Shown here piece by piece: positions 1 through 64,000 of a DNA stretch of 64,000 bases. Source of the DNA: Flexilinea flocculi (lineage in GTDB: Bacteria; Chloroflexota; Anaerolineae; Anaerolineales; Anaerolineaceae); assembly GCF_001192795.1 (NCBI RefSeq), contig NZ_DF968180.1, positions 124,001-188,000 on the forward strand, in the 5' to 3' direction. The position numbers were made by a program, and so were the translations under genes. Below the pieces are notes generated by a model, which saw only the letters and a program-made list of their open reading frames with translations, was not told the origin of the DNA and searched no databases. Every line of letters starts with the position of its first letter. Positions within the stretch are counted from its first letter, which is position 1.

Positions 1-324
1 AAACAATTTGTGATTCTGGTCGTTGAAAATTTTGTTAAAATTGTTCGATCTCTGATTTCAATCTTTCTGCGAGGGGAAAGCTATTCATCCTACTTTTTGA
101 TTCCGGATGCTGAATCACTGCTGACCGAGGGACAGAGAGAAATTATCCGCCAATATATTAATAAAACAAACTGCAAATCCGGAAAAAATTTGTATGAAGC
201 GTTATCTTCATCGAAAGTGATCCTGTTGAATGACAGTTCACTTTATCCAAGAAATGTTATAAAACAGCTTCGATATAACAACTGTCAAATTCAGACTTTA
301 TCCGAATCAAATTACGGAAATTAG
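1..324 (+). CDS. Hypothetical protein, 5' end at or beyond the window edge
   Basis: No family recognised. The frame is open from the first base of the window and the first in-frame start candidate is GTG at 10, so the true N-terminus may lie outside. The readable part (about 104 residues) begins with a hydrophobic/basic stretch (VVENFVKIVRSLISIFLRG) and continues as a soluble segment rich in Asn, Ser and Tyr, with no catalytic motif I can name. It ends 12 bases before ftsZ on the same strand and is probably co-transcribed with it. A role in cell division is inferred from position only. Confidence 0.6.
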   Translation, partial: KQFVILVVENFVKIVRSLISIFLRGESYSSYFLIPDAESLLTEGQREIIRQYINKTNCKSGKNLYEALSSSKVILLNDSSLYPRNVIKQLRYNNCQIQTLSESNYGN

Positions 325-336
325 CGAGGTACTCCT

Positions 337-1692
337 ATGAAAAACTCATTAACACAAAAAATCGGTGATGAAATTGTCTACAATAAACCTGTAATTAAAG
401 TGATTGGTTTGGGAGGTGGGGGCGGCAACGCTGTGAGCCGAATGATCTCAAGAAATTTCACAGAGGTTGATTTTATCGCAGCCAATACAGATTCTCAGGC
501 TTTAAAGTCAAATAGCGCTCCGACAAAATTGCTCATCGGTCCGGGAATTACCCGAGGAATGGGTTGCGGTGGAAATCCGGAAATCGGAGAATTAGCAGCG
601 CTGGAGAGCGAATCGCTAATCCGTGAGGCGTTGCAGGGAGCGGATATCGTTTTTCTGACAGCCGGCATGGGCGGCGGTACCGGATCCGGTGCTATCGGCG
701 TTGCGGCAAAAATCGCCAAAGATCTGGGGGCAGTTACCATTTCGGTAGTCAACACTCCCTTTTCATTTGAATCCGGGAAACGGATTACCAATGCGCGCAC
801 CTATCTGAATAAATTAGCTGCTCACTCTGATACATTGATTGCGATTCCCAATGATCAATTATTGAAAATTGTCCCGCGAGATCTCTCGTTAAAAGAATCT
901 TTTGAAATTGCCGATGATGTGCTACGACAGGGTGTTCTTGGCATCAGCCAGTTACTGACCGGTGTCGGCGAAATTAATGTCGATTTTTCTCATATCCGCA
1001 ATATGATGATGAATGGCGGCGGATCCCTGCTGACAATCGGATATGGAAAAGGTCCCAACAAGGTTTCCATGGCAATGTATCAGGCATTAAATCATCCGCT
1101 GTTGGAGCATCTGCCGATTGAAAATGCGACCGGTATGATCGTAAACTTTACAGGTGATGAAAACCTTTCATTCCGCGAAGTTGTTGAAGGAATGGGCTAT
1201 TTACAGCAACTTTCCAACCATCAGGCTGAAATTATTCCGGGACAGATCGTTGATAATCGGCTGCAAGATGAAGTAGAAATTATTCTGATTGTCACCGGAA
1301 TGGCTTCCACACCGCTGGAATCGTTGAACACGAAACCGGAAGTTAAAAAGAATTCTTTGGAAAGAGAAAAAACGTCACCCAAAACGTTCTACTCGAACGT
1401 GGCGATTCCTGATTCGATCAGTCACGGGGAGGAGACAAAAGTACTGGAAACAGTCCTTTCATCGACAGAGCCCATGCGATCAATGCAATCGATTGATGGA
1501 CCGATCATTCCGACCCCTAATACAGAGAAAAAAGAATTCTCTGCATCCGCAGAAGCCGCATTTGAAACATTTATGTCTCCGCTGGGATTAAGCGGCTATA
1601 CCCCCGCTTCCATCACGAAAAACGTCGAAAATTCTGACACTGATAAAATTCAGGATTTGGATATCCCGACGTTTATTCGGCGGAAAATGTAA
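337..1692 (+). CDS. ftsZ: Cell division protein FtsZ
   Basis: Tubulin-like GTPase that polymerises into the division ring at midcell. Seen directly: N-terminal GLGGGGGNAV (residues 24-33), the tubulin signature GGGTGSG (112-118), NTPFSFE, the IPND segment, and the synergy-loop sequence NVDF in the middle. A low-complexity linker follows, then the C-terminal peptide DIPTFIRRKM, the conserved site that contacts division partners. Length (451 residues) is slightly above the usual 350-430 because of the linker. The ATG at 337 is preceded by GAGGT. The gene follows an unknown ORF by 12 bases and precedes a 75-residue gene by 15 bases; the three probably form one unit ending at the terminator near 1991. 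Confidence 0.97.
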   Translation: MKNSLTQKIGDEIVYNKPVIKVIGLGGGGGNAVSRMISRNFTEVDFIAANTDSQALKSNSAPTKLLIGPGITRGMGCGGNPEIGELAALESESLIREALQGADIVFLTAGMGGGTGSGAIGVAAKIAKDLGAVTISVVNTPFSFESGKRITNARTYLNKLAAHSDTLIAIPNDQLLKIVPRDLSLKESFEIADDVLRQGVLGISQLLTGVGEINVDFSHIRNMMMNGGGSLLTIGYGKGPNKVSMAMYQALNHPLLEHLPIENATGMIVNFTGDENLSFREVVEGMGYLQQLSNHQAEIIPGQIVDNRLQDEVEIILIVTGMASTPLESLNTKPEVKKNSLEREKTSPKTFYSNVAIPDSISHGEETKVLETVLSSTEPMRSMQSIDGPIIPTPNTEKKEFSASAEAAFETFMSPLGLSGYTPASITKNVENSDTDKIQDLDIPTFIRRKM

Positions 1693-1707
1693 TATTGAGG
1701 TCCTTGC

Positions 1708-1935
1708 ATGGCAGCGTTTTCAAAACAAAAAGTTCAATCCGTAAATCAGACTATCTGTCAGGAATATCCGGATTTTAAGAATATATATCCGAAGGTTACT
1801 GAGACATCAGATGGAAATGCTGTGTTGGTTTATGAGAAAAAAGAAAAAACAGCGGATGGAATACCCATCAAATTGGTGCTGCGGGTGACTGTCGATGCAA
1901 ATGGGAGAATTTTAAAAGTTTCGACATCAAGATAA
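1708..1935 (+). CDS. Small hypothetical protein downstream of ftsZ
   Basis: A 75-residue soluble protein with no recognised domain, signal peptide or membrane segment. The ATG at 1708 follows TTGAGGTCC, a plausible ribosome binding site, and the gene starts 15 bases after the ftsZ stop, so co-translation with ftsZ is likely. The sequence contains a predicted beta-rich C-terminal half (NAVLVYEKKEK, then IKLVLRVTVDANGRILKVSTSR split over two strands), a pattern common to small DUF proteins. It is followed after about 55 bases by a strong terminator. Coding potential looks genuine from the RBS and operon position; function is unknown. Confidence 0.75.
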   Translation: MAAFSKQKVQSVNQTICQEYPDFKNIYPKVTETSDGNAVLVYEKKEKTADGIPIKLVLRVTVDANGRILKVSTSR

Positions 1936-1990
1936 AATCAGTATCCATCCTTCTTCGATGGGTAAGGCAATTTTTTCGTTAATAAATCAT

Positions 1991-2020
1991 AACCACCGGT
2001 TTAACCGGTGGTTTGTTTGT
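1991..2020 (+). terminator. Intrinsic terminator of the ftsZ unit
   Basis: Perfect 10-bp stem AACCACCGGT / ACCGGTGGTT (1991-2000 and 2004-2013) with loop TTA, followed by TGTTTGTT. It lies 55 bases after the last gene of the ftsZ unit. Confidence 0.85.
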
Positions 2021-2242
2021 TCCTATAAGGGTACGCGAACCTGTTTCGCATGATAGCGCCCGAAGTCGTCAATAACCGCGCTATTCCTTCACCTTTCGCT
2101 AAGCGGTTTGATTTTTTCCTTCTTTTGTTGCTTGTATGTGATGTGATTCCCAGTCTGTGTTGATTATTGCATAGGAGGTTCTCCTTTTGGGCGAAATATT
2201 CTTTTCTCCTCCTTCATAACAGAGTGTTTTTTGATACTTTAA

Positions 2243-2380
2243 GATTGCTTTGTCGGGCTTAAGCCTTCCTTACAATGACAAATTGCCATGCAAGCCTTAC
2301 CGTGGTAAATCCTGTCGGTGCACTTTATACAAGGGCGGACTTTTATCATTGCGAGCTCTGCAGGGCGTGGCAATCCTCTG
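2243..2380. repeat. Inverted pair of GATTGCTT...CAATGACA intergenic repeats
   Basis: Two degenerate copies of a common intergenic palindrome face each other. The left copy (2243-2280) runs GATTGCTTTGTC to TTACAATGACA; the right copy (2346-2379) runs TCATTGCGAG to GGCAATCC, in the opposite orientation. Similar sequences recur at 7657-7699, around 42263-42345 and at 57788-57860. The rest of the 1936-2426 gap holds only the two terminators; no gene was seen. Confidence 0.55.
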
Positions 2381-2395
2381 TCGCATGAGAATAAT

Positions 2396-2430
2396 AAAAA
2401 AGCGGGCTGTTTAACAGCCCGCTTTTTTAT
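2396..2430 (-). terminator. Intrinsic terminator of gyrA
   Basis: Ten-bp stem GCGGGCTGTT / AACAGCCCGC (2402-2411 and 2413-2422), flanked by A-run and T-run, so it can work on both strands. It sits immediately after the gyrA stop codon (minus strand). Confidence 0.88.
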
Positions 2431-5051
2431 TCGTCGTTATCAGAATCTTCCGGAAGGATTTCCTCATTTTCATCCGATTCTGGAATTTCCTCCGATTCTT
2501 CAGCTTCGTCCAATTCCTCATCAAGATCGTCAACTTCTTCAAAGGCGTCAGCAGCCATGTCCTCCTGAGTTTCCGGCGGGAGTACATTTTCAGGAACCAC
2601 ATCATCCAGAATTAAATCTGCATCATTACTGGTCACAGCCGCTACAGTCGCTCCTTCAGTCAAGCGTACCAGTCGAACGCCGCGAGCCGTCCTTCCTTTA
2701 ACCGGAATGGTAGTACCTTTCAAACGTACCACATTTCCCAAAGAGGTGATGAAAGTCACATCATAATTCTCACGTAAGACACAAGCTGCGATCACCTTTC
2801 CAGTGATAGACAGTGCACGTTTGTTTGTAATCATCACGCCGCTTGTGGCACGGCCATGTGTCGGGATCATTTGGACAGGGGTGCGTTTTCCAATGCCTTT
2901 TTCTCCGACTACCAGCAGAAAATCCTGTTCCGCTGCAACGTCGACCGAAGCCAGACGATCATCCGCTGCAATCTTCATTCCGCGAACACCCGAAGCTGTT
3001 CTGCCCATTGAACGAACGATTGTCTCAGAAAAACGCAGTCCTTTTCCATTTTCCGTTGCCATAATAATAAATAGCTTTCCATTGGTTTGGAGAACCCATT
3101 TTAATTCGTCATCTTCTTCCAGACGAATCGCTTTAATGCCATTCGTGCGGACATTGGAATATTCTTTCAGCGGAGTGCGTTTAATTTTTCCATTTGCTGT
3201 GACCATGACAAGGTAATTCCTGGGATTGAAATCGGAAACAGCAATTAATTCAGTCACTTTCTCCTCAGGTTCCAGACTGATTACATTGATCACTGGAGTT
3301 CCTTTATCCGTACGCTCCCCTTTAAGGATACGGAAGACTTTTTCCGTATAAACTTTTCCCTTATTCGTGAAGAAAAGAACCGTATCATGGGTATTTGCAA
3401 AGACCAGTTTGGAAAGTTGATCTTCTTCTTTTAATCCATGACCGGCTACTCCGACAGCGCCGCGGTTATAAGTCCGATAGACATTTGCATTGACTCGTTT
3501 AATATATCCGCGTTCGGTGAGTGTGATAAAAACCGACTGATCATCGACCAGATCACTGTCCGACAAATGTTCTACAGCATCCGCTTCAACGGATGTTCTG
3601 CGGTCATCGCCATATTTTTCTGTCAATTCCGCTGTTTCCCGTTTCACCGTTTCAAGCTGCTGCTTCGGATCGGCAAGCAGATTTTCTAAGTAGTTGATGC
3701 GAGCTGTTATTTCCTTCTGTTCATCCTCAATTTTCATCTGCTCAAGAGCGGCAAGTCTGCGGAATTGCATATCCAGAATTGCCTGTGCCTGTAAATCAGA
3801 AAGATTAAACCGGGTCATTAACCCATTTTTGGCTGTTTCGATATCGCGGGAAGCCCGAATTAATGCAATCACTTCATCGACATTAGCGAGAGCAATCAGC
3901 AAACCTTCCAAAATATGTGCACGAGCTTTTGCCTTTTCCAATTCAAAGTGCGACCTGCGTTGGATGACCGTCAGGCGATGTTCGATAAAAATCTGCAGCG
4001 CTTTTTTCAAAGAAAGCGTACGCGGCTGGTTTTCCACTAATGCCAGCATCTGGACACCAAAGGTAGATTGCAGCATGGTGTGTTTATACAGCAGGTTTAA
4101 TACTTGTTTGGGTTGACCATTTTTCTTGAGTTCGATAACAATGCGCATTCCCGTACGATCAGATTCATCGCGCAGATCTGATATCATATCCAGCTTGCCT
4201 TCACGTACCAGTTCAGCGATTCGTTCGATAAGCGTAGTTTTGTTGATCTGGTAAGGAATTTCTGTGATAATAATGTCATACCGTCCGGGACGGTTTTCTT
4301 CAATTTCCGTGCGTCCGCGCACTACAATACGTCCACGTCCTGTGGAATACGCTTGCATGATTCCTTCTCTTCCAAGAATCACACCGCCAGTCGGAAAATC
4401 CGGTCCCTGCACAAAACGCATCAAATCTTCCACGGAGATATTTTCAATATCATCATAATTGTCGATAATATAAATCATCGCTGCGGAAATTTCCCGCAGG
4501 TTATGCGGGGGAATATTGGTTGCCATTCCGACGGCGATTCCGGCTGATCCGTTCAGCAGGAGATTTGGCAGTTTTGATGGAAGGACAAGCGGTTCTTTCA
4601 GTGTTCCATCAAAATTGTCACTGAAATCAACCGTATCTTTGTCAATATCAGCCAATAATTCATCTGTAATCGCGGCAATTCGCGCTTCAGTGTAACGCAT
4701 AGCTGCCGGTGAATCGCCATCGATGGAACCAAAGTTACCCTGCCCATCAACCAGCGGATATCGCATAGAAAAATCTTGTGACATACGAGCCATCGCATCA
4801 TAAATCGATGAGTCGCCATGCGGATGATATTTTCCCAGAACTTCACCAACAATACGGGCTGATTTTTTGTGCGGACCGTTGGACCGGATACCCATGTCCT
4901 GCATTGCGAAAAGAATTCTGCGGTGAACTGGTTTAAGACCATCGCGTGCATCTGGTAATGCCCGTGATACAATTACACTCATTGCGTAATCCAGATACGC
5001 AACGCGCATTTGCTGATCGATATCCACCGAATTTACTGCATCATTTCCCAT
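2427..5051 (-). CDS. gyrA: DNA gyrase subunit A
   Basis: Type IIA topoisomerase breakage-reunion subunit. Visible: N-terminal winged-helix/tower region with [19 protein letters not shown], the quinolone-pocket segment [10 protein letters not shown] (residues 76-85, with the usual Ser and Asp present), and catalytic Tyr120 in AAMRYTEA. After a coiled-coil tower come the six-bladed C-terminal repeats (for example [27 protein letters not shown]). At the position of the canonical GyrA box (QRRGGKG-like) this protein reads YNRGAVG, which is unusual. The last 50 or so residues are a strongly acidic tail, as in many GyrA proteins. Length 874 is normal. An extended -10 promoter (TGGTATAAT, minus strand, 5087-5095) lies upstream. 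Confidence 0.96.
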
Positions 5052-5086
5052 ATTTTTTTGCCTTTTACCTCAAATTTAACATGCTA

Positions 5087-5095
5087 ATTATACCA
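5087..5095 (-). promoter_or_regulatory. Extended -10 promoter of gyrA
   Basis: On the minus strand the sequence TGGTATAAT gives a consensus -10 box with the TGn extension, 36 bases before the gyrA ATG. No good -35 hexamer is present at 17 bp, as expected for an extended -10 promoter. The remaining gap to 5482 holds no gene. Confidence 0.5.
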
Positions 5096-5323
5096 TCCAT
5101 GTCCTCTCTGCACGGTCTGGCCGGCGGTTTTCGTGCAGTCATTCGAAATAAGAGCGGGATTCTTCGTTATTATTTTGCAGCAGCTAAATATTCTGACGGC
5201 TTATTAATAAAGAAAATGAATTACCCCCCAATACCGTGATACATCCAGCTGATTTCAACAACAGGCAGATCATTGAACAGGACAGCCTTAAGGTGGATTT
5301 AATCATCAGGAGGATATCCCTTC

Positions 5324-5354
5324 TTGACACACATTTTCAAAACAGGTATATAAA
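5324..5354 (+). promoter_or_regulatory. Sigma-70-like promoter of the two-component operon
   Basis: TTGACA at 5324-5329 is followed, 17 bp later, by TATATA (5347-5352); TATAAA at 5349 gives a 19-bp spacer. It lies about 130 bases before the response regulator start. Confidence 0.5.
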
Positions 5355-5482
5355 ATAAATGAGGACAGTAATTTGAAAAATGAAAAGAACATCAAATCTT
5401 CTTTCTTCAAAGAGTTAATCCATATTTCGAATAGCTGAAAAAAGAAGATTCGAATATTAATCGAAATGGAGTAGGATAAGGA

Positions 5483-6184
5483 ATGGCAAATAAAATCTTG
5501 ATTGTTGATGATGATGTCTTGCTCCGAAGGAGTTTGGCTTTCAATTTAGAAAAAAGCGGGTTCCAATCCAATACTGCGGAAAGTGCAGAGGATGCGCTCG
5601 CAATCATCCAAATCGATCAACCTGATTTGATTCTTTTAGATATTGGTTTACCTGGTATGGATGGTCTCGATGCCATTTCCAGCATTCACCAGATTAAAAA
5701 TATTCCGATAATTTTTTTGACTGCCCGGCGCAGCGGCAGCGATCAGATCATGGGATTAAATGCCGGAGCCGATGATTATATTTCCAAACCGTTTGATTTT
5801 GATGTGTTATTGGCTCGCGTGAAGGCAGTCCTGCGCAGGAAAGAAACAGCCGCACCGCCGCAACCAGAAGGAATTATCCAGGCAGGTAATCTGAGAATTG
5901 ATTTTTCTCAGCATCAGGCAAGTATTGAGAATCGTCCACTGGAGTTATCGCCGAAAGAATTCGATCTGCTGACTGCTTTTGTGTTGGACGCGGATCGCGT
6001 GATCAGCACCGATAACCTGTTGAAACGCGTATGGGGTGCAGAATATATTGGAGAAACGCAGGTTTTATATGTACATATTCGCTGGCTGCGTGAAAAAGTA
6101 GAAAAGGATCCGGACCATCCGGAACGTATTGTAACTGTACGAAGTATCGGCTATAAGTTTGTTTCAAATCCTGGTTCAGAATGA
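5483..6184 (+). CDS. OmpR/PhoB-family response regulator
   Basis: Two-domain transcription factor. The receiver domain (residues 1 to about 115) has the acidic pair D10/D11, phospho-acceptor D53 in [12 protein letters not shown]80 and K102 in ISKPFDFD. A short Pro/Gln linker leads to the winged-helix DNA-binding domain (about 135-230), with [13 protein letters not shown] and the C-terminal [10 protein letters not shown] typical of the family. The gene overlaps the following histidine kinase by four bases (ATGA), so the two are translationally coupled and form a cognate pair. The signal is unknown. The HtrA gene about 450 bases downstream on the same strand is a plausible but unproven target. 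Confidence 0.93.
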
Positions 6185-7608
6185 AAAATCTAAAATTGCA
6201 GTTTATTCTCAGTCATATTCTTCCGGTCATCATCACCATCCCATTGATAGGTGTCGCGCTCTCGTATGCGATGGAGACAAGTTTTATCTTAAAAGATATG
6301 AAAAAGACAATCGAATATCAGGCGCAACTAATCAAGGGATACGCAGAGGGAAATCCGGATATCTGGAAAGATCATGAATCTGCAAATAATCTGATCCAGG
6401 AAATTCGCCCGCAACTGGTATCCGGAATTGTTCTGTTTGATCAAACATGGCAATGGATCGCTTCCTCAGACAACAAACCCATAACGCTGGATCTGAATTC
6501 GGACTTTTCGTTGCTGGTTTCACAGTTGCAGCAAAAGTCTTTTGAACCGTTTATGAAAGTCAATCCTTATCAACCGTTTAAAAAATCAGGGGATATCATC
6601 GAAATGATGGTTCCTGTCAGTAACGATAAGGATGAATTACTGGGGGTCATTCGTTTAAATCTACCCATCAATTATTTTGAAAATCAACTAAAACAAACTT
6701 CTACCAGAATTGTCATTATCCTGATCTGTGGAATACTTCTGGGGATCATCATAGGACTCTTTAACGCCATTCGTCTGGAAGAACAGCTCAATCGTACAAC
6801 CAATGCCATCTATGATTTATCAGGCGGCAGTAAAAATAAACCGCTGCCAGAGACAGGACCGGCCGAAATTCGGAAATTATCAGCAGCCTTTAATAAATTG
6901 TCGCAGAAGCTTGAAACTTCAGAACAAACCAGAACCAAATTAATTTCCTATCTGACGCATGAACTGGGACGACCGTTAGGCGCTCTGGCATCTGCGGTTG
7001 ATTCGTTGAATTTAGGCGCTATACAGGATGAAAATCTGACGAAAGACCTGACCAGCGGAATGAAAATGGAAATTAAAAGATTAGAACTGCTTGTAGGCGA
7101 TCTGTCTATTCTGAGATCCGAATCCGATCCGCTGAATCAGTATTTCATGAAACCTGTTCCATTGGCCGAGTGGTTAATGAATTTTTCCACCTATTGGACA
7201 AAATATGCTCAAAATAATCAGGTCAATCTCATTCATGAAATTCCAGATCAATTGCCGACCGTTTTGATCGATGAAAACCGATTTCACCAGGCTGTCGGAA
7301 ATATCTTGAGCAATGCCATTAAATACTCATCGAAAGGGGGGGACGTAATCCTTTCTGCATCTGCTAAACCGGAAGAAATTCAAATTTCCGTACAGGATTT
7401 TGGCCCGGGAATTTCGCAAGACGATCTGCCGCATATATTTGAACCTTTTTACCGTGGATCGGAAAAAAAGCGATTTATACAAGGAATGGGACTGGGGCTC
7501 AATATTGCGCAGGAAATTGTTGAAGCACATCATGGAACGATCAGCGTGGAAAGCATCAAAGGGAAAGGGAGTACGTTCACCATTCATTTGCCTCTGCAAT
7601 CTGTATAA
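6181..7608 (+). CDS. Membrane sensor histidine kinase
   Basis: Autophosphorylating sensor of the preceding response regulator. Two membrane segments (about residues 7-30 and 176-196) flank an extracytoplasmic region of about 140 residues with no named sensor fold. A HAMP-like linker follows, then the dimerisation domain with H-box [12 protein letters not shown] (phospho-acceptor His260). The ATPase domain has an N-box ([19 protein letters not shown]), a G1 box (DFGPGIS) and a G2 box ([13 protein letters not shown]). All catalytic motifs are intact. Length 475 is normal. The start overlaps the regulator stop (ATGA). The 446-base gap after it contains one small palindromic repeat and no other gene. 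Confidence 0.93.
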
Positions 7609-7656
7609 AATCAACTGCAGGACATCATTTCAAATTTCGAATTACTGGGATGAAAT

Positions 7657-7699
7657 CTGTCATTGCAAGGAGAGCATCAGCACAACGAAGCAATGACAG
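7657..7699. repeat. Short intergenic palindrome (CTGTCATTGC type)
   Basis: CTGTCATTGC (7657-7666) and GCAATGACAG (7690-7699) form a 10-bp stem around a 23-base loop containing AAGGAGAGCAT. It belongs to the same repeat type as 2243-2380. Just upstream (7635-7648) is a lone end of the larger palindrome family (AAATTTCGAATTACTGG). The rest of 7609-8055 holds no gene; two TTAAGG hexamers 9 bp apart (7913, 7922) are noted without assignment. Confidence 0.55.
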
Positions 7700-8055
7700 G
7701 TATATCTTTGAATCATTCATTATCTGAATATTTAGCACGAATTCTAAAATCATAAGAACAACAATTAATTCTTTTAATATATCGAATTACTGTTATAAAA
7801 AATGGATAAATAAATATTTGTTTCCAATCCACCATTTAAAAAGCCAATCTATACTTCAAATTACGGTAAAAATACCCAAAATTTCTTAAAAAATGGTTTT
7901 TTTAATCAGAACTTAAGGTTTTTAAGGAATTGGTTTAAACGAAAGTTAATATTCTGCTAACAAATCCGTAGTAATCTTATTATCAATGAAATATAAATTT
8001 ACAATTTATCTTGCAGTTTTCTGGAAGAAAGATAAAAAAAGAAAAGGAGCAAAAT

Positions 8056-9651
8056 ATGAAAAAAACATCAAAAATCATCTGGTTATCCGTAATCCTCATC
8101 CTCGCAATCAGTTTCGGGGCTTTCAGACTGGTTCAGGGACAGGAAACCGTATCACAGACAGACGTTGCTGCAGCAAAACTCTCCCTGAGTTCGCTGTATG
8201 ATCAGATTAATCCATCAGTTGTATTTGTTTCGGTTGCCATTCCGGCTAAAACAACATCGCTGGATCAAGGTCAGGATAATCCCTGGGATAATTTCGATTT
8301 TCAGAACATTATCCCCTTCTTCGAACAGTATAATCAACAGGAACGACCGAATAAAAAACAGCCTGAACCGGATAATGATAATGAAAAACCGATGCAATAT
8401 GGTTCCGGTACCGGTTTTGTGTATGATACCGAAGGTCATATTGTGACGAACAATCATGTTATTGAAGATGCCGCAGAAGTAACTGTAACCTACTATGATG
8501 GTATCGTGCGTGACGCAGAGGTTATCGGAGCAGATCCGGACAGTGACCTTGCCGTATTGAAAGTTACCGATGCTCGGACCGATATTCAACCGGTAACATT
8601 GGGTGATTCATCGAAGGTAAAAACCGGCGATTTCGTTGCTGCCATCGGCAACCCGTTCGGTAACACGGGGACGATGACACAGGGTATCGTGTCAGCGCTT
8701 GGCCGCAGTTTCTCCTTGGAAAGCGGATCCGACGAAACCGGTCATTATTCGATACCTGACATGATTCAGACTGATGCTGCGATTAATCCGGGCAACTCCG
8801 GTGGTGTGTTGATCAATCTGAATGGGGAAGTTATCGGTGTAGTCAACTCTTTCTCATCGTCAACCTATTCCTCGGCAGGCATCGGCTATGCAATTCCTTC
8901 CAACCTGGCAATCAGAGTCGTACCAAAACTGATCAGTGATGGTTCGTACCAGCATGCATGGATCGGAATGAGCGGAATTGCCCTGACTCCTGAAATCAAT
9001 GAAGCGCTGGAGCTTGATCATGATCAACGTGGTGCTTTGATCCAGACCGTTCAAAAAGACAGCCCTGCTGAAGCAGCGGGTATTCAAGGTGGTAAGGAAA
9101 CCATCGAGATCAGCGGTTCAGAAATTTACAGTGACGGCGATATCGTTACAAAAATAAATGATCGCGTTGTCAAAGGAATGGATGATGTCATTTCTTATCT
9201 TGCATCCAATACCAGTGTCGGAGATAAAATTACACTCCATATTTTGCGTGACGGAAAAGAAATTGACATGGATGTCACATTAGCAGCTCGTCCATCCTCT
9301 GAAGAACGGGAACAAAAGGCTGAAGTAATCGCACAAAATGGCAAAGGAAATGCCTGGATCGGTACCTATGTCAAAGATATTACAGCGGAAGATATTAAAT
9401 CGTTGAATCTCCCCGAAGGAACCGAAGGTGCGCTGATCAGCCAGGTCACCAAAGATAGTCCGGCAGATGATGCCGAATTACAGGTCAATGATATTATCCA
9501 AAAAATGGATGATCAGGAAATTCACAATGTCGATGAGTTGAAAGAAGAGCTCGCAAAATATTTGCCGGGTGAACGTATTACTCTGACGATTCTACGCGAT
9601 AACGAGACCATTGAAGTCAGGCTGACGCTTGGAACCACTGTCACACGCTGA
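8056..9651 (+). CDS. htrA: HtrA/DegP-like serine protease with two PDZ domains
   Basis: Envelope quality-control protease. The ATG at 8056 is chosen because AAAAGGAG lies 6 bases before it and it opens a good signal peptide (MKKTSKIIWLSVILILAISF); an upstream in-frame start lacks these. The trypsin-like domain carries the triad His134 (VTNNHVIEDA), Asp164 (DSDLAVLKV) and Ser248 (NPGNSGGVLI). Two PDZ domains follow (about residues 300-410 and 430-530), each with a gating AGIQGG/DDAELQ-type loop and NVDELKEEL-type helix. A Gln/Asn/Pro-rich insert sits before the catalytic core. Length of the mature protein is typical. It stands alone, ends at a strong terminator, and may be controlled by the two-component system upstream. 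Confidence 0.95.
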   Translation: MKKTSKIIWLSVILILAISFGAFRLVQGQETVSQTDVAAAKLSLSSLYDQINPSVVFVSVAIPAKTTSLDQGQDNPWDNFDFQNIIPFFEQYNQQERPNKKQPEPDNDNEKPMQYGSGTGFVYDTEGHIVTNNHVIEDAAEVTVTYYDGIVRDAEVIGADPDSDLAVLKVTDARTDIQPVTLGDSSKVKTGDFVAAIGNPFGNTGTMTQGIVSALGRSFSLESGSDETGHYSIPDMIQTDAAINPGNSGGVLINLNGEVIGVVNSFSSSTYSSAGIGYAIPSNLAIRVVPKLISDGSYQHAWIGMSGIALTPEINEALELDHDQRGALIQTVQKDSPAEAAGIQGGKETIEISGSEIYSDGDIVTKINDRVVKGMDDVISYLASNTSVGDKITLHILRDGKEIDMDVTLAARPSSEEREQKAEVIAQNGKGNAWIGTYVKDITAEDIKSLNLPEGTEGALISQVTKDSPADDAELQVNDIIQKMDDQEIHNVDELKEELAKYLPGERITLTILRDNETIEVRLTLGTTVTR

Positions 9652-9667
9652 CAGGAAAAATCAGAAT

Positions 9668-9702
9668 AAAAAAACGGCTGAATTTTTTTCAGCCGTTTTT
9701 TT
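9668..9702. terminator. Bidirectional terminator between htrA and the phosphodiesterase gene
   Basis: Stem CGGCTGAA / TTCAGCCG (9675-9682 and 9688-9695) with an A-run on the left and a T-run on the right. It serves htrA and the convergent gene that ends at 9720. Confidence 0.85.
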
Positions 9703-9719
9703 ATTCAGCATCACTTTTT

Positions 9720-10922
9720 TTATTTCACCAGAATCAACGGTACGAACATTTCCTCTGCAGTCAAACCGGCATGATGTCCATTAAATTCTTTCGGAGGACG
9801 AAAACCATCCGGAGCAAAGAGAATATCACTGTTCCCAATTCCGCAGGCGATAAAATCACCGAGAAAATCTTTTACCTTTGGGTGCATCCGACCTTCCCCC
9901 AGCATTTTTTTCGAAAGGAATTCATCCTGGCTAAACAATAAAAACTCATTTCCAAATTCACGTTTGAATCTTTCCGCAAAAGCGTCTTCACGACCTGGGT
10001 GGACATAAAGAAATTTTGCCCTTGGATCGCCTGCCGGAAAATTTCGCAACAGTTCATTCAAAGGCTGTACCGAGTTGAGGTAAAAATGATTGTTGATATC
10101 CTGCATTCCATGGTCGGCTGTGATGATCATCAAAGTGTCTTCAAATTGATCTGCATATTCAGCAAAAAGCCGGTCTATGTTTTCAAGAAATTCCGACACT
10201 TCAGGATGTGTCAAACCATTTTTATGCAGCAGATCATCTGGAGATTTATAGTAACTGAAAATGAAATGATCGCCCGGTTCTCTCGATTTTTCAAGCGTTG
10301 TTTGCAATAAGGATTCAAATGATCCGATCTTTGTCAGATATTTTCCGGCTAAATCGACCAGACGAGGCCGAGCAATATCGGTAAATACACAATGAATTTT
10401 GACAGAGCCTTGTGTTGATTCTTCAATTTTCGGCAGAATTGGATCAAAGTTCATAAAGTCGAGTACGTTCTTCTCATTTCGATCGATCAGATCGCCTGTG
10501 AAAGAATCCCTGTATGGGAAAAGGTCAATCACCTGTTTCCATTCCTTAAAGTAAAGACTCCACGCCAGCCAGGAATGGGATACAGGCTGTAATCCGGAGA
10601 AAAATGAGGAGGTTACACAAACGGTGGTGCAGGGATACACTGCCGTCAACTCCTTGCGAAGATTTCGGCGAAGAAAACTGTCTGTTGAAAGGTTTTTCTC
10701 AAGAATACGTGAGCCCATTGCATCCATCAGAACCATTACAACATTTCGATATTTTTTGGATGCAAGTTCATCATCCAGTTCGGATATAGATGGTGTGGCA
10801 CAAGGGATATTGTAATATCGAAGTAATGAAGAAATGATGCCTAAATTGTTGTTGGAATAATCCGGAAATATAATTTGATTTTTGGGTTGCATTGATTTTT
10901 TTTCGGGCTGATCTACAATCAT
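9720..10922 (-). CDS. Alkaline-phosphatase-superfamily phosphodiesterase/pyrophosphatase
   Basis: Metal-dependent hydrolase of the type I phosphodiesterase / nucleotide pyrophosphatase group. Seen: first metal-site motif VVMVLMDAMGSR, probable nucleophile Thr in YPCTTVCVTSSFFSG, second metal motif ITADHGMQD, and a C-terminal His in GHHAGLTAEE, in the order expected for the family. There is no signal peptide, so a cytoplasmic or cell-associated location is likely. The substrate cannot be read from the sequence. Two start codons are possible (10922 and the internal ATG at 10892); neither has a clear ribosome binding site. It is a single-gene unit facing htrA. Confidence 0.85.
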   Translation of the reverse strand: MIVDQPEKKSMQPKNQIIFPDYSNNNLGIISSLLRYYNIPCATPSISELDDELASKKYRNVVMVLMDAMGSRILEKNLSTDSFLRRNLRKELTAVYPCTTVCVTSSFFSGLQPVSHSWLAWSLYFKEWKQVIDLFPYRDSFTGDLIDRNEKNVLDFMNFDPILPKIEESTQGSVKIHCVFTDIARPRLVDLAGKYLTKIGSFESLLQTTLEKSREPGDHFIFSYYKSPDDLLHKNGLTHPEVSEFLENIDRLFAEYADQFEDTLMIITADHGMQDINNHFYLNSVQPLNELLRNFPAGDPRAKFLYVHPGREDAFAERFKREFGNEFLLFSQDEFLSKKMLGEGRMHPKVKDFLGDFIACGIGNSDILFAPDGFRPPKEFNGHHAGLTAEEMFVPLILVK

Positions 10923-11071
10923 TTGAATTTTGAAAACTTTTCAAGAAAAAGAGGAAAACTTGTCATTGTGCTGACGCTGCGAAGAGCGTAAAAAATAACA
11001 CTACCCTAAATAATCCTTCTCATCATCCGAATCGCTGTGTAACAAGAGTAAAAAAGCCCGCTTTTCCTTTT

Positions 11072-11848
11072 CTATAATAAGAAATCCAGAATTTGTTTGA
11101 TAATAAGACCTGAAACGACAATAATAAAAAATATTCGGATAAATTTACTCCCCTTCAAAACCGCCAATTTCACACCGCATACAGCTCCTGCCATATTAAA
11201 GGCAGCCATTAAGATGCCCAGAAGATAATATCCATAACCGCTGATGATGAAAAGAAGCATGGCTCCGATGTTGGTTGCTAAATTGACAACTTTTGAGGAT
11301 GCAGAAGCCTGTAAAAAGTCTAATCCAAATATAAAAATGAAACAAAGGATTAAAAAATTTCCGGTTCCTGGTCCAAAGAAACCGTCATAAAAGCCGATAA
11401 ACACACCGACCAGCAAACCAAGAATGATTTTGCTCTTTTTTGAAACGCCGGCTTTTTCGGTATCGTCCCCCAAATCCTTTTTTAGCAGTGTATAAATCAG
11501 GATTACGATCAGCAATACTGTCACTAAAGGGCGCATCCATTGATTTGGAACTCGTGTCGCGGTCAGCGCTCCGCAGATACTGGCAAAAAAAGCAATTGCC
11601 GCAATTGGAATCATGCGTTTCCAATGTATCGGCACTTTTTTGGAATACTGAAAAATTGCCATGCCGGTTCCAAAAGCGGAAGACATCTTATTGGTACTGA
11701 GAAGCATAACAATGGGTACATTTGGCAGAACAGCCATTAAACCGGGCAGTTGTATTAAGCCTCCACCACCAGCAATTGAATCAATGGCTCCGGCTAAAAA
11801 AGAGAAAAAACAAGCCCCAATTATTTGGAATATGGAAATATCAGGCAT
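11072..11848 (-). CDS. TauE/SafE (TSUP) family membrane permease
   Basis: Eight-segment anion permease family (E. coli YfcA-like) implicated in export of sulfite or sulfoacetate and related anions. Visible: the first family motif AGAIDSIAGGGGLIQLPGL near the N-terminus and the second repeat motif GFYDGFFGPGTGNFLILCF in the middle, with hydrophobic segments throughout. Length 258 matches the family. The specific substrate cannot be assigned. It is a single gene with no functional neighbour. A TATAAT lies on the minus strand about 50 bases upstream, without a matching -35. Confidence 0.88.
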   Translation of the reverse strand: MPDISIFQIIGACFFSFLAGAIDSIAGGGGLIQLPGLMAVLPNVPIVMLLSTNKMSSAFGTGMAIFQYSKKVPIHWKRMIPIAAIAFFASICGALTATRVPNQWMRPLVTVLLIVILIYTLLKKDLGDDTEKAGVSKKSKIILGLLVGVFIGFYDGFFGPGTGNFLILCFIFIFGLDFLQASASSKVVNLATNIGAMLLFIISGYGYYLLGILMAAFNMAGAVCGVKLAVLKGSKFIRIFFIIVVSGLIIKQILDFLL

Positions 11849-11927
11849 AAAAGGTAATATTTTCTTTCTATCAGTTTATATTGCCAGAAAGATTATAACC
11901 CCCAAAAGGAGCTTTTCCTGAAAAGAG

Positions 11928-12025
11928 GATCAGCGATTTCAAATATGGAAAGAAATATTTACTGTTATGAAATATTTTCTCTCTCTGTTCAAAATGGATA
12001 TCCAAATTTCGAATTTCTGAAAGAG
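11928..12025. repeat. Degenerate copy of the dispersed palindrome family
   Basis: Left end CAGCGATTTCAAATATGG and right end CCAAATTTCGAATTTCTG bound about 95 bases. The central hairpin is lost or decayed. Confidence 0.5.
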
Positions 12026-12034
12026 GACTGTCTG

Positions 12035-12138
12035 CAGCGGTTTGAATTATCAGAGGAAGTATTTGTTGTTGTGTTGGTTTTGCCCAGAGCGCAAAACCAA
12101 CACAACAACAAAAATTGGTATACAAATCGAGTTATCAG
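12035..12138. repeat. Dispersed palindrome with 22-bp perfect stem
   Basis: Arms 12062-12083 and 12091-12112 are perfectly complementary (TTTGTTGTTGTGTTGGTTTT start, 7-base loop CCAGAGC). Ends are degenerate (GGTTTGAATTATCAG; AAATCGAGTTATCAG). It lies just after the lysK stop codon. Confidence 0.85.
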
Positions 12139-12162
12139 TAATTTTCAATACGAGAAGAGTAC

Positions 12163-13233
12163 TTATTTTGTCAGACGTCTGAGTACATCGATGAGTATCT
12201 CTTTCGCTTTAATAAATTCAGGCAGATATAGGTGCTCATTCGGTGTATGATCCAGCGTTGAATCACCGGGTCCATAGGCAAGGCCGGGACAATTCCATGC
12301 AGGAGCCACCAGATTCAGATCCGCTGTGCCGGTTTTATAAACAAAGGCAGGTTGCCCACCGTTCGCGCGGATCGCCGGAAGGAATGCCCGAACCAGCGGT
12401 GAATTCTTTTCTCCGCGATATGCCGGTGTTGGGAATGCGGAATGAGAAATAATCGCATCCGGAGCAATCGATTCTAAAACTGCATAAAAATCTTCCGGCA
12501 TAAATCCTGGCGGAATTCTGGCACTGACCACCAATCGTGCCCATTGAGAAAAACCATCTTTTCCCGAATACCAGTTTGTCAGTGAAAACATAATCTGATC
12601 AAAAATTTTAGGACGGGATTGATTGTATTCCTTACACCACAAACGAATTTTTCCCCAAATTTCGGAAGCAATTTCACATGCAGTAGCCTCTTCACTGGCG
12701 CCATGGGTTACATCAGAAGAAATTTGGATACTGGACCACGCGCATCCTTTATACCCGAGGGCAATGCGATCCCAGCGGCTGGGTTCACCCACGATAACCA
12801 GTTCCGGTGAAAAATTGGGCAGCACAAAACGTGCCCCCATTCCATCACATTCCTCATCGACACAGGCAATTACAACAATCTGCCAGCCTGGAATTGATCC
12901 GAGTTGTGCGACACTGTCCACAAAACAGGATAAAGGCGCTTTCGCATCGACAGAACCACGACCGTATAGAATGTTATTTTCCACCGAAAACGGGATTTCC
13001 CCCGGAACTGTGTCAATATGTCCGAGCAGTACTAATTGTCTCGGACCATCTCCCATCACACCGATTGCATTACCACCACCGTCGACATAGGATTTTGTAA
13101 AACCCAGCGCTGCCATTCTGGCAACAAGCCAAAAAACAGCATCCGCTTCCGATCCGCTGGGGCTATACTTTTCCACCAGCCCGAATAACGTTTTGAATTC
13201 TTCCGGAGCTGTCAGCCAGTAATTATTCTCCAT
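12163..13233 (-). CDS. lysK: [LysW]-lysine/[LysW]-ornithine hydrolase (M20 family)
   Basis: Last step of the carrier-protein pathway: zinc peptidase that releases lysine or ornithine from the C-terminal Glu of LysW. The M20 metal-site motifs are present in order: GHIDTVPG (His-X-Asp), GRGSVDAKAPL (bridging Asp), DEECDG (catalytic Glu-Glu), then a late DHTPNEH motif. The start at 13233 (MENNYWLT) is preferred over an in-frame ATG 84 bases upstream. It gives the family length (356 residues), an AAGGA site precedes it, and the upstream extension resembles repeat sequence. It is separated from lysZ by a degenerate palindrome, so it may share the operon transcript or have weak separate expression. 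Confidence 0.92.
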   Translation of the reverse strand: MENNYWLTAPEEFKTLFGLVEKYSPSGSEADAVFWLVARMAALGFTKSYVDGGGNAIGVMGDGPRQLVLLGHIDTVPGEIPFSVENNILYGRGSVDAKAPLSCFVDSVAQLGSIPGWQIVVIACVDEECDGMGARFVLPNFSPELVIVGEPSRWDRIALGYKGCAWSSIQISSDVTHGASEEATACEIASEIWGKIRLWCKEYNQSRPKIFDQIMFSLTNWYSGKDGFSQWARLVVSARIPPGFMPEDFYAVLESIAPDAIISHSAFPTPAYRGEKNSPLVRAFLPAIRANGGQPAFVYKTGTADLNLVAPAWNCPGLAYGPGDSTLDHTPNEHLYLPEFIKAKEILIDVLRRLTK

Positions 13234-13253
13234 TCGTTGATGATCCTTATTCT

Positions 13254-13351
13254 CAGCGATTTGAATTATTGGAAAGACTATTTTTATTGCATTGTTTTTC
13301 ACGAAGCGCGTGTGCAATACAACAATAAGTTTTCCTTTTTGATTCGAAAGG
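13254..13351. repeat. Degenerate dispersed palindrome between lysZ and lysK
   Basis: Left end CAGCGATTTGAATTATTGG, partial arms TTATTGCATTG and CAATACAACAATAA, and a right end with TTCGAAAGG. The stem is imperfect. Nothing else is seen in the 269-base gap except the fragment CAACAATTTTCGATT near 13420. Confidence 0.5.
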
Positions 13352-13502
13352 TTATTCTAAATCTTGAATTGTTGCCTGATTCCGTAATCGTTATAATTCT
13401 GAATGATTGTAGTCAACAATTTTCGATTATAGAGAAGATTGCTTGTTTTTCTGTTGCTGAAAAAGTGTTGCAAGGATTGTCGAACAATCCGAAGAGCAAT
13501 GC

Positions 13503-14327
13503 TCAGCTAATCCATGTACAGTTGCCGGCAAGTGCATGATCAATCGGATTTTCCACACTGCCGTCCGCAATTAATACCCTGCCTACTCCTTTTTCAAGTG
13601 CTTCCTGTGCTCCTAACACTTTATTTTTCATTCTACCTTGTGCATAGTCCTGCAGCACTTCAATATCTTTTCGATCGACTTTTTTAATCAGCGTGGCCTC
13701 ATCCGGAAACGATTTCATCAATCCCGGCACTGCTGTCAGCAGAATTAATGTATCCGCTTTCATCGCTGCAGCCACTTCAGCAGCCGCACGATCCGCATCC
13801 ACATTGAGCGGTTCACCTGTCTTGCCGATTGCAACAGGTGCGACGACCGGTACTAGTCCCGCTGTAAGCAAAATATGCAACAGATCAGCCCGGACTGTAT
13901 CTATCTTCCCGCTGAAATCATCGCGGATGATCCGGCGTTTTCCATTTTCAACACTCTGAATCGCTTCTTTGCGCGTTGCCTGAATCAGTCTTCCGTCCAT
14001 ACCGGATATACCGAAGGCATTTACCCCGTTTTCCTGGAGTTGTGACACTAATTTCGAATTCACTTTCCCGTTAACAGCCATGATAAATACTTCCATGGTC
14101 TTCTGATCTGTATATCGGGAAGTATGCCCGGAGGGTGATGTAATAAAACGCGGTGGGACATTTAATTCCAATCCAAGCTGGTTGGCTTCCGCAGACCCGC
14201 CATGAACCAGGATTAATTGTTTTCCTTCCATAATCATACGGGCAGCATTGACACAAATGTGCGAAAAATCCACACCCTCTGTTCCGCCAATTTTTACAAC
14301 CATTATTTTTTGATTTTCATCATTCAT
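13503..14327 (-). CDS. lysZ: [LysW]-aminoadipate/[LysW]-glutamate kinase
   Basis: Amino-acid kinase (ArgB-like fold) that phosphorylates the side-chain carboxylate of the LysW-bound aminoadipate or glutamate. Seen: N-terminal MVVKIGGTEG (phosphate-binding Lys), LILVHGGSAEANQLG, the nucleotide-site NVDADRAAAEVAAAMKAD, LLTAVPGLMKSF, and a C-terminal NPIDHALAGNCTWIS that is typical of LysZ rather than ArgB. Length 274 is normal. It belongs to the lysW-X-Y-Z-K set. A strong palindrome (14386-14434) separates it from lysY, which may lower expression of the distal genes. Confidence 0.93.
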   Translation of the reverse strand: MNDENQKIMVVKIGGTEGVDFSHICVNAARMIMEGKQLILVHGGSAEANQLGLELNVPPRFITSPSGHTSRYTDQKTMEVFIMAVNGKVNSKLVSQLQENGVNAFGISGMDGRLIQATRKEAIQSVENGKRRIIRDDFSGKIDTVRADLLHILLTAGLVPVVAPVAIGKTGEPLNVDADRAAAEVAAAMKADTLILLTAVPGLMKSFPDEATLIKKVDRKDIEVLQDYAQGRMKNKVLGAQEALEKGVGRVLIADGSVENPIDHALAGNCTWIS

Positions 14328-14360
14328 AGCTTAATTTCCCTCCATTTGAGAAGTAATCAC

Positions 14361-14480
14361 CAATTTGAATTATGAGAGGGATTATTTGTTGTTGTGTTGT
14401 TTTTGCGCTCAGCGCAAAAACAACACAACAACAAGTTTTCTCTTTTTTACTCAAAAGGCTTTCCCAAATTTCGAACTGCT
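14361..14480. repeat. Dispersed palindrome with 24-bp perfect stem (lysY/lysZ junction)
   Basis: Arms 14386-14409 and 14411-14434 (TTGTTGTTGTGTTGTTTTTG start) are perfectly complementary around one base. Right end AAATTTCGAACTGCT. The whole right half closely matches the copy at 60730-60853. It abuts the lysY stop codon. Confidence 0.88.
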
Positions 14481-14481
14481 A

Positions 14482-15516
14482 TTATATGGGATGCAAGCCT
14501 GTGAATTCTAATCCCGTAGTTTCATCCATACCTGACATCAGATTCATGCATTGTATGGCCGTTCCTGCAGCACCTTTCATCAGATTATCAATGGCACAAA
14601 TTGAAATTAAATGACCATTCTGTGGATCAAAGTCGAATCCAAGATCCGCGAAGTTTGATCCTGCCAGAATTTTAGGTTCCGGAACTCTATATATCCCTCT
14701 TTGCTCATGGACCAGTCTCAGAAATGGGTTTTCATTGACTACAGTCCGATAAGCTGCCCATAAATCCTTCATCGTTACGGCAGATTTTGCCGCTGCATGG
14801 ACGGTTGCCAGCGCACCGCGCACCAGTTCAACCGATGTCATCGTCAGCGCAACTTTAGAAAGATGCATTTCCTGCATCACTTCCGCAGTATGACGATGTC
14901 CAAAACACGAAAATGTTCGAACGGTATTGCTTCGTTCCGGATGGTGCGATCCGGCATTTCCTTCCGCGCCGCCTTCGGAGGAACCAACTTTTATTTCAAC
15001 ATAAACCGGCTGATCCAAATCAATCAGTTCAGCTTTAACCAGCGGCATTAATGCCAGGTTGGCAGCAGTCGCATTGCATCCCACTCCGCTAATGTACTGC
15101 GCATGTCTAATTTCTTCTCGATGCAGTTCCGGCAAGCCGTATACAAATTTGGGCATCCATTCCGGTGCCAGATGGGGACTTCCATACCACTGCTGATACG
15201 TTGTTTCGTCTTTCAGGCGAAAATCGGCTGAAAGATCGATGATTTGTGGAGCCAGTTCAGCGTATTTTTGAATTTTCTTCATCGCCTGGCCATGGGGAAG
15301 AGCAAGGAATAAAATATCCACCGGTTCCACCTGATCCGGATCACAGAACTTCAACATGGTCCGTTTTCTTAGGTTTGGATGCACCTGATAGACATATTCG
15401 CCTAAATGGGAACGGGATGTGACCTGGGTTACCTCCGTCCCCGGATGATTCAACAAAAGACGGAGTAATTCACCACCACCGTAACCCGATCCTCCAATAA
15501 TCGCAGTCTTTATCAT
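14482..15516 (-). CDS. lysY: [LysW]-aminoadipyl/[LysW]-glutamyl phosphate reductase
   Basis: NADPH-dependent reductase of the ArgC fold that converts the LysW-bound acyl phosphate to the semialdehyde. The N-terminal Rossmann motif GGSGYGGGELLRLL and catalytic Cys147 in SGVGCNATAANLALM are visible, followed by the family segments VGSSEGGAEGNAGSHH and EVMQEMHL. Length 344 is normal. It overlaps lysX by four bases (15513-15516), showing translational coupling. The stop codon is two codons from the edge of a dispersed palindrome. Confidence 0.94.
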   Translation of the reverse strand: MIKTAIIGGSGYGGGELLRLLLNHPGTEVTQVTSRSHLGEYVYQVHPNLRKRTMLKFCDPDQVEPVDILFLALPHGQAMKKIQKYAELAPQIIDLSADFRLKDETTYQQWYGSPHLAPEWMPKFVYGLPELHREEIRHAQYISGVGCNATAANLALMPLVKAELIDLDQPVYVEIKVGSSEGGAEGNAGSHHPERSNTVRTFSCFGHRHTAEVMQEMHLSKVALTMTSVELVRGALATVHAAAKSAVTMKDLWAAYRTVVNENPFLRLVHEQRGIYRVPEPKILAGSNFADLGFDFDPQNGHLISICAIDNLMKGAAGTAIQCMNLMSGMDETTGLEFTGLHPI

Positions 15517-16364
15517 CGTTTTGCCACCTTCAGAACATATTCAACAATATGATCGGCGATATTCACACCGGTTGTCGGCTGTAGCGTATGGAATTCCATC
15601 GTATGATTGATTTCATTGATCATCAAACCACGGTTCGCATCTTCAAAAACATCAACCGCCAGAATTTCACCACCTACAGCAGCGGCTGCTTTGAGGCAGA
15701 TCGATTCCAGGTCAGGCGTGATGGGACAAATTTCCCCTTCACCGCCACGCGCCGTATTGGTAATCCAATGCTGCGATTTCCTGTAAATGGCTGTAACGAC
15801 TTTGCCGTCTATGACAATTGCACGGATATCCCGCCCCGGTTTGTCAATATATTCCTGGACATAAAAAACGGAGTGTAAAGCAGAACCCAGTGTAGATTTG
15901 TGTTCAAGGATTGCTTCCGCAGCATCGCGATCGTTCAGTTTTGCCAGCAGTCTGCCCCAGGAGCCCACAACCGGTTTTATTACTACAGGATAACCAAGCG
16001 CTTCAATGGCATCCAATGCGGACTCAGGTGTGAAAGCGCAAACATAACGAGGCTGTGGAATGCCTGCTTTTTCCAGCGCGCAGCTCGTTGCCAGTTTATC
16101 ACCGCAAACTTCAGCTGTCAGCGCGGTATTCACAGTCCGAATACCCCATCCATTCAAAACTTTCAGAGCATAAAGCCCGCTGTAATAACTGATACTGCGT
16201 TCTAAAACGCAGTCATATTGCTGCCAGGTCTCTACTCCCTTGGAATCCAGTACCAGCTTACGGTCATCGATTCGATCATAATCGACTCCGCGGGATTCAA
16301 GAGCTTCGAAAATCCATTTTTCTTCGACACGAAGACGGGAAAATAGCACACCGATTTTCGGCAT
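15513..16364 (-). CDS. lysX: LysW:aminoadipate/glutamate ligase (ATP-grasp)
   Basis: RimK-like ATP-grasp ligase that attaches the amino group of aminoadipate or glutamate to the C-terminal Glu of LysW. Seen: MPKIGVLFSRLRVEEK at the N-terminus, KPVVGSWGRLLAKL in the nucleotide site, YIDKPGRDIRAIVIDG, NTARGGEG, and the metal-binding end AVDVFEDANRGLMINEINHT. The start at 16364 is chosen because it forms TAATG with the lysW stop and has GGGGAG upstream inside lysW; an in-frame ATG 12 bases earlier is less likely. Whether the enzyme takes glutamate, aminoadipate or both cannot be decided from these motifs alone. Confidence 0.93.
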   Translation of the reverse strand: MPKIGVLFSRLRVEEKWIFEALESRGVDYDRIDDRKLVLDSKGVETWQQYDCVLERSISYYSGLYALKVLNGWGIRTVNTALTAEVCGDKLATSCALEKAGIPQPRYVCAFTPESALDAIEALGYPVVIKPVVGSWGRLLAKLNDRDAAEAILEHKSTLGSALHSVFYVQEYIDKPGRDIRAIVIDGKVVTAIYRKSQHWITNTARGGEGEICPITPDLESICLKAAAAVGGEILAVDVFEDANRGLMINEINHTMEFHTLQPTTGVNIADHIVEYVLKVAKR

Positions 16365-16534
16365 TATTCTCCCCAATCTTCCTGTTCCATCGGGGCTTCT
16401 TCAGCTGTCAATGGATCCAAAGATACAATTTCCAAATCAACACCACAATCCGGACACACAATGATCTCTCCGAGTTCTACAGACGGATCTACTTCGATTT
16501 CGGCTCCACATACAGGACAAGTAACGGTTTTCAT
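16364..16534 (-). CDS. lysW: Amino-group carrier protein LysW
   Basis: A 56-residue acidic carrier protein. Biosynthetic intermediates are attached to its C-terminal glutamate, which shields their amino group and presents them to LysX, LysZ, LysY and later enzymes. The zinc ligands Cys6, Cys9, Cys27 and Cys30 (CPVC, CPDC) and the hallmark C-terminus EDWGE are both present. AAGGAG lies 8 bases before the ATG. The stop overlaps the lysX start by one base (TAATG). It is the first gene of the operon, behind a leader with a terminator and a short Arg-containing ORF. Confidence 0.96.
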   Translation of the reverse strand: MKTVTCPVCGAEIEVDPSVELGEIIVCPDCGVDLEIVSLDPLTAEEAPMEQEDWGE

Positions 16535-16567
16535 GATGAATCTCCTTCATTTTTTATTCAAATGGAT

Positions 16568-16705
16568 ATAAAAAGCCCTCCTTGAAGGAGGGCTGCTTTT
16601 CACATATAAGACCGATCAGTGACAAAACACGACATCCCCGCTTCAAACCTGAAGGGAGTAATATCGGCTGGTTCGTCGAACAAATTGATCGAATAACATA
16701 ACTTT
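16568..16705 (-). promoter_or_regulatory. Attenuator leader of the lysWXYZK operon
   Basis: Minus-strand leader ending in an intrinsic terminator: perfect 10-bp stem AGCCCTCCTT / AAGGAGGGCT (16574-16594) followed by TTTTTATAT. Upstream are a hairpin (16636-16658, stem CTTCA/TGAAG extended by CUCC/GGGG) and a closing helix (16663-16668 with 16611-16616). The segment 16636-16646 (UUGAAGCGGGG) can pair with 16582-16592 (CCCUCCUUCAA) at 10 of 11 positions. This would destroy both the upstream hairpin and the terminator, so it is a candidate antiterminator. No known riboswitch class was recognised. Confidence 0.75.
16643..16699 (-). CDS. Putative leader peptide with three Arg codons
   Basis: A short ORF (ATG 16699, TGA ending at 16643) encodes MLFDQFVRRTSRYYSLQV. 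Arg codons (CGA) are at positions 8, 9 and 12, next to the leader helices. Its stop codon lies beside and overlaps the antiterminator strand (16636-16646). The ATG is at or very near the predicted transcription start, so it would be leaderless or nearly so; only a weak AAAG precedes it. The geometry fits ribosome-controlled attenuation by arginyl-tRNA, but translation of so short an ORF is an inference. Confidence 0.5.
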   Translation of the reverse strand: MLFDQFVRRTSRYYSLQV

Positions 16706-16733
16706 AGTTTATATATTTTTCAAAAACTGTCAA
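16706..16733 (-). promoter_or_regulatory. Promoter of the lysW operon
   Basis: On the minus strand TTGACA (16733-16728) is followed after 16 bp by TAAACT (16711-16706). The predicted start is near 16699, just ahead of the attenuator leader. Confidence 0.6.
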
Positions 16734-16774
16734 CTGTTTTTTAGGAAACCATGATAATCAATGGCTTTTTTTCG

Positions 16775-16835
16775 GTGTGAATCGGCTTTTGGTAGAAAGC
16801 TAAGAAATCATTCACACCCATATTTCGAATTGCTG
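16775..16835. repeat. Dispersed palindrome copy with a different short stem
   Basis: GTGTGAAT (16775-16782) and ATTCACAC (16810-16817) form the stem, followed by the conserved end CCATATTTCGAATTGCTG (16818-16835). The left end is not clear. Confidence 0.65.
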
Positions 16836-16859
16836 CTCTGAGACGGCTTTTTCGATAAA
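16830..16859 (+). promoter_or_regulatory. Probable thrC promoter using the palindrome end as -35
   Basis: TTGCTG (16830-16835), the end of a dispersed palindrome, lies 18 bp before GATAAA (16854-16859; TAAAAT at 16856). It is about 65 bases before the thrC start. Confidence 0.5.
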
Positions 16860-16923
16860 ATATATTAGAATAGTAGACATAAATTTTCAAAGAAACGCGA
16901 ATGCGTATCAGAGAGGAAAAATT

Positions 16924-17982
16924 ATGAATTATCAAGGCGTCATCAATCGTTATCGTGATCTGATCCATTTGCCGACAGACATCGATCCTGTAACCCTTCT
17001 GGAAGGAAATACGCCTTTAATACCGGTTCCGGCATTGGCGGAAGAACTTGGCGGCGGATTTGAACTGTACATCAAGTTTGAAGGATTGAACCCGACCGGT
17101 TCTTTTAAAGATCGTGGCATGACGGCAGCTATGACCATGGCGAAAGCAAAAGGTGCAAAAGCTGTAATATGTGCATCCACCGGCAACACTGCCGCTTCTG
17201 CAGCAGCGTATGCACGCAGAGCAGGATTGCGGGCAATCGTCATGATTCCGGAAGGAAAAGTCGCCGTAGGGAAACTCGCCGGAGCGATTGCATATGGTGC
17301 TGAAGTGATTCAAATTCCCGGTTCTTTCGATGAAGCGCTTTCGTTAGTTGTGGAAATCAGCCAAAAAAGTACAGTCGAGCTGGTCAATTCTCTCAATCCA
17401 TATCGTTTGGAAGGTCAAAAAACGTCCTCTTTTGAGATTTGCGATGTTCTTGGTCAGGCTCCTGACTGGCTTTGTCTGCCAGTTGGAAATGCAGGGAATA
17501 TTACTTCGTACTGGATGGGATTTAAACAATATCATCAATTGAAAAATACTGGATTGCCGCACATATTGGGTGTTCAGGCTGCAGGTTCAGCACCTTTAGT
17601 TATCGGGCATGCTGTGGATCATCCGGAAACAATTGCAACCGCAATACGAATCGGCCGTCCGGCTCGCGGTGAAGAAGCGCTGGCAGCTGCGGAAGAATCT
17701 ACAGGAAAAATCATTGCTGTAACGGATGATGAAATTCTGGCAGCTCAAAAAATGTTAGCTCTGAACGGAATCTGGGTAGAGCCGGCTTCTGCAGCAGGCA
17801 TTGCCGGATTAAAAGCTCAAATTCAAACCGGTTCCATCAATGTCAACCAGAAACGCATCGTTGCAATCTGCACAGGTCATGGCATGAAAGATCCGGACAT
17901 CATCACATCCAAAATGACCAAACCGACACTGCTGCCAGCTGATTATGATGCGATTGAAGCTTTCATCCTGAGAAAGCCATGA
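16924..17982 (+). CDS. thrC: Threonine synthase
   Basis: PLP-dependent enzyme converting O-phosphohomoserine to threonine. The PLP lysine is K62 in NPTGSFKDRGM. The STGNTAASAAAYARRAGL segment and the glycine-rich LPVGNAGN phosphate loop are also present. Length 352 matches the short (class II, archaeal/Gram-positive-like) form. The ATG is preceded by AGAGAGG. It overlaps thrB by four bases (ATGA) and heads a seven-gene operon extending to 23760. Confidence 0.95.
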   Translation: MNYQGVINRYRDLIHLPTDIDPVTLLEGNTPLIPVPALAEELGGGFELYIKFEGLNPTGSFKDRGMTAAMTMAKAKGAKAVICASTGNTAASAAAYARRAGLRAIVMIPEGKVAVGKLAGAIAYGAEVIQIPGSFDEALSLVVEISQKSTVELVNSLNPYRLEGQKTSSFEICDVLGQAPDWLCLPVGNAGNITSYWMGFKQYHQLKNTGLPHILGVQAAGSAPLVIGHAVDHPETIATAIRIGRPARGEEALAAAEESTGKIIAVTDDEILAAQKMLALNGIWVEPASAAGIAGLKAQIQTGSINVNQKRIVAICTGHGMKDPDIITSKMTKPTLLPADYDAIEAFILRKP

Positions 17983-18887
17983 CTCCGCAAAGAATCACAG
18001 TTCACGTTCCGGCAAGCACTTCGAATATCGGTCCCGGTTTTGACTGCATCGGACTGGCATTGGATATTTGGAATGAGACAGTTTTTTCATTTGACCAGGA
18101 AGGACGAACGATCAACAGCGTCGGGTACAAGCCGGAAATTGAATCAGAGCCTGAAAATAATCTGGTTTTTCAGGCTTTTTCAGAATTTTGCAGACTGCAT
18201 GGCAGTGTACTTCCGGCAAATCTTCATATCGATTGTACAAACCGAATTCCAATTGGAGCCGGTTTGGGTTCCAGCGCTGCCGCAACGCTGACAGGGTTAC
18301 TTGCAGCAAATGCATGGCTTAATGCCAATATTACTGATGAAGATTTGCTCAAAATGGCACTATCGATTGAGGGGCATCCCGACAATTCAGCTCCGGAAAT
18401 ATTTGGCGGTCTCATTGGAATGAGTGCTGATGAAGGTACAGTCTGTACTCATCGTTTCCCGATCGCACCATGGAATACGGTTATTCTGATTCCAAAAATT
18501 AATTTGCCAACGAAAACCGCAAGAAAAATTTTACCGGAGACAATTCTCAGGAAAGATGCTATATTTAATATTGGACATGCGATTTTAGTGATGCAAGCGC
18601 TCGCTGAAGGAAATGAAGCGCTGCTTCAGTTTGCAATGAAAGATCGTCTGCATCAACCATATCGTATTCCTTTGATCACCGGATCGGATGCAATCATTAA
18701 AGCGGCAGAGAATACAGGCGCTGCAGCCGGTTTATCCGGAGCAGGACCTGGCATCATCGCGTTTACAATGTCGGACACGAATTTGCTGCGATCCAGGATG
18801 GCTGCAGCAGCAGAAAGCTTTCATCTGAAAATGGAAATCCTGACTCCTAAGATTTCTTGTTCCGGTGCATACATCACGATTGAATAA
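17979..18887 (+). CDS. thrB: Homoserine kinase
   Basis: GHMP-family kinase that makes O-phosphohomoserine, the substrate of the coupled threonine synthase. Seen: N-terminal VHVPASTSNIGPGFDCIGLA, the ATP-binding motif IPIGAGLGSSAAA, the mid-protein IEGHPDNSAPEIFGG, and the C-terminal GLSGAGPGIIAF. Length 302 is typical. The start overlaps the thrC stop (ATGA) and the next gene begins 17 bases after its stop. Confidence 0.95.
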   Translation: MTPQRITVHVPASTSNIGPGFDCIGLALDIWNETVFSFDQEGRTINSVGYKPEIESEPENNLVFQAFSEFCRLHGSVLPANLHIDCTNRIPIGAGLGSSAAATLTGLLAANAWLNANITDEDLLKMALSIEGHPDNSAPEIFGGLIGMSADEGTVCTHRFPIAPWNTVILIPKINLPTKTARKILPETILRKDAIFNIGHAILVMQALAEGNEALLQFAMKDRLHQPYRIPLITGSDAIIKAAENTGAAAGLSGAGPGIIAFTMSDTNLLRSRMAAAAESFHLKMEILTPKISCSGAYITIE

Positions 18888-18904
18888 ATCTTTTCGGAGG
18901 ATCT

Positions 18905-19525
18905 ATGAAAAAAACAATGCTCATTCTTTTTGCCGGGTTGATTCTATTTGCAGGTTGTTCTAAACAATCATCCACTGATCCGATCCAATCGTTGGAGAAA
19001 GCTACAATCAGTCCGGAACGAGCGTTAATGTTTGAGGCGACAAAACAGGTATGGGAATCCAACCAGGTACCGCTTGAGACAATGTCCGATCAAACGATAT
19101 CCACAGAGGGAAATCCACCTGTGCTGGTTTCAGAACAAATCCCAAAGAATGAACCGATCGATTTCGAATCAGGTGTTCTTCCGGAAACCTATATCCTTCA
19201 ATTTGGTGAAACGCCAAAATGCATTGCCAGAAGATACAATCTGAACTGGGCAGCCCTTTATTCTCTCAATCAAATTACATTTGAAAACGAAAATAATATT
19301 TCTTATGGTACGGTTCTAAAAATTCCAAAGAATACTGAGTGGAATGCTGCTCAGGGACCGAGATCCACCTCCGTTCATCCGACAATGTATACCGTACAGC
19401 AAGGTGACACTTTTAACAGCATCGCATGCATTTTCGGCGATGTTACGCCGGAAGCAATTGCAAAAAAGAATTCATTGAACCTGAATGAAGCCATTCTTCC
19501 GGGATTGAATCTGCAGATTCCCTGA
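18905..19525 (+). CDS. Lipoprotein with two LysM domains
   Basis: Secreted, lipid-anchored peptidoglycan-binding protein. The signal peptide ends in a lipobox (LILFAGC, acylated Cys about residue 18). After a linker of about 75 residues come two LysM domains: YILQFGETPKCIARRYNL with KIPKN at its end (about residues 95-140) and YTVQQGDTFNSIACIFG with NLQIP (about 160-206). There is no catalytic domain, so it probably only anchors or organises at the cell wall. The ATG follows TCGGAGGATCT, a strong ribosome binding site. It sits between thrB and the transglycosylase gene with gaps of 17 and 10 bases, yet has no obvious functional tie to them. Confidence 0.9.
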   Translation: MKKTMLILFAGLILFAGCSKQSSTDPIQSLEKATISPERALMFEATKQVWESNQVPLETMSDQTISTEGNPPVLVSEQIPKNEPIDFESGVLPETYILQFGETPKCIARRYNLNWAALYSLNQITFENENNISYGTVLKIPKNTEWNAAQGPRSTSVHPTMYTVQQGDTFNSIACIFGDVTPEAIAKKNSLNLNEAILPGLNLQIP

Positions 19526-19535
19526 TGCGAGTTGG

Positions 19536-20645
19536 ATGACAATCACAAATTCTTCCAATTCCTGGATCGATCTCCCGCATGGGAGATTACAGTATCCGGT
19601 TTACCTACCAGACGCAACCTACGGGATGGTCCGCAGTGTTGATGCTGCTGATCTGGAAAATGTGTCAGTCCAAGGTTTGGTGATGAACACGTTCCATCTC
19701 ATGCAGAAACCAGGCAGCCTGACGGTTCAATCGCTGCATGGCATGCACGAGATGAGTGGATGGACCAAACCAATTGTGACCGATTCAGGTGGTTTTCAAG
19801 CCTATTCACTGATTCATGAAAACGAAAAATTCGGGAAAATAACAGACCGTGGAATTACGATTATCCCGGAAAATTCAACCCATAAGTTACAACTTACTCC
19901 AGAAAAAACGGTTCAGCTTCAGATGGCATTTGGAACCGATATTGTCATATGTCTGGATGAATGCACCCATGCTGAAGCCTCTGACAGTGATCAGGTATTA
20001 TCGGTGAATCGCACGCTTGCCTGGGCATCTCGCTGCAAAAAAGAATTCTTACGCTTGAAACAGCAGGTCTCGAAAAGCGAAGCTATTCAGCCAAAAATTT
20101 TCGGTGTCATCCAGGGAGGCGGATCGTTTGAATTACGGAAACGCTGTGCCGAAGAACTGCTGGAAATCGGATTTGACGGCTTTGGTTTTGGCGGCTGGCC
20201 TTTAGACAGCGAGGGAAACCTTTTATTTGATATCCTGCAATATACCCGGGAATTGATTCCGCCAGAATTTCCAATTCATGCCCTGGGAATCGGACATCCT
20301 GAAAATGTCGTTCGCTGTGTCAACCTTGGATATGACATCTTTGACTGTGCGATGCCAACACGCGATGCCAGGCATGGTCGTTTATATGCCTTCCGTGAAG
20401 AGTACCCTTCCTTTGACGGGAAATGGCTCCAATACCACTACATCAGCGACGAACAATATATCCGCTCCTCTCAACCGGTTTCGCCAGGTTGTGACTGTCT
20501 GACCTGCACGCGCTATTCCATGGGTTATCTGCGCCACCTTTTTAAAATGGGAGATACGCTGTTCCCTCGCCTGGCGACGATCCACAACATCCGAATTCTG
20601 ACACGATTAACGGAGCTTCTGCGGGAAGAAAAATATGGAAAATGA
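19536..20645 (+). CDS. tgt: tRNA-guanine transglycosylase family protein
   Basis: Base-exchange enzyme of the TGT family, which inserts a 7-deazaguanine into tRNA. Key residues are present: TDSGGFQAYS (general acid Asp), CLDECTHAEA, nucleophile Asp in IFDCAMPTRDARHG, and the zinc site CDCLTC with a later His in RLATIHNIR. Length 369 is normal. The substrate loop is atypical: where bacterial enzymes have GGLAVGE this protein reads GFGGWPLD. The accepted base (preQ1, queuine or another) is therefore uncertain. The gene overlaps the next one by 11 bases and lies in an operon with three rRNA methyltransferase homologues, pointing to an RNA-modification role. Confidence 0.85.
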   Translation: MTITNSSNSWIDLPHGRLQYPVYLPDATYGMVRSVDAADLENVSVQGLVMNTFHLMQKPGSLTVQSLHGMHEMSGWTKPIVTDSGGFQAYSLIHENEKFGKITDRGITIIPENSTHKLQLTPEKTVQLQMAFGTDIVICLDECTHAEASDSDQVLSVNRTLAWASRCKKEFLRLKQQVSKSEAIQPKIFGVIQGGGSFELRKRCAEELLEIGFDGFGFGGWPLDSEGNLLFDILQYTRELIPPEFPIHALGIGHPENVVRCVNLGYDIFDCAMPTRDARHGRLYAFREEYPSFDGKWLQYHYISDEQYIRSSQPVSPGCDCLTCTRYSMGYLRHLFKMGDTLFPRLATIHNIRILTRLTELLREEKYGK

Positions 20646-21444
20646 CTTCAATCCCGAAGAATTAATCGCAGAAATTCATAAAGGTCGCAATTTTCGGAGT
20701 ATGGATCAGCAACTGACCAGGCAGCTCATCGTCCGAGAGATGCATTCCTCGAATAATCGCAAGGAGATCGTCAAGAATGTCAAATCCAAGCTGTATCAGA
20801 TCGCATCAGCTTTTCGAAATGAGAAGATTGAAGACCCGAAGCTATTCGATTCATTCGCAGATCAAACCTGGCAAGATCAGGAAGCCGTCAAAGAACAATG
20901 CCTCCGTCTGATGAAGAATCATGCCTCTACGCGGGAACGCATGCCCATCCTCGAAGAGTTTTACCGCACGATTTTCTCCAATCTGCCGCCTATCGATTCG
21001 GTATTGGATCTGGCCTGCGGTCTGAATCCGCTTTCCATTCCGTGGATGCCATTGGAAAAAAACTTTTCCTATGAAGCGTACGATGTCTTTCAGGATTTGA
21101 TGGATCTGATTAATGCATTTTTCCATCGTTTTCAGATCCATGGAATGGCAACGCAGATGAATCTATTGGAGAATTATCCCAGAAAACAGGCAGCTTTGAC
21201 ACTGCTCCTGAAAACGATTCCCTGTCTGGAACAAGTTGATAAAAATGCCGGTAAAAAAATTTTGTCTCAGATCGAATCCAAATTTGCAGTAATCAGTTTT
21301 CCCGCCCATAGCTTAAGCGGAAAAAACAAGGGAATGCCAAAAAATTACGAATCACATTTTCTTGAAATCTGCAACCCGGATGTTTGGGAGATTCAAAAAA
21401 TCCTTTTTCCATCTGAACTGGTTTTTCTGATAAAAAGAAAATGA
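20635..21444 (+). CDS. Arm/Kgm-type 16S rRNA (guanine-1405-N7) methyltransferase homologue 1
   Basis: SAM-dependent methyltransferase resembling the ArmA/Rmt/Kgm family that methylates G1405 in helix 44 of 16S rRNA and blocks 4,6-disubstituted aminoglycosides. Family landmarks are intact in order: helical N-terminal domain with VKSKLYQIASAF, NHASTRERMPILEEFY, SAM motif SVLDLACGLNPLSIPW, YEAYDV, LLLKTIPCLEQVDKNAG (the conserved Lys of the active site), and VISFPAHSLSGKNKGM. Length 269 matches ArmA and Rmt. It overlaps the tgt stop by 11 bases and the next homologue by four (ATGA). Base composition is like its neighbours, so recent transfer is not evident. Target site is inferred from homology. 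Confidence 0.85.
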   Translation: MENDFNPEELIAEIHKGRNFRSMDQQLTRQLIVREMHSSNNRKEIVKNVKSKLYQIASAFRNEKIEDPKLFDSFADQTWQDQEAVKEQCLRLMKNHASTRERMPILEEFYRTIFSNLPPIDSVLDLACGLNPLSIPWMPLEKNFSYEAYDVFQDLMDLINAFFHRFQIHGMATQMNLLENYPRKQAALTLLLKTIPCLEQVDKNAGKKILSQIESKFAVISFPAHSLSGKNKGMPKNYESHFLEICNPDVWEIQKILFPSELVFLIKRK

Positions 21445-22283
21445 GTGTCGATCGTCCATCCACATTCACCTTCGATATTGAAGAGATACAAAAGACCGTC
21501 ATCCGGAAAATTCTGCGATCCAGGAAATATCAGGCGCTTGATATTCCTGAAGACACCATTATGCAGCTATGGCAGCAGGAATCATCCAAAACAAAAAACT
21601 GGAAAGAGGCTGAAAAAAACGTCCGCGAAAAATTGCATCAGATTATCGCACCGTATTTGGGCGATCCGGACTATTCTTTGGCAGAACAGCAGCTGCTGGA
21701 AGCTTGTCAAAACGGGGAAGCAGCCGTGCAAAACTGGTGTAAAGATATGCTGCTGAGCCATTCATCGTCCAAAGAGCGTATGCCGCATATGGATGTTTTT
21801 TATCAAAAATTGTTTGAAAAAATCGGCAGACCACAAAGCATTCAGGATTTAGCTTGTGCCATGAATCCTTTTGCGTTTCCCTGGATGAACTTGCCAAAAA
21901 GCACGGTTTATTATGCGTATGATCTGCATCATCCTCGAATCAATCTGATCAATCGATTTTTTGGAATTCAAAGACTCCAATCGTTGGCAAAAGTCCAGGA
22001 TATCCTGATCAACACACCGGAGATTCACACAGATGCCGCTTTCTTTTTTAAAGAAGCGCACCGATTTGAAGCACGCAGCAAAGGCTGCTGCAGAGATTTC
22101 TTTCGGCGAATCCAAACTGACTGGCTGGTTGTTACACTGCCTGCAGAAAACTTGACCGGTCAACATGGTATGCGAGATCGGCAACGGCGATTAATGGATA
22201 AGGCGATTGAAGGAAGCGGATGGGATATGGTTGAATTCGAAATAGAAACAGAAATGGTTTTTTGTATTCACAAATATGGCTAA
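21441..22283 (+). CDS. Arm/Kgm-type rRNA methyltransferase homologue 2, diverged
   Basis: Second, divergent member of the same family in tandem. Recognisable parts: ILRSRKYQALDIPEDTI, VREKLHQIIAPYLG, SHSSSKERMPHMDVFYQKLF, and the SAM region SIQDLACAMNPFAFPW. The SAM motif differs from homologue 1 (LACAMNP instead of LACGLNP, and Gln for Leu before the Asp). The segment equivalent to LLLKTIPCLEQ reads FFFKEAHRFEAR, and the FPxxSLSGKxKGM segment is LPAENLTGQHGM. It may have a different site, weaker activity or a non-catalytic partner role. Length 280. It overlaps both neighbours (4 and 8 bases), so all are translated together. Confidence 0.75.
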   Translation: MSVDRPSTFTFDIEEIQKTVIRKILRSRKYQALDIPEDTIMQLWQQESSKTKNWKEAEKNVREKLHQIIAPYLGDPDYSLAEQQLLEACQNGEAAVQNWCKDMLLSHSSSKERMPHMDVFYQKLFEKIGRPQSIQDLACAMNPFAFPWMNLPKSTVYYAYDLHHPRINLINRFFGIQRLQSLAKVQDILINTPEIHTDAAFFFKEAHRFEARSKGCCRDFFRRIQTDWLVVTLPAENLTGQHGMRDRQRRLMDKAIEGSGWDMVEFEIETEMVFCIHKYG

Positions 22284-23760
22284 AAAGCAATTACGAAATA
22301 ATCAAGATCATGAAAATCCCAGACAGGATGCGTTGGATGCAGCGTGGGAGAAATTTCGCCCATTCATTCCGGAGGCCGAACTTTCCGCGATGGAATCTGC
22401 ACTCAGCAAACCACTGGATCGCGCTTTTCGCCTGAATCCTCTGAAATTGGATCGACAAGAGGTAGAGATACTCGCGAAACGGTATGGTTGGACGCTGGAA
22501 CAAGTCCCCTTCTGCCCGGACGGTTTTCGGGTTAGAACATACCAAACATCTCCCAGTCTGACGCGGGAACACCAGATCGGTCAGTATTACATTCAGGACA
22601 CGGCTTCCATGCTGCCAGTTTCCTTATTTGATACGCGGTTGATGGAGTCCCGCCCGTTGATACTTGACATGGCAGCATCACCGGGAGGAAAAACCACCCA
22701 CCTGGTTGCCCGCAGTCTCGACCAGGGTCTCATCATGGCAAATGATTCAAGCCTTTCCAGAATCAGCGCGTTAAAAACTGTTCTGAAAAATTGGGGAAGT
22801 CTGAACCATTTCATTACCAATTTCCCGGGAGAAAATTTCGGTTTATGGTACCCGGACACATTTGATTTCATCCTGCTGGATGCTCCTTGCAGTATGCAAA
22901 GCCTGGTTTCCATCGATTCTCACCCTATGCGGCCAATTACAGAGCGAGAAGAAAAAGCGCTGGCACAAAGACAGACTGCTTTGTTGGATTCTGCCATCCA
23001 TGCATTAAAGCCAGGCGGACAGCTTGTTTATTCTACCTGTACATTATCACCTTATGAAGATGAAGCTGTTGTGAACCAGATTCTACAAAAATATGGCTCA
23101 AAAATCAGCGTTGCCAATGCGCAGGAAAAGCTTCCTTATCCTGCTCCGGGTTTAACCACAGACGGTATCCAAACATTTGATCCGTCTTTAACTGGCAGCA
23201 TCCGATTATGGCCACATCGATACGAAACCGCAGGTTTTTTTGCTGCATTGATTTGCAAGCAGGATTCTTTCGGTGATCAAAGATCAGAAACTCCATTTCG
23301 ATCCTGGGAAAAAAGCGGATTTACTGAAATGAATGTAGCCACGCAAGAAAAAATTGATACTTTTTTTAAAGAACAGTTCGGATTCTTGTTGAAACCTGTG
23401 TTGGAAAAATATGATTGTTCCCTGTGGCAGCGTGAGAATGAAGTTTGGGCATTATCCAATCGTTATTTCACCGAATTTTCTTCGCTTCCCTGTAAATCTG
23501 CCGGGATGAAAATCGCCTCGCTCACAGTCTCCGGCTTGATTCCGGACAATGATTGGATAAGTCGATTTTTCAAAGAAATGAAAAAAAACCGCTTTCTATT
23601 GGATGAAACTCAGACAGCTCGCTGGCTCCATGGAGAGGATTTGCCATCTGCAGATGGCAATTTATCAAAAGGGACAATTCTCTTGATGGTTGATGCCTGT
23701 GAGACGTATTTGGGTTGCGGTTTTGTCAGCGCCGGAAGAATTCGAAACCTATCGAAATAG
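22276..23760 (+). CDS. RsmF/NSUN-like rRNA (cytosine-C5) methyltransferase
   Basis: SAM-dependent m5C RNA methyltransferase. Visible: SAM motif LDMAASPGGKTTHL, catalytic motif IV LLDAPCSMQSLV and motif VI YSTCTLSPYEDEAVV (both cysteines present), HRYETAGFFAALI, and a C-terminal RNA-binding extension (about residues 360-494) ending around WLHGEDLP and GFVSAGRIRNLSK, as in RsmF. E. coli RsmF methylates C1407 of 16S rRNA, two bases from G1405, the target of the Arm family encoded just upstream. Orthology to RsmF rather than another NSUN-type enzyme is likely but not proven. The start overlaps the previous gene by 8 bases; the operon ends here. Confidence 0.85.
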   Translation: MAKKQLRNNQDHENPRQDALDAAWEKFRPFIPEAELSAMESALSKPLDRAFRLNPLKLDRQEVEILAKRYGWTLEQVPFCPDGFRVRTYQTSPSLTREHQIGQYYIQDTASMLPVSLFDTRLMESRPLILDMAASPGGKTTHLVARSLDQGLIMANDSSLSRISALKTVLKNWGSLNHFITNFPGENFGLWYPDTFDFILLDAPCSMQSLVSIDSHPMRPITEREEKALAQRQTALLDSAIHALKPGGQLVYSTCTLSPYEDEAVVNQILQKYGSKISVANAQEKLPYPAPGLTTDGIQTFDPSLTGSIRLWPHRYETAGFFAALICKQDSFGDQRSETPFRSWEKSGFTEMNVATQEKIDTFFKEQFGFLLKPVLEKYDCSLWQRENEVWALSNRYFTEFSSLPCKSAGMKIASLTVSGLIPDNDWISRFFKEMKKNRFLLDETQTARWLHGEDLPSADGNLSKGTILLMVDACETYLGCGFVSAGRIRNLSK

Positions 23761-23789
23761 TAAGGATGTTTCTCCCCAGCCGTGTGTCT

Positions 23790-23825
23790 CGCTTTTTCCC
23801 TTTCTGAAAATTCTAAGGAAAAGCG
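23790..23825. terminator. Likely terminator hairpin between convergent rsmF-like and egsA genes
   Basis: CGCTTTTTCCCTT and AAGGAAAAGCG form a stem across 23790-23825. T-runs lie in the arms rather than after them, so termination efficiency is uncertain. Confidence 0.45.
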
Positions 23826-23857
23826 GACAAAGCCAATAACTGTAAGTGAAATTTCTC

Positions 23858-25201
23858 TCAGAAAAGTTCATCGGCAGCAGCTTCCAGCAATCCCATATCC
23901 CATAACAGGCTGCTTGCCATATATTTATTGCGCAAATCTTTTGTCGTTAGGAATGTTCGTTTCAGAATTTCCGGAGATATACCAATTTCCTGTGCGGAAA
24001 TCGGAGCGCCAGCTGTCTGCAGTTGATTGCGTAATTGATTGAGATCTGGAAGATCTGTCTCGATGATTTTAACGATCTCGTCCCAACGCTGAGAAATCGT
24101 TTGAAATCGATTGGCATGTTTTTGCGGATCAAAACGATTCTCTGCTGCCGCCTGTCGAATGATGCTGTCAGCAGCAGATGGAAGAAATTCTCTTATGGAT
24201 TGCTGCCATTTTTGCCAGTCAAATTCTTCCATGCAGGATTGCGCTCTGCTACGGTCTGGTTTCTGTTTTTTTATCAGATCATAAATCCGAATGGAATAGA
24301 TCGTTCCGATCCCGACCTGAATGCCATGTAAATCCGGCATTTTACCGTTTTGAAGCGCCAGCATATCCCAAATATGGGAAAAATAATGGTCAATACCGGA
24401 TGCCGGTCGCGTGGTTTCAGCAAAAGCCATGGCGATACCGGACATTACCAGTCCTTCCATGATATTCGCAATTGCCTGAGGGTCCCGGTTCATCAAACCG
24501 GATGATGAAGAAAGACACTTGTAAGCGGAATTCCGCATCAATGAAGCCACATTTTCGCAATAAAACTCTTCATTGATCAAGTTGGATAAGCGCCATTCAA
24601 GAAGTGCATTCGGTTTGGCAGCCATATCTCCTAGCCCGGCTTGCAGCATTCTGGTCGGAGCGTTGCATAACACATCCAAATCTCCGATAATCGCAACCGG
24701 ACAGACACCTGGTACAGTCGATTTCAAACCGCTTACAACGTTGGAACAGGTTGGGGAAGCGAAGCCGTCCATCGAAGGAGCTGTGGCAACCGTGATCAAA
24801 GGGTTGCCGCTTAATCGGGCAATGATTTTGCTGATATCCCCGATAGAACCGGATCCAACTGCCAGGATTCCGTCACAGGTTGTATCGTATGCCATGGCAG
24901 CTAATCCGACTGCACTTTCATCCGATTCCGGCCTCTCAACTTGAAATATGTATTTTGCATAAGGAATATGGGATGCAGACAGGATTTCACTGATATCTCG
25001 GCCTGCCGCTTCATACGTGCATAAATCTGCAACCAGAAACGGCTTTGTGATGCCCGTTTTGTGAAGCATTGCTGGCAATCGGCTGATTGCTCCTTGAGCA
25101 ATATCCACATATCGCAGATTCACGCGATGTACTTTGCCGCAGGAACAGACAAAACCTTCGGGATTTAAAAGATCGGAAATTGTGCTGGAAGAAAAATTCA
25201 A
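23858..25201 (-). CDS. egsA: Glycerol-1-phosphate dehydrogenase (AraM/EgsA family)
   Basis: NAD(P)H-dependent, metal-dependent dehydrogenase that reduces dihydroxyacetone phosphate to sn-glycerol-1-phosphate, the archaeal-type glycerol backbone. Family motifs: N-terminal CSCGKVH, nucleotide site GILAVGSGSIGDISK, TAPSMDGFASPTC, AGLGDMAAKPNALLEWRLS, and the metal ligands in SGIDHYFSHIWDM and DLHGIQVGIGT. Length 447 is within the bacterial AraM range. In Bacillus the product feeds a prenylglyceryl phosphate made with PcrB; no partner gene is seen here. It is monocistronic and divergent from the AmmeMemoRadiSam genes. Confidence 0.88.
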   Translation of the reverse strand: MNFSSSTISDLLNPEGFVCSCGKVHRVNLRYVDIAQGAISRLPAMLHKTGITKPFLVADLCTYEAAGRDISEILSASHIPYAKYIFQVERPESDESAVGLAAMAYDTTCDGILAVGSGSIGDISKIIARLSGNPLITVATAPSMDGFASPTCSNVVSGLKSTVPGVCPVAIIGDLDVLCNAPTRMLQAGLGDMAAKPNALLEWRLSNLINEEFYCENVASLMRNSAYKCLSSSSGLMNRDPQAIANIMEGLVMSGIAMAFAETTRPASGIDHYFSHIWDMLALQNGKMPDLHGIQVGIGTIYSIRIYDLIKKQKPDRSRAQSCMEEFDWQKWQQSIREFLPSAADSIIRQAAAENRFDPQKHANRFQTISQRWDEIVKIIETDLPDLNQLRNQLQTAGAPISAQEIGISPEILKRTFLTTKDLRNKYMASSLLWDMGLLEAAADELF

Positions 25202-25411
25202 AATAAAGACTCCTGTTGCTTAGGATTTTGTAATTTCTGTTGCGTCAGAAAAAATATGGGAAAAACCAGCAATTTTTGATCCTTCCACGATTTCGAAACA
25301 CTGACCAGCAATAATTTTGTCGATACAGTTCCTTCTCAAACATTTTTCCAGGAGCGATGTCTGACATTTCATCGACTCTCTCAATTTTAATCGAAAGCGA
25401 TTGAAAAATCG

Positions 25412-25531
25412 TTATTCGAAATATGGACTTGCTATTCGAGTCGATCGGGAAAAACTTGTTGTTGTGATTGTTTGTGCGGAGCCGGAAATCATTACAACAA
25501 CAAAAAATCTTCCCTATATTTCGAATTGCTG
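25412..25531. repeat. Dispersed palindrome with imperfect stem upstream of amrA
   Basis: Left end TTATTCGAAATATGG, arms beginning TTGTTGTTGT (25456) and ending ACAACAACAA (25493-25502) with several mismatches in between, right end ATATTTCGAATTGCTG. The rest of the 388-base gap holds no gene. Confidence 0.75.
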
Positions 25532-25555
25532 GTTCAGTTGACAGCTGTATATAAT
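25526..25555 (+). promoter_or_regulatory. amrA promoter with -35 inside the palindrome end
   Basis: TTGCTG (25526-25531) and TATAAT (25550-25555) are 18 bp apart. The -35 hexamer is the last six bases of the palindrome's right end. It lies 35 bases before the amrA ATG. Confidence 0.65.
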
Positions 25556-25589
25556 TAAAGAAAAGAAGTTTTCCGGAGAAGGAGTCAAC

Positions 25590-26975
25590 ATGTCCATTAT
25601 CGGCGCTTTTATCGTCCCTCATCCGCCAATTATTTTACCGGAAATCGGAAAAGGTGAAGAGAAGAAAATTCAAAAAACCATCGACAGTTACCGGTTAGTA
25701 GCAAAAAGAATTGCCGAACTTGCTCCGGAGACAATTGTCGTCACAACACCTCATTCCATTTTATATGCAGATTATTTTCATATCTCACCTGGCTTGAAAG
25801 CAGAAGGAAATCTCAGACAATTCGGCGTTCACAACATCATTCTTGAAGCGAATTATGACAAAGAATTTGTCCAAAAGCTTGAAAAGAACGCACAGGAAGA
25901 GCTGATCTCTGCTGGAACGCTTGGCGAGCGCAATCCGGGAATCGATCACGGAACACTGATCCCGCTCAAGTTTATTAATGAATTCTGGACATCCTATAAG
26001 CTGGTACGAATCGGTTTATCCGGAGAACGGCTGACAGTACATTATCAGTTTGGAAAGTGTATTGCAAAAACCGCGGAACAGCTCAATCGGAGAACAGTGT
26101 TTATCGCCAGCGGGGATTTGTCTCATCGATTAAAAGAAGACGGACCTTATGGATATCGAGCAGAAGGACCATCTTTCGATCAAAAAGTCACACATGCGAT
26201 GGAAACCGGAAATTTTCTGGACTTTTTCACATTAGATCCAGTACTTTGTGAAAATGCCGGCGAATGCGGACTACGCTCCTTTGTGATCATGGCAGGCGCG
26301 TTAGATGGACAGGCTGTCCGCTCGACTTTGCACTCTTACGAAGGCCCGTTCGGTGTAGGATATGGTGTTGCCTCTTTTGAGATCACAGGAAAAGACGAGA
26401 ATCGCCATTTTGATAAAATCTATGAACAAAATGAGAAACAACGCATGGCTGAGCGTAAAGATCACGAAGATCCATATGTCAGGCTGGCAAGAACATCGTT
26501 GGAAACTTACCTGACAACGAAAAAGCATATAAAACCACCGGAAAATCTGCCGCAGGAAATGATCACAAAGCGAGCTGGCGTTTTTGTAAGCTTAAAGAAA
26601 TTCGGACAACTGCGAGGCTGTATTGGAACCATTGCTCCTGTCACTAAGAATATCGCAGAAGAAATTATTATGAATGCGATTTCGTCGGGTACCAATGATC
26701 CGCGTTTTCCTCCGGTCACTGTTTCAGAATTGCCGGATCTGGTATACAGCGTGGATGTACTCTCGGAAGCAGAGTCTATCCATTCACCCGATCAGTTGGA
26801 TGTAAAACGGTATGGCGTCATTGTTTCAAAAGATTATCGGCGCGGGTTGTTGCTGCCAAATCTGGAAGGTATCGACAGCGTTGAACAGCAAATCTCCATC
26901 GCCAAACAAAAAGCTGGAATCAGAAAAGATGAAACCGTTACAATGGAACGTTTTGAGGTGGTGCGTCATCAATGA
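25590..26975 (+). CDS. amrA: AmmeMemoRadiSam protein A: LigB-type domain fused to AMMECR1 domain
   Basis: Two-domain protein of the AmmeMemoRadiSam set, whose biochemical role is not established here. The N-terminal half (residues 1 to about 265) is a class III extradiol dioxygenase-like (LigB) domain with AFIVPHPPIILPEIG, the TTPHS motif, IDHGTLIPLKF and FIASGDLSHR. The C-terminal half (about 285-461) is an AMMECR1 domain with the hallmark LRGCIGTIAP and DPRFPPV, then a YGVIVSKDYRRGLLLPNLEG segment. The ATG has GGAGAAGGAG shortly upstream. It overlaps the radical SAM gene by four bases (ATGA), so the two are functionally coupled. Confidence 0.88.
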   Translation: MSIIGAFIVPHPPIILPEIGKGEEKKIQKTIDSYRLVAKRIAELAPETIVVTTPHSILYADYFHISPGLKAEGNLRQFGVHNIILEANYDKEFVQKLEKNAQEELISAGTLGERNPGIDHGTLIPLKFINEFWTSYKLVRIGLSGERLTVHYQFGKCIAKTAEQLNRRTVFIASGDLSHRLKEDGPYGYRAEGPSFDQKVTHAMETGNFLDFFTLDPVLCENAGECGLRSFVIMAGALDGQAVRSTLHSYEGPFGVGYGVASFEITGKDENRHFDKIYEQNEKQRMAERKDHEDPYVRLARTSLETYLTTKKHIKPPENLPQEMITKRAGVFVSLKKFGQLRGCIGTIAPVTKNIAEEIIMNAISSGTNDPRFPPVTVSELPDLVYSVDVLSEAESIHSPDQLDVKRYGVIVSKDYRRGLLLPNLEGIDSVEQQISIAKQKAGIRKDETVTMERFEVVRHQ

Positions 26976-27799
26976 AAACAACTTGTCCCATCTGTTTCCA
27001 TCATTGCAGTCTGGAGGAAGGGCAAACCGGATTTTGCGGTGCAAGAACCAATATTCAAGATCAGATCATTTGCACTAATTACGGGAAAATAACCTCCATT
27101 GCACTGGATCCAATCGAAAAGAAACCGCTTAGGCGCTTTTTCCCCGGCAGCTTCATTCTTTCCGCAGGGAGTTACGGCTGCAACCTTCGCTGTCCCTTTT
27201 GCCAGAATAGCGACATTTCTCAGACTTTTAAAGATCACGTCCGGATTACTATGATTTCGCCGCAGGAACTGGTAGATGAGGCTCTCAAACTGAAAGCCAG
27301 AGGCAATATCGGTATTGCCTACACCTACAATGAACCGTTTATCAGTTATGAATTTGTCATGGACTGTTCCAAACTGGCACACCAGAAAAAGCTAAAGAAT
27401 GTTTTGGTAACCAATGGTACTGTGGAAGAAAAACCGCTGTTGGATATTTTGCCATGGATTGACGCCATGAATATTGATCTTAAAGGATTTACTGAAGCTT
27501 TTTACAAAAAGCTGAGTGGCAATTTGGATACTGTAAAGCGGACAATCGAGTTGAGTGCAAAATCAACCCATGTAGAAATCACAACGCTGATCATACCTGA
27601 TGAAAATGATTCCGAAGAAGAGATCAGTCAAATCGCCCAATGGATCGCAGGTATCGATCCGGAAATTGCCTATCATATCACACGCTTCTTTCCTCATTTC
27701 AGAATGATGGATCGGAATGCAACTGAAGTGAGGCTGGTTTATCATCTGGCAGAGATAGCCCGTCAGTATTTGCCGTATGTATATGTCGGTAATTGCTAA
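26972..27799 (+). CDS. amrS: AmmeMemoRadiSam radical SAM enzyme
   Basis: Radical SAM protein partnered with the AMMECR1 protein upstream. The iron-sulfur cluster cysteines are Cys70, Cys74 and Cys77 in GCNLRCPFCQNSD. A second group of cysteines at the N-terminus (CPICFHHC and FCGARTN) is typical of this subfamily. Further motifs include GIAYTYNEPFISYEF and NIDLKGFTEAFYKKLSG, as in pyruvate formate-lyase activase-like enzymes. Length 275 is on the short side but complete. Substrate unknown. Confidence 0.9.
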   Translation: MKTTCPICFHHCSLEEGQTGFCGARTNIQDQIICTNYGKITSIALDPIEKKPLRRFFPGSFILSAGSYGCNLRCPFCQNSDISQTFKDHVRITMISPQELVDEALKLKARGNIGIAYTYNEPFISYEFVMDCSKLAHQKKLKNVLVTNGTVEEKPLLDILPWIDAMNIDLKGFTEAFYKKLSGNLDTVKRTIELSAKSTHVEITTLIIPDENDSEEEISQIAQWIAGIDPEIAYHITRFFPHFRMMDRNATEVRLVYHLAEIARQYLPYVYVGNC

Positions 27800-27845
27800 A
27801 AAGCGTTTTTCGTTGTCGGATTGAATCCAGCGAATTTGATTTATG

Positions 27846-27946
27846 GGATGAATTATTCGATGTACTGTTGTTTTTTACGCAGTGTGAAAAAAAACAGCAC
27901 ATCGATTTTTCTTTGTTTTCTCAAAAAATTTTCAAATATCGATACC
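27846..27946. repeat. Dispersed palindrome between convergent amrS and the ferritin/VIT gene
   Basis: TCGATGT-CTGTT-TTTTTT (from 27858) pairs with AAAAAAAACAG-ACATCGA (to 27905) with two mismatches. This is an unusual stem sequence for the family. The right end (TTTTCAAATATCGATA) is degenerate and runs into the 3' end of the next gene. Confidence 0.55.
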
Positions 27947-28840
27947 CAGTATTTTCTTCACGAGCAAACCAATTAAAAACGAAACTCCAGCCACTGAGAG
28001 ACTGACGAGGATCATTTCCCTGAATTTCGTGGAAAATTTTTCATTCCTTGCGACAGAAATATAGTAATTAAAACCGGCGATGATCAGAATAACAATTGCC
28101 AGCATAATAATCAGAGCCGACAAAAATTGATGATCAGGCAATAGGATATAAGGCAGCAGAAGTGCGACAACCGTGAATAGGTAAGCAATACCGGTATAAC
28201 CGGAAGATTTCAGGGCATCCTCCCGACCTTCATTCTTGGCAGAAAGGTATTCTGAAGAAGCCATGGAAAGTGTCGCCGAAATTCCTGTGATGAGACCAGC
28301 CAGTGTGATCATCCGATTGCTCTGCATGGCAAAACTCCAACCTGCCAGACTTCCAGAAAATTCGACCAGTGCATCGTTCAATCCAAGGACCATCGAACCA
28401 ACATATTTCAACTTTTCTTCGTCAATCATTTGGATCATTTTCAATTCATGTTCTACTTCCTCGGCAAAGAGTTTTTCAAACTCCGGATGTCGACGAAACA
28501 ATTCCTGGTTACCCTCTTCCAGCATGAGCTGTTTCCGCGTTTTTTTCTCTGTCTCATGACTCAAGAGATGAATCTCCATCAGTTTCACAGCGAACGTGTA
28601 ACCGAGAATTTTACCCATCAGAATGTACCAATAAACAGAAAACATATTCGGACGAACGTCCTGTTTCGTTAACTTCTTAAAAAGATCGTAATGTACCTGT
28701 TCCTGTCGGGCAATATGTAAAAGCGTTTCCTTATCCTGTTTATTTTTTACACTCTTTGCAATACCTTCACAAATAAGTTTTTCTCTGATTTCATTTACCT
28801 GCATAAATTTTAGATATTCCATGAATTGTCGATCGTCCAT
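27932..28840 (-). CDS. Ferritin-like / VIT1 (CCC1) fusion, probable iron or manganese transporter
   Basis: Membrane protein of the vacuolar-iron-transporter family with an N-terminal ferritin-like four-helix domain. The N-terminal part (about residues 1-140) carries Glu/His pairs suited to a di-metal site (NEIREKL, RQEQVHYDLFKKL, EEVEHELKMI). The C-terminal part (about 145-302) has five hydrophobic segments and the VIT signature GSMVLGLNDALVEFSGSLAG and SMASSEYLSAKNE. Proteins of this layout detoxify iron or manganese by export from the cytoplasm. Monocistronic; the specific metal cannot be read from the sequence. Confidence 0.85.
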   Translation of the reverse strand: MDDRQFMEYLKFMQVNEIREKLICEGIAKSVKNKQDKETLLHIARQEQVHYDLFKKLTKQDVRPNMFSVYWYILMGKILGYTFAVKLMEIHLLSHETEKKTRKQLMLEEGNQELFRRHPEFEKLFAEEVEHELKMIQMIDEEKLKYVGSMVLGLNDALVEFSGSLAGWSFAMQSNRMITLAGLITGISATLSMASSEYLSAKNEGREDALKSSGYTGIAYLFTVVALLLPYILLPDHQFLSALIIMLAIVILIIAGFNYYISVARNEKFSTKFREMILVSLSVAGVSFLIGLLVKKILGIDI

Positions 28841-28920
28841 CCGGTTGTTCCATCCTTTCCATCCATTTGTATGCTAATTGTAATCGCTTGAGATCACTCC
28901 GCAAAACAGGAAGATTCCCA

Positions 28921-28961
28921 ATAATTCGAAATATTGAATCCATCCCACATTTCGCATGCTG
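28921..28961. repeat. Minimal palindrome copy without hairpin
   Basis: ATAATTCGAAATATTGAATC and CCACATTTCGCATGCTG lie back to back, so only the two ends of the repeat are present. Confidence 0.5.
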
Positions 28962-29027
28962 ATTCCTGCAAAAACATCTGGCAGGTTGACAAAAAATGGA
29001 GTAGAATCAATTTCAAGTATAGAAAAC

Positions 29028-29151
29028 ATTCTTTCAGGGCAGGGTGCGGTTTGAAAAAAACCTATTCCCGATCGGTGGTGACAATCCACAAGCGAAAGCT
29101 GACTCAGTGAAATTCTGAGATCGACGGTATAGTCCGGTATAAAGAAAGAAG
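29028..29151 (+). promoter_or_regulatory. FMN riboswitch aptamer
   Basis: The sequence follows the FMN aptamer closely: TTTCAGGGCAGGGTG, ATTCCCGATCGGTGGT, GTGAAATTCTGAGATCGACG, GTATAGTCCGG and a closing strand GAAAGAA that pairs with TTCTTTC at the start (P1). The usual order of helices is preserved, with an A-rich P2 loop. FMN binding is expected to repress the riboflavin transporter genes downstream. Confidence 0.93.
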
Positions 29152-29170
29152 TGACCTGGTTAAGGTTCAT

Positions 29171-29200
29171 AAAAGCCCTGAAAAGAAACGGGGCTTTTTT
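29171..29200 (+). terminator. FMN-riboswitch expression platform (terminator abutting the ribX start)
   Basis: AAAAGCCC (29171-29178) pairs with GGGCTTTT (29191-29198), followed by TT and AATT, and the ribX ATG is only 5 bases past the T-run. The only G-rich stretch near the start (CGGGG) is inside the 3' arm. The same hairpin could therefore also hide the translation start. Confidence 0.8.
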
Positions 29201-29204
29201 AATT

Positions 29205-29993
29205 ATGGCTTTGCAACGTTCGAATAAAAAAAAGTTCACGCCGAAGAATCTTATCCCGCCATTATCGATTCTGTGCGGTTTGATTCTTTGGGAATTTTTG
29301 GTTGGCGTGTCGCAATATCCCGAGTTTATCCTGCCTGCTCCGTCACAAATTTTGAGCCGTTTTCTGATATCCGTTCAATCCGGTGTTTTATTGCGGCATA
29401 CGCTGATTACCTTATGGGAAGTGGTTTTAGGATTGGCAGTGGGTAGTTCGCTGGCGCTGTTGAGCGGATATTTTCTGGCACACCATCCGGTGGTGGAAAA
29501 GATCTTCTTTCCGTATATAATCGCCAGTCAGGCTATCCCGATGGCTGCCATCGCTCCACTGCTTGTGATCTGGCTGGGTTCCGGCATCGCTTCGAAAGTG
29601 CTTATTTGCTCGTTGACAGTTTTTTTCCCGATTCAGATCAATGTCATCATCGGTCTGCGGGAGATTCCGCGCAATTTACAGGATCTGATGAAGTCGATGC
29701 GCGCAACGCCGCAAGCGATTTTAAAATATCTGGAAATTCCGGGAGCGCTGCCTGTCATATTCGGCGGGCTGCGCATCAGTTCAACGCTCTCCGTGATCGG
29801 CGCTGTCGTTGGTGAGTTGACCGGCGCCGACGCAGGACTGGGTTACCTGATTAATACAGCACGCGGACAATTCGATACAGCCATGGTATTCGTGACGGTT
29901 CTCATGCTGATGGCGATTGCTCTGTCATTGTACTTACTGATTGTCCTGCTGGAAAAACATTTCTTAAGATGGCAGCAGGCAAAAATCAATTGA
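29205..29993 (+). CDS. ribX: Riboflavin ABC transporter permease RibX
   Basis: Membrane component of an ABC importer of the SsuC/ThiX permease type. Six or so membrane segments are visible, with the ATPase-contact loop in RATPQAILKYLEIPGALPVIFGG. The substrate is inferred from the FMN riboswitch directly upstream and from the adjoining RibY-like binding protein; this pair is known as the riboflavin transporter RibXY in Chloroflexi. The start at 29205 is chosen because the in-frame GTG at 29151 would place the riboswitch terminator inside the coding region. Predicted length 262 residues. Confidence 0.88.
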   Translation: MALQRSNKKKFTPKNLIPPLSILCGLILWEFLVGVSQYPEFILPAPSQILSRFLISVQSGVLLRHTLITLWEVVLGLAVGSSLALLSGYFLAHHPVVEKIFFPYIIASQAIPMAAIAPLLVIWLGSGIASKVLICSLTVFFPIQINVIIGLREIPRNLQDLMKSMRATPQAILKYLEIPGALPVIFGGLRISSTLSVIGAVVGELTGADAGLGYLINTARGQFDTAMVFVTVLMLMAIALSLYLLIVLLEKHFLRWQQAKIN

Positions 29994-30010
29994 CCTGACG
30001 TGAACCTTTA

Positions 30011-30131
30011 ACAATTCGAAATATGGATTGACTTTTCTAATGTCGAAAGAAAATTGGTTGTTTTTATGGTTTTACTCTTCAGGAAAAACCATAAAAACAA
30101 CATTCAATTCTTTTCATATTTCGGATTCCTG
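30011..30131. repeat. Dispersed palindrome with 17-bp perfect stem between ribX and ribY
   Basis: Left end CAATTCGAAATATGG; arms 30057-30073 (GTTGTTTTTATGGTTTT) and 30085-30101 perfectly complementary; right end CATATTTCGGATTCCTG. The stem sequence differs from most copies yet pairs perfectly. Confidence 0.85.
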
Positions 30132-30164
30132 GTGATCATCTATATGAAAGGTAAGGATTTATTG

Positions 30165-31157
30165 ATGCAAAAAAGAAATTTCATACTCTTGTTAATGATT
30201 TGGATGATTGTTTTCGTTATTTCTGCTTTTTCCGTCAACGCCGAAGAACAGCCCATCGATGTTTTTTCATTGCCGGTCGGGTTTGTCCCCAATGTTCAGT
30301 TTGCACCGCTTTATGCCGCGCTGGAGAATGGCTACTTTTCGGAAGAACATATCGACCTGAGTCTCAACCACAGTATGGAAATCGACACGGTTGCGCTGGT
30401 CGGAGCTGGCGAGATCCCCTTCGGAATTTGTTCCGGAGAACAGGTTCTGCTTGGCAGAAACAAAGGACTGCCATTGGTTTATATCGCCGGTTGGTATCAG
30501 CAATACCCTGTCGGAATTGTCTCTCTGGCAGAAAAGAACATTCGCACCATGGAGGATCTGCGCGGAAAAAAAGTGGGCACGCCGGTGCTCAGCGGAGCAT
30601 CTTACATCGGTCTGGAAGCGCTTTTACAACAAGCCGGGATGACGGATGCCGATCTCCAATTGGAAACGATTGGTTACGCTCAGGTTGAAATGCTGACTTC
30701 GGACAAGGTGGATGCGGCGGTTATTTATGTCTCCAATGAGCCAGAACAACTGAAAGCGTTAGGATATGATATTCATCTCATCACGGTTGCAGATTCGATG
30801 TCCATGGTGGGCAATGGCCTGATCACGAATGAAAAAATGATTCGGGAACATCCCGATCTTGTCAGCCGCATGACCAGAGCGTTCTTAAAAGGGATCCAAT
30901 GGACAAAAGAGCATCCCGACGAGGCTTATGATATCTGCCTGAAATACGTCGACAATCTCAAGGACGCAAAAAATCAGGATCTGCAAAAACAGGTTTTAAA
31001 GCAAACGATCCGTCTTTATGAGAATCCCGAACAAACCATTCCGGGCGCTTCTGATCCGGAAGCCTGGCAGAATATGGCGGCTGTGATGAGCCGAATGGGC
31101 TTGATCAAGGCGGATATCGATGTCGCAGCCGCCTTTTCCAATGCGTTTGTAAAATAG
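30165..31157 (+). CDS. ribY: Riboflavin ABC transporter substrate-binding protein RibY
   Basis: Periplasmic-type binding protein of the NMT1/THI5-like fold. The signal peptide (MQKRNFILLLMIWMIVFVIS, then NAEEQ) has no lipobox. Mature-domain motifs include PVGFVPNVQFAPLYAALENG, GICSGEQVLLGR, DLRGKKVGTPVLSG and a late GNGLITNEKMI. The ATG at 30165 is chosen because AAGGA lies 7 bases upstream; the longer in-frame ORF begins inside a palindrome. Riboflavin is inferred as substrate from the FMN riboswitch and the RibX partner. Confidence 0.88.
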   Translation: MQKRNFILLLMIWMIVFVISAFSVNAEEQPIDVFSLPVGFVPNVQFAPLYAALENGYFSEEHIDLSLNHSMEIDTVALVGAGEIPFGICSGEQVLLGRNKGLPLVYIAGWYQQYPVGIVSLAEKNIRTMEDLRGKKVGTPVLSGASYIGLEALLQQAGMTDADLQLETIGYAQVEMLTSDKVDAAVIYVSNEPEQLKALGYDIHLITVADSMSMVGNGLITNEKMIREHPDLVSRMTRAFLKGIQWTKEHPDEAYDICLKYVDNLKDAKNQDLQKQVLKQTIRLYENPEQTIPGASDPEAWQNMAAVMSRMGLIKADIDVAAAFSNAFVK

Positions 31158-31197
31158 ATCGAACGCTATAAAAAACGATGGAAATCTGGAGTATCGT

Positions 31198-31956
31198 TTG
31201 GAAAAGAATCTACTGAGCATACAGAATTTATCGAAGTGTTTTCCGGCTGAGAACGGCAATACGCTGGAAGCATTGGATTCTATCGATCTGAATCTTCAAG
31301 ATGGAGAATTTGCCTGTATCATCGGACCTTCCGGTTCTGGTAAAAGTACCCTGCTCAGAATTCTGGCAGATGTACTGGAGCCGACTTCAGGGACGATCCA
31401 GTATGCGGAGAAGAAACCGATCACCAAAGCGATCGTTTTTCAGAATTCTAACCTTCTTCCCTGGTATACGGTAATCCAAAATATTGCACTTCCACTGCAA
31501 ATCCAGGGAATTCCAAAAATTATGGCGATTCAACAGGCACAGGCTTGGGTGGAAAAAATCGGATTGCAGGGATTTGAAAATGAGTGGCCGCAAAATCTTT
31601 CCGGAGGGATGGCGCAACGCGTCGCGATTGCCAGAGCCTTAATCCAGAAACCACAGCTTCTGTTACTGGATGAACCTTTTGGTGCTCTGGATGCACTGAC
31701 TCGCGAACAGATGTCCATCGAATTGTTAGGCACCTGGGAACAGATTCACACGACTGTTCTGATGGTCACGCATTCTATTTCGGAAGCAGTGCTGCTTGCA
31801 GATCGTGTGCTGGTGTTCGGACATCGCCCTGGCTGTATTGTCAATTCACTCGAAATTCAATTTGACCGTCCGCGAAACCCGGATTTAAGAGATACAGCTG
31901 AATTTACGCAAACTACAAAATTGTTGCGTGAAATGATCCTCACGAACACAAAATAA
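31198..31956 (+). CDS. ABC transporter ATP-binding protein (RibXY partner)
   Basis: Nucleotide-binding subunit of the nitrate/sulfonate/taurine type that probably energises RibXY. Walker A GPSGSGKST, Q-loop VFQNSNLLPWYT, signature LSGGMAQRVAIARAL, Walker B LLLLDEPFGALD and the switch His in MVTHSISEA are all intact. The start is TTG at 31198 with GGAG 7 bases upstream; no nearby ATG in frame fits the family N-terminus better. Length 252. It lies 40 bases after ribY without an intervening repeat. Confidence 0.9.
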   Translation: MEKNLLSIQNLSKCFPAENGNTLEALDSIDLNLQDGEFACIIGPSGSGKSTLLRILADVLEPTSGTIQYAEKKPITKAIVFQNSNLLPWYTVIQNIALPLQIQGIPKIMAIQQAQAWVEKIGLQGFENEWPQNLSGGMAQRVAIARALIQKPQLLLLDEPFGALDALTREQMSIELLGTWEQIHTTVLMVTHSISEAVLLADRVLVFGHRPGCIVNSLEIQFDRPRNPDLRDTAEFTQTTKLLREMILTNTK

Positions 31957-32035
31957 ACAGGATGACGATTATCGTAGTAATTCCTACGAAAATAGAATTC
32001 ATTTTTCAATATCGGATGTGTAATTTCTTTCATCT

Positions 32036-32156
32036 GCTGTTCGAAATATGGATTGACTTTCCGAATCAATCAAGAAAATTTGTTGTTCTTATGGTTTAGC
32101 ACTTTACGCTAAACCATAAGAACAACAAAGAATTCTTTTCATATTTAGAATTAATG
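32036..32156. repeat. Dispersed palindrome with 22-bp perfect stem; its end contains the holB stop codon
   Basis: Left end TGTTCGAAATATGG; arms 32079-32100 and 32108-32129 (TTTGTTGTTCTTATGGTTTA start) perfectly complementary, loop ACTTTAC; right end CATATTTAGAATTAATG. On the minus strand the right end supplies the TAA of holB. Confidence 0.87.
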
Positions 32157-33158
32157 CAAACTGGGCCATTCCAATAATAAATTTTCTGTCAGTAGCTGTA
32201 GATTAACATTGGCATCCAGATAGTCCATGGAATGGTTGATCTGGTTGAGTACGGATAAAAATCGCTCGGAAGGAACTTTTTCGGCGATTCCTGACAAGTC
32301 AAATTTTAGATCTACAAAAGTCAGCGGTAATTCTCCAGGTAAATTGCTATTTGTGGAAAGAAGCAATAAATCTCGGAATAATGACTGCCAGATTTGAAGC
32401 GTATTCCTCAAATCACCACGTTTACGTACATCTTTGAATTTCTCGGCATAGCGAAAACGCTGACGAGTATTTTGCGATAAAAGCTCCAGCCCTTCTCGTG
32501 CTGTCTCTAAAATCGTATCCGCTTTCTCTTCGTTTTGCAGCAGACTAACCGCAAAGCCAATCCGACCAGCAGCCAGATGGGCAATACGCCAGGCATGTTC
32601 TTCATCCGCGTTCCATTCGTCTATTAAAATTTTTTGCAGATCCGCCAGCGGCATCGGGCGGAGCCGAATGATTTCGCAGCGTGAGAGGATCGTCGGCAGC
32701 AGTGCGTTTTCCATACTGGCAGTTAAAATCATTTTAACATTTTCAGGCGGTTCCTCCAGCGTCTTTAATAAGGCATTCTGTGCGTTTTGGTTGGCTTCAT
32801 CAAAACGCAGAAATAACGCAACCCGCCATCTGGCTTCATATGGCTGCAGGGACAGGGAATGCTGAATTTCACGAACTGTGTCAATTTTGAGAATACCGCC
32901 CTGTGTTTCCGCTTCGCCGATAAAAAGATCAGGATGCTGCATTTGTAAAACCTGACGGCAAACTCGACATTCTCCGCAAAACTCACCGACAGTAGGAGGA
33001 TTCAGACAATTCAACGCCTGGATAAAGCGCAGACTGATCGTACGCCGTCCGATGCCCTGAGGACCGACAAACAAATAGGCATGACGGGAATTTCCGCTGC
33101 GCATATGATTTTGTAAAATTTGAACAGCCCAATCATGGGCAGCGATGTTCCAGTTCAT
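32151..33158 (-). CDS. holB: DNA polymerase III subunit delta'
   Basis: Clamp-loader AAA+ subunit. Seen: AHDWAVQILQNHMRSGNSRHAYLFVGPQGIGRRT, here split as AYLFVGPQGIGRRT with Arg where the P-loop Lys would be (delta' is commonly non-hydrolysing). The zinc-finger cysteines are CGECRVC plus an upstream Cys in ALNC. Sensor segments ENALLKTLEEPP-like (QNALLKTLEEPPENVKM) and LPTILSRCEIIRLRP follow. The start at 33158 (MNWNIAAHD) lies 8 bases past the secA stop; a longer in-frame ORF overlaps secA and is unlikely. The stop codon is inside a dispersed palindrome. Confidence 0.9.
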   Translation of the reverse strand: MNWNIAAHDWAVQILQNHMRSGNSRHAYLFVGPQGIGRRTISLRFIQALNCLNPPTVGEFCGECRVCRQVLQMQHPDLFIGEAETQGGILKIDTVREIQHSLSLQPYEARWRVALFLRFDEANQNAQNALLKTLEEPPENVKMILTASMENALLPTILSRCEIIRLRPMPLADLQKILIDEWNADEEHAWRIAHLAAGRIGFAVSLLQNEEKADTILETAREGLELLSQNTRQRFRYAEKFKDVRKRGDLRNTLQIWQSLFRDLLLLSTNSNLPGELPLTFVDLKFDLSGIAEKVPSERFLSVLNQINHSMDYLDANVNLQLLTENLLLEWPSLH

Positions 33159-33165
33159 CACCGGT

Positions 33166-36100
33166 CTATTTCCTTTTCTGCTTTTTCTCGTTCTTTCGGG
33201 AATCCGCTTCTTTTTTTTCGCGATCGGATTTTTCTGCGTTTGTTTTTTGCTGTTGTGGCGATTCTTTATTTTCAGCATTGTCAGCAGCAACAGGAATTCG
33301 TTCTGAAACGGTCAGCATTGAAAGCGCTGGCAGCGCAATAAACATCCGTTCAACGACATTCTGGCGGATGTCATTCAACAACTGTGTAAATAATTCAGCC
33401 GCTTTCATTTTATATACAACCAGCGGATTTCGCTGCGCATAACTTTCCATACTGATGGAGACACGCAATCCTTCGATTTGGGTCAAGTAATCTACCCATT
33501 GGCTGGTGATGCTTCGCAACAGCACCTGGCGATGAACCTCATTCTGAAGGCGCTGTCCCAAGATGGATTGAATCGCTAACTGCGGTTCGCCGTTGATCTC
33601 CATCGGAGAAACATCCTTTATTTCAGCAAAAGTATCTTCTCCGAGTTCCTGACGAATCCGAGCTTGAATATCCGTTTTCATTTGACTCAGAGTCAGATTG
33701 TTGGTACGAATTCGGCTCCAGTCTAACCAGCCAAAAATCATTCGCTGGCCTTTCATGGCGTCCATATAATGCTCCCAGATCAGCCGTTGCAGCTCGTCCG
33801 CTTCCAGATTTTCGAGAAGCTGTCCGCAATAATAAATAAAACTGCACCGCGTGTAGGTTTTTGTCGATTTTCGGTGCGTTTTTGCGTCAAATGCAATGTG
33901 TTGACCCTGACTCATCGTCCGTAATAATTGTACCCACTGCAGATCGGTCAGATCCGACGGCTGATATGATTTTAGCGCTTCGGTTAGATCCGACTGAATT
34001 TGTGCCTGACTGCCAAAAAGTTTATCTGCGCGCAATGTATAAGCTTTTTCAACAGCGTGCATCACGCTGCTGCTGAGAGAATCCCAATCGCCGATGGCTA
34101 TTGTTTCTGCAGGAGCGCTGTAATCACCGCTTAAACGGTTGCCGATCACCAGATTCAGACGCTGAACAAAAACGTTGAACAAAGCGCTGGTTATCTGATC
34201 ACGCAGTTCATCCAGAACCGACTCATCGCCTTCAGCCAGCAAGCGTTGTTTTTCAGGATTCAATCGAAACGCCACTTTGGCGTAACTGGAAGCATCTGCC
34301 AGCACATCCTGCGGTCGAAGCGGATCGGTTAACTGATTCGACTCCTCATTTTCTCTTTTTTGTTTTAATTTGTCCTTCAGAGAATCAACAAAAAGTTCAA
34401 AGTTGTTTTGTCGTTCGGATAATTGTGTTTCAAAGCTTGTCCGGTTATTTTCAATCAGTTTCTCCATGATTTCCATGCCATTGCGATTTTCAACTTCAAA
34501 AGCTTTTTTTCCGAAATCAATCAATGACGCCAGCAAGTGTTCACGGGAAGGCTGCGATCCGACTATCTTTTGAAGGGATTGAATGATCATCTTCTGAGAA
34601 AAAGAAGGCAGGAATATTCCTTCCAGCTCAATTGCTGGTTGAACGCTGTCCAGATAAGCAGCCAGTTTCCACTTTTCCTCTTCTTTTGATTTTTCGAGGT
34701 GATTTTTCAGGTCGGTTTCAAGCAGTGCGTAAATATCTTCGCTCAAATCCGCTTTAATAAATGCCTGATCCCGCTGATCATAGATTCGTTTTCTCTGTGT
34801 ATTCAGCACATCGTCATATTCAAGGGTGTGTTTGCGAATATCAAAATTCGTTCCTTCCACACGTTCCTGTGCCTGTTCGATCATTCGCGAGAAGAGACTG
34901 TTTTCCAGCGGTACATTCTCATCGATCAGGTTAACGCGTTTCAGGACATTTTCGAGCTGTTGTCCGCCAAAAAGCCGCACAATTTCATCCTGCAACGACA
35001 GGTAAAAGCGCGAGGATCCGGGATCCCCCTGGCGGGCAGCACGACCGCGTAACTGGTTATCAATACGGCGGGACTCATGGCGTTCGGATCCGATGACATG
35101 CAGACCACCCAAAGAACGAACCAGTTTCATATGGTCGACAAAGTCGATGTATCCTTTGACGGATTCTTCGTATATACCATATTCTTCTACTGGAATTTTC
35201 TTGATGGCTTCGTAGCGTTCTTCGATCGTCAAGTTATACGGATCGATCCCCAACCGGCTTAAAACACGGTTGGTATCCCGAAGGATATCCTCATCCAGTT
35301 CACCGCCTAATTTGATATCAACGCCTCGTCCGGCCATGTTCGTTGCTATGGTTACTGCGCCGTAAGCGCCAGCGTGCGCAATGATCATACCTTCTTCATC
35401 GTGTTTGCGGGCATTTAATACCTGTGGATTGATTCCGGCTGTGACAACTTCCAAAAAACGATCCATGTCTGTTTCCGACAGATTGAATTCTTTCATGAGG
35501 TAGGGTTTGTTTTCTGGTTCATCAATGTTCAGTGATACGCCGAGCTGTCGCGCCATCGGGCGCAGATCACCGGCGTTGATATCCAGGATGGATTTATTAA
35601 AAGGAATGAATTCTTTGATTGGTGATTCCAGATCCTTAATTTGATTCTGCTCCATCCAGACCCTGCGAAGCATGAGTACCTGTACCAGCCGTCGCAGCGG
35701 TTCCTGCTTTAATCGGCTTGCCAGATACTCAGAATGTTCAACCGATGCGGTGCCGATGAGCTGTGGTCGTCCGATCACATGATTTTTGAGGATTTCAATT
35801 GTAATTGCCCGAAATTTGGCTTCTTCGGATTGATAAATGACATCCGGATAATCTTTCCGTTTGTAAAACAGCGGCTGATCAATGCGCTTCGGATCAGCAT
35901 AATAAATATATTTGTATCCGGATTCATCTTTCGCTTCTTTTTCGACCAGGTTGCTGCCGGATAAATGGGCTGTATATTCCAGATTCGTTGGAATCGGAAT
36001 CACGTCTAATAAGTAAATTTTATAAAACTCTTCTTTTTCAGTCAGCGCTGTACCGGTCATACCCGCAATTTTTTGATACATGCGATAGTAATTCTGGAGC

Positions 36101-37266
36101 GTAATTGTCGCATAGGTGACATTCTCCGGTTCAACTTTCACGCCTTCTTTGGCTTCAATAGCCTGATGCAGTCCATTGGACCAGCGGCGTCCAGGCATCA
36201 AACGACCGGTAAAACTGTCAATAATGATGACCTTATTGGATTGAACGAGATATTCCTTGTTCCGTTTGTAGAGAAATTCCGCGCGCAGCGCCTGATTTAG
36301 ATACCCCATCATGCGTTCCTGCTCAATCGTGACTTCTTCCGGACGGTTGGGATCCCTTAATACCATCCCAAGCAATTCTTCAACATGATCCATTCCATTA
36401 TCGGTCAGATAGACATTCTGATCTTTCTCGCTGACTTCATATTCTTCCGGAAGAAGTTGTTTGACCACTTTCGCCATGCGGTAGTATTCTTCTACATCAT
36501 CCGATGCCGGTCCAGAAATAATCAACGGAGTACGTGCTTCATCGATCAGGACATTATCGACTTCATCGATGATTGCATAATGATGCCCGCGCTGTACGCG
36601 ATCTTCTAAATTCATCGTCATATTATCGCGAAGGTAATCAAACCCAAATTCACTGTTCGTCCCATAGGTAATATCCGCATCATAAGCTTCTTTTCGAGAG
36701 ACCAACCGCAAATGATCCTGGTCTTCTTTCGGAGAAGAAACGCTGAAATCGACCAGAAATGCTTTCTTCCCGTTATCCGTCCTGGCTGCCATCTGCAGCA
36801 CGCCGACACTGAGTCCCAGCATTTGATAAATCGGCGCCATCCAACGGGCATCGCGTCTTGCCAGATAATCATTGACGGTGATCAGATGAACGCCTTTTTC
36901 TGAAAGCGCATTCAGATATACTGCCAGCGTCGCAACCAGCGTTTTGCCTTCGCCGGTCCGCATTTCGGCAATGCTCCCGTCATGCAACGCCATACCGCCA
37001 ATTAACTGTACGTCATAATGGCGCATGCCAAGAACCCGTTTGCTGGATTCTCGTACAGCAGCAAATGCCTCTGGAAGAATATCGTCCAATGTTTCGCCTT
37101 GTGTTAGGCGTTGTCGGAATTCAAGCGACTTCTTGTTCAATTCCTCATCGGACAGTTTTTCATAGGCTGATTCCAGTAGGTTGATTTGCTCAACCACTTT
37201 GGTGTATGCATCCAGTTGTTTTTGAATAGGATCCAGTCCTAAAGCAATTTTTACTTTTTTAAACAT
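33166..37266 (-). CDS. secA: Preprotein translocase ATPase SecA, enlarged form
   Basis: Motor of the Sec export pathway. Recognisable parts: DAYTKVVEQIN at the N-terminus, RMRTGEGKTLVATL-type Walker A (MRTGEGKTLVATLAVYLNA), DEVDNVLIDEARTPLIISG (DEAD), preprotein cross-linking domain, ATNMAGRGVDIKLGG, GLHVIGSERHESRRIDNQLRGRAARQGDPGSSRFYLS, then the scaffold and wing. At 1366 residues it is about 450 longer than the common form. The extra length lies between the two helicase halves (after GTASVEHSEYLASRL, about 90 residues) and mainly in the C-terminal region. The usual zinc-binding CxC tail is absent; the protein ends in a Lys/Glu-rich tail (KKQKRK). Confidence 0.94.
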   Translation of the reverse strand: MFKKVKIALGLDPIQKQLDAYTKVVEQINLLESAYEKLSDEELNKKSLEFRQRLTQGETLDDILPEAFAAVRESSKRVLGMRHYDVQLIGGMALHDGSIAEMRTGEGKTLVATLAVYLNALSEKGVHLITVNDYLARRDARWMAPIYQMLGLSVGVLQMAARTDNGKKAFLVDFSVSSPKEDQDHLRLVSRKEAYDADITYGTNSEFGFDYLRDNMTMNLEDRVQRGHHYAIIDEVDNVLIDEARTPLIISGPASDDVEEYYRMAKVVKQLLPEEYEVSEKDQNVYLTDNGMDHVEELLGMVLRDPNRPEEVTIEQERMMGYLNQALRAEFLYKRNKEYLVQSNKVIIIDSFTGRLMPGRRWSNGLHQAIEAKEGVKVEPENVTYATITLQNYYRMYQKIAGMTGTALTEKEEFYKIYLLDVIPIPTNLEYTAHLSGSNLVEKEAKDESGYKYIYYADPKRIDQPLFYKRKDYPDVIYQSEEAKFRAITIEILKNHVIGRPQLIGTASVEHSEYLASRLKQEPLRRLVQVLMLRRVWMEQNQIKDLESPIKEFIPFNKSILDINAGDLRPMARQLGVSLNIDEPENKPYLMKEFNLSETDMDRFLEVVTAGINPQVLNARKHDEEGMIIAHAGAYGAVTIATNMAGRGVDIKLGGELDEDILRDTNRVLSRLGIDPYNLTIEERYEAIKKIPVEEYGIYEESVKGYIDFVDHMKLVRSLGGLHVIGSERHESRRIDNQLRGRAARQGDPGSSRFYLSLQDEIVRLFGGQQLENVLKRVNLIDENVPLENSLFSRMIEQAQERVEGTNFDIRKHTLEYDDVLNTQRKRIYDQRDQAFIKADLSEDIYALLETDLKNHLEKSKEEEKWKLAAYLDSVQPAIELEGIFLPSFSQKMIIQSLQKIVGSQPSREHLLASLIDFGKKAFEVENRNGMEIMEKLIENNRTSFETQLSERQNNFELFVDSLKDKLKQKRENEESNQLTDPLRPQDVLADASSYAKVAFRLNPEKQRLLAEGDESVLDELRDQITSALFNVFVQRLNLVIGNRLSGDYSAPAETIAIGDWDSLSSSVMHAVEKAYTLRADKLFGSQAQIQSDLTEALKSYQPSDLTDLQWVQLLRTMSQGQHIAFDAKTHRKSTKTYTRCSFIYYCGQLLENLEADELQRLIWEHYMDAMKGQRMIFGWLDWSRIRTNNLTLSQMKTDIQARIRQELGEDTFAEIKDVSPMEINGEPQLAIQSILGQRLQNEVHRQVLLRSITSQWVDYLTQIEGLRVSISMESYAQRNPLVVYKMKAAELFTQLLNDIRQNVVERMFIALPALSMLTVSERIPVAADNAENKESPQQQKTNAEKSDREKKEADSRKNEKKQKRK

Positions 37267-37300
37267 ATCGTTCTCCGTAACGAGTTTTGCGGACTGCTTT

Positions 37301-37422
37301 CAGCAATTCTTAATTCAGAAAAGTTTTCAAAAAAAGAGGATATTTGTTGTTCATTTGTTTTTGCATTCTGTGCAAAAACAAATGAACAACAATAGTTCTT
37401 TTTTTTAATGATGGAATTGCTG
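37301..37422. repeat. Dispersed palindrome with 22-bp perfect stem upstream of secA
   Basis: Left end CAGCAATTCTTAATTC; arms 37344-37365 and 37371-37392 (TTGTTGTTCATTTGTTTTTG start) perfectly complementary, loop TTCTG; right end ATGGAATTGCTG. Confidence 0.87.
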
Positions 37423-37603
37423 AACTACTTTTTTCAGGCTTTCCATCGTCCCATTTTTTACCAGTTCTATATGTAAAGAGCACTACTTAAATAAATTGGG
37501 AGGATGCTTCGGCCAGCAATGCCCTATCGAAAGTAGATGACAATCATATTTTTTATGGGTTAATCTTACCACTTGCTCAAAACAGATTGGACATTATGGC
37601 CAG

Positions 37604-37692
37604 TAGTAATTCGAAACATAAACCAACCTTTCGAATCAATCCAGAAAACTTGAAACACAACATTTAATAATCGTCCTTATATTTAGATTTAT
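37604..37692. repeat. Degenerate palindrome copy next to the IS256 element
   Basis: GTAATTCGAAACATAAACC at the left and TTATATTTAGATTTATTG at the right, with a decayed centre (TTGAAACACAACATTTAAT). Nothing else is seen between 37423 and the IS. Confidence 0.45.
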
Positions 37693-37725
37693 TGATGATA
37701 TTTGTGTCCATAGGTTCCATGCAGG

Positions 37726-39030
37726 ATTATGCAACCCTTTTTCTGTAAATTAGAGTCTGAAATATCCATAGATCTTTAAGAATTCATAAACTTGCCAGTA
37801 CAAAAATGTTTTCCGATCTGCCATTCTTCGCAGGTCTCCATCAGTAATGCCGAGACCAACCTGAGACAAGAAGCTTGATTTGGAAACACACCAACCACTC
37901 TTGTCCGTCTGCGAATCTCTTTATTAATCCTCTCCAGACTATTGGTTGTTCGTATCGTTCTTCGATGTTCCAATGGAAAATCAAAAACCAAAAAACCCTC
38001 AAAAAGGTTATTTTCGAGCCAAGATGAAAGCCGCGGAGCAGAAATAGCATACTTCTGGATGGCGCTCTGCAAGAGCTCTTCTGCTGTCTTTCGATCAGGA
38101 GCATTAAATATGGCTCTGATGTCTGCTGCCACTTCCAATCTCATCGATTGTCTGGGCAGATAAGCTCCGGCATTCTGTTGCAGATGGAACTGACACCGTT
38201 GCCAGGGAATACCGCCAAAAACTGCTCTTCTGGCTGCCCCTAGACCTTCATGGTCATCACTGATAATCAGCTTTATTCCGTGTAACCCTCGCTCTTTTAG
38301 ACTCTTTAAAAATGCTTTCCAATGTGTTTCATGCTCACTAAGCGAAACTGAAACCCCAAGTATTTGCCGTTCGCCTTCTGGCGTAATGCCAGAGGCCACC
38401 AAAACCGCTGCATCTCTTACTTGTCCTGCTTCACGAATCTTCTCATATCGGGCATCCACAAAGAGATAGCTGATCTCTCCTAATGGCCTTTCACGCCATT
38501 CTTGCAGTACTTCGTCCAATTGCGCTGTTGCCCGGCTGACTTGTGTGGCTGAGACCTCAATCCCACAAAGCTGTTCCGTAATGGTTTTTACCTTCCGAGT
38601 CGATACTCCCTGTACATACATTTCAGCCAGTGTGATCGTAAGGGCTCTTTCACTTCGCAGTCCCTTTTCCAGAGCACTGGGATAAAAACCACCCTCTCTA
38701 ACCTGTGGAACTGCAAAGGTAATGTTTCCTATCCTGGTCTGTATCGTCTTCGGTTTGAAACCATTTGCATGTCCCTTGCGATCCTTTGTGCGTTCGTACT
38801 GTTCAGCTTGTAAGTACCTTGATCTTTCTACTTGCATGGCGTTATTTATCAGCACTCGCATCATTTCTGGAATTGCTTCCAATCCTTTTTCCGCTATTTC
38901 CTCTGCAAAGGTATAATTATTTGGGTGAGTCATTTCTAGTCTCCTTTTATGGTTTGGTTACTATAAGGATACTTCTGACTCACCTCTTTTGTTAAGGTTC
39001 TTTATTTTACAGAAAATATGTTACACCAAC
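37726..39030 (-). mobile_element. IS256-family insertion sequence
   Basis: About 1305 bp containing one transposase gene. Imperfect terminal inverted repeats are seen: left TGCAACCCTTTTTCTGTAAA (from 37730) and right, on the complement, TGTAACATATTTTCTGTAAA (from 39025). The 9-base CCATGCAGG occurs directly outside both boundaries (37717-37725 and 39031-39039), matching the 8-9 bp target duplication of the family. Exact boundaries are uncertain by a few bases. Confidence 0.82.
37776..38933 (-). CDS. IS256-family transposase
   Basis: Mutator-type DDE transposase. The catalytic triad is visible: first Asp in LFVDARYEKIREAG, second Asp in LIISDDHEGLGAA, and Glu in TTNSLERINKEIRRRTRVVG. The CQFHLQQNAGAYLP segment (C/D(2)H motif region) is also present. 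Length 385 is typical and the frame is intact, so the element may still be active. AAAAGGAG precedes the ATG on the minus strand. Confidence 0.95.
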   Translation of the reverse strand: MTHPNNYTFAEEIAEKGLEAIPEMMRVLINNAMQVERSRYLQAEQYERTKDRKGHANGFKPKTIQTRIGNITFAVPQVREGGFYPSALEKGLRSERALTITLAEMYVQGVSTRKVKTITEQLCGIEVSATQVSRATAQLDEVLQEWRERPLGEISYLFVDARYEKIREAGQVRDAAVLVASGITPEGERQILGVSVSLSEHETHWKAFLKSLKERGLHGIKLIISDDHEGLGAARRAVFGGIPWQRCQFHLQQNAGAYLPRQSMRLEVAADIRAIFNAPDRKTAEELLQSAIQKYAISAPRLSSWLENNLFEGFLVFDFPLEHRRTIRTTNSLERINKEIRRRTRVVGVFPNQASCLRLVSALLMETCEEWQIGKHFCTGKFMNS

Positions 39031-39054
39031 CCATGCAGGGATAAAATTAGCAGT

Positions 39055-40635
39055 ATGAATCTTATTAAAAAGTTGCACATTTCAACCAGTCACCCGCAAA
39101 CCTTTTTGTTTGTAATCGCTGTTTTTTTGCTCTGTCTGATTTCAGTATTTCTGTATTGCTATGCAACGCCCTATGGTATTGGATTGACCAATGATTCCGC
39201 CGCCTATCTTGGCGGTGCGCGCAGTCTTCTGACTGGATTTGGCTATGCTCGGATTGGTGGTGATGGATTGCCGCGCCTGATCACGCATTTTCCCCCCATG
39301 TATTCGCTATTCATCGCGGCAGCAGCATTTCTGGGAAAAACAGATGTTTTCAAATCTGCCTGGGGAATAAACTTGTTTTGTTATGCAGCCAATCTGGTAT
39401 TGTTCGTCTTGCTGTTGAAACAAATGACCCATCATCATCTACCAGCTCTGCTTGCCGGCATTTGTTATCTATGCTGCGGACCGATTCTGCAGGCGCATGT
39501 CTACGGACTCAGCGAAGCGCTATTTCTGGCTTTTTTCCTAAGTACACTGCTCTTTCTGCTATCAGATAAAAAAAGCGAATTCCGATCTGCACATTGGCTA
39601 TTTATCGGTTTTTGGATAGGAATCCTTACTCTGATTCGCTACATCGGTGTAGCAACATTATTGACAGCATTAATTGTAGTTATCTGCAGCATTCCTGCCA
39701 AAAAGAAGAAAATACGGGCTTCAATCAGCCTCCTGATCGGTTTTTTCTTGCCGGTCAGTCTATGGCTGATCCGCAATGGCATCGCCGGCGAGAATGCAGT
39801 AAACCGTTCTTTTTCCTGGCATTGGCCTGCAGCCGATAAAACGGAGGAAGGACTGCGCAATCTGGCAAGTTTTTTCCTGCCGGAATTCGGAGGAATTGTT
39901 GAGAAATTTCTGCCATTCTGGGGAATTATTCTGAGTATTCTTCTGGCTGGTTTGCTCATCTGGACGTTCCGATCCTGCATCAGAATATTATCTGCACAAA
40001 AAGCTGCTGAGTCTGCCGTGTTGCTTTCGCTCCAGGCTGTGGTTTACTTTTTCTCCGTGATCTTTGTTGTCATCTGCATAGACGGATCTACACTTTTTGA
40101 CAATCGCATTTTTTTGCCGTTTTATGTATGCCTTTCCGCCATGGTGATTGATTCAGCCTCCCGGCTCTTCACTAAAAAAAGGTCGTTGAAAATCACAGGA
40201 ATTATCATCATCCTGGTTTTTTCTGCGCTTTTAATAGAAGATGAATCGGATCTATGGAACACCTATCACCAGGACGGACAAGGATTTGCCAGTCAGTCAT
40301 GGCGGGAATCAGAAACCAGAAATGGGGCAATCGCTCTTCCGCAAACAGCGGATCTTTTCAGCAACCGGCAGACATTTTTATGGTTGATGAATAATCAGCC
40401 AACCTATATACTGCCGCCAATGTTTAACGCTGCCAACCAGGAAGAACGTGAATCATTCGAAGCGGAGAAAGAATGGATGAGGGAGGATATTCTTAGTCAC
40501 AAAGCCTATGCAGTAATTTTTAATTATCAGGAGATGATGAATGATCCGGGGGATCGCGCATGGCTTGATCTTTTATTAGAGGATCTGCCGATTTATGGAG
40601 AATACTCGGATGGGATGATTTTTGGAATCCGATAA
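39055..40635 (+). CDS. GT-C-like membrane glycosyltransferase / multi-spanning protein
   Basis: About 526 residues with roughly ten membrane segments followed by a soluble C-terminal domain. The first lumenal loop contains TNDSAAYLGGARSLL, where the acidic residue after the first segment resembles the catalytic Asp of GT-C (ArnT/PMT-like) lipid-linked-sugar transferases. The family assignment is by this layout only and the substrate is unknown. The ATG at 39055 lies only 15 bases from the IS256 target duplication, so the gene's original promoter is separated from it by the insertion. Expression may depend on the IS. Confidence 0.65.
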   Translation: MNLIKKLHISTSHPQTFLFVIAVFLLCLISVFLYCYATPYGIGLTNDSAAYLGGARSLLTGFGYARIGGDGLPRLITHFPPMYSLFIAAAAFLGKTDVFKSAWGINLFCYAANLVLFVLLLKQMTHHHLPALLAGICYLCCGPILQAHVYGLSEALFLAFFLSTLLFLLSDKKSEFRSAHWLFIGFWIGILTLIRYIGVATLLTALIVVICSIPAKKKKIRASISLLIGFFLPVSLWLIRNGIAGENAVNRSFSWHWPAADKTEEGLRNLASFFLPEFGGIVEKFLPFWGIILSILLAGLLIWTFRSCIRILSAQKAAESAVLLSLQAVVYFFSVIFVVICIDGSTLFDNRIFLPFYVCLSAMVIDSASRLFTKKRSLKITGIIIILVFSALLIEDESDLWNTYHQDGQGFASQSWRESETRNGAIALPQTADLFSNRQTFLWLMNNQPTYILPPMFNAANQEERESFEAEKEWMREDILSHKAYAVIFNYQEMMNDPGDRAWLDLLLEDLPIYGEYSDGMIFGIR

Positions 40636-40826
40636 TATTATGAGCGTGAGCCTGCGAATATTTTTCTTGAATTTCAATGTAATTTTTTATTCTTGCAAAT
40701 AAAATTTGCAAAATAATTGTTTTGAACACTGTGGTAAAATTAGAAAATATATTAAATGGAAATGTTATCAAGCGAACTTTTTCAAATCTCGATCAGTTTT
40801 TTGTCAACAATTCCAAGGGTTTTATC

Positions 40827-40855
40827 TTGTCAAGCAGATTAAACCAATATATAAT
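40827..40855 (+). promoter_or_regulatory. Strong sigma-70-like promoter of the S1 gene
   Basis: TTGTCA (40827-40832), a 17-bp spacer, and TATAAT (40850-40855), 40 bases before the ATG. No gene is seen in the rest of 40636-40894. Confidence 0.75.
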
Positions 40856-40894
40856 GATTGAATAACCTTTCTTGTTGGAGAAAAAAACAAAATT

Positions 40895-42106
40895 ATGGAA
40901 CCTATCGTCTCCCCTAATGAACAGGGGGTAAACCTTGACCCCGATGACAACATGGCATCTCTTCTCGAATCAAAGGGAATGAGTATTGATTTTCCCCGTC
41001 AGGGTGAAACTCGTCAAGGAGTTATCGCCAGTATTACCCAAGACCAAATTTTGGTCAATGTTGGCACGAAATCTGAAGGTATCATTTCTGGGAAGGAACT
41101 CGAGTCGATCCCAAAAGCTGAACGTGACAGGCTGAGTGTCGATCAGGAAATTTCTGTTTTTATCCTTGATCCTGAAGATTCGAGCGGAAATTTAGTTCTT
41201 TCCTATATGCGAGCACGTGAAGAGGAAAGTTGGAAAAAGGCCGAGGAATTATTAGCATCCAAGAAAACTTTCGAAAGTAAGATTACCGGTTACAACAAAG
41301 GTGGCTTAATCGTCGATCTGGACACAATTCGTGGATTTATTCCTGCCTCCCAAATCAGTCTGTCCCGCCGCGCAGCAATGAGCGGAGACACTCCGGAACA
41401 ACGCTGGAGTAAAATGATTGATGAACCGGTTAAAGTATGTGTAATCGAAGTGGATCGAGAACGCCGCCGTCTGATCTTCTCAGAACGAGCAGCCAGCACC
41501 GAAACCAGAGAAACGCTGAAAGAACGTGTCATCGACAACCTGAATGAAGGTGATATCCGCACCGGTCGTGTAACCAGTTTGGCTGATTTTGGCGCTTTCA
41601 TAAACATTAGCGGTGCCGATGGGTTAGTCCATCTTTCTGAGATTTCCTGGGATCATATTAAGCATCCCAATGAAGCACTGGAAATCGGACAGGAAGTAAA
41701 AGTGAAAGTCATCAGCGTTGACAAAGAAAAGAAACGCATTGGTCTTTCCATCCGCCAGACCCAGGAAGATCCATGGGCAGATCGCGTTGCAAAATATCAG
41801 GTTGGCCAATTGGTGGAAGGTACGATTACACGTTTGACCAAATTCGGCGCCTTTGCAAAACTGGATGATGAGATCGAAGGACTGATTCATATTTCCGAAA
41901 TCAGTGAAAAACGGATTGAACATGCCAAAGAAGTCCTCAAAGAAGGCGAAAAAGTCACCTTGCGTGTGATCAAGATCGATCCAGCCAATCATCGCATCGG
42001 TTTATCTGTCCGCCGTGTTGATTCCATGGCATATGCTGATATGGATTGGCAGTCTTTATTAGACAGCGACTTTGATGCAGCCATAGAGGAAGCACAAGGA
42101 GAGTAA
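40895..42106 (+). CDS. rpsA: 30S ribosomal protein S1 (four S1 domains)
   Basis: RNA-binding protein with four S1 motifs (about residues 38-107, 125-190, 210-280 and 297-365). The two C-terminal ones are the best conserved (GRVTSLADFGAFINISGADGLVH and VEGTITRLTKFGAFAKLDDE). It unfolds and positions mRNA on the 30S subunit. Length 403 fits the short S1 of many Gram-positive and Chloroflexota bacteria. GGAG lies about 14 bases before the ATG, longer than usual. A strong promoter and a strong terminator frame the gene as a single unit. Confidence 0.9.
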   Translation: MEPIVSPNEQGVNLDPDDNMASLLESKGMSIDFPRQGETRQGVIASITQDQILVNVGTKSEGIISGKELESIPKAERDRLSVDQEISVFILDPEDSSGNLVLSYMRAREEESWKKAEELLASKKTFESKITGYNKGGLIVDLDTIRGFIPASQISLSRRAAMSGDTPEQRWSKMIDEPVKVCVIEVDRERRRLIFSERAASTETRETLKERVIDNLNEGDIRTGRVTSLADFGAFINISGADGLVHLSEISWDHIKHPNEALEIGQEVKVKVISVDKEKKRIGLSIRQTQEDPWADRVAKYQVGQLVEGTITRLTKFGAFAKLDDEIEGLIHISEISEKRIEHAKEVLKEGEKVTLRVIKIDPANHRIGLSVRRVDSMAYADMDWQSLLDSDFDAAIEEAQGE

Positions 42107-42136
42107 TCTCTCTTTGATTGTGAAAATGGAAGGTAC

Positions 42137-42169
42137 AAAACCGCGCAATGCTGCGCGGTTTTGTTTTTT
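42137..42169 (+). terminator. Intrinsic terminator of the S1 gene
   Basis: Eleven-bp stem AAAACCGCGCA / TGCGCGGTTTT (42137-42147, 42152-42162) with loop ATGC and a following GTTTTTT. Confidence 0.92.
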
Positions 42170-42247
42170 AAGTTTTAATAAAAAAACGGTTTGTTATGTA
42201 CGGAGTGAAAAGAACTTTGCCAGAACGAAGAACATGCAAGGCGGACA

Positions 42248-42345
42248 GTGGAACCGGCTGACAGAGGACTGCTTTGCCCTTTGTGTGGTTCCATGTTAGT
42301 CTGTCGATGCGAGGAGGGCATACGCGCCCGATGAAGTAATTTTTT
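42248..42345. repeat. Degenerate CATTGCGAGGAG/GAAGCAAT-type intergenic repeat
   Basis: GGAACC (near 42252) pairs with GGTTCC (near 42286), and TGTCGATGCGAGGAGGGC with CGATGAAGTAATTT recalls the repeat seen at 2243 and 57788. The copy is degenerate. Confidence 0.4.
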
Positions 42346-42380
42346 CTTAGATTTTTAATTCGCAGGAACATTGATCCTAA

Positions 42381-43820
42381 TTATTGCTGCAGAGACAACA
42401 GTTCATACCAAAAATCATCATGTGGGGCTACCATGGCAAGCGTTACGCGGGCTCGTCCGTTTGAAGGATCAACGATGCCGGTTTCGATTCTGTTCTCACC
42501 CTTGAATAATATTTTTTGCGGAATTGTTAATGTAACTGGAAACTCAACCCCGGGCTGAATCTCGATCAGGTGCATCGGAAGCGGCATCAGATTATACTGA
42601 CCATCATCTCCGACAATTCTCAGATAAGCTTTCCAGTCAAAATAGAAGGGGGCAATTCCATCGTTGTGCCAGGTTAAGGTGAACTGGTAATCCCCATTGT
42701 TCAGCTTTGAAATTTCACTCTTTGAAATACGCAGCCTGTAACCGATCAAACGATTCACCTGATCCAGCGCCGGCTGAAGGTTACCATCGCGTTCCACTTT
42801 AACAAAACTGCCCGGTCCGATCCAACTGGTGTGCGATCTGGCAAAAAGATCCAATGTCAGTGGCAGCAGTTCGCCCAGTAATTGCTGATGTTTCATTTTT
42901 GTCGATAATTCACCACCGATTGGATTGGTTTGCCAGGCTTCCGGCATTGGCAGAAGTAATTCGGATTCAGCGGATTGTTCAGTATCTTCTCCAGTTTCAA
43001 TCCAGGTTAACCACGCTTCCGTTGGTTCCTGTTCTCCGGCAGCGTCGTTGAATAATCCGACTGCGATGTTTCCGGCGGCTGCAAAGGGACGGCGCAGCAT
43101 TAGTTTTGCATCAGGAAAAGCAGAAACATATGGAAGAATATATTGTCTGCAGATAGAAACCGACGGCATGGACGCGACATCGGGATGAATATGCCATTCA
43201 CCCCAATGTCCGAGTGAGCCAAGTTCGATGTATGCAAAGAATGGATCTTTCGCATAGCGCTTTCCCAGCGCGGCAATCGCTTTGGCATGGGCTTCGATGA
43301 AAATCGGATTTGCATAATTGGGAGAATAACCACGCCCGTAAGAAACAGCGTAAGCTTTTCCATCTTTACCTGTGGCGTTGTAGAGCCAATCGGGAATGTC
43401 ACGATGGTTGTTCTGCCCCGGCATATCTGTAACAAATCGGAAGATGACGTGCTTTCCCTGTTCCCGCCAGAGATCGAAATGATTGTTTTTCTCAAATGAT
43501 TCAAAGTCATAAATTCCCTGTGTCGGTTCGAATTCAGCCCACGTCAGATCTGCATAGACCAGTGTGAAGGGCTGTTCTCTTTCTGAAGAGTCGTCTGCCC
43601 ATGTGGCGCTGCCGATAAAGGGATTGGATATTGCTTCATCGCTTGCAGGATAGTGAAATGAGATTGCAATGCCGACAGCCGATTTTGTGTTTAGACCGAG
43701 AATCCATGAGATGCAAAAAAAGTTCAACCAACAGAAAAAAAACTTCCACTTCATTTGGGAAGTGGAAAAAAAGACTTTTTGTATCTGTTGCTCAGGCATA
43801 TTTTTTTTAGAAGTTGTCAT
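42381..43820 (-). CDS. DUF4832-type glycoside-hydrolase-like secreted protein of the Pel locus
   Basis: Secreted or membrane-anchored protein with one N-terminal hydrophobic segment (FFFCWLNFFCISWILGL). It is followed by a beta/alpha-barrel-like domain resembling family 42-type hydrolases (LVYADLTWAEFEPTQGIYDF; AYIELGSLGHWGEWH, with a candidate acid Glu) and a C-terminal beta-sandwich (FTLTWHNDGIAPFYFDWKAYLR). Such DUF4832 proteins occur with exopolysaccharide genes. Activity on the polymer is an inference. It is the last gene of the pel-like minus-strand operon, 53 bases after the DUF4956 remnant. Confidence 0.75.
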   Translation of the reverse strand: MTTSKKNMPEQQIQKVFFSTSQMKWKFFFCWLNFFCISWILGLNTKSAVGIAISFHYPASDEAISNPFIGSATWADDSSEREQPFTLVYADLTWAEFEPTQGIYDFESFEKNNHFDLWREQGKHVIFRFVTDMPGQNNHRDIPDWLYNATGKDGKAYAVSYGRGYSPNYANPIFIEAHAKAIAALGKRYAKDPFFAYIELGSLGHWGEWHIHPDVASMPSVSICRQYILPYVSAFPDAKLMLRRPFAAAGNIAVGLFNDAAGEQEPTEAWLTWIETGEDTEQSAESELLLPMPEAWQTNPIGGELSTKMKHQQLLGELLPLTLDLFARSHTSWIGPGSFVKVERDGNLQPALDQVNRLIGYRLRISKSEISKLNNGDYQFTLTWHNDGIAPFYFDWKAYLRIVGDDGQYNLMPLPMHLIEIQPGVEFPVTLTIPQKILFKGENRIETGIVDPSNGRARVTLAMVAPHDDFWYELLSLQQ

Positions 43821-43873
43821 TAACTGTTTGCAATCCTTTTAATCAGAAATTCAATCGGATTGGCATAACCGAA

Positions 43874-44335
43874 TTAATCAACATAGTCTCCACGGTATTG
43901 CACAATTGTCAAATCTTTGATGTTCTCGATTTTTCGGATGCGATCGGTGAAAGAAAGGTCGTGCTTTCGAACGCGTACTTCAACAGCCATCTCGGTATCA
44001 TTTTTGCGCATCGTCTTGGATTTGATTTGGTATGGATTTGTTCCGAGAATTTTTCGGACTTCTTCATCGATGCCCTCTCCATCGTAGTGGAGCAACAGAA
44101 TGTACATTTCATCCCGCCCATGTTTGCGGCTGGATAAAATCCACAGGAGCAGTACCATGATAACAGATGTGAGCACGGCGATATAGAACATACCGGCACC
44201 GATAGCAATTCCGGCAGCAACTGCCCAGAACAAAAATAGCAGATCCATCGGATCCTTTACTGCGGTACGGTACCGTACAATAGAGAGCGCACCAACCATA
44301 CCCAATGATAAAACAATGTTAGATTGGATCGTCAC
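43874..44335 (-). pseudogene. DUF4956 membrane protein remnant, N-terminal part missing
   Basis: The readable frame begins abruptly in the middle of the family: NIVLSLGMVGALSIVRYRTAVKDP follows only a few residues, whereas DUF4956 proteins normally have about 60-70 residues and two membrane segments before this motif. The rest is intact (two hydrophobic segments, then a soluble domain ending LTIVQYRGDYVD). Its start (GTG at 44335) overlaps the end of the truncated VTC gene in another frame. A deletion of several hundred bases removed the N-terminus of this gene and the C-terminus of the VTC gene. Function of the family, usually paired with VTC and CotH proteins, is unknown. Confidence 0.75.
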
Positions 44336-44717
44336 GATAATGCAGCAGGTTGTATTTGCTTTTTTTCAGGAAATCATATTCACCGCAAAGAATCAATTCA
44401 GTTTCACTGCGGGTCACCGGTGCGCTTTCTTTGAGGATGTATTGTCCATACTTGTTTTTCCGTTCCAATTTAATAAATCGATCCGAACAATTATAAACAC
44501 GCAGGCGATATTTATGTCTCAGCAAAATACCATCTTCTTTTTCCTGGTAGGCTGAATCCCAATAATCATCAAAATAAAGACTGCGAATCCAATATTCTCC
44601 GCTTGTTCCGGCGTTTTCATCAGGTGGGATAATTCCCTTCATCCGGGCACGCAGCAAAGCCCAATCCGGCAAATTGATCAGGTATTTCAGCTCGTGACGA
44701 TAGCGGTCATCTTTCAT
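44319..44717 (-). pseudogene. VTC-domain (polyphosphate polymerase-like) protein, C-terminal half missing
   Basis: N-terminal half of a VTC-type triphosphate-tunnel domain: YRHELKYLIN, YWIRSLYFDDYWDSAY, RHKYRLRVYN and FIKLERKNKYG carry the basic and acidic residues of the tunnel. The frame stops at 132 residues, although VTC domains need about 220-240. The truncation coincides with the start of an N-terminally truncated DUF4956 gene, so a deletion joining the two is the simplest reading. The ATG overlaps the cotH stop (TTATGA), with GGAG 8 bases upstream. Confidence 0.75.
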
Positions 44718-46480
44718 AACGGGTTCTCCACTTTCCCGTTTTCAAGAACGATAAATCTTCGCATCCCTTGATGGAGACCGCTGTCTGTGGCAACCTGATC
44801 GAAAGGTATTTGTGTTTTTCCACTTTCGTTCCTGGCGATTATCCGCCAATAATAATTTCCAGGAGGAAGCATCGGAACTATCGTATTGGATGGCAATTGA
44901 TCCAGGCTTTCGTATACAATCGTGTTTGGTGCAAAAGACCAGTCTTTAGCAATTTGAACGTCATAGTAAATAAACTCTGCATTAAAATCATAAGCTTCTG
45001 CCCAGCTGAGTGAGATTTCTTTTCCATCACTTTCAACGGGATCCATATAGAAAGGCATCGGTTTTTCAAGAGAACTCAGAAAGCGTTGATAAGCGATTTC
45101 TGTATCATTGGGCATATTCTCATAAATCCGATCAAGATCTTCGAGAGTGACCTGCAGATTAATCTTGTCAGGCATCCTCTTTGTAAATTGATCTACAACC
45201 GTCCGATATTTCGCAATCTCTGCAGCTATCCTTTCCGGAGTGATAATACCTCTTAATAATTCCACCTTTTCTTTCAGCGCGTCCCGATATGCTTTAACGC
45301 GCAGCATGCGATTGAAAAGGACAACACCCCAGTAACCGGAAACGCCGTGTTCCCAATCTGCTTCAGTCCATACATTCTTAAGCAGTTTATCTTCATAATA
45401 AGAAAGGCATCCATCCCCATCCCAAAACAGATAATACCATTTACTGCTGTTGACCGGGCTGTATAGCAGATAATTCTGTGCATTGCTGTCTGGATTTGCC
45501 ATCAAAATATTGTAGGCTATATAGCTGGTCAGATTGTTGATGTCAAAATAACGTGTGATCGTATCTTCAATCGGGATGGAATAATCATTGATAGCATCCA
45601 GCATTTCGATTATTTTCTTGTGGTTTTCTCCGGTTTTTGGTTCCAGAATATCGTCAAATTCTGAAAGATCATAGAGCGGATCAGTTGCCAGTCGTATTTT
45701 GTCTTCGTATCGGAAGAATTCGTTTAAATTGGCTTTATAAAGGTTTCCTTCGCGACTGAGGCCATGATTGCGCAAATAACGGCCGTTCGGCAGCTCAACT
45801 TGTGTGAACAAGCCATAATCGGTGAAATCTTTTTCACCTGCTATTTGATCTTTGATGAAAACATTTACAAATTGTGTACGAAGACTTGTTGTATCAGGAA
45901 TATCTTGTAGCAAGGTAAAATAAAGCATGTTTCGTAGCCGAGTCGGATCCCCCGGATGTTTATTGATGGCAATCGCTCGTTGTCCTCTCCAGAGACCTGC
46001 ATTATCAAAAAGATCGATACGATAGGATTTCTGGGGATAATCAGTGCTGGTACGGCCGCGAACATTGAGGGTTGCATTAGATGCCAATGCTCCATACCCG
46101 ACTTCTCCCGGCAATGGTCCATATTGATCCCCGACCTGGAAAATAATTTCCGTTTTGATTTTCTGAACATTATTCATACCCTGCAGATTTTTGTATGAAT
46201 TTACTTCTTCAAAGGTATGATTCGTTTGGTCTTCCTCACTGCCTCCCGTAATTGTGATGTAAAAATAGATCAATGAGGTTGGATCCTGATTGGCATAGAG
46301 CGTTTTATCGTCTTTTAATGGAAGTTCATTTACATCCATCGGTTGCGCTTTGGATACTTCACGCTGCGAATCCGGAATCGTATTTTCAGAAGGCGGCTTT
46401 GTATCCTTGGTATTGCAGCCGAAAAACATCAGGCTTATAACAGCCAATCCGATAAGAAAATTTTTTCGTTGGATTCTCAT
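44714..46480 (-). CDS. CotH-family lipoprotein (spore-coat-kinase-like fold)
   Basis: Lipoprotein signal with lipobox (LISLMFFGC). The CotH kinase domain spans about residues 70-450: RGRTSTDYPQKSYRIDLFD, the substrate/ATP-site region TQVELPNGRYLRNHG with EGNLYKAN, and an acidic metal motif LFWDGDGCLSYYED. A C-terminal fibronectin-like region (AEFIYYDVQIAKDWSF...YYWRIIARNESG, two strands named only in part) follows. CotH proteins phosphorylate partner proteins in spores, but in exopolysaccharide loci their role is unproven. It lies 2 bases from pelG and overlaps the VTC gene, so it is part of the operon. Confidence 0.85.
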   Translation of the reverse strand: MRIQRKNFLIGLAVISLMFFGCNTKDTKPPSENTIPDSQREVSKAQPMDVNELPLKDDKTLYANQDPTSLIYFYITITGGSEEDQTNHTFEEVNSYKNLQGMNNVQKIKTEIIFQVGDQYGPLPGEVGYGALASNATLNVRGRTSTDYPQKSYRIDLFDNAGLWRGQRAIAINKHPGDPTRLRNMLYFTLLQDIPDTTSLRTQFVNVFIKDQIAGEKDFTDYGLFTQVELPNGRYLRNHGLSREGNLYKANLNEFFRYEDKIRLATDPLYDLSEFDDILEPKTGENHKKIIEMLDAINDYSIPIEDTITRYFDINNLTSYIAYNILMANPDSNAQNYLLYSPVNSSKWYYLFWDGDGCLSYYEDKLLKNVWTEADWEHGVSGYWGVVLFNRMLRVKAYRDALKEKVELLRGIITPERIAAEIAKYRTVVDQFTKRMPDKINLQVTLEDLDRIYENMPNDTEIAYQRFLSSLEKPMPFYMDPVESDGKEISLSWAEAYDFNAEFIYYDVQIAKDWSFAPNTIVYESLDQLPSNTIVPMLPPGNYYWRIIARNESGKTQIPFDQVATDSGLHQGMRRFIVLENGKVENPL

Positions 46481-46482
46481 GC

Positions 46483-47970
46483 TTAAGGATTCCTATTTCG
46501 TGTTTTTCTGTAATAAGCTCTGTCAGCTCCATATTCCATTTCATCCAACACAGATGCCAGTTTTATCCAAAGGTTGGATCGCTGGACTGCTAAAATCGGC
46601 TGGCTGCAATAGATATGGTAATCTATGTTTCTGACAAAGGCAAATAAACGGGGAATGCCTGCCAGGTACATGATAATTCCGGCAATCATCATGCCGAGGC
46701 CATAATAAATTGGAGAACGGAATAAGAAAAATCGCGTACAAAGGAGGTTCGTACAAAAATACAAAAAGCAGGTTAACAGTGCACCCTTACGGTCATTAAA
46801 ATAAAGCTGGAGCTGCATAACACAGTTGCCGATTGCATAAGCACTGTACCCGATGCACATAATTTGGAACATCGTGATCATGTCTTTTGTAAAACCGATG
46901 GATTCCAAAAAAAACCGCATCAGGATTGCATAAAATACCATCGCAAAAACTTGAATTTCGATGAGCCGGAATACTTCCTGATTTAAGGAGGCTGTCATAT
47001 TTTTCTGCGAAATTTGAATTTCTTTCAGCGTGCCTCCGTTGGATATCGCTGCAAAATAGTGCTGGTATTTTTTGAAAAAGGTTACTTCGACTGAAACTAC
47101 AAAATTTACATTTGCCGGAATGGTTACCAGGAAAGCGAAGAATGCTGCTGCATCATGCATCGGCGCCTGACGGAAAAGGCCTGTTACATTTTCTCCCAAA
47201 GGGGAAAACCACATCAGAACAATATGGACGAATGCCCCCATCTGTCCCAGTATCCCAATGAAAACGAGATCCGGGTATAAGCCAAAATATTTGATAAAAG
47301 CAAATAAACTGCCGGATCCGACCGGGAAAATTCGCAGGAGAATTTTCGTAAAGCTGTAAATCATCAGCCCATATCCGGCAAAGAGTCCTGCTATGACAGC
47401 TGTAACGGGGTCAATACCTAAAAGAAGAAGAATTCCACTAATAATAAATACTGTCAGAACCCCTGCGAGAAATCCAAGCAGTATTCTCTGATAGTCCTTC
47501 GCCGCAGTGATATAAGCCATCTCGAGCCAGACAAAAGTCATTTCAATGAATAATCCCCAATTAAACAGACGGTCAGTAACTGGGATTTCGGGGGCAAAAT
47601 GGAGGAATATACCATAAATCAGCCCTCCGGGAATAAGGATCAGAATTGCCCCTCCAAAAAGAGACGGCAAAACGCGTTCATAGTTTTTCTCGAATAGGCT
47701 ATCGGCTGTATAACGGGCAAGGATGGTCTGCAGAACTGAAGAAAGGATTAAAGATCCAATTGTCGCATATACTACCATAACTAATAAGATATCAGTCTGA
47801 TGTTCAGTTGCTCCAAAGTATTGCGCGAGATATTTGATCCCAAGCATCATTAAAACCGCCAAGACCATCGTGCCGGATGTGATGATGCTTGTATAAGCAT
47901 AAGCACGGATTTTTGAAATTGCGCTTTTGCCTACAAATAATTTTCTAAGTTCAAATCCAATTCCTGCCAT
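46483..47970 (-). CDS. pelG: Pel exopolysaccharide exporter PelG
   Basis: Polytopic inner-membrane protein of the MOP flippase-like type, with about twelve hydrophobic segments. It pairs with PelF (and with PelD and PelE) to synthesise and export the Pel polysaccharide. The N-terminus MAGIGFELRKLF is characteristic of PelG. Length 495 is typical. AAAAGGGA precedes the ATG. A degenerate palindrome separates it from pelF. The frame is intact even though several neighbouring genes are damaged. Confidence 0.9.
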   Translation of the reverse strand: MAGIGFELRKLFVGKSAISKIRAYAYTSIITSGTMVLAVLMMLGIKYLAQYFGATEHQTDILLVMVVYATIGSLILSSVLQTILARYTADSLFEKNYERVLPSLFGGAILILIPGGLIYGIFLHFAPEIPVTDRLFNWGLFIEMTFVWLEMAYITAAKDYQRILLGFLAGVLTVFIISGILLLLGIDPVTAVIAGLFAGYGLMIYSFTKILLRIFPVGSGSLFAFIKYFGLYPDLVFIGILGQMGAFVHIVLMWFSPLGENVTGLFRQAPMHDAAAFFAFLVTIPANVNFVVSVEVTFFKKYQHYFAAISNGGTLKEIQISQKNMTASLNQEVFRLIEIQVFAMVFYAILMRFFLESIGFTKDMITMFQIMCIGYSAYAIGNCVMQLQLYFNDRKGALLTCFLYFCTNLLCTRFFLFRSPIYYGLGMMIAGIIMYLAGIPRLFAFVRNIDYHIYCSQPILAVQRSNLWIKLASVLDEMEYGADRAYYRKTRNRNP

Positions 47971-47986
47971 ATTTCCCTTTTCGTAT

Positions 47987-48109
47987 CAGCGATTTTAAAT
48001 GTGGGAAAAATAATTTACTGTCGTAGTTTTTTTGTCCGTTGTGTAAAGTCAATACGACAACATGTTTTTTGTCTTCATTCGAAATGCCTGTCAAAATTTC
48101 GATTTGCTG
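47987..48109. repeat. Dispersed palindrome (imperfect stem) between pelF and pelG
   Basis: Left end CAGCGATTTTAAATGTGGG, inner arms TGTCGTA and TACGACA, right end AAAATTTCGATTTGCTG. The remaining gap to 48257 shows no gene. Confidence 0.65.
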
Positions 48110-48257
48110 TTTTCACCTCGGTATTTTTATTAAGAACGAATTTTTTGTAAGAGAGCTGTCTCCGTTCCCTTTTTTTGAAAAACTATATGGAAAGTGGTTA
48201 GTTTTCAATCAAATAAGGTCTTTTCTCAATTTAAATTTATCAAAGAAATCCCATGAA

Positions 48258-49688
48258 TTATGCGTTCCATTTTTTTTGAGCAATATCGATCGCTTCTTGA
48301 TACAAATCCAGATAATTCCGAATCATTTGTTTATGATCATATAATGCATGGACGCGCTTTTTGCCATTTTCTCCCATTTGCCTGCGCAGATCGTCATTTT
48401 GACAAAGCGTAATCATTGCTTCTGCCAACGCCGACTGGTGCATTGTTGGAACGCAGAATCCTGCATCGCCAAATCCGTCTCCTTTACCCTCAATTAATTC
48501 ATCGCAACTTCCCACTTTCGTTGTCACAGCGGGTCTTCCGGCAGCCATTGCTTCAAGAATTGCCAGCGGCTGTCCTTCGGAGATACTGGTTAAAACGGTA
48601 AAATCAATTTTTTTCAAGTAATCATGCACATCTACCCTGCCGGTAAAAATGATGTTTTTTAGCTCCAAATCCCGAATTAATTGCAGGCATTCTTCATAAT
48701 ACTCTTCATCCTCATCCGTTGAGCCCATAATATGCAAACGCACGTTATCCATTTCATCACACAGAAGAGAAAAGGCATAAATCATCGTTTTAATATCTTT
48801 AATTGGAACAATTCGTGCAATAGCACCGATATCGATAAAACCATCCGGTTCTTTCAATGGAATGTCCGAAAATTTATCAATATGGACTCCATTGGGGATT
48901 ACGGTACATTTTGCGGAATTACATCCGATTTCCTGTTGAATTTGGCTTGCCCGCTGAAAGAGTGATGTTACACAATCTGCTGCGTCATATGCACAGCGGG
49001 TGAACATGTAAAACATATTAATCCATAAATCTTTAAAATGGGGTGGAACCCAATCCGTCCGCAGAATTTCTTCCTCGCGTTCTCTTGTATAAATCCCATG
49101 TTCGGTGAGTATGTAGGGTTTCTTGTAACTGATCGCTGCCATTGTTCCCAACACGCCTGCATATCCTGCTGAAACAGAGTGATACACATCTGCTTCTGGC
49201 AATGGGCTGCCCATCAGATATAACAATGGCAGAAACATCGAACGAATCGTCCAAAAAAAATCAGTAAAACCGACATAAGGGTAATCTTTCGCACAGATTT
49301 CCTGTAACAATGAAAAAAAATCGTGATCTAATAAAAATTCCACGCCTTTTAATCGATTTCCCCGAAATAGATTAAAGAGCACGCTCCAATCAGGATTTTG
49401 ACAAGAAAGCAGCTCGCGTGCAGCTTGAACCTGAGCAGCTGACAAATGAGTTCGACGTGGATTTTCTGCAATTTTTTCTTTTAGAACCGAATCAAGATAT
49501 ACATCCTGAAATGAAACAACATTTTGCGGAAGTTGATAGGCGAAATGATTCTGTTGTTTTTCCTGTGCTCCGATTGCCCAAATGACGAATTCATGCTGCG
49601 GCATACTCTGAATGAGCTGCTGAAGCCATGAAGAAACACCACCTGCCACAAACGGATAACTGCCCTCACAGATCATACAAATTTTCAT
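48258..49688 (-). CDS. pelF: Pel polysaccharide glycosyltransferase PelF
   Basis: Soluble GT4-family glycosyltransferase using UDP-sugar (UDP-GlcNAc/UDP-GalNAc type in known systems) to polymerise Pel. Visible: CEGSYPFVAGGVSSW at the N-terminus (typical of PelF), ILTEHGIYTREREEEI, VIPNGVHIDKF, IARIVPIKDIKTMIYAF and the C-terminal EX7E-type region SISEGQPLAILEAMAAGRP. The start at 49688 overlaps the stop of the preceding DUF2194 gene (ATGA); an in-frame start five codons upstream is less likely. Predicted 476 residues; frame intact. Confidence 0.93.
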   Translation of the reverse strand: MKICMICEGSYPFVAGGVSSWLQQLIQSMPQHEFVIWAIGAQEKQQNHFAYQLPQNVVSFQDVYLDSVLKEKIAENPRRTHLSAAQVQAARELLSCQNPDWSVLFNLFRGNRLKGVEFLLDHDFFSLLQEICAKDYPYVGFTDFFWTIRSMFLPLLYLMGSPLPEADVYHSVSAGYAGVLGTMAAISYKKPYILTEHGIYTREREEEILRTDWVPPHFKDLWINMFYMFTRCAYDAADCVTSLFQRASQIQQEIGCNSAKCTVIPNGVHIDKFSDIPLKEPDGFIDIGAIARIVPIKDIKTMIYAFSLLCDEMDNVRLHIMGSTDEDEEYYEECLQLIRDLELKNIIFTGRVDVHDYLKKIDFTVLTSISEGQPLAILEAMAAGRPAVTTKVGSCDELIEGKGDGFGDAGFCVPTMHQSALAEAMITLCQNDDLRRQMGENGKKRVHALYDHKQMIRNYLDLYQEAIDIAQKKWNA

Positions 49689-51201
49689 TGTTTTGCCTTC
49701 CACTCAATATGAACTTCAGGACTATTTGCTTTAATCCAATAAAAACCACTGGTAATTTCGTGAATTTCTCCGCCTTCAATGGAAATTAACGGATTCCTCG
49801 TGCGTAAAGCCATCCAGGCTTCATCATAGAATGGTGACAAGGAAAGATCCAAGGCATCCTCTGTTTCTTTCCGATGAATTGTCAATCGATCATAACGTTG
49901 GACTGCTGCTGCGCCTTCTGTCGATGTTGAAAATCTCAGAACCGGATAAGTGTTTATCACTTCTTTTATAAAATCCAGAAATACCTCATGCATTTTATCC
50001 CATCCAAGAGAAGCACCGCGCAATTCATCCAATAAATCATCGGGATGGATAAAATGAGAAAAAACGCCATGTAACAGGAGTTCTTGTGCCATGGTGAAAC
50101 GGGAAAAATCGGTTGGAACAAATCCTGAAGTAACACGTGGAACGCTGATAAATCCATCCGGTTCTTCACGAAATTCCTGAACGAGGGCATTAACACCTTC
50201 CTCCCTCAGGTAGAGCCCTGAAATTACTTTGATTTGGGGTATGGTTTCTCGAATGGTCTGCCGTCCTTGATCGCTTAGGTAATTGGATGGAGGCACATAG
50301 GTTGAAAACCTGGGCTCGAGTAAAAGCGTATCGCCATAACGGACCAATTCCTGAAGCCCTTCCGACATTTTTTCTGTAGAAGGCCACGTTTTATAATTTT
50401 CCCCTTGATAGGGAAAGCCATCCGGGCAAAGCGGCATGTGATTATATCCGTGCAGACCCAATTCCCCCCCCGAATGTAAAAGTTCGGAGGTATAAAATTT
50501 TAGCAGGACATTATCAACACCTTTGTCATTAAAAGGACCTTCAACATTATCGTTGTATGTTTCAATCAAGACACCTGTATAGCGGAGTCCATATTTCCAC
50601 GTCAATTGTTTCATATCCGGCCACCAGTGGTTGCGATAGAAACCTTTAATGTCGTAACCATAGGCATCCAGCAGCGCCTGGTTTTTACCTTCAGGCTGCG
50701 GTGCAGGGAAATCATCGATATAAACCATACCTGCGTTAATGATCGGATAGACGATTGTGTCTTCAAGCGCGAATAAGATCGAAAGGACAAATCCTCTTCC
50801 GGCTTTATTGTTCATCAGACTTGTATTAAATACAACCGTTCTCCCTTTTCCGAACGGATGCTCCCATAATAATGGCAGTTTAGGTTCCTCCGCCGTTGTA
50901 ATATGAACAATGCAGTCTTTTTCCAGCTGGACAGGCATTGCATAATCTGTCAGCAGTCCATCTTCATCATATTTTGTATTGAAAAAAAGCGGCAGCAGAT
51001 TCGTAACGTATTCAATTGATTTGAAATTGTAAAACTCCAATCCATATTCGATAATTCCCAATTTCCGATAAAAAATTCGGAACACTTCATCAGATTGTTG
51101 TGACATCATTAATCCAAAATGACCGCCGTCATTAATCCAGTTGGAAATCTTCATGATATCATGTTTCAGCGGCAGCATTGACTGACTGCAAAAGAGCGAC
51201 G
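49685..51201 (-). pseudogene. DUF2194 (Pel-locus) protein, 3' part after IS interruption
   Basis: Larger fragment (about 500 codons) of a DUF2194 protein, a family found in Pel loci that lack the Proteobacterial PelA arrangement. It contains a ThuA/glutamine-amidotransferase-like first part (ISNWINDGGHFGLMM) and a polysaccharide-deacetylase-like part (VYIDDFPAPQPEG with acidic pair; LGLHGYNHMP with His pair; SHFIHPDDLLDE). The open frame restarts at ATG 51178, but family-like sequence (TSLFCSQSM) continues upstream to the IS edge near 51201. The missing N-terminus with its signal segment is at 52688-53014. Confidence 0.85.
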
Positions 51202-51279
51202 TGAATCATAATTAATGTTACCCAAGAAGTATCGGTGAATCAAAATAAATTGTTACCATAAGCTGCGGAGGAAAGGCTG

Positions 51280-52455
51280 ATGGGTAACAAAATGAGTAAG
51301 AAGAGCAGGCTGGAATTAGCAACACAAATACAATCCCGATATCTAAAAGCGAACAATGGGGTAAAAGGAAAAATTCTCGATGAATTTGTCGAGAGCACTG
51401 GTTACCACAGGAAGACGGCGATACGTTTATTGCATTCAGATCTTCGGCCAAAGACATTCAAAAAGAGACCTGGGCGGAAAAAGAAGTATCCTCGAGAGAT
51501 AATCAAAAAGTTGGAACGGTTGTACGAGATCAGCAATTATATCTGCGGACAGCGATTACAGCCATACATTTCCGAGCTGATAGATATACTGGAGCGATGC
51601 AATGAAATGTACTTCACATCTGAGGAAAAACGTCTGCTAACCGAGATGAGTTCGGCAACGATCAATCGAAATCTGAGGGAATACAAGAAAAACCACCAAG
51701 GAAAAGGCAAAACCATGACGAAGCCCGGCGGATTACTCAAGAAACAGATTGCGATCCGGACGGGGATGGACTGGGATGATAATCGCCCAGGTTTTCTGGA
51801 GATAGACCTGGTTGCTCATTGCGGGCAATCGGAAGCAGGAGCTTTCTTTTACACATTGACAGCTACCGATGTATGCACTGGTTGGACAGATAACTTCATT
51901 CTCCGGAACAAATCAAAAGAAGCCGTTGTGGAAGCAATGACTTTGCTTGAATCCCTTTTACCTTATCCCATCCTTGGTATTGATTCTGATAATGGCTCCG
52001 AGTTCATCAATTATCTCCTTTTTGATTATTGCAACAATCGGGAAAGAAAGATAATCTTCACCCGATCAAGACCCTACAGGAAAAACGATCAAGCTCATGT
52101 TGAGCAAAAGAACTGGGCCGTAGTCAGACGGTTGCTTGGATATAACCGCTTCTATACTCCAGACCATTTTGTACTCATTCAGCGTATTTATCAGCTGAAC
52201 CATGTGTTCAATAATTTCTTCCAACCTGTACGTAAGACCATTGCCAGACCAGACAAAGATGCCGGTGTCTTTTCTCCTAAATACGAATCTGCTAAAACAC
52301 CTTTCCGTCGTATCCTTCCATCTGGCGTCTTATCATTTCCTAAAAAGGCCTCTCTTGTAAACCTGTATAATGCATCAAATCCCGTCAAGATCCTTGCAGA
52401 AATCAATGATCTGCTCCGTATTCTTGCCGAAACTTCTTCTTATCAAACAAAGTAA
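51280..52455 (+). CDS. Integrase-core (rve) DDE transposase
   Basis: Transposase of 391 residues. An N-terminal helix-turn-helix region (VESTGYHRKTAIRLL and a basic GRKKKYP) precedes the RNase H-like catalytic core: first Asp in GFLEIDLVAHCG, second in IDSDNGSEFINY, and Glu in NDQAHVEQKNWAVVR. The frame is intact. GGAGGAAAGGCTG directly precedes the ATG. It is encoded opposite to the pel genes. It resembles the transposases often listed as ISNCY or unclassified rve type; the exact family is not certain. Confidence 0.9.
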   Translation: MGNKMSKKSRLELATQIQSRYLKANNGVKGKILDEFVESTGYHRKTAIRLLHSDLRPKTFKKRPGRKKKYPREIIKKLERLYEISNYICGQRLQPYISELIDILERCNEMYFTSEEKRLLTEMSSATINRNLREYKKNHQGKGKTMTKPGGLLKKQIAIRTGMDWDDNRPGFLEIDLVAHCGQSEAGAFFYTLTATDVCTGWTDNFILRNKSKEAVVEAMTLLESLLPYPILGIDSDNGSEFINYLLFDYCNNRERKIIFTRSRPYRKNDQAHVEQKNWAVVRRLLGYNRFYTPDHFVLIQRIYQLNHVFNNFFQPVRKTIARPDKDAGVFSPKYESAKTPFRRILPSGVLSFPKKASLVNLYNASNPVKILAEINDLLRILAETSSYQTK

Positions 52456-52666
52456 CGATAAAAATTGGCTGCTTGGGTTTTTTCGCTTTAGGCCAATCCC
52501 TATCGTTTATGGTAAAATGCCCCTGCACTTCCAGGGAGTAGAGCTCTGCTGGGGAGCAACTCGAGCACTGGATGTGCCCAATTTACTATCGTAGAGATGC
52601 CTACGCATCTCTACATTTTTCGTGGTCGTTGGGTAACATTTTTATTTGATTCTTCGATCCCTCAAA
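52456..52666 (+). other. Non-coding right part of the insertion sequence
   Basis: Holds a hairpin GTAGAGATGC / GCATCTCTAC (52593-52616, loop CTAC) that may terminate transcription, and an inner inverted repeat GGGTAACATT before the right end. No ORF is supported. Confidence 0.4.
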
Positions 52667-52687
52667 GTAACATTTTCTTTTGATACA

Positions 52688-53014
52688 CACCGAGAGGATT
52701 GTGGAAAATTGCGAAAGGTCAGGCAGCTCTTCCTGGGACAGATCCGTTGTGTGAAATGCTATTTTCATTTCATTGAGTGTGTCAGTCAATGTTATTGTAA
52801 AAGGCACTTCATCTGTACGTTCCCGATTGACAATGACTAATACTGCCGGTTCCTGATATACAGCGGATTCTATCTTCTCTTTATCCAGAATTGGGAGCAG
52901 GGGCTGTCTGGCTTCCAGTGTAAATCCTTTCTTTTCGAGAAGAATGGCACATGCAAGCAGCAACATAACCAGGATCGGATTCAGCAGTCGAAAGAAAAAA
53001 AACTTTTTCGTCAT
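52688..53014 (-). pseudogene. DUF2194 protein, 5' part before the IS
   Basis: N-terminal fragment of about 109 codons with a signal-anchor (KFFFFRLLNPILVMLLLACAILL split by residue KK/F, about residues 4-27) and a first alpha/beta region (EPAVLVIVNRERTDE; FSTILSV). It reads directly into the IS, after which the frame runs 28 more codons of IS sequence. Its start overlaps the pelE stop by four bases. Together with 49685-51201 it would make a DUF2194 protein of about 610 residues, the usual family size. Confidence 0.82.
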
Positions 53015-53895
53015 TCCAAGTTCTCCACATAAAAAAGCAGATGCTGACGACCGGCAGCGGTAAAATCTACCGGAGTTTGTTTTAATCGCATGAGCAACTG
53101 CTGCATCCCGTCTTGATCATGTATTTCCACACATACACGAATTGCCTCAAGCCATGACGATTCATCCAATGGATTTAGACGGATCAATGATTGTGCAGTT
53201 CTTTTTGCTTCTTCAGCTTCTTTTAAGGCCAGACAGTTGCGTATTTTAATGCGGAGTATTGATGGATCTTCTGAGATTTCCGGCGCTTTTTCAAGCGCTT
53301 TTTTTAGTACCAGCTGTTGTCGGTAAAGCAATTGTCCTTCCAAAAGTCCGCTATCACAATATCGTGACAGCAAATCAATGTAATCGCGGTGTTTCGATGG
53401 ATTCTGAGGATCGTCAGCTAATTCCTGCTGCATCCTTTGGGATTCCAATTGAAATAGTCTTTGGATTTCCATGATAGTAGCTGTTGCATAATGTGCAGTT
53501 TCTGAATCTTCGTTGAATCGGGCTACCAGCAATAAATCGAGATATTTCATTGGATCCGAACGAAGGATGTTCATCATTAGCAAACGTCGTTTTTTGGGAT
53601 CATTGATCAGCAGTGCTTCTTCGAGCGGGATTGTCTCTTCCGGTGAGAGATAGGAAGAAAAGTTAAATTTCTCAAAATCTTCTTTTTGGTTTAACCAATC
53701 TAAATCGGGAGGTGTTTTACTGGAAGCACGAATTAATGCAAATCCGGTCAAGGGACCAAAAAACGGGATGAGAAGCATCCAGAGGAAATGGCTTGGATTA
53801 ATTCTGCGCCAATTTTTAATAGCATATATGCTTGTAATCAGCAACAATATTGCATGGATTAATAGAATTATCCCGATAATACCCAATTCAGACAT
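53011..53895 (-). CDS. pelE: PelE-like membrane/TPR protein
   Basis: Inner-membrane component of the Pel synthesis complex. Two N-terminal hydrophobic segments (IIGIILLIHAILLLITSIYA; HFLWMLLIPFFGPLTGFALI) precede a helical region with tetratricopeptide-like repeats (about residues 130-294; for example AKRTAQSLIRLNPLDESSWL). It is short for a PelE (294 residues) but in the right place between pelD and the DUF2194 gene. GGAG lies 7 bases before the ATG. It overlaps pelD by 8 bases and the next gene by 4. Confidence 0.8.
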   Translation of the reverse strand: MSELGIIGIILLIHAILLLITSIYAIKNWRRINPSHFLWMLLIPFFGPLTGFALIRASSKTPPDLDWLNQKEDFEKFNFSSYLSPEETIPLEEALLINDPKKRRLLMMNILRSDPMKYLDLLLVARFNEDSETAHYATATIMEIQRLFQLESQRMQQELADDPQNPSKHRDYIDLLSRYCDSGLLEGQLLYRQQLVLKKALEKAPEISEDPSILRIKIRNCLALKEAEEAKRTAQSLIRLNPLDESSWLEAIRVCVEIHDQDGMQQLLMRLKQTPVDFTAAGRQHLLFYVENLE

Positions 53896-55585
53896 TGGTA
53901 AACTCCATGGACGTAACGCTGCATGTTAAACCGGCAGACAAGAAGCGTTTTTCGATCTGAGGAAAATTATCGAGCGTTGCCTGCGGGAGCATCACGTAGA
54001 TAGATCCGTTTTCCAGTTGTCCGGCGATGTCTGTGCTGCGAATTGCACGGCCGATTCGTTGATCCAATTCACGGATGGAATAGTTATCGGTTGTGTTGTT
54101 AATACTCAGGAGCAGGTAGGAAGAAGCGCGCTGCCTGCGCATTTTACTGTAGACGGAAATCGTCGAACGGAATGCTTTGGCGGTCATAATGTGGGTGTCG
54201 TTTATATAAATCTCCGGATTGGTTCCAAAATAATATAAAGCGCGTATCATGGCTGATTGAACCAGCCCAGAAACAACATTTAACAAATTTTGATGGTACA
54301 GCGTTTGCTGTTCAAAGGGTACTTCCCATAATGTTATGACGGCTATTGGATGGTCATTCTGCATAATCGGTGTACAAAATGTCGGATATCCTGGAATCAG
54401 TTGTTTGTTAGCGAACATTTCTCCGCGATTGATAGATTCACGCATCTGAGGCATCTTATCCATGTCGATGGATTTTGGTAGATTGATTAATTCACGGGAG
54501 TGAACAACCATGCGCGCAAAGGATGAACTGCTGCTGCAGGAATATAGAGCCACACTCTTATTTTGCATGACATCTTCTAATATTCCCAGTGTTGAGAGAA
54601 AAACTTGCTCAGGCTGCAATGTGTCAAGTTCCTGTGTAATCGCATAGATACGGCCATAACTGTCACGGTAACGGACGACTTGTTCCTGCAGAGAATTTCT
54701 GTCTGCATCCACTCGTTTCAGCATCGTTTCAATAAATTCAGTTTCTTCAACACGTTGTTCTTTTTCGATTTGAATCGCTGTCATCGTTTCGGCGGTTCTA
54801 TCATGCAAAAATCCGAAGAGACCGCCGCTTAAGAGATACATTAACAGCGGCAGCCAATTGTCCATGTTGTATAACAGAAGATATAGATCTCTTCCGCTTT
54901 CTCTCCAACTGGCAGCATATCCGATACAGGCGATCATTCCGGCCATTGTTCCAAAAGGAGCACCATGTAATGTGCCCATGAGAATGACATAAAACAGCCA
55001 ATAGTCTACAAAACGGAACATGGCATCGTTATCGGTCATGCGCAGTAGACCTTCTGTTATCGCTGCGAAAAGGATCATCTCGATCCAGGGAATTGCTTTT
55101 CCAAATATTCGGCGAATATTTCCTCTGATCCATTTAAAAAAGTTTCTATCTTCCTTTTTTAAGCTGGTCCTGGTAAATATTTCGTCCAATTCGGAAATCC
55201 AGCGATGTCGTGGAATCCAGTTAACCCCGGCTTTCGTATCCCGACTTTGAAGACGCGGGCGAGGCAGAGAATTTTCCAGATAGGATATTTTCAATGACGG
55301 CAGATATTGTTGTATCTTGCTGGCTGCATCCGCATAGGTATATTCCTCACCGTAATAGAGGTGTACGATACCGGAACATCTTTTTTCCAGTCCAAGCGTG
55401 AGAAATAATGCGAAGTCATCCACATGCAGAAAATCGCAGGGCGTTTCCGGTGGTCCTGATAATTGGAAAGTCAGATCATTTTGAGAACTCTTTAATGCGC
55501 GGGAGAAAAAAGCATCTTCAGTTCCCGGTGCATATAGACTGGGAACACGAACGAGCAGTTTTCCATATTCTCTGATGCGGTGAAA
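53888..55585 (-). pseudogene. pelD: PelD, c-di-GMP receptor, with the C-terminal part of a fused SDR domain (5' end lost to a frameshift)
   Basis: C-terminal part of an SDR-PelD fusion. The first 130 or so codons are the end of an NAD-epimerase-like domain (VRVPSLYAPG; CDFLHVDDFALFLTLGL). Then come four hydrophobic segments (about residues 170-275), a coiled coil, a GAF domain (about 315-455) and a degenerate GGDEF domain. The last keeps the inhibitory-site motif R519-S-T-D522, the RxxD through which PelD binds c-di-GMP. No proper start codon and RBS exist for this frame; it begins in phase with the upstream SDR gene except for one missing base near 55583-55585. Confidence 0.8.
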
Positions 55586-56022
55586 CGCAGACAATCCTCT
55601 GCGGCTTTGATCAAAATACCGGTCTGTGTGTCTGGGATAGGAGTCTCTTCTTCATAGCCGTTTTGACCGCTGCTAAACACGCGCAGATCCGTTACTAAAA
55701 TGAACTTTTCTACGCCGGAGGATGAAGCAGTGTGCGAAAACTGGAAAAGAACGTCCAACATGGAACCTTGAACAGAACCAAATGCCAAATTGTCTTCACA
55801 TTGATAGGCGTAGAAGAAAACAATGGCATCAAATCTTCCGCTCTCCAAAACCTGCAAAGCATCAGGATGACTGGGACGTATGTCATGCAGGACAGCTTTC
55901 GTTTGCGGCGGGACTGGCGAAATCCCGCGTCCAAGGAGAGAGACCTGGTGCCCTTCCCGTGATAGTCTGTCAACCATCCCCCAGATCATTGGTGTTAGAA
56001 TGCCAGTCAACAATATCTTCAT
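55583..56022 (-). pseudogene. SDR/epimerase-like N-terminal part of the SDR-PelD fusion, frameshifted
   Basis: Rossmann-type domain start (MKILLTGILTPMIWGMVDRL) with a weakened glycine motif, then VEKFILVTDLRVFSSG and GILIKAAEDCLRF. After CLR the frame turns into unrelated residues, while the other frame continues FHRIREYGKLLVRVPSLYAPG, exactly as an epimerase should. One extra T in the GTTT run (55583-55585 on the plus strand as AAA) would join both into one protein of about 715 residues. The start at 56022 is preferred (GAGGT 7 bases upstream). It is the first gene of the pel operon. Confidence 0.78.
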
Positions 56023-56190
56023 GCCCATAACCTCATTTTTTCACGAGACGTTGGTTTATATAATTCGATCATACTGTTGTTGAAAAGAAAATAAGAAACC
56101 TAAAGCAGAAATAAGCTGTGATCCACTGTATTGTTCAAAAATAACAATTTTCAGTATGATCGAAAAAATATCTATTGAAGATGATGGTAT

Positions 56191-56355
56191 CAGCAATTCC
56201 AAATTATCTTTCTTTATTCGAATATTTACTCAGAATTTGCAATCACTGTTATTCGATAACTGACATTCTAAAAAATTTGAAATTTCGGCCGGTCCTCCGA
56301 TTCAATCGAGAAAATAATAACGAATAATTCTCTCCTCCATTTCGAATCGCTCCTG
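56191..56355. repeat. Degenerate palindrome copies upstream of the pel operon
   Basis: CAGCAATTCCAAATTATC (56191), ATTTGAAATTTCGGCCGG (56276) and CCATTTCGAATCGCTCCTG (56338-56356) mark two decayed copies. The gap 56029-56800 contains only repeats; no gene is seen. Confidence 0.5.
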
Positions 56356-56431
56356 ACAACCCTGTAAGGTTGAAAACCATTGTTTTTGTGTAAATATTCT
56401 ATCTAATTGTCTCATAAATGTAAATGAACAA

Positions 56432-56516
56432 CAGTTCGAAATATGGGGCGGGTTCCATCTTGACAACATGGAACTCCCGATTGATCTGAATTGTGAGTCT
56501 ATATTTTGAATTGCTG
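56432..56516. repeat. Dispersed palindrome copy with short stem
   Basis: Left end CAGTTCGAAATATGG; stem GTTCCAT / ATGGAAC (56452-56458, 56468-56474); right end ATATTTTGAATTGCTGG. Confidence 0.7.
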
Positions 56517-56529
56517 GTAGATGAATAGG

Positions 56530-56650
56530 TAGTTCGGAATTTGGATGAGACTATTCAATAAAGATTTAGATTTTATGATTCTGTTCTTGATGCGCATAGC
56601 ATATAAATAACGGAATCATAATTAAATCATCTTTATTTCGAACCGATAGT
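56530..56650. repeat. Dispersed palindrome copy with 13-bp stem
   Basis: Left end AGTTCGGAATTTGG; arms TTATGATTCTGTT (56573-56585) and AACGGAATCATAA (56609-56621) pair fully with one G-U; right end TTTATTTCGAACCGATAG. Confidence 0.7.
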
Positions 56651-56800
56651 AAATGACCAGTCTCCTGGCAGAGTAATTCGGACTTAGAAAAAGTCTTTTA
56701 AAAAAGGCAGTAGAATGCCGTTACATCAGCGAATTATTCTGATTGAGGATGCTAAAATCTTGTTTCAATCGATATCAAAATTCCTTATGACCATTCGCAA

Positions 56801-57610
56801 TTAATACGATTCAATTTGGATTGTCTGTACGTTTTCGATTTGAAACGGCATGATCATGTTGGCAAATTCAACCATTTTTTGCGCTGAGTCGCTGACATAA
56901 AACTCATATTTCGGATGTTGATTCTGTGTATTTAATAAATTTTTTGCCTGCAGGATTTTCTTGACTTCGAGTGAAGTGACCTCAGAAGGATCAACACAGG
57001 TAACTCCACTGCCCATAAACTTTTCTATAGACGATCTGAGTAATGGATAATGGGTACATCCCAGCATCAGTGTGTCTATGTTTGAGTTCCGCAGCTCTTC
57101 CAAATAGCGGACGATGATGCCGTCAGTCAACACATCTTCCAGCATGCCTTCTTCGACAAAAGGAACAAACAACGGGCACGCTTTGTTAAAAACCTCTATT
57201 TGCGGATTGATTTTTTTTATCGATGATTCATATGCACGACTTGCGATGGTTGCATAAGTGCCAATAACGCCAATCCGTTGATTCCGGCTGCTTTCAACGG
57301 CTGCTATAGCGCCGGGTTGAATTACGCCCAGGATCGGAATCGGTAATTCTTTTTCAACCTCATGCAGGGCATACGCGCTGGCTGTATTACAGGCGATGAC
57401 GATTGCTTTCACCTGTTTCGTCTCAAGAAAGCGAATGATTTGGCGGGTGTACCGCAGCACCGTTTCTTTGGATTTATTACCATAAGGGACTCTGGCTGTA
57501 TCTCCAAAATAGACAATATTTTCTTCAGGCATGATTTGTATCAATTTTCTCATGACTGTCAACCCTCCGACTCCTGAATCAAATATGCCGATTGGTGCGC
57601 TGGAATTCAT
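56801..57610 (-). CDS. murI: Glutamate racemase
   Basis: Cofactor-independent racemase supplying D-glutamate for peptidoglycan. Both catalytic cysteines are present: Cys74 in VIACNTASAYA and the second in LMLGCTHYPLL (about residue 186). The N-terminal IGIFDSGVGGLTV and GDTARVPYGNKS are also seen. The start at 57610 (MNSSAPIG) is preferred because AGGAG lies 7 bases upstream; an in-frame ATG ten codons earlier lacks this. Predicted 269 residues. A single gene surrounded by repeat-rich DNA. Confidence 0.95.
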   Translation of the reverse strand: MNSSAPIGIFDSGVGGLTVMRKLIQIMPEENIVYFGDTARVPYGNKSKETVLRYTRQIIRFLETKQVKAIVIACNTASAYALHEVEKELPIPILGVIQPGAIAAVESSRNQRIGVIGTYATIASRAYESSIKKINPQIEVFNKACPLFVPFVEEGMLEDVLTDGIIVRYLEELRNSNIDTLMLGCTHYPLLRSSIEKFMGSGVTCVDPSEVTSLEVKKILQAKNLLNTQNQHPKYEFYVSDSAQKMVEFANMIMPFQIENVQTIQIESY

Positions 57611-57685
57611 CCCGTTTCTCCTGAACTGTATCGATTTCAATTTCTCATTGATTATAAAACAGTTTCAAAGTGATAGATTGAACAT

Positions 57686-57897
57686 CAGCAATTCCAAATA
57701 TGAGAAAAATTATTTATTGTTGTGTTGTTTTTACGCTTCGTACTAACGATTTATAGGGTGAGTAGTTCATGGATTTATCTGTTTTTGGGAGGAGGGTGTT
57801 AGTCCGATGAAGCAATCTGTTTTCATTTGCGGCAGGAGATTGCTTCATCTCTACGATTTTCATTTTTTTCTCCGAATTCCCATATTTCAAATTGCTG
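57686..57897. repeat. Dispersed palindrome copy carrying a nested second repeat
   Basis: Left end CAGCAATTCCAAATATGAG and the left arm (TATTGTTGTGTTGTTTTTAC, from 57714) are present and the right end CCATATTTCAAATTGCTG is at 57880-57897. The right arm is missing; in its place sits a CGATGAAGCAATCTG...AGATTGCTTCATC palindrome (57810-57848 and surroundings) of the second repeat type. Confidence 0.7.
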
Positions 57898-57979
57898 GCA
57901 GATGTTTCTTAGGGCATTAAGAAATGGTTTATACTTTTTTTAGGTACAAATTTTTATATCGCTGTTCTCTGATTAACCA

Positions 57980-58037
57980 GTAATTCGAATTTTGGAAATG
58001 CTTTTCAAAAAATATCCTCCTGTAATTCGAGTTCCTG
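57980..58037. repeat. Minimal palindrome copy without hairpin
   Basis: AGTAATTCGAATTTTGG and TGTAATTCGAGTTCCTG bound about 58 bases. No gene is seen between murI and the LysR gene. Confidence 0.45.
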
Positions 58038-58083
58038 CTTATTAACACCGAATTCAGGCAGCAATTCATTTGATTCAATCAAT

Positions 58084-58195
58084 CGTAATTTGAAATATTC
58101 ACTGACGATTTGAAAAACAATATTGTTGAGATGCTTTTACGTTTCGTGTAAAAACATCTCAACGACAAAGATTTCACACCATGTTTTGTATTGCT
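58084..58195. repeat. Dispersed palindrome upstream of the LysR gene
   Basis: Arms GTTGAGATGCTTTTAC (58125-58140) and GTAAAAACATCTCAAC (58148-58163) pair with a single C-A mismatch. Ends are degenerate (CGTAATTTGAAATATTC; GTTTTGTATTGCTA). Confidence 0.75.
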
Positions 58196-58232
58196 ATTCA
58201 CTCAAGGTATATCTGAAAAGAGGTCATATAAC

Positions 58233-59171
58233 GTGAATATCCTTCATCTGAAATATGCACTGGAAGTAGAAAAAACCGAATCGATTACCAAAGCGGCAAA
58301 AAACCTTTATGTCGGGCAGCCCAATTTGAGCAAGGCGATCAAAGATCTGGAGAATACAATCGGTTTTAATATTTTTTTGCGAACTCCAAAAGGAATGACT
58401 CCGACCCGGCGTGGCAGAGAATTCCTGGATCAGGCAAGAACAATTGTTCTGAAATTTGATGAATTGGAATCGACTTATCAACCAGTTAAACCCACTGTCC
58501 AGCGATTTACAATTTCAATTCCGCGTGCAAGCTACATTTCCCGTGCGTTTACCCGCTTTGTTCAGACACTTGATCCGCAGAAAGAGATTGAGCTGAATTT
58601 TTTTGAGACCAATTCGATTCGGGCGATTGATAATATTTTGGAGACAGAATGCAATTTGGGCGTGATCCGTTTTCATACATCGCATGAGAAGTACTTTCTT
58701 GATTTGATCCGGGAGAAGAGCTTGCAGCATCGTGAGATCTGGCAGTTTGAGTACGTCTTGTTATTGTCGAAAAATCATCCGCTGGCAAATAGCCCGACAA
58801 TCACTTATACGGATGTTTTGAACTATATTGAAATTGTGCACGGTGACCTGACGATTCCAATGACGCAATTTACCGGGTCTCAGACTGCGCAGAATTTATT
58901 TTCAGTCAGCAAACGCATTTTTGTCTATGAACGCGGAAGCCAGTTCGATCTGTTAAGCAATATTCCGGAAACATATATGTGGGTATCTCCCATTCCGGCA
59001 GATCTGGCTGACCGTTATCAATTGGTGCAGCGAAAATGTAAAATGGATAACTGGAAATTTAAGGACGTTTTGATTTATCCGGTGGGGTATCAGCTTTCTT
59101 CGCAGGATCAGGTGTTTATTACTGAGCTTTTCCGGTGCAAAGACGAAGTATCTTCCATTCGTTATAATTGA
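58233..59171 (+). CDS. LysR-family transcriptional regulator
   Basis: DNA-binding regulator with an N-terminal winged helix (HLKYALEVEKTESITKAAKN, then LYVGQPNLSKAIKDLE, residues 3-60) and a C-terminal effector-binding region of about 220 residues. The start is GTG at 58233, preceded by AGAGG at 9 bases; the longer in-frame ORF has no such site. It is followed by a terminator and then the alcohol dehydrogenase gene on the same strand, which may be a target, although LysR targets are usually divergent. The effector is unknown. Confidence 0.9.
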   Translation: MNILHLKYALEVEKTESITKAAKNLYVGQPNLSKAIKDLENTIGFNIFLRTPKGMTPTRRGREFLDQARTIVLKFDELESTYQPVKPTVQRFTISIPRASYISRAFTRFVQTLDPQKEIELNFFETNSIRAIDNILETECNLGVIRFHTSHEKYFLDLIREKSLQHREIWQFEYVLLLSKNHPLANSPTITYTDVLNYIEIVHGDLTIPMTQFTGSQTAQNLFSVSKRIFVYERGSQFDLLSNIPETYMWVSPIPADLADRYQLVQRKCKMDNWKFKDVLIYPVGYQLSSQDQVFITELFRCKDEVSSIRYN

Positions 59172-59217
59172 TTGCTGAACTGTCATCATTTTTTAAACCA
59201 CTGAATAAAGAAGTATG

Positions 59218-59258
59218 AACGGGCTTCTCAAAATAACAGAGAAACCCGTTCTTTTTCA
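59218..59258 (+). terminator. Intrinsic terminator of the LysR gene
   Basis: GAACGGG (59218-59224) pairs with CCCGTTC (59245-59251), with an inner TCTC/GAGA extension, followed by TTTTT. Confidence 0.85.
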
Positions 59259-59260
59259 AT

Positions 59261-59294
59261 GATTCGAGATGTAGCCCGGTCTTTCGAATTGCAG
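59261..59294. repeat. Minimal palindrome copy upstream of adh
   Basis: GATTCGAGATGTAGCCC and GGTCTTTCGAATTGCAG lie back to back with no central hairpin. The right end overlaps the adh -35 box. Confidence 0.5.
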
Positions 59295-59318
59295 ATTCTT
59301 TTATTGAACTGGTATATT
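59289..59318 (+). promoter_or_regulatory. adh promoter with -35 at the palindrome end
   Basis: TTGCAG (59289-59294), 18-bp spacer, TATATT (59313-59318), about 110 bases before the adh start. Confidence 0.6.
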
Positions 59319-59428
59319 AAAAATTACATCTCCGTATGAATTATAAGAATTTTACAAAAACCATATTTCTCGTTATTATTTTCACAAGTCAAGATCAGGA
59401 AAGAATCTTGAAAAAAAAGGAGAGAAAA

Positions 59429-60604
59429 ATGGCAAGATTTACTTTACCGCGTGATATTTATTATGGTCCGGGTTCACTGGAGACTTTGAAGACGTTAAAA
59501 GGGAAAAAAGCGATCATCGTCGTGGGCGGCGGATCAATGAAAAAATTCGGATTCCTGGATCAAGCTGTCGCATATTTAAGCGAAGCCGGAATTGAAGTGC
59601 AATTATTCGAGAATGTGGAACCGGATCCCTCGGTTGAAACTGTTATGAAAGGCGCTGAAGCGATGCGCAAATTTCAGCCGGATTGGATTATTTCGATGGG
59701 TGGCGGATCACCGATTGATGCGGCAAAGGCTATGTGGGCTTTTTATGAGTATCCAGAAACCACATTTGAAGATCTGATTGTTCCGTTCAACTTTCCGGAA
59801 CTGCGCACAAAGGCGAGATTTCTGGCAATTCCTTCCACATCCGGAACTGCCACAGAAGTGACGGCATTTTCAGTGATCACCGATTATGCAAAAGGAATCA
59901 AATATCCATTAGCTGATTTCAACATCACTCCGGATATCGCAATTGTGGATCCAGCGCTGGCAGAGACCATGCCTGCCAAATTGACGGCTCATACCGGTAT
60001 GGATGCGCTGACACATGCCATCGAAGCATATGTTTCTACCTTGCATTCCCCGTTTACAGATCCTCTGGCAATTAAAGCAATTCAAATGGTCATTGATTAT
60101 CTGCCGGCATCCTATCAAGGCGATATGGCTGCCCGTGAACAAATGCATTACGGTCAATGCCTGGCAGGAATGGCATTCTCCAATGCATTGCTGGGTATTG
60201 TACACTCTATGGCACATAAGACCGGCGCTGCATTTTCAACCGGACATATCCCTCACGGCTGTGCCAATGCCATTTACCTGCCGTATGTGATTCATTTCAA
60301 TGCAAAGATGGCAGAAGCCCGCTACGCAGACATCGCCCGCTCCATTGGTTTGCAGGGTACAACCGATGCCGACCTGGTCAATGCGCTATGCAAAAAGATT
60401 GAAGCATACAATGAAAAATTATCGATTCCAAAGACCTTGAAAGAATTTGGAATTGATGAGACTGAGTTCAAACAAAAAATCATCAAGATTTCCGAGTTGG
60501 CAGTCGGTGATGCCTGCACCGGTTCCAATCCGCGCCCGATTACAGCGGCTGAAATGGAAAAGCTCTTTACCTGCATCTACTACGGAATCGATGTGAACTT
60601 CTAA
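59429..60604 (+). CDS. Iron-containing alcohol dehydrogenase
   Basis: Group III metal-dependent alcohol dehydrogenase (butanol dehydrogenase-like) reducing aldehydes with NAD(P)H. Nucleotide site GGGSPIDAAKAMW, TSGTATEVT, and iron ligands Asp192 and His196 (GMDALTHAIEAY), His263 (SMAHKTGA) and His276 (GHIPHGCANAI) are all present. The ATG at 59429 follows AAGGAGAG by 6 bases; the 31 upstream in-frame codons lack family similarity. Predicted 391 residues. A fermentative role is likely in this anaerobe-like gene context. Confidence 0.94.
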   Translation: MARFTLPRDIYYGPGSLETLKTLKGKKAIIVVGGGSMKKFGFLDQAVAYLSEAGIEVQLFENVEPDPSVETVMKGAEAMRKFQPDWIISMGGGSPIDAAKAMWAFYEYPETTFEDLIVPFNFPELRTKARFLAIPSTSGTATEVTAFSVITDYAKGIKYPLADFNITPDIAIVDPALAETMPAKLTAHTGMDALTHAIEAYVSTLHSPFTDPLAIKAIQMVIDYLPASYQGDMAAREQMHYGQCLAGMAFSNALLGIVHSMAHKTGAAFSTGHIPHGCANAIYLPYVIHFNAKMAEARYADIARSIGLQGTTDADLVNALCKKIEAYNEKLSIPKTLKEFGIDETEFKQKIIKISELAVGDACTGSNPRPITAAEMEKLFTCIYYGIDVNF

Positions 60605-60611
60605 GGGAAGG

Positions 60612-60688
60612 TTTGCCGGAATTCCTCCGAAAATTTTCTATGTAGAGATGATCATCCCGGTATGGGATGATCATCTCTCACCGGCAAA
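60612..60688. terminator. Nested hairpin after adh, probable terminator or cruciform
   Basis: Inner perfect 15-bp stem AGAGATGATCATCCC / GGGATGATCATCTCT (60644-60658, 60664-60678) inside an outer 8-bp stem TTTGCCGG / CCGGCAAA (60612-60619, 60681-60688). There is no T-run after it, so it may stabilise rather than terminate the transcript. Confidence 0.6.
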
Positions 60689-60729
60689 TCCGCTCAAAAA
60701 GAATCATATTTGAAACAGAATGGACACAA

Positions 60730-60853
60730 TCAGCAATTCTAAATATGGAAAAGAATAATAGTTGTTGTGTAGTTTTTGCGCGAAGCGCAAAAACTACACA
60801 ACAACAAGATCTCTTTTTTTCTCAAAAGGCTTTTCGAAATTTCGAATTACTGG
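60730..60853. repeat. Dispersed palindrome with 21-bp perfect stem
   Basis: Left end CAGCAATTCTAAATATGG; arms 60761-60781 and 60785-60805 (GTTGTTGTGTAGTTTTTGCG start) perfectly complementary, loop GAA; right end AAATTTCGAATTACTGG. Compared with 14361-14480 the stem has a T-to-A change matched by a change on the other arm. Confidence 0.9.
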
Positions 60854-61143
60854 GACATAATACGGAATCTTGATCAGTAAAGCGGAAGGTATATAAAAAA
60901 GTATATATCCTTATGTAATTTAGGAATTTCTCAAAATAGAGAAAAGTGGTTACCATTTTGACCAGTTAACGCATAGAAGCGCCGCATCATAAACTGGAAA
61001 AACCAAAAAAAGTTTTGCAACATAGCGGCTTTTCTTCAGCAAAACAGCTTATATCGAATCTCTTTCTTCGTTAAATGGTCGTACCGGAAGTACTTTTCTC
61101 GGTACGACCATTCCTTTAAAAAAAATATACCTCCTTCTTTGAT

Positions 61144-61248
61144 CAATGATTCGCAATATGGAAAGTACTATTTGTTGTTATGTTGTTTTTATGCTGCGCG
61201 CAAAAACATCACAACAACAAAGAATCCTCCCCATAGTTTGAATTGCTG
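61144..61248. repeat. Dispersed palindrome with decaying stem
   Basis: Arms 61171-61194 and 61198-61221 match at about 20 of 24 positions, differing mainly by transitions; right end ATAGTTTGAATTGCTG. No gene is seen between 60605 and 61601. Confidence 0.75.
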
Positions 61249-61259
61249 CTTTTTTTCAT

Positions 61260-61486
61260 TTCCTTCTCCCTTCTATGGAGAAGGACAGGATGAGGGTTGT
61301 GTGGCTATGGAAATTTGTCTTGATAAGGTGAATACTGGCCGCTCCCCTCACCTAACCTCTCCCCATAGGGGAGAGGGACAAGCTTTCTTCTTCGCCCATC
61401 TCCTCTCTCTGGGGTACGGGACAAGTTTCCTTCTCCCTTCCAGGGAGAAGGGCAGGATGAGGGTTTGTGTGGACATGGAAATTTGA
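61260..61486. repeat. Pair of direct repeats with CTTCTCCCTT...GAGAAGG palindromes
   Basis: Two units of about 57 bases (61260-61316 and 61430-61486) share CCTTCTCCCTT, AGAAGG, CAGGATGAGGGTT and ATGGAAATTTG. The stretch between them holds the related palindrome CCTCTCCCC / GGGGAGAGG (near 61354-61376). Confidence 0.7.
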
Positions 61487-61487
61487 A

Positions 61488-61525
61488 ACGCAGACTCGAA
61501 TTACTATCCAATTATCGAATTGCTG
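61488..61525. repeat. Minimal palindrome copy upstream of nfnA
   Basis: CAGACTCGAATTACTATCC and AATTATCGAATTGCTG adjoin with no hairpin. The final TTGCTG overlaps the nfnA -35 box. Confidence 0.5.
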
Positions 61526-61549
61526 TTCTTTGATAGAATTCTTTATGAT
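61520..61549 (+). promoter_or_regulatory. nfnA promoter with -35 at the palindrome end
   Basis: TTGCTG (61520-61525), 18-bp spacer, TATGAT (61544-61549), 52 bases before the nfnA ATG. Confidence 0.6.
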
Positions 61550-61601
61550 ATATTTTTTATGATTACTAAGGAAACGCAATAAACACAGAAAGGCCGTGAA
61601 C

Positions 61602-62444
61602 ATGTATACGATTCAGAAAAAAGTCGAATTGAATCCAACGGTTACATTGATGGAAGTACAGGCACCGCTTGTAGCCAAAAAAGCAGAACCCGGACAGTTT
61701 ATCATCCTGCGTGTGGACGAGGATGGTGAACGCATTCCGCTGACGATTGCGGACTATGATCGGGAAAAGGGGACAATCACGATTATTTTCCAGATTGTTG
61801 GAGCGACAACTGCAAAGTTAAATCAGTTAAAGGAAGGCGAAGCCATACATGACTTTGTCGGCCCGCTGGGTGTTCCTACGCATACGAAGGGGATACAAAA
61901 AGTTGCCATCGTCGGCGGTGGTGTTGGATGTGCCATCGCCTATCCGGTGGCGAAAAAATTTCATGAACTGGGAGCCGTTGTTCATTCAATCGTTGGATTT
62001 CGAACAAAAGACCTGGTGATCCTGGAAGATGAATTTCGCAAGGTCAGTGAAAAATATCTCCTGATGACAGATGACGGCAGCTATGGTGAAAAAGGATTGG
62101 TAACGAATGCTTTGAAAGAGCTTCTGGATGCCGGAGAGAAATATGATGAAGTGGTCGCCATTGGTCCGATGATCATGATGAAATTTGTCAGTCAGTTGAC
62201 GAAGGAGTACAACGTAAAGACGATGGTCAGCATGAATCCGGTCATGATCGACGGTACCGGTATGTGCGGCGGATGCCGTCTGACAGTCGGTGGTCAAACA
62301 AAATTTGCCTGTGTGGATGGACCCGAATTTGACGGACATCAGGTTGATTTTGATGAAGCTATGGCACGAGCCAGTTTTTATCGTGATTTTGAGCGGCATG
62401 CTTATGATGAGACATGTAATCTTTTCAAGAAAGAGGTAAATTGA
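61602..62444 (+). CDS. nfnA: NfnA, small subunit of NADH-dependent ferredoxin:NADP oxidoreductase
   Basis: FAD and [2Fe-2S] protein of the ferredoxin-NADP reductase/PyrK type. FAD-site motif RIPLTIADYD, NAD-site VAIVGGGVGCAIAYPVAK, and the iron-sulfur cysteines in GTGMCGGCRLTVGG and KFACVDGPEFDG are seen, as in NfnA/SudB. With NfnB it forms a flavin-based electron-bifurcating complex linking NADH, NADPH and ferredoxin. The ATG at 61602 is preferred (AAAGG 8 bases upstream); a GTG six bases earlier is too close to that site. Predicted 280 residues. nfnB follows after one base. Confidence 0.92.
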   Translation: MYTIQKKVELNPTVTLMEVQAPLVAKKAEPGQFIILRVDEDGERIPLTIADYDREKGTITIIFQIVGATTAKLNQLKEGEAIHDFVGPLGVPTHTKGIQKVAIVGGGVGCAIAYPVAKKFHELGAVVHSIVGFRTKDLVILEDEFRKVSEKYLLMTDDGSYGEKGLVTNALKELLDAGEKYDEVVAIGPMIMMKFVSQLTKEYNVKTMVSMNPVMIDGTGMCGGCRLTVGGQTKFACVDGPEFDGHQVDFDEAMARASFYRDFERHAYDETCNLFKKEVN

Positions 62445-62445
62445 G

Positions 62446-63843
62446 ATGCCAAATATGTCGATGAAAAAAAATGAGATGCCTGCTCAGGCACCGGAAATCC
62501 GTAATAAAAATTTTCAGGAAGTTACGCTTGGGTATTCTACAGAACAGGCAATTGATGAAGCACAGCGCTGCCTGAATTGCAAGACGAAACCATGCGTCAG
62601 CGGCTGCCCGGTGCAGATCCATATCCCTGCCTTTATTCAGGAGATCGTCAATGGGAACTTTGAAGCAGCTTATCAGATCATCGCTCAGACCAGCTCGCTT
62701 CCGGCAGTCTGCGGAAGAGTGTGCCCGCAGGAATCCCAATGCGAAAAATATTGTGTTCGCGGGATCAAAGGAGAGAGTGTCGGTATTGGCAGATTGGAAC
62801 GTTTTGTCGCAGATTGGCACAATGCACAACCGGATGTGAAGATTGAAAAACCGGCATCCAATGGTCATAAAGTGGCGATTGTCGGTTCCGGTCCTGCTGG
62901 ATTGACTTGCGCTGGTGATCTGGCAAAAAAAGGATATGATGTTACTATTTTTGAAGCATTACATCTGGCAGGCGGTGTGCTGGTGTATGGAATTCCGGAA
63001 TTCCGTCTTCCAAAATCGATCGTTCAGAAGGAAGTGAATGCGCTGATGCAACTTGGGGTGACGATTCATACGAATGCGGTGGTCGGTAAATCGATTTCAG
63101 TCGATGAATTGATGGAAAGCGGTTATGAAGCGATTTTTATCGGATCCGGAGCCGGACTGCCTCGTTTTATGGGAATTCCCGGAGAAAATCTGAACGGTGT
63201 ATATTCTGCAAATGAATTTTTAACCCGTATCAATCTGATGAGGTCTTATCAAATGGGTAGTAATACGCCAATTATGTCTATTCGAAAAGTGGCAGTGGTT
63301 GGTGGCGGAAATGTGGCAATGGATGCCGCTCGCTGTGCAAAACGTCTTGGCGCTGAGGAAGTTAGTATTGTCTACCGTCGCTCTGAAACCGAACTGCCTG
63401 CTCGTAAAGAGGAAGTGGAGCATGCCAAAGAAGAAGGGATCCTTTTTAAACTGCTGAGTGCTCCGTTGGAAGTGTTGGGAGATGAGAAACGATTTGTCAA
63501 AGGATTGAAGTGTATCGCAATGGAACTGGGCGAACCGGATGCTTCTGGACGTCGGAAACCGGTCGAAAAAACTGGTTCAGAGTTTATTTTGGATGTGGAT
63601 TGCGTTATCGCTGCGATCGGGACGTCTCCGAATCCACTGATTAAATCGACGACCAGCGGTTTGGATACGCAGAAATGGGGCGGGATCATTGTGAATGAGG
63701 AAACAGGTCAAACCTCTAAAAAAGGGGTTTTTGCCGGAGGAGATGCAGTGACCGGAGCAGCAACTGTGATCCTTGCGATGGGTGCCGGAAAGATTGCTGC
63801 GAAAGGCATCGATGAGTACCTGATGGGGAAAACTCAGGCATAA
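62446..63843 (+). CDS. nfnB: NfnB, large subunit of NADH-dependent ferredoxin:NADP oxidoreductase (GltD-like)
   Basis: Flavoprotein of the glutamate synthase small-subunit family. The N-terminal domain has two [4Fe-4S] cysteine sets (CLNCKTKPCVSGCPV; CGRVCPQESQCEKYC). The FAD Rossmann motif KVAIVGSGPAGLTCAG and the NADPH site KVAVVGGGNVAMDAAR follow, then FAGGDAVTGAATVILAMGAG at the C-terminus. Length 465 is normal. There is no large GOGAT subunit nearby, and the pairing with nfnA supports NfnB rather than GltD. The GTAAATTGAGATG junction leaves one base between the genes. Confidence 0.93.
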   Translation: MPNMSMKKNEMPAQAPEIRNKNFQEVTLGYSTEQAIDEAQRCLNCKTKPCVSGCPVQIHIPAFIQEIVNGNFEAAYQIIAQTSSLPAVCGRVCPQESQCEKYCVRGIKGESVGIGRLERFVADWHNAQPDVKIEKPASNGHKVAIVGSGPAGLTCAGDLAKKGYDVTIFEALHLAGGVLVYGIPEFRLPKSIVQKEVNALMQLGVTIHTNAVVGKSISVDELMESGYEAIFIGSGAGLPRFMGIPGENLNGVYSANEFLTRINLMRSYQMGSNTPIMSIRKVAVVGGGNVAMDAARCAKRLGAEEVSIVYRRSETELPARKEEVEHAKEEGILFKLLSAPLEVLGDEKRFVKGLKCIAMELGEPDASGRRKPVEKTGSEFILDVDCVIAAIGTSPNPLIKSTTSGLDTQKWGGIIVNEETGQTSKKGVFAGGDAVTGAATVILAMGAGKIAAKGIDEYLMGKTQA

Positions 63844-63956
63844 TCCTGTAAGTTTTTGGTGGGAAGGCTTCGAATGATCAAATATGATCAACCAGGATCC
63901 TTTCGACATGAAAGAACAAGATATTTGTTGAAGAAAAGTCATCCTGGTACAACTGT

Positions 63957-64000
63957 AGCAATTCGAAATATAAAAAGAGTTCATTGATGTTCTTATCGTT
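63957..64000. repeat. Left end of a further palindrome copy, cut by the window edge
   Basis: AGCAATTCGAAATATAAAAA begins a copy whose hairpin starts near 63989 and continues outside the window. Confidence 0.5.

Follow-up and report, generated by a model that had tools for sequence, protein, structure and literature searches.

How a LysW-type biosynthesis operon is controlled, and for which amino acid, is the question raised by a short leader upstream of lysW in Flexilinea flocculi. The window, i.e. the whole stretch of 64,000 nucleotides that was analysed, carries this leader on its minus strand. Attenuators of the trp/his type in proteobacteria consist of a leader peptide, a protector hairpin, an antiterminator and a terminator, and the initial annotation of this DNA read the region as an arginine-sensing attenuator of the trp type. 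Conserved Arg codons, covarying pairings and the absence of an Rfam match support this reading, and of the refuting conditions named with the initial annotation none was borne out, as far as sequence can show. We put at roughly 0.88 the probability that the lysW leader acts as a ribosome-mediated, trp-type transcription attenuator sensing charged tRNA-Arg; this is a reading of the sequence, and there are no expression data. The leader is made up of the following elements.

16728 to 16733, minus strand: -35 element TTGACA; the same kind of element is present in relatives.
16706 to 16711, minus strand: -10 element TAAACT, with a 16-nt spacer to the -35 element and 6 nt ahead of the leader ATG.
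16643 to 16699, minus strand: leader ORF MLFDQFVRRTSRYYSLQV, TGA stop included, probably leaderless; counterparts in loci L009 and L010.
16673 to 16678, minus strand: Arg codons 8 and 9 (CGA CGA), seen in the sequence, with CGN at the aligned dicodon of relatives.
16664 to 16666, minus strand: Arg codon 12 (CGA); L009 and L010 likewise have Arg here.
16650 to 16658, minus strand: strand 1, the 5' arm of the protector hairpin, CTCCCTTCA, supported by sequence, family pairing and folding.
16635 to 16645, minus strand: strand 2, the 3' arm of the protector hairpin and also the antiterminator strand, TGAAGCGGGGA; its first triplet is the leader stop codon.
16583 to 16592, minus strand: strand 3, which has as partners either strand 2 or, as the terminator 5' arm, strand 4.
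16570 to 16594, minus strand: intrinsic terminator with a T run, supported by sequence, family pairing, folding and the composite scan.

The coordinates that the initial annotation gave for the promoter, the 18-codon ORF, the hairpin, the antiterminator strand and the terminator all hold on the sequence. The ORF opens with an ATG at 16699, and the Arg codons reported at positions 8 (16678-16676), 9 (16675-16673) and 12 are present, all three as CGA; the leader has no Lys codon. The proposed pairing between the antiterminator segment and the 5' part of the terminator was recovered as 10 pairs with one mismatch between strand 2 and strand 3 (16592-16583), G-U pairs being counted. The arms of the terminator lie at 16594-16587 and 16581-16574 and are followed by the T run, which ends 35 nt upstream of lysW. 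Codon 12 ends 5 nt short of strand 1 and the stop codon opens strand 2. A composite scan of both strands of the window, requiring a -35 element matching at least 5 of 6 positions, TAnnnT, an ATG 5-11 nt further on, an ORF of 7-40 codons and a terminator, gave a single match, at the lysW leader, which folds with a z of -4.0 against dinucleotide shuffles.

From this geometry the following course of events is predicted. RNA polymerase would start at the leader ATG or a few bases away from it, and a ribosome would translate the 18-codon ORF, itself probably leaderless. When Arg-tRNA is ample the ribosome would reach the stop codon and mask strand 2; with strand 2 covered, strand 3 would pair with strand 4 and transcription would end upstream of lysW. 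When Arg-tRNA is scarce the ribosome would stall on the Arg codons and mask strand 1, and strand 2, thus freed, would pair with strand 3, so that no terminator forms and transcription continues through lysWXYZK. If the ORF is not translated, strand 1 would pair with strand 2 and the terminator would form. In many relatives the leader stop lies further downstream than in the window, and there a protector hairpin re-forming behind the ribosome would be needed for an equivalent effect. This scheme infers where transcription starts, that initiation is leaderless, that the ORF is translated and the ribosome stalls, and that arginine sets the outcome, there being no transcription or ribosome data. 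What sequence and comparison establish is the ORF, the conservation of its Arg codons, the competing pairings, the terminator and the association with arginine genes across the order.

The conservation of the leader was followed among the heads of lysW and argG operons, with promoters and terminators chosen by a rule blind to codons. Among 92 distinct heads with at least 200 nt of upstream sequence, a terminator was found in 85, a promoter in 82 and an ORF between promoter and terminator, with its frame kept open, in 81, which does not in itself demonstrate translation. No terminator was seen in seven of the 92 heads, five of which are argH-first. For the head in the window a weaker site came out of the rule, and the leader site was assigned by hand. 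At least two Arg codons are present in 80 of the 81 ORFs picked by the rule and at least three in 75; one ORF has a single Arg codon. Removal of 6 near-duplicates from 82 leaders left 76 for alignment, and RR stands in frame in 67 of these as compared to 13 and 12 in the other two frames. The nearest relatives, L009 and L010, carry RRxxR at the same positions as the window (leaders MLFDLSFRRTIRYYSLQV and MLKIQSTRRGGRNYSLQM). The short ORF and its Arg codons are thus conserved in relatives, as the initial annotation requires. The cultured relative Longilinea arvoryzae has such a leader as well, in L080. It should be noted that the species are related, so that the counts are not independent and all are inflated by relatedness.

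The choice of codons is itself restricted. The aligned dicodon was counted in 73 leaders: at its two positions 67 and 64 codons are CGN (CGT, CGA, CGG or CGC), with a third base that is mostly T or A and rarely G or C; non-Arg codons there include Lys and Ser codons, and neither AGA nor AGG occurs in any of the 73. The window, L009 and L010 are omitted from this count as their Arg codons were misaligned, and they were checked by hand. Zero entropies at the first two codon positions result from the selection of RR cores and were not counted as evidence. As AGA and AGG are absent, the RNA itself may account for some of this restriction. Riboswitches and protein-controlled attenuators, too, use a terminator with a competing hairpin as their expression platform; in addition, a partly conserved closing helix is present in the leader, and its Arg dicodon keeps CG at the first two positions throughout. 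It could be argued from this that an arginine-binding riboswitch or a regulatory RNA-binding protein acts on the terminator and that the ORF is incidental. We consider this highly improbable. The Arg codons lie in frame 0, which is kept open, with 6 stops within the first 20 codons against 34 and 31 in the other frames; the Arg share of the first 20 residues is 18.9% in this frame against 11.4% and 5.0%. Moreover, the codons switch to Lys before most lysine-type operons, which would be unexpected from an arginine aptamer.

An Rfam search, which had been suggested with the initial annotation, matched the window leader to no known riboswitch family, nor to any other family, at gathering score; the best match, a weak one to Phe_leader, reached 18.9 bits on the leader strand and 24.7 on the opposite strand, the threshold being 55. 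The same search on 27 loci with such leaders (L008 being the window's own place, and L158 and L227 overlapping) gave no riboswitch, T-box or amino-acid leader at gathering score. Riboswitch or T-box identity was rejected on the basis of these searches of the window and the 27 loci. An FMN riboswitch is present above gathering score elsewhere in the window, at 29026-29153 on the plus strand.

For the attenuator reading the pairings matter as much as the codons. The terminator that an attenuator of the trp type needs is present in 85 of the 92 heads, and in the alignment of 76 sequences 91% of cells show its helix 3:4 paired, 8 of the 10 pairs having double changes. The protector hairpin is paired in 75.5% of cells, with double changes at 6 of 8 pairs, and the antiterminator 2:3 in 78.3%. 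Covariation of the 2:3 pairing, which the initial annotation had named as a check, is above that of shuffles, at 0.170 against a shuffled mean of 0.127 (0 of 500 shuffles reach it) and at most 0.108 for slid versions. Two of the five covariation measures, pair counts and pair types, fail to clear the shuffles in both analyses: pairs changed on both sides were matched by 58 of 500 and 124 of 500 shuffles, and further pair types by 48 of 500 and 42 of 500. Duplexes of a leader's own strands 2 and 3 average -17.0 kcal/mol as compared to -14.5 kcal/mol with mismatched partners, and the own duplex has z below -1.5 against shuffled leaders in 68 of 82. In the window, strand 3 ranks 26th of 82 partners for its leader, 25 others scoring better. 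The mutually exclusive antiterminator and protector hairpin of a trp-type attenuator are found with exceptions, namely L034 (z 0.89), L036 (z -0.78) and the argG leader of G004. The closing helix, which includes the Arg codons, is paired in its main part in 68% of cells. Such a helix had been described for the window, where it is less certain than the other elements; a comparable outer helix does appear in the window's own minimum-energy fold, and in the register of the family it is not formed, being absent from the model's alignment of the window.

The weakness of the 2:3 pairing in some leaders, together with the lack of expression data, leaves room for the view that the leader only fixes basal read-through or answers to the general state of translation, with no arginine sensing. 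The conservation of the Arg codons and the way in which codon content matches the downstream pathway speak against it, and we regard it as very unlikely.

A point absent from the initial annotation is that the leader ORF is probably leaderless, to judge from its promoter, as there is no mapped start site. Bacterial transcription usually starts about 7 nt downstream of the -10 box. In the window the leader ATG lies 6 nt past the -10 hexamer with no Shine-Dalgarno sequence ahead, and a start about 7 nt past the hexamer leaves no space for a ribosome-binding site. Consensus promoter boxes stand directly before the ATG in the window and in relatives: of 81 leaders, 59 have a gap of 10 nt between -10 box and ATG and 75 a gap of 6-10 nt, and among the 11 argG heads of the genus the gap measures 7 nt in 10. 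It cannot be excluded that transcription starts downstream of the leader ORF.

Downstream of the leader the operon runs as follows.

16364 to 16534, minus strand: lysW, over the cut-off of TIGR01206.
15513 to 16364, minus strand: lysX/argX, over the cut-off of TIGR02144.
14482 to 15516, minus strand: lysY/argC, over the cut-off of TIGR01850.
13503 to 14327, minus strand: lysZ/argB, over the cut-off of NF010659, [LysW]-aminoadipate kinase.
12163 to 13317, minus strand: lysK/argE, just under the cut-off of NF003367, [LysW]-lysine hydrolase, and over that of TIGR01902.

The lysW gene starts with an ATG at 16534, preceded by AAGGAG at 16547-16542. On reading, the window operon (12163-16534, minus strand) lacks the aminotransferase-like gene that is found between lysZ and lysK in L131 and L126. 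Among named relatives in the species collection a Flexilinea isolate comes closest, with a LysX that is 88% identical.

The window LysW operon most likely makes arginine, lysine being made by another route; this is an inference from gene content, drawn because the genome has a lysA of its own, above its curated cut-off. A dapA-family protein is present under its cut-off, and argG and argH lie adjacent to each other elsewhere in the genome. In 141 loci in which lysW was placed, the operon heads are argG-argH-lysW in 77, argH-lysW in 28, argG-lysW in 3 and lysW-first in 33, some places being counted twice and many argH heads being cut by the end of the stretch. Leader codons that name the product of the operon are a further mark of trp-type attenuators, and here the codons meet it, with arginine as the product backed by the argG-argH-lysW order and by the lysA. 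The initial annotation had allowed that the pathway perhaps also makes lysine. This is unlikely here, with no Lys codon in the leader and only one LysX in the genome at E 1e-60; a lysine role for the window operon was rejected on this single LysX, on lysA and on the dapA-family protein falling short of its cut-off, homocitrate synthase not being among the genes sought.

Leaders of the same design stand before argG. The argGH leader of the same genome, MNKKSSTNFVRRGYRNE, starts 7 nt after TATAAT and has a hairpin ACCGCAA/TTGCGGT and a terminator CTCCGCA/TGCGGAG; its strands are unrelated in sequence to those of the lysW leader. By eye, no such leader was seen in the stretches upstream of argF and lysA in this genome. 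The genus has argG in 12 of 14 genomes, and an RR leader is present at all 11 argG heads with a readable upstream region, the head of G003 lying beyond the contig end. These leaders were first listed by an Arg filter; the codon-blind rule agrees in 10 of 11 and picks another site in L231. The pairing of strands 2 and 3 has z below -1 in 10 of the 11, and G004 fails with z 0.31. A LysW match is absent in 10 of the 14 genomes, some of which are incomplete, and seven of these 10 have an Arg leader before argG. Two argG genes are present in G009, sharing 52% and 81% identity with that of the window genome, and each has an RR leader (L131 4367-5641; L232).

A second LysX, which shares about 50-55% identity with that of the window, occurs in many relatives, often downstream of homocitrate-synthase-like and homoaconitase-like genes. 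The composite scan was extended to 1.62 Mb, mostly chosen around arginine genes, and gave 110 distinct leaders. Nine of them have neither RR nor three Arg codons, and four of these nine are Lys-rich leaders before LysX or homocitrate synthase, e.g. MMNQNVFVKKAKKTQPDSTTLFG. Among 20 lysine-type heads the scan found a leader in 16 (7 of 7 LysX-first heads and 9 of the 13 that open with a homocitrate-synthase-like gene), and reading added three more (L150, L251 and L252); in L249 none was seen by scan or reading. In this set L134 is a repeat of L252 and L138 of L251, L247 is cut and L119 lies within a lysW cluster. Homocitrate synthase is over the TIGR02146 cut-off in L141 and L133 and just under it in L245 and L120; the remaining genes were named by likeness. 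Lys codons equal or outnumber Arg codons in 11 of the 16 scanned leaders, and Arg codons are in excess in the other five (L120, L121, L130, L133 and L248), with cores such as DKRVKR. Leader codon content, as far as it can be judged from such sequences, thus tends to follow the downstream pathway, with mixed cases. In L146 and L242 tandem Lys-rich leader-terminator units lie upstream of a lysine-type LysX, e.g. MNNQFNSISLTKKAKTNIF then MNKKILFNTIKKMVKKQKPDRYLVSF, the second unit having a weaker -35 box.

In lysW clusters with a second LysX downstream, about 10 kb or less away, Lys occurs in the leader core in 6 of 7 cases as compared to 10 of 69 elsewhere (Fisher p 2e-4, relatedness being ignored; three of the seven belong to one genus). 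For the homoaconitase and isocitrate-dehydrogenase-like genes of two-LysX clusters the reading rests on L126 alone. In G024, G057, G037 and G035, four genomes with clusters of this kind, the separate argGH leaders have cores RVRR or RARR and no Lys. As LysW pathways can make either amino acid, this distribution could suggest that the window leader, too, senses arginine and lysine together. With a leader free of Lys codons, in a genome with one LysX and a lysA over cut-off, such dual sensing is extremely unlikely for the window.

To judge from model matches, the attenuator family appears to extend beyond lysW and argG. A covariance model, R1, was built from 73 leaders and run on 101 relatives. 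Its E-values are unreliable, as E 0.01 gives matches in 74 of the 101, many of them plain or opposite-strand terminators. At E ≤9.4e-6 there are 52 matches, 28 at lysW or argG heads of lysW operons and 24 elsewhere. The 24 comprise 11 at argG, 4 at carAB, 4 at basic-amino-acid transporters and 5 terminators without such a link (L211, which is from the window's genome, L253, L254, L256 and L257), and the 13 best of the 24 (E ≤6.2e-7) are all relevant. The transporter is of the ABC type, with a binding protein closest to the Lys/Arg/Orn family, yet below cut-off. Transporter leaders have Lys and Arg and often His codons, as in MLQNCPLLELDPKRGAKHIRLPLEGTGISA from L217, which was taken from lower in the R1 list (E 6.0e-5). 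With stricter filters, a scan of the phylum at E 1e-7 matched 13 of 301 genomes, all in the order of the window.

Two further observations concern these operons. The carAB operons of L198, L199, L200 and L201 have Arg-codon leaders, though carbamoyl phosphate also supplies pyrimidines. In L092, at about 1545-1390 on the minus strand, a Thr-codon leader MKIILTTAACTFGMTMSTTSGNHREALALGQR of the same layout, with a terminator, precedes an aspartate kinase gene that is over the TIGR00657 cut-off; we take it to resemble thrL in logic.

Control of arginine genes is known in other forms. The ArgR repressor is a DNA-binding protein that controls bacterial arginine genes according to arginine supply, and arginine T-boxes bind tRNA directly; the mechanism proposed for the window leader differs from both. 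Its likeness to trp/his attenuators lies in leader codons for the operon product and in protector, antiterminator and terminator in the same order; it differs in having Arg (and, in the wider system, Lys) codons, a probably leaderless ORF and no Rfam match, and in belonging to another phylum. In the parts of the papers available to us, ribosome-mediated attenuators of the trp/his type are mentioned in PMC3766115 and PMC1262725, and arginine T-boxes are named in PMC1262725. As far as its accessible text goes, the latter, a 2005 survey of Actinobacteria, reports no conserved RNA structures upstream of arginine or lysine operons, and T-boxes for arginine elsewhere. The former, a survey of 2013, confines its amino-acid attenuators to those motifs that Rfam contained at the time, His, Leu, Thr and Trp, again in the portion available. 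The nearest precedent in layout, judged from an extract, is in mycobacteria, organisms rich in leaderless transcripts, where cysteine-rich upstream ORFs are proposed as amino-acid attenuators (PMC4633059). They too are short ORFs at the head of the message; those ORFs concern cysteine and Actinobacteria, whereas the system described here has intrinsic terminators, covarying antiterminators and arginine genes. According to the available part of PMC13009471, Arg codons in the leader peptide of S. aureus rbfL sense arginine limitation; there a pausing ribosome keeps translation of a biofilm regulator from starting, whereas read-through into biosynthesis genes is predicted for the window. In the Salmonella speF leader the arginine level acts via alternative conformations of the mRNA leader (PMC6386406, seen as an excerpt), and the enzyme controlled belongs to polyamine metabolism, unlike the arginine synthesis downstream of the window leader. 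In the open-licence literature we found no account of bacterial arginine synthesis, or lysine synthesis of the LysW type, under ribosome-mediated transcription attenuation, and none of such leaders in Chloroflexota; an earlier prediction in a subscription journal remains possible for either.

Taken across the order, it seems reasonably probable, though well short of settled, that Anaerolineales run much of their amino-acid supply by attenuators with leaderless leader peptides, the codons of each peptide naming what its operon supplies: Arg ahead of argGH, lysWX and carAB; Lys, alone or with Arg, ahead of alpha-aminoadipate/LysX genes; Arg, Lys and His ahead of basic-amino-acid transporters; and Thr, in one case, ahead of aspartokinase. 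If this is true, leaderless ORFs with intrinsic terminators would seem able to support control of the trp type. The leader codons would then separate ArgX from LysX without an assay, so that arginine or lysine could be assigned from sequence alone to LysX paralogues, which NCBIfam names alike. For a large and mostly uncultured group of bacteria, this would amount to a readable regulatory code for amino-acid supply.
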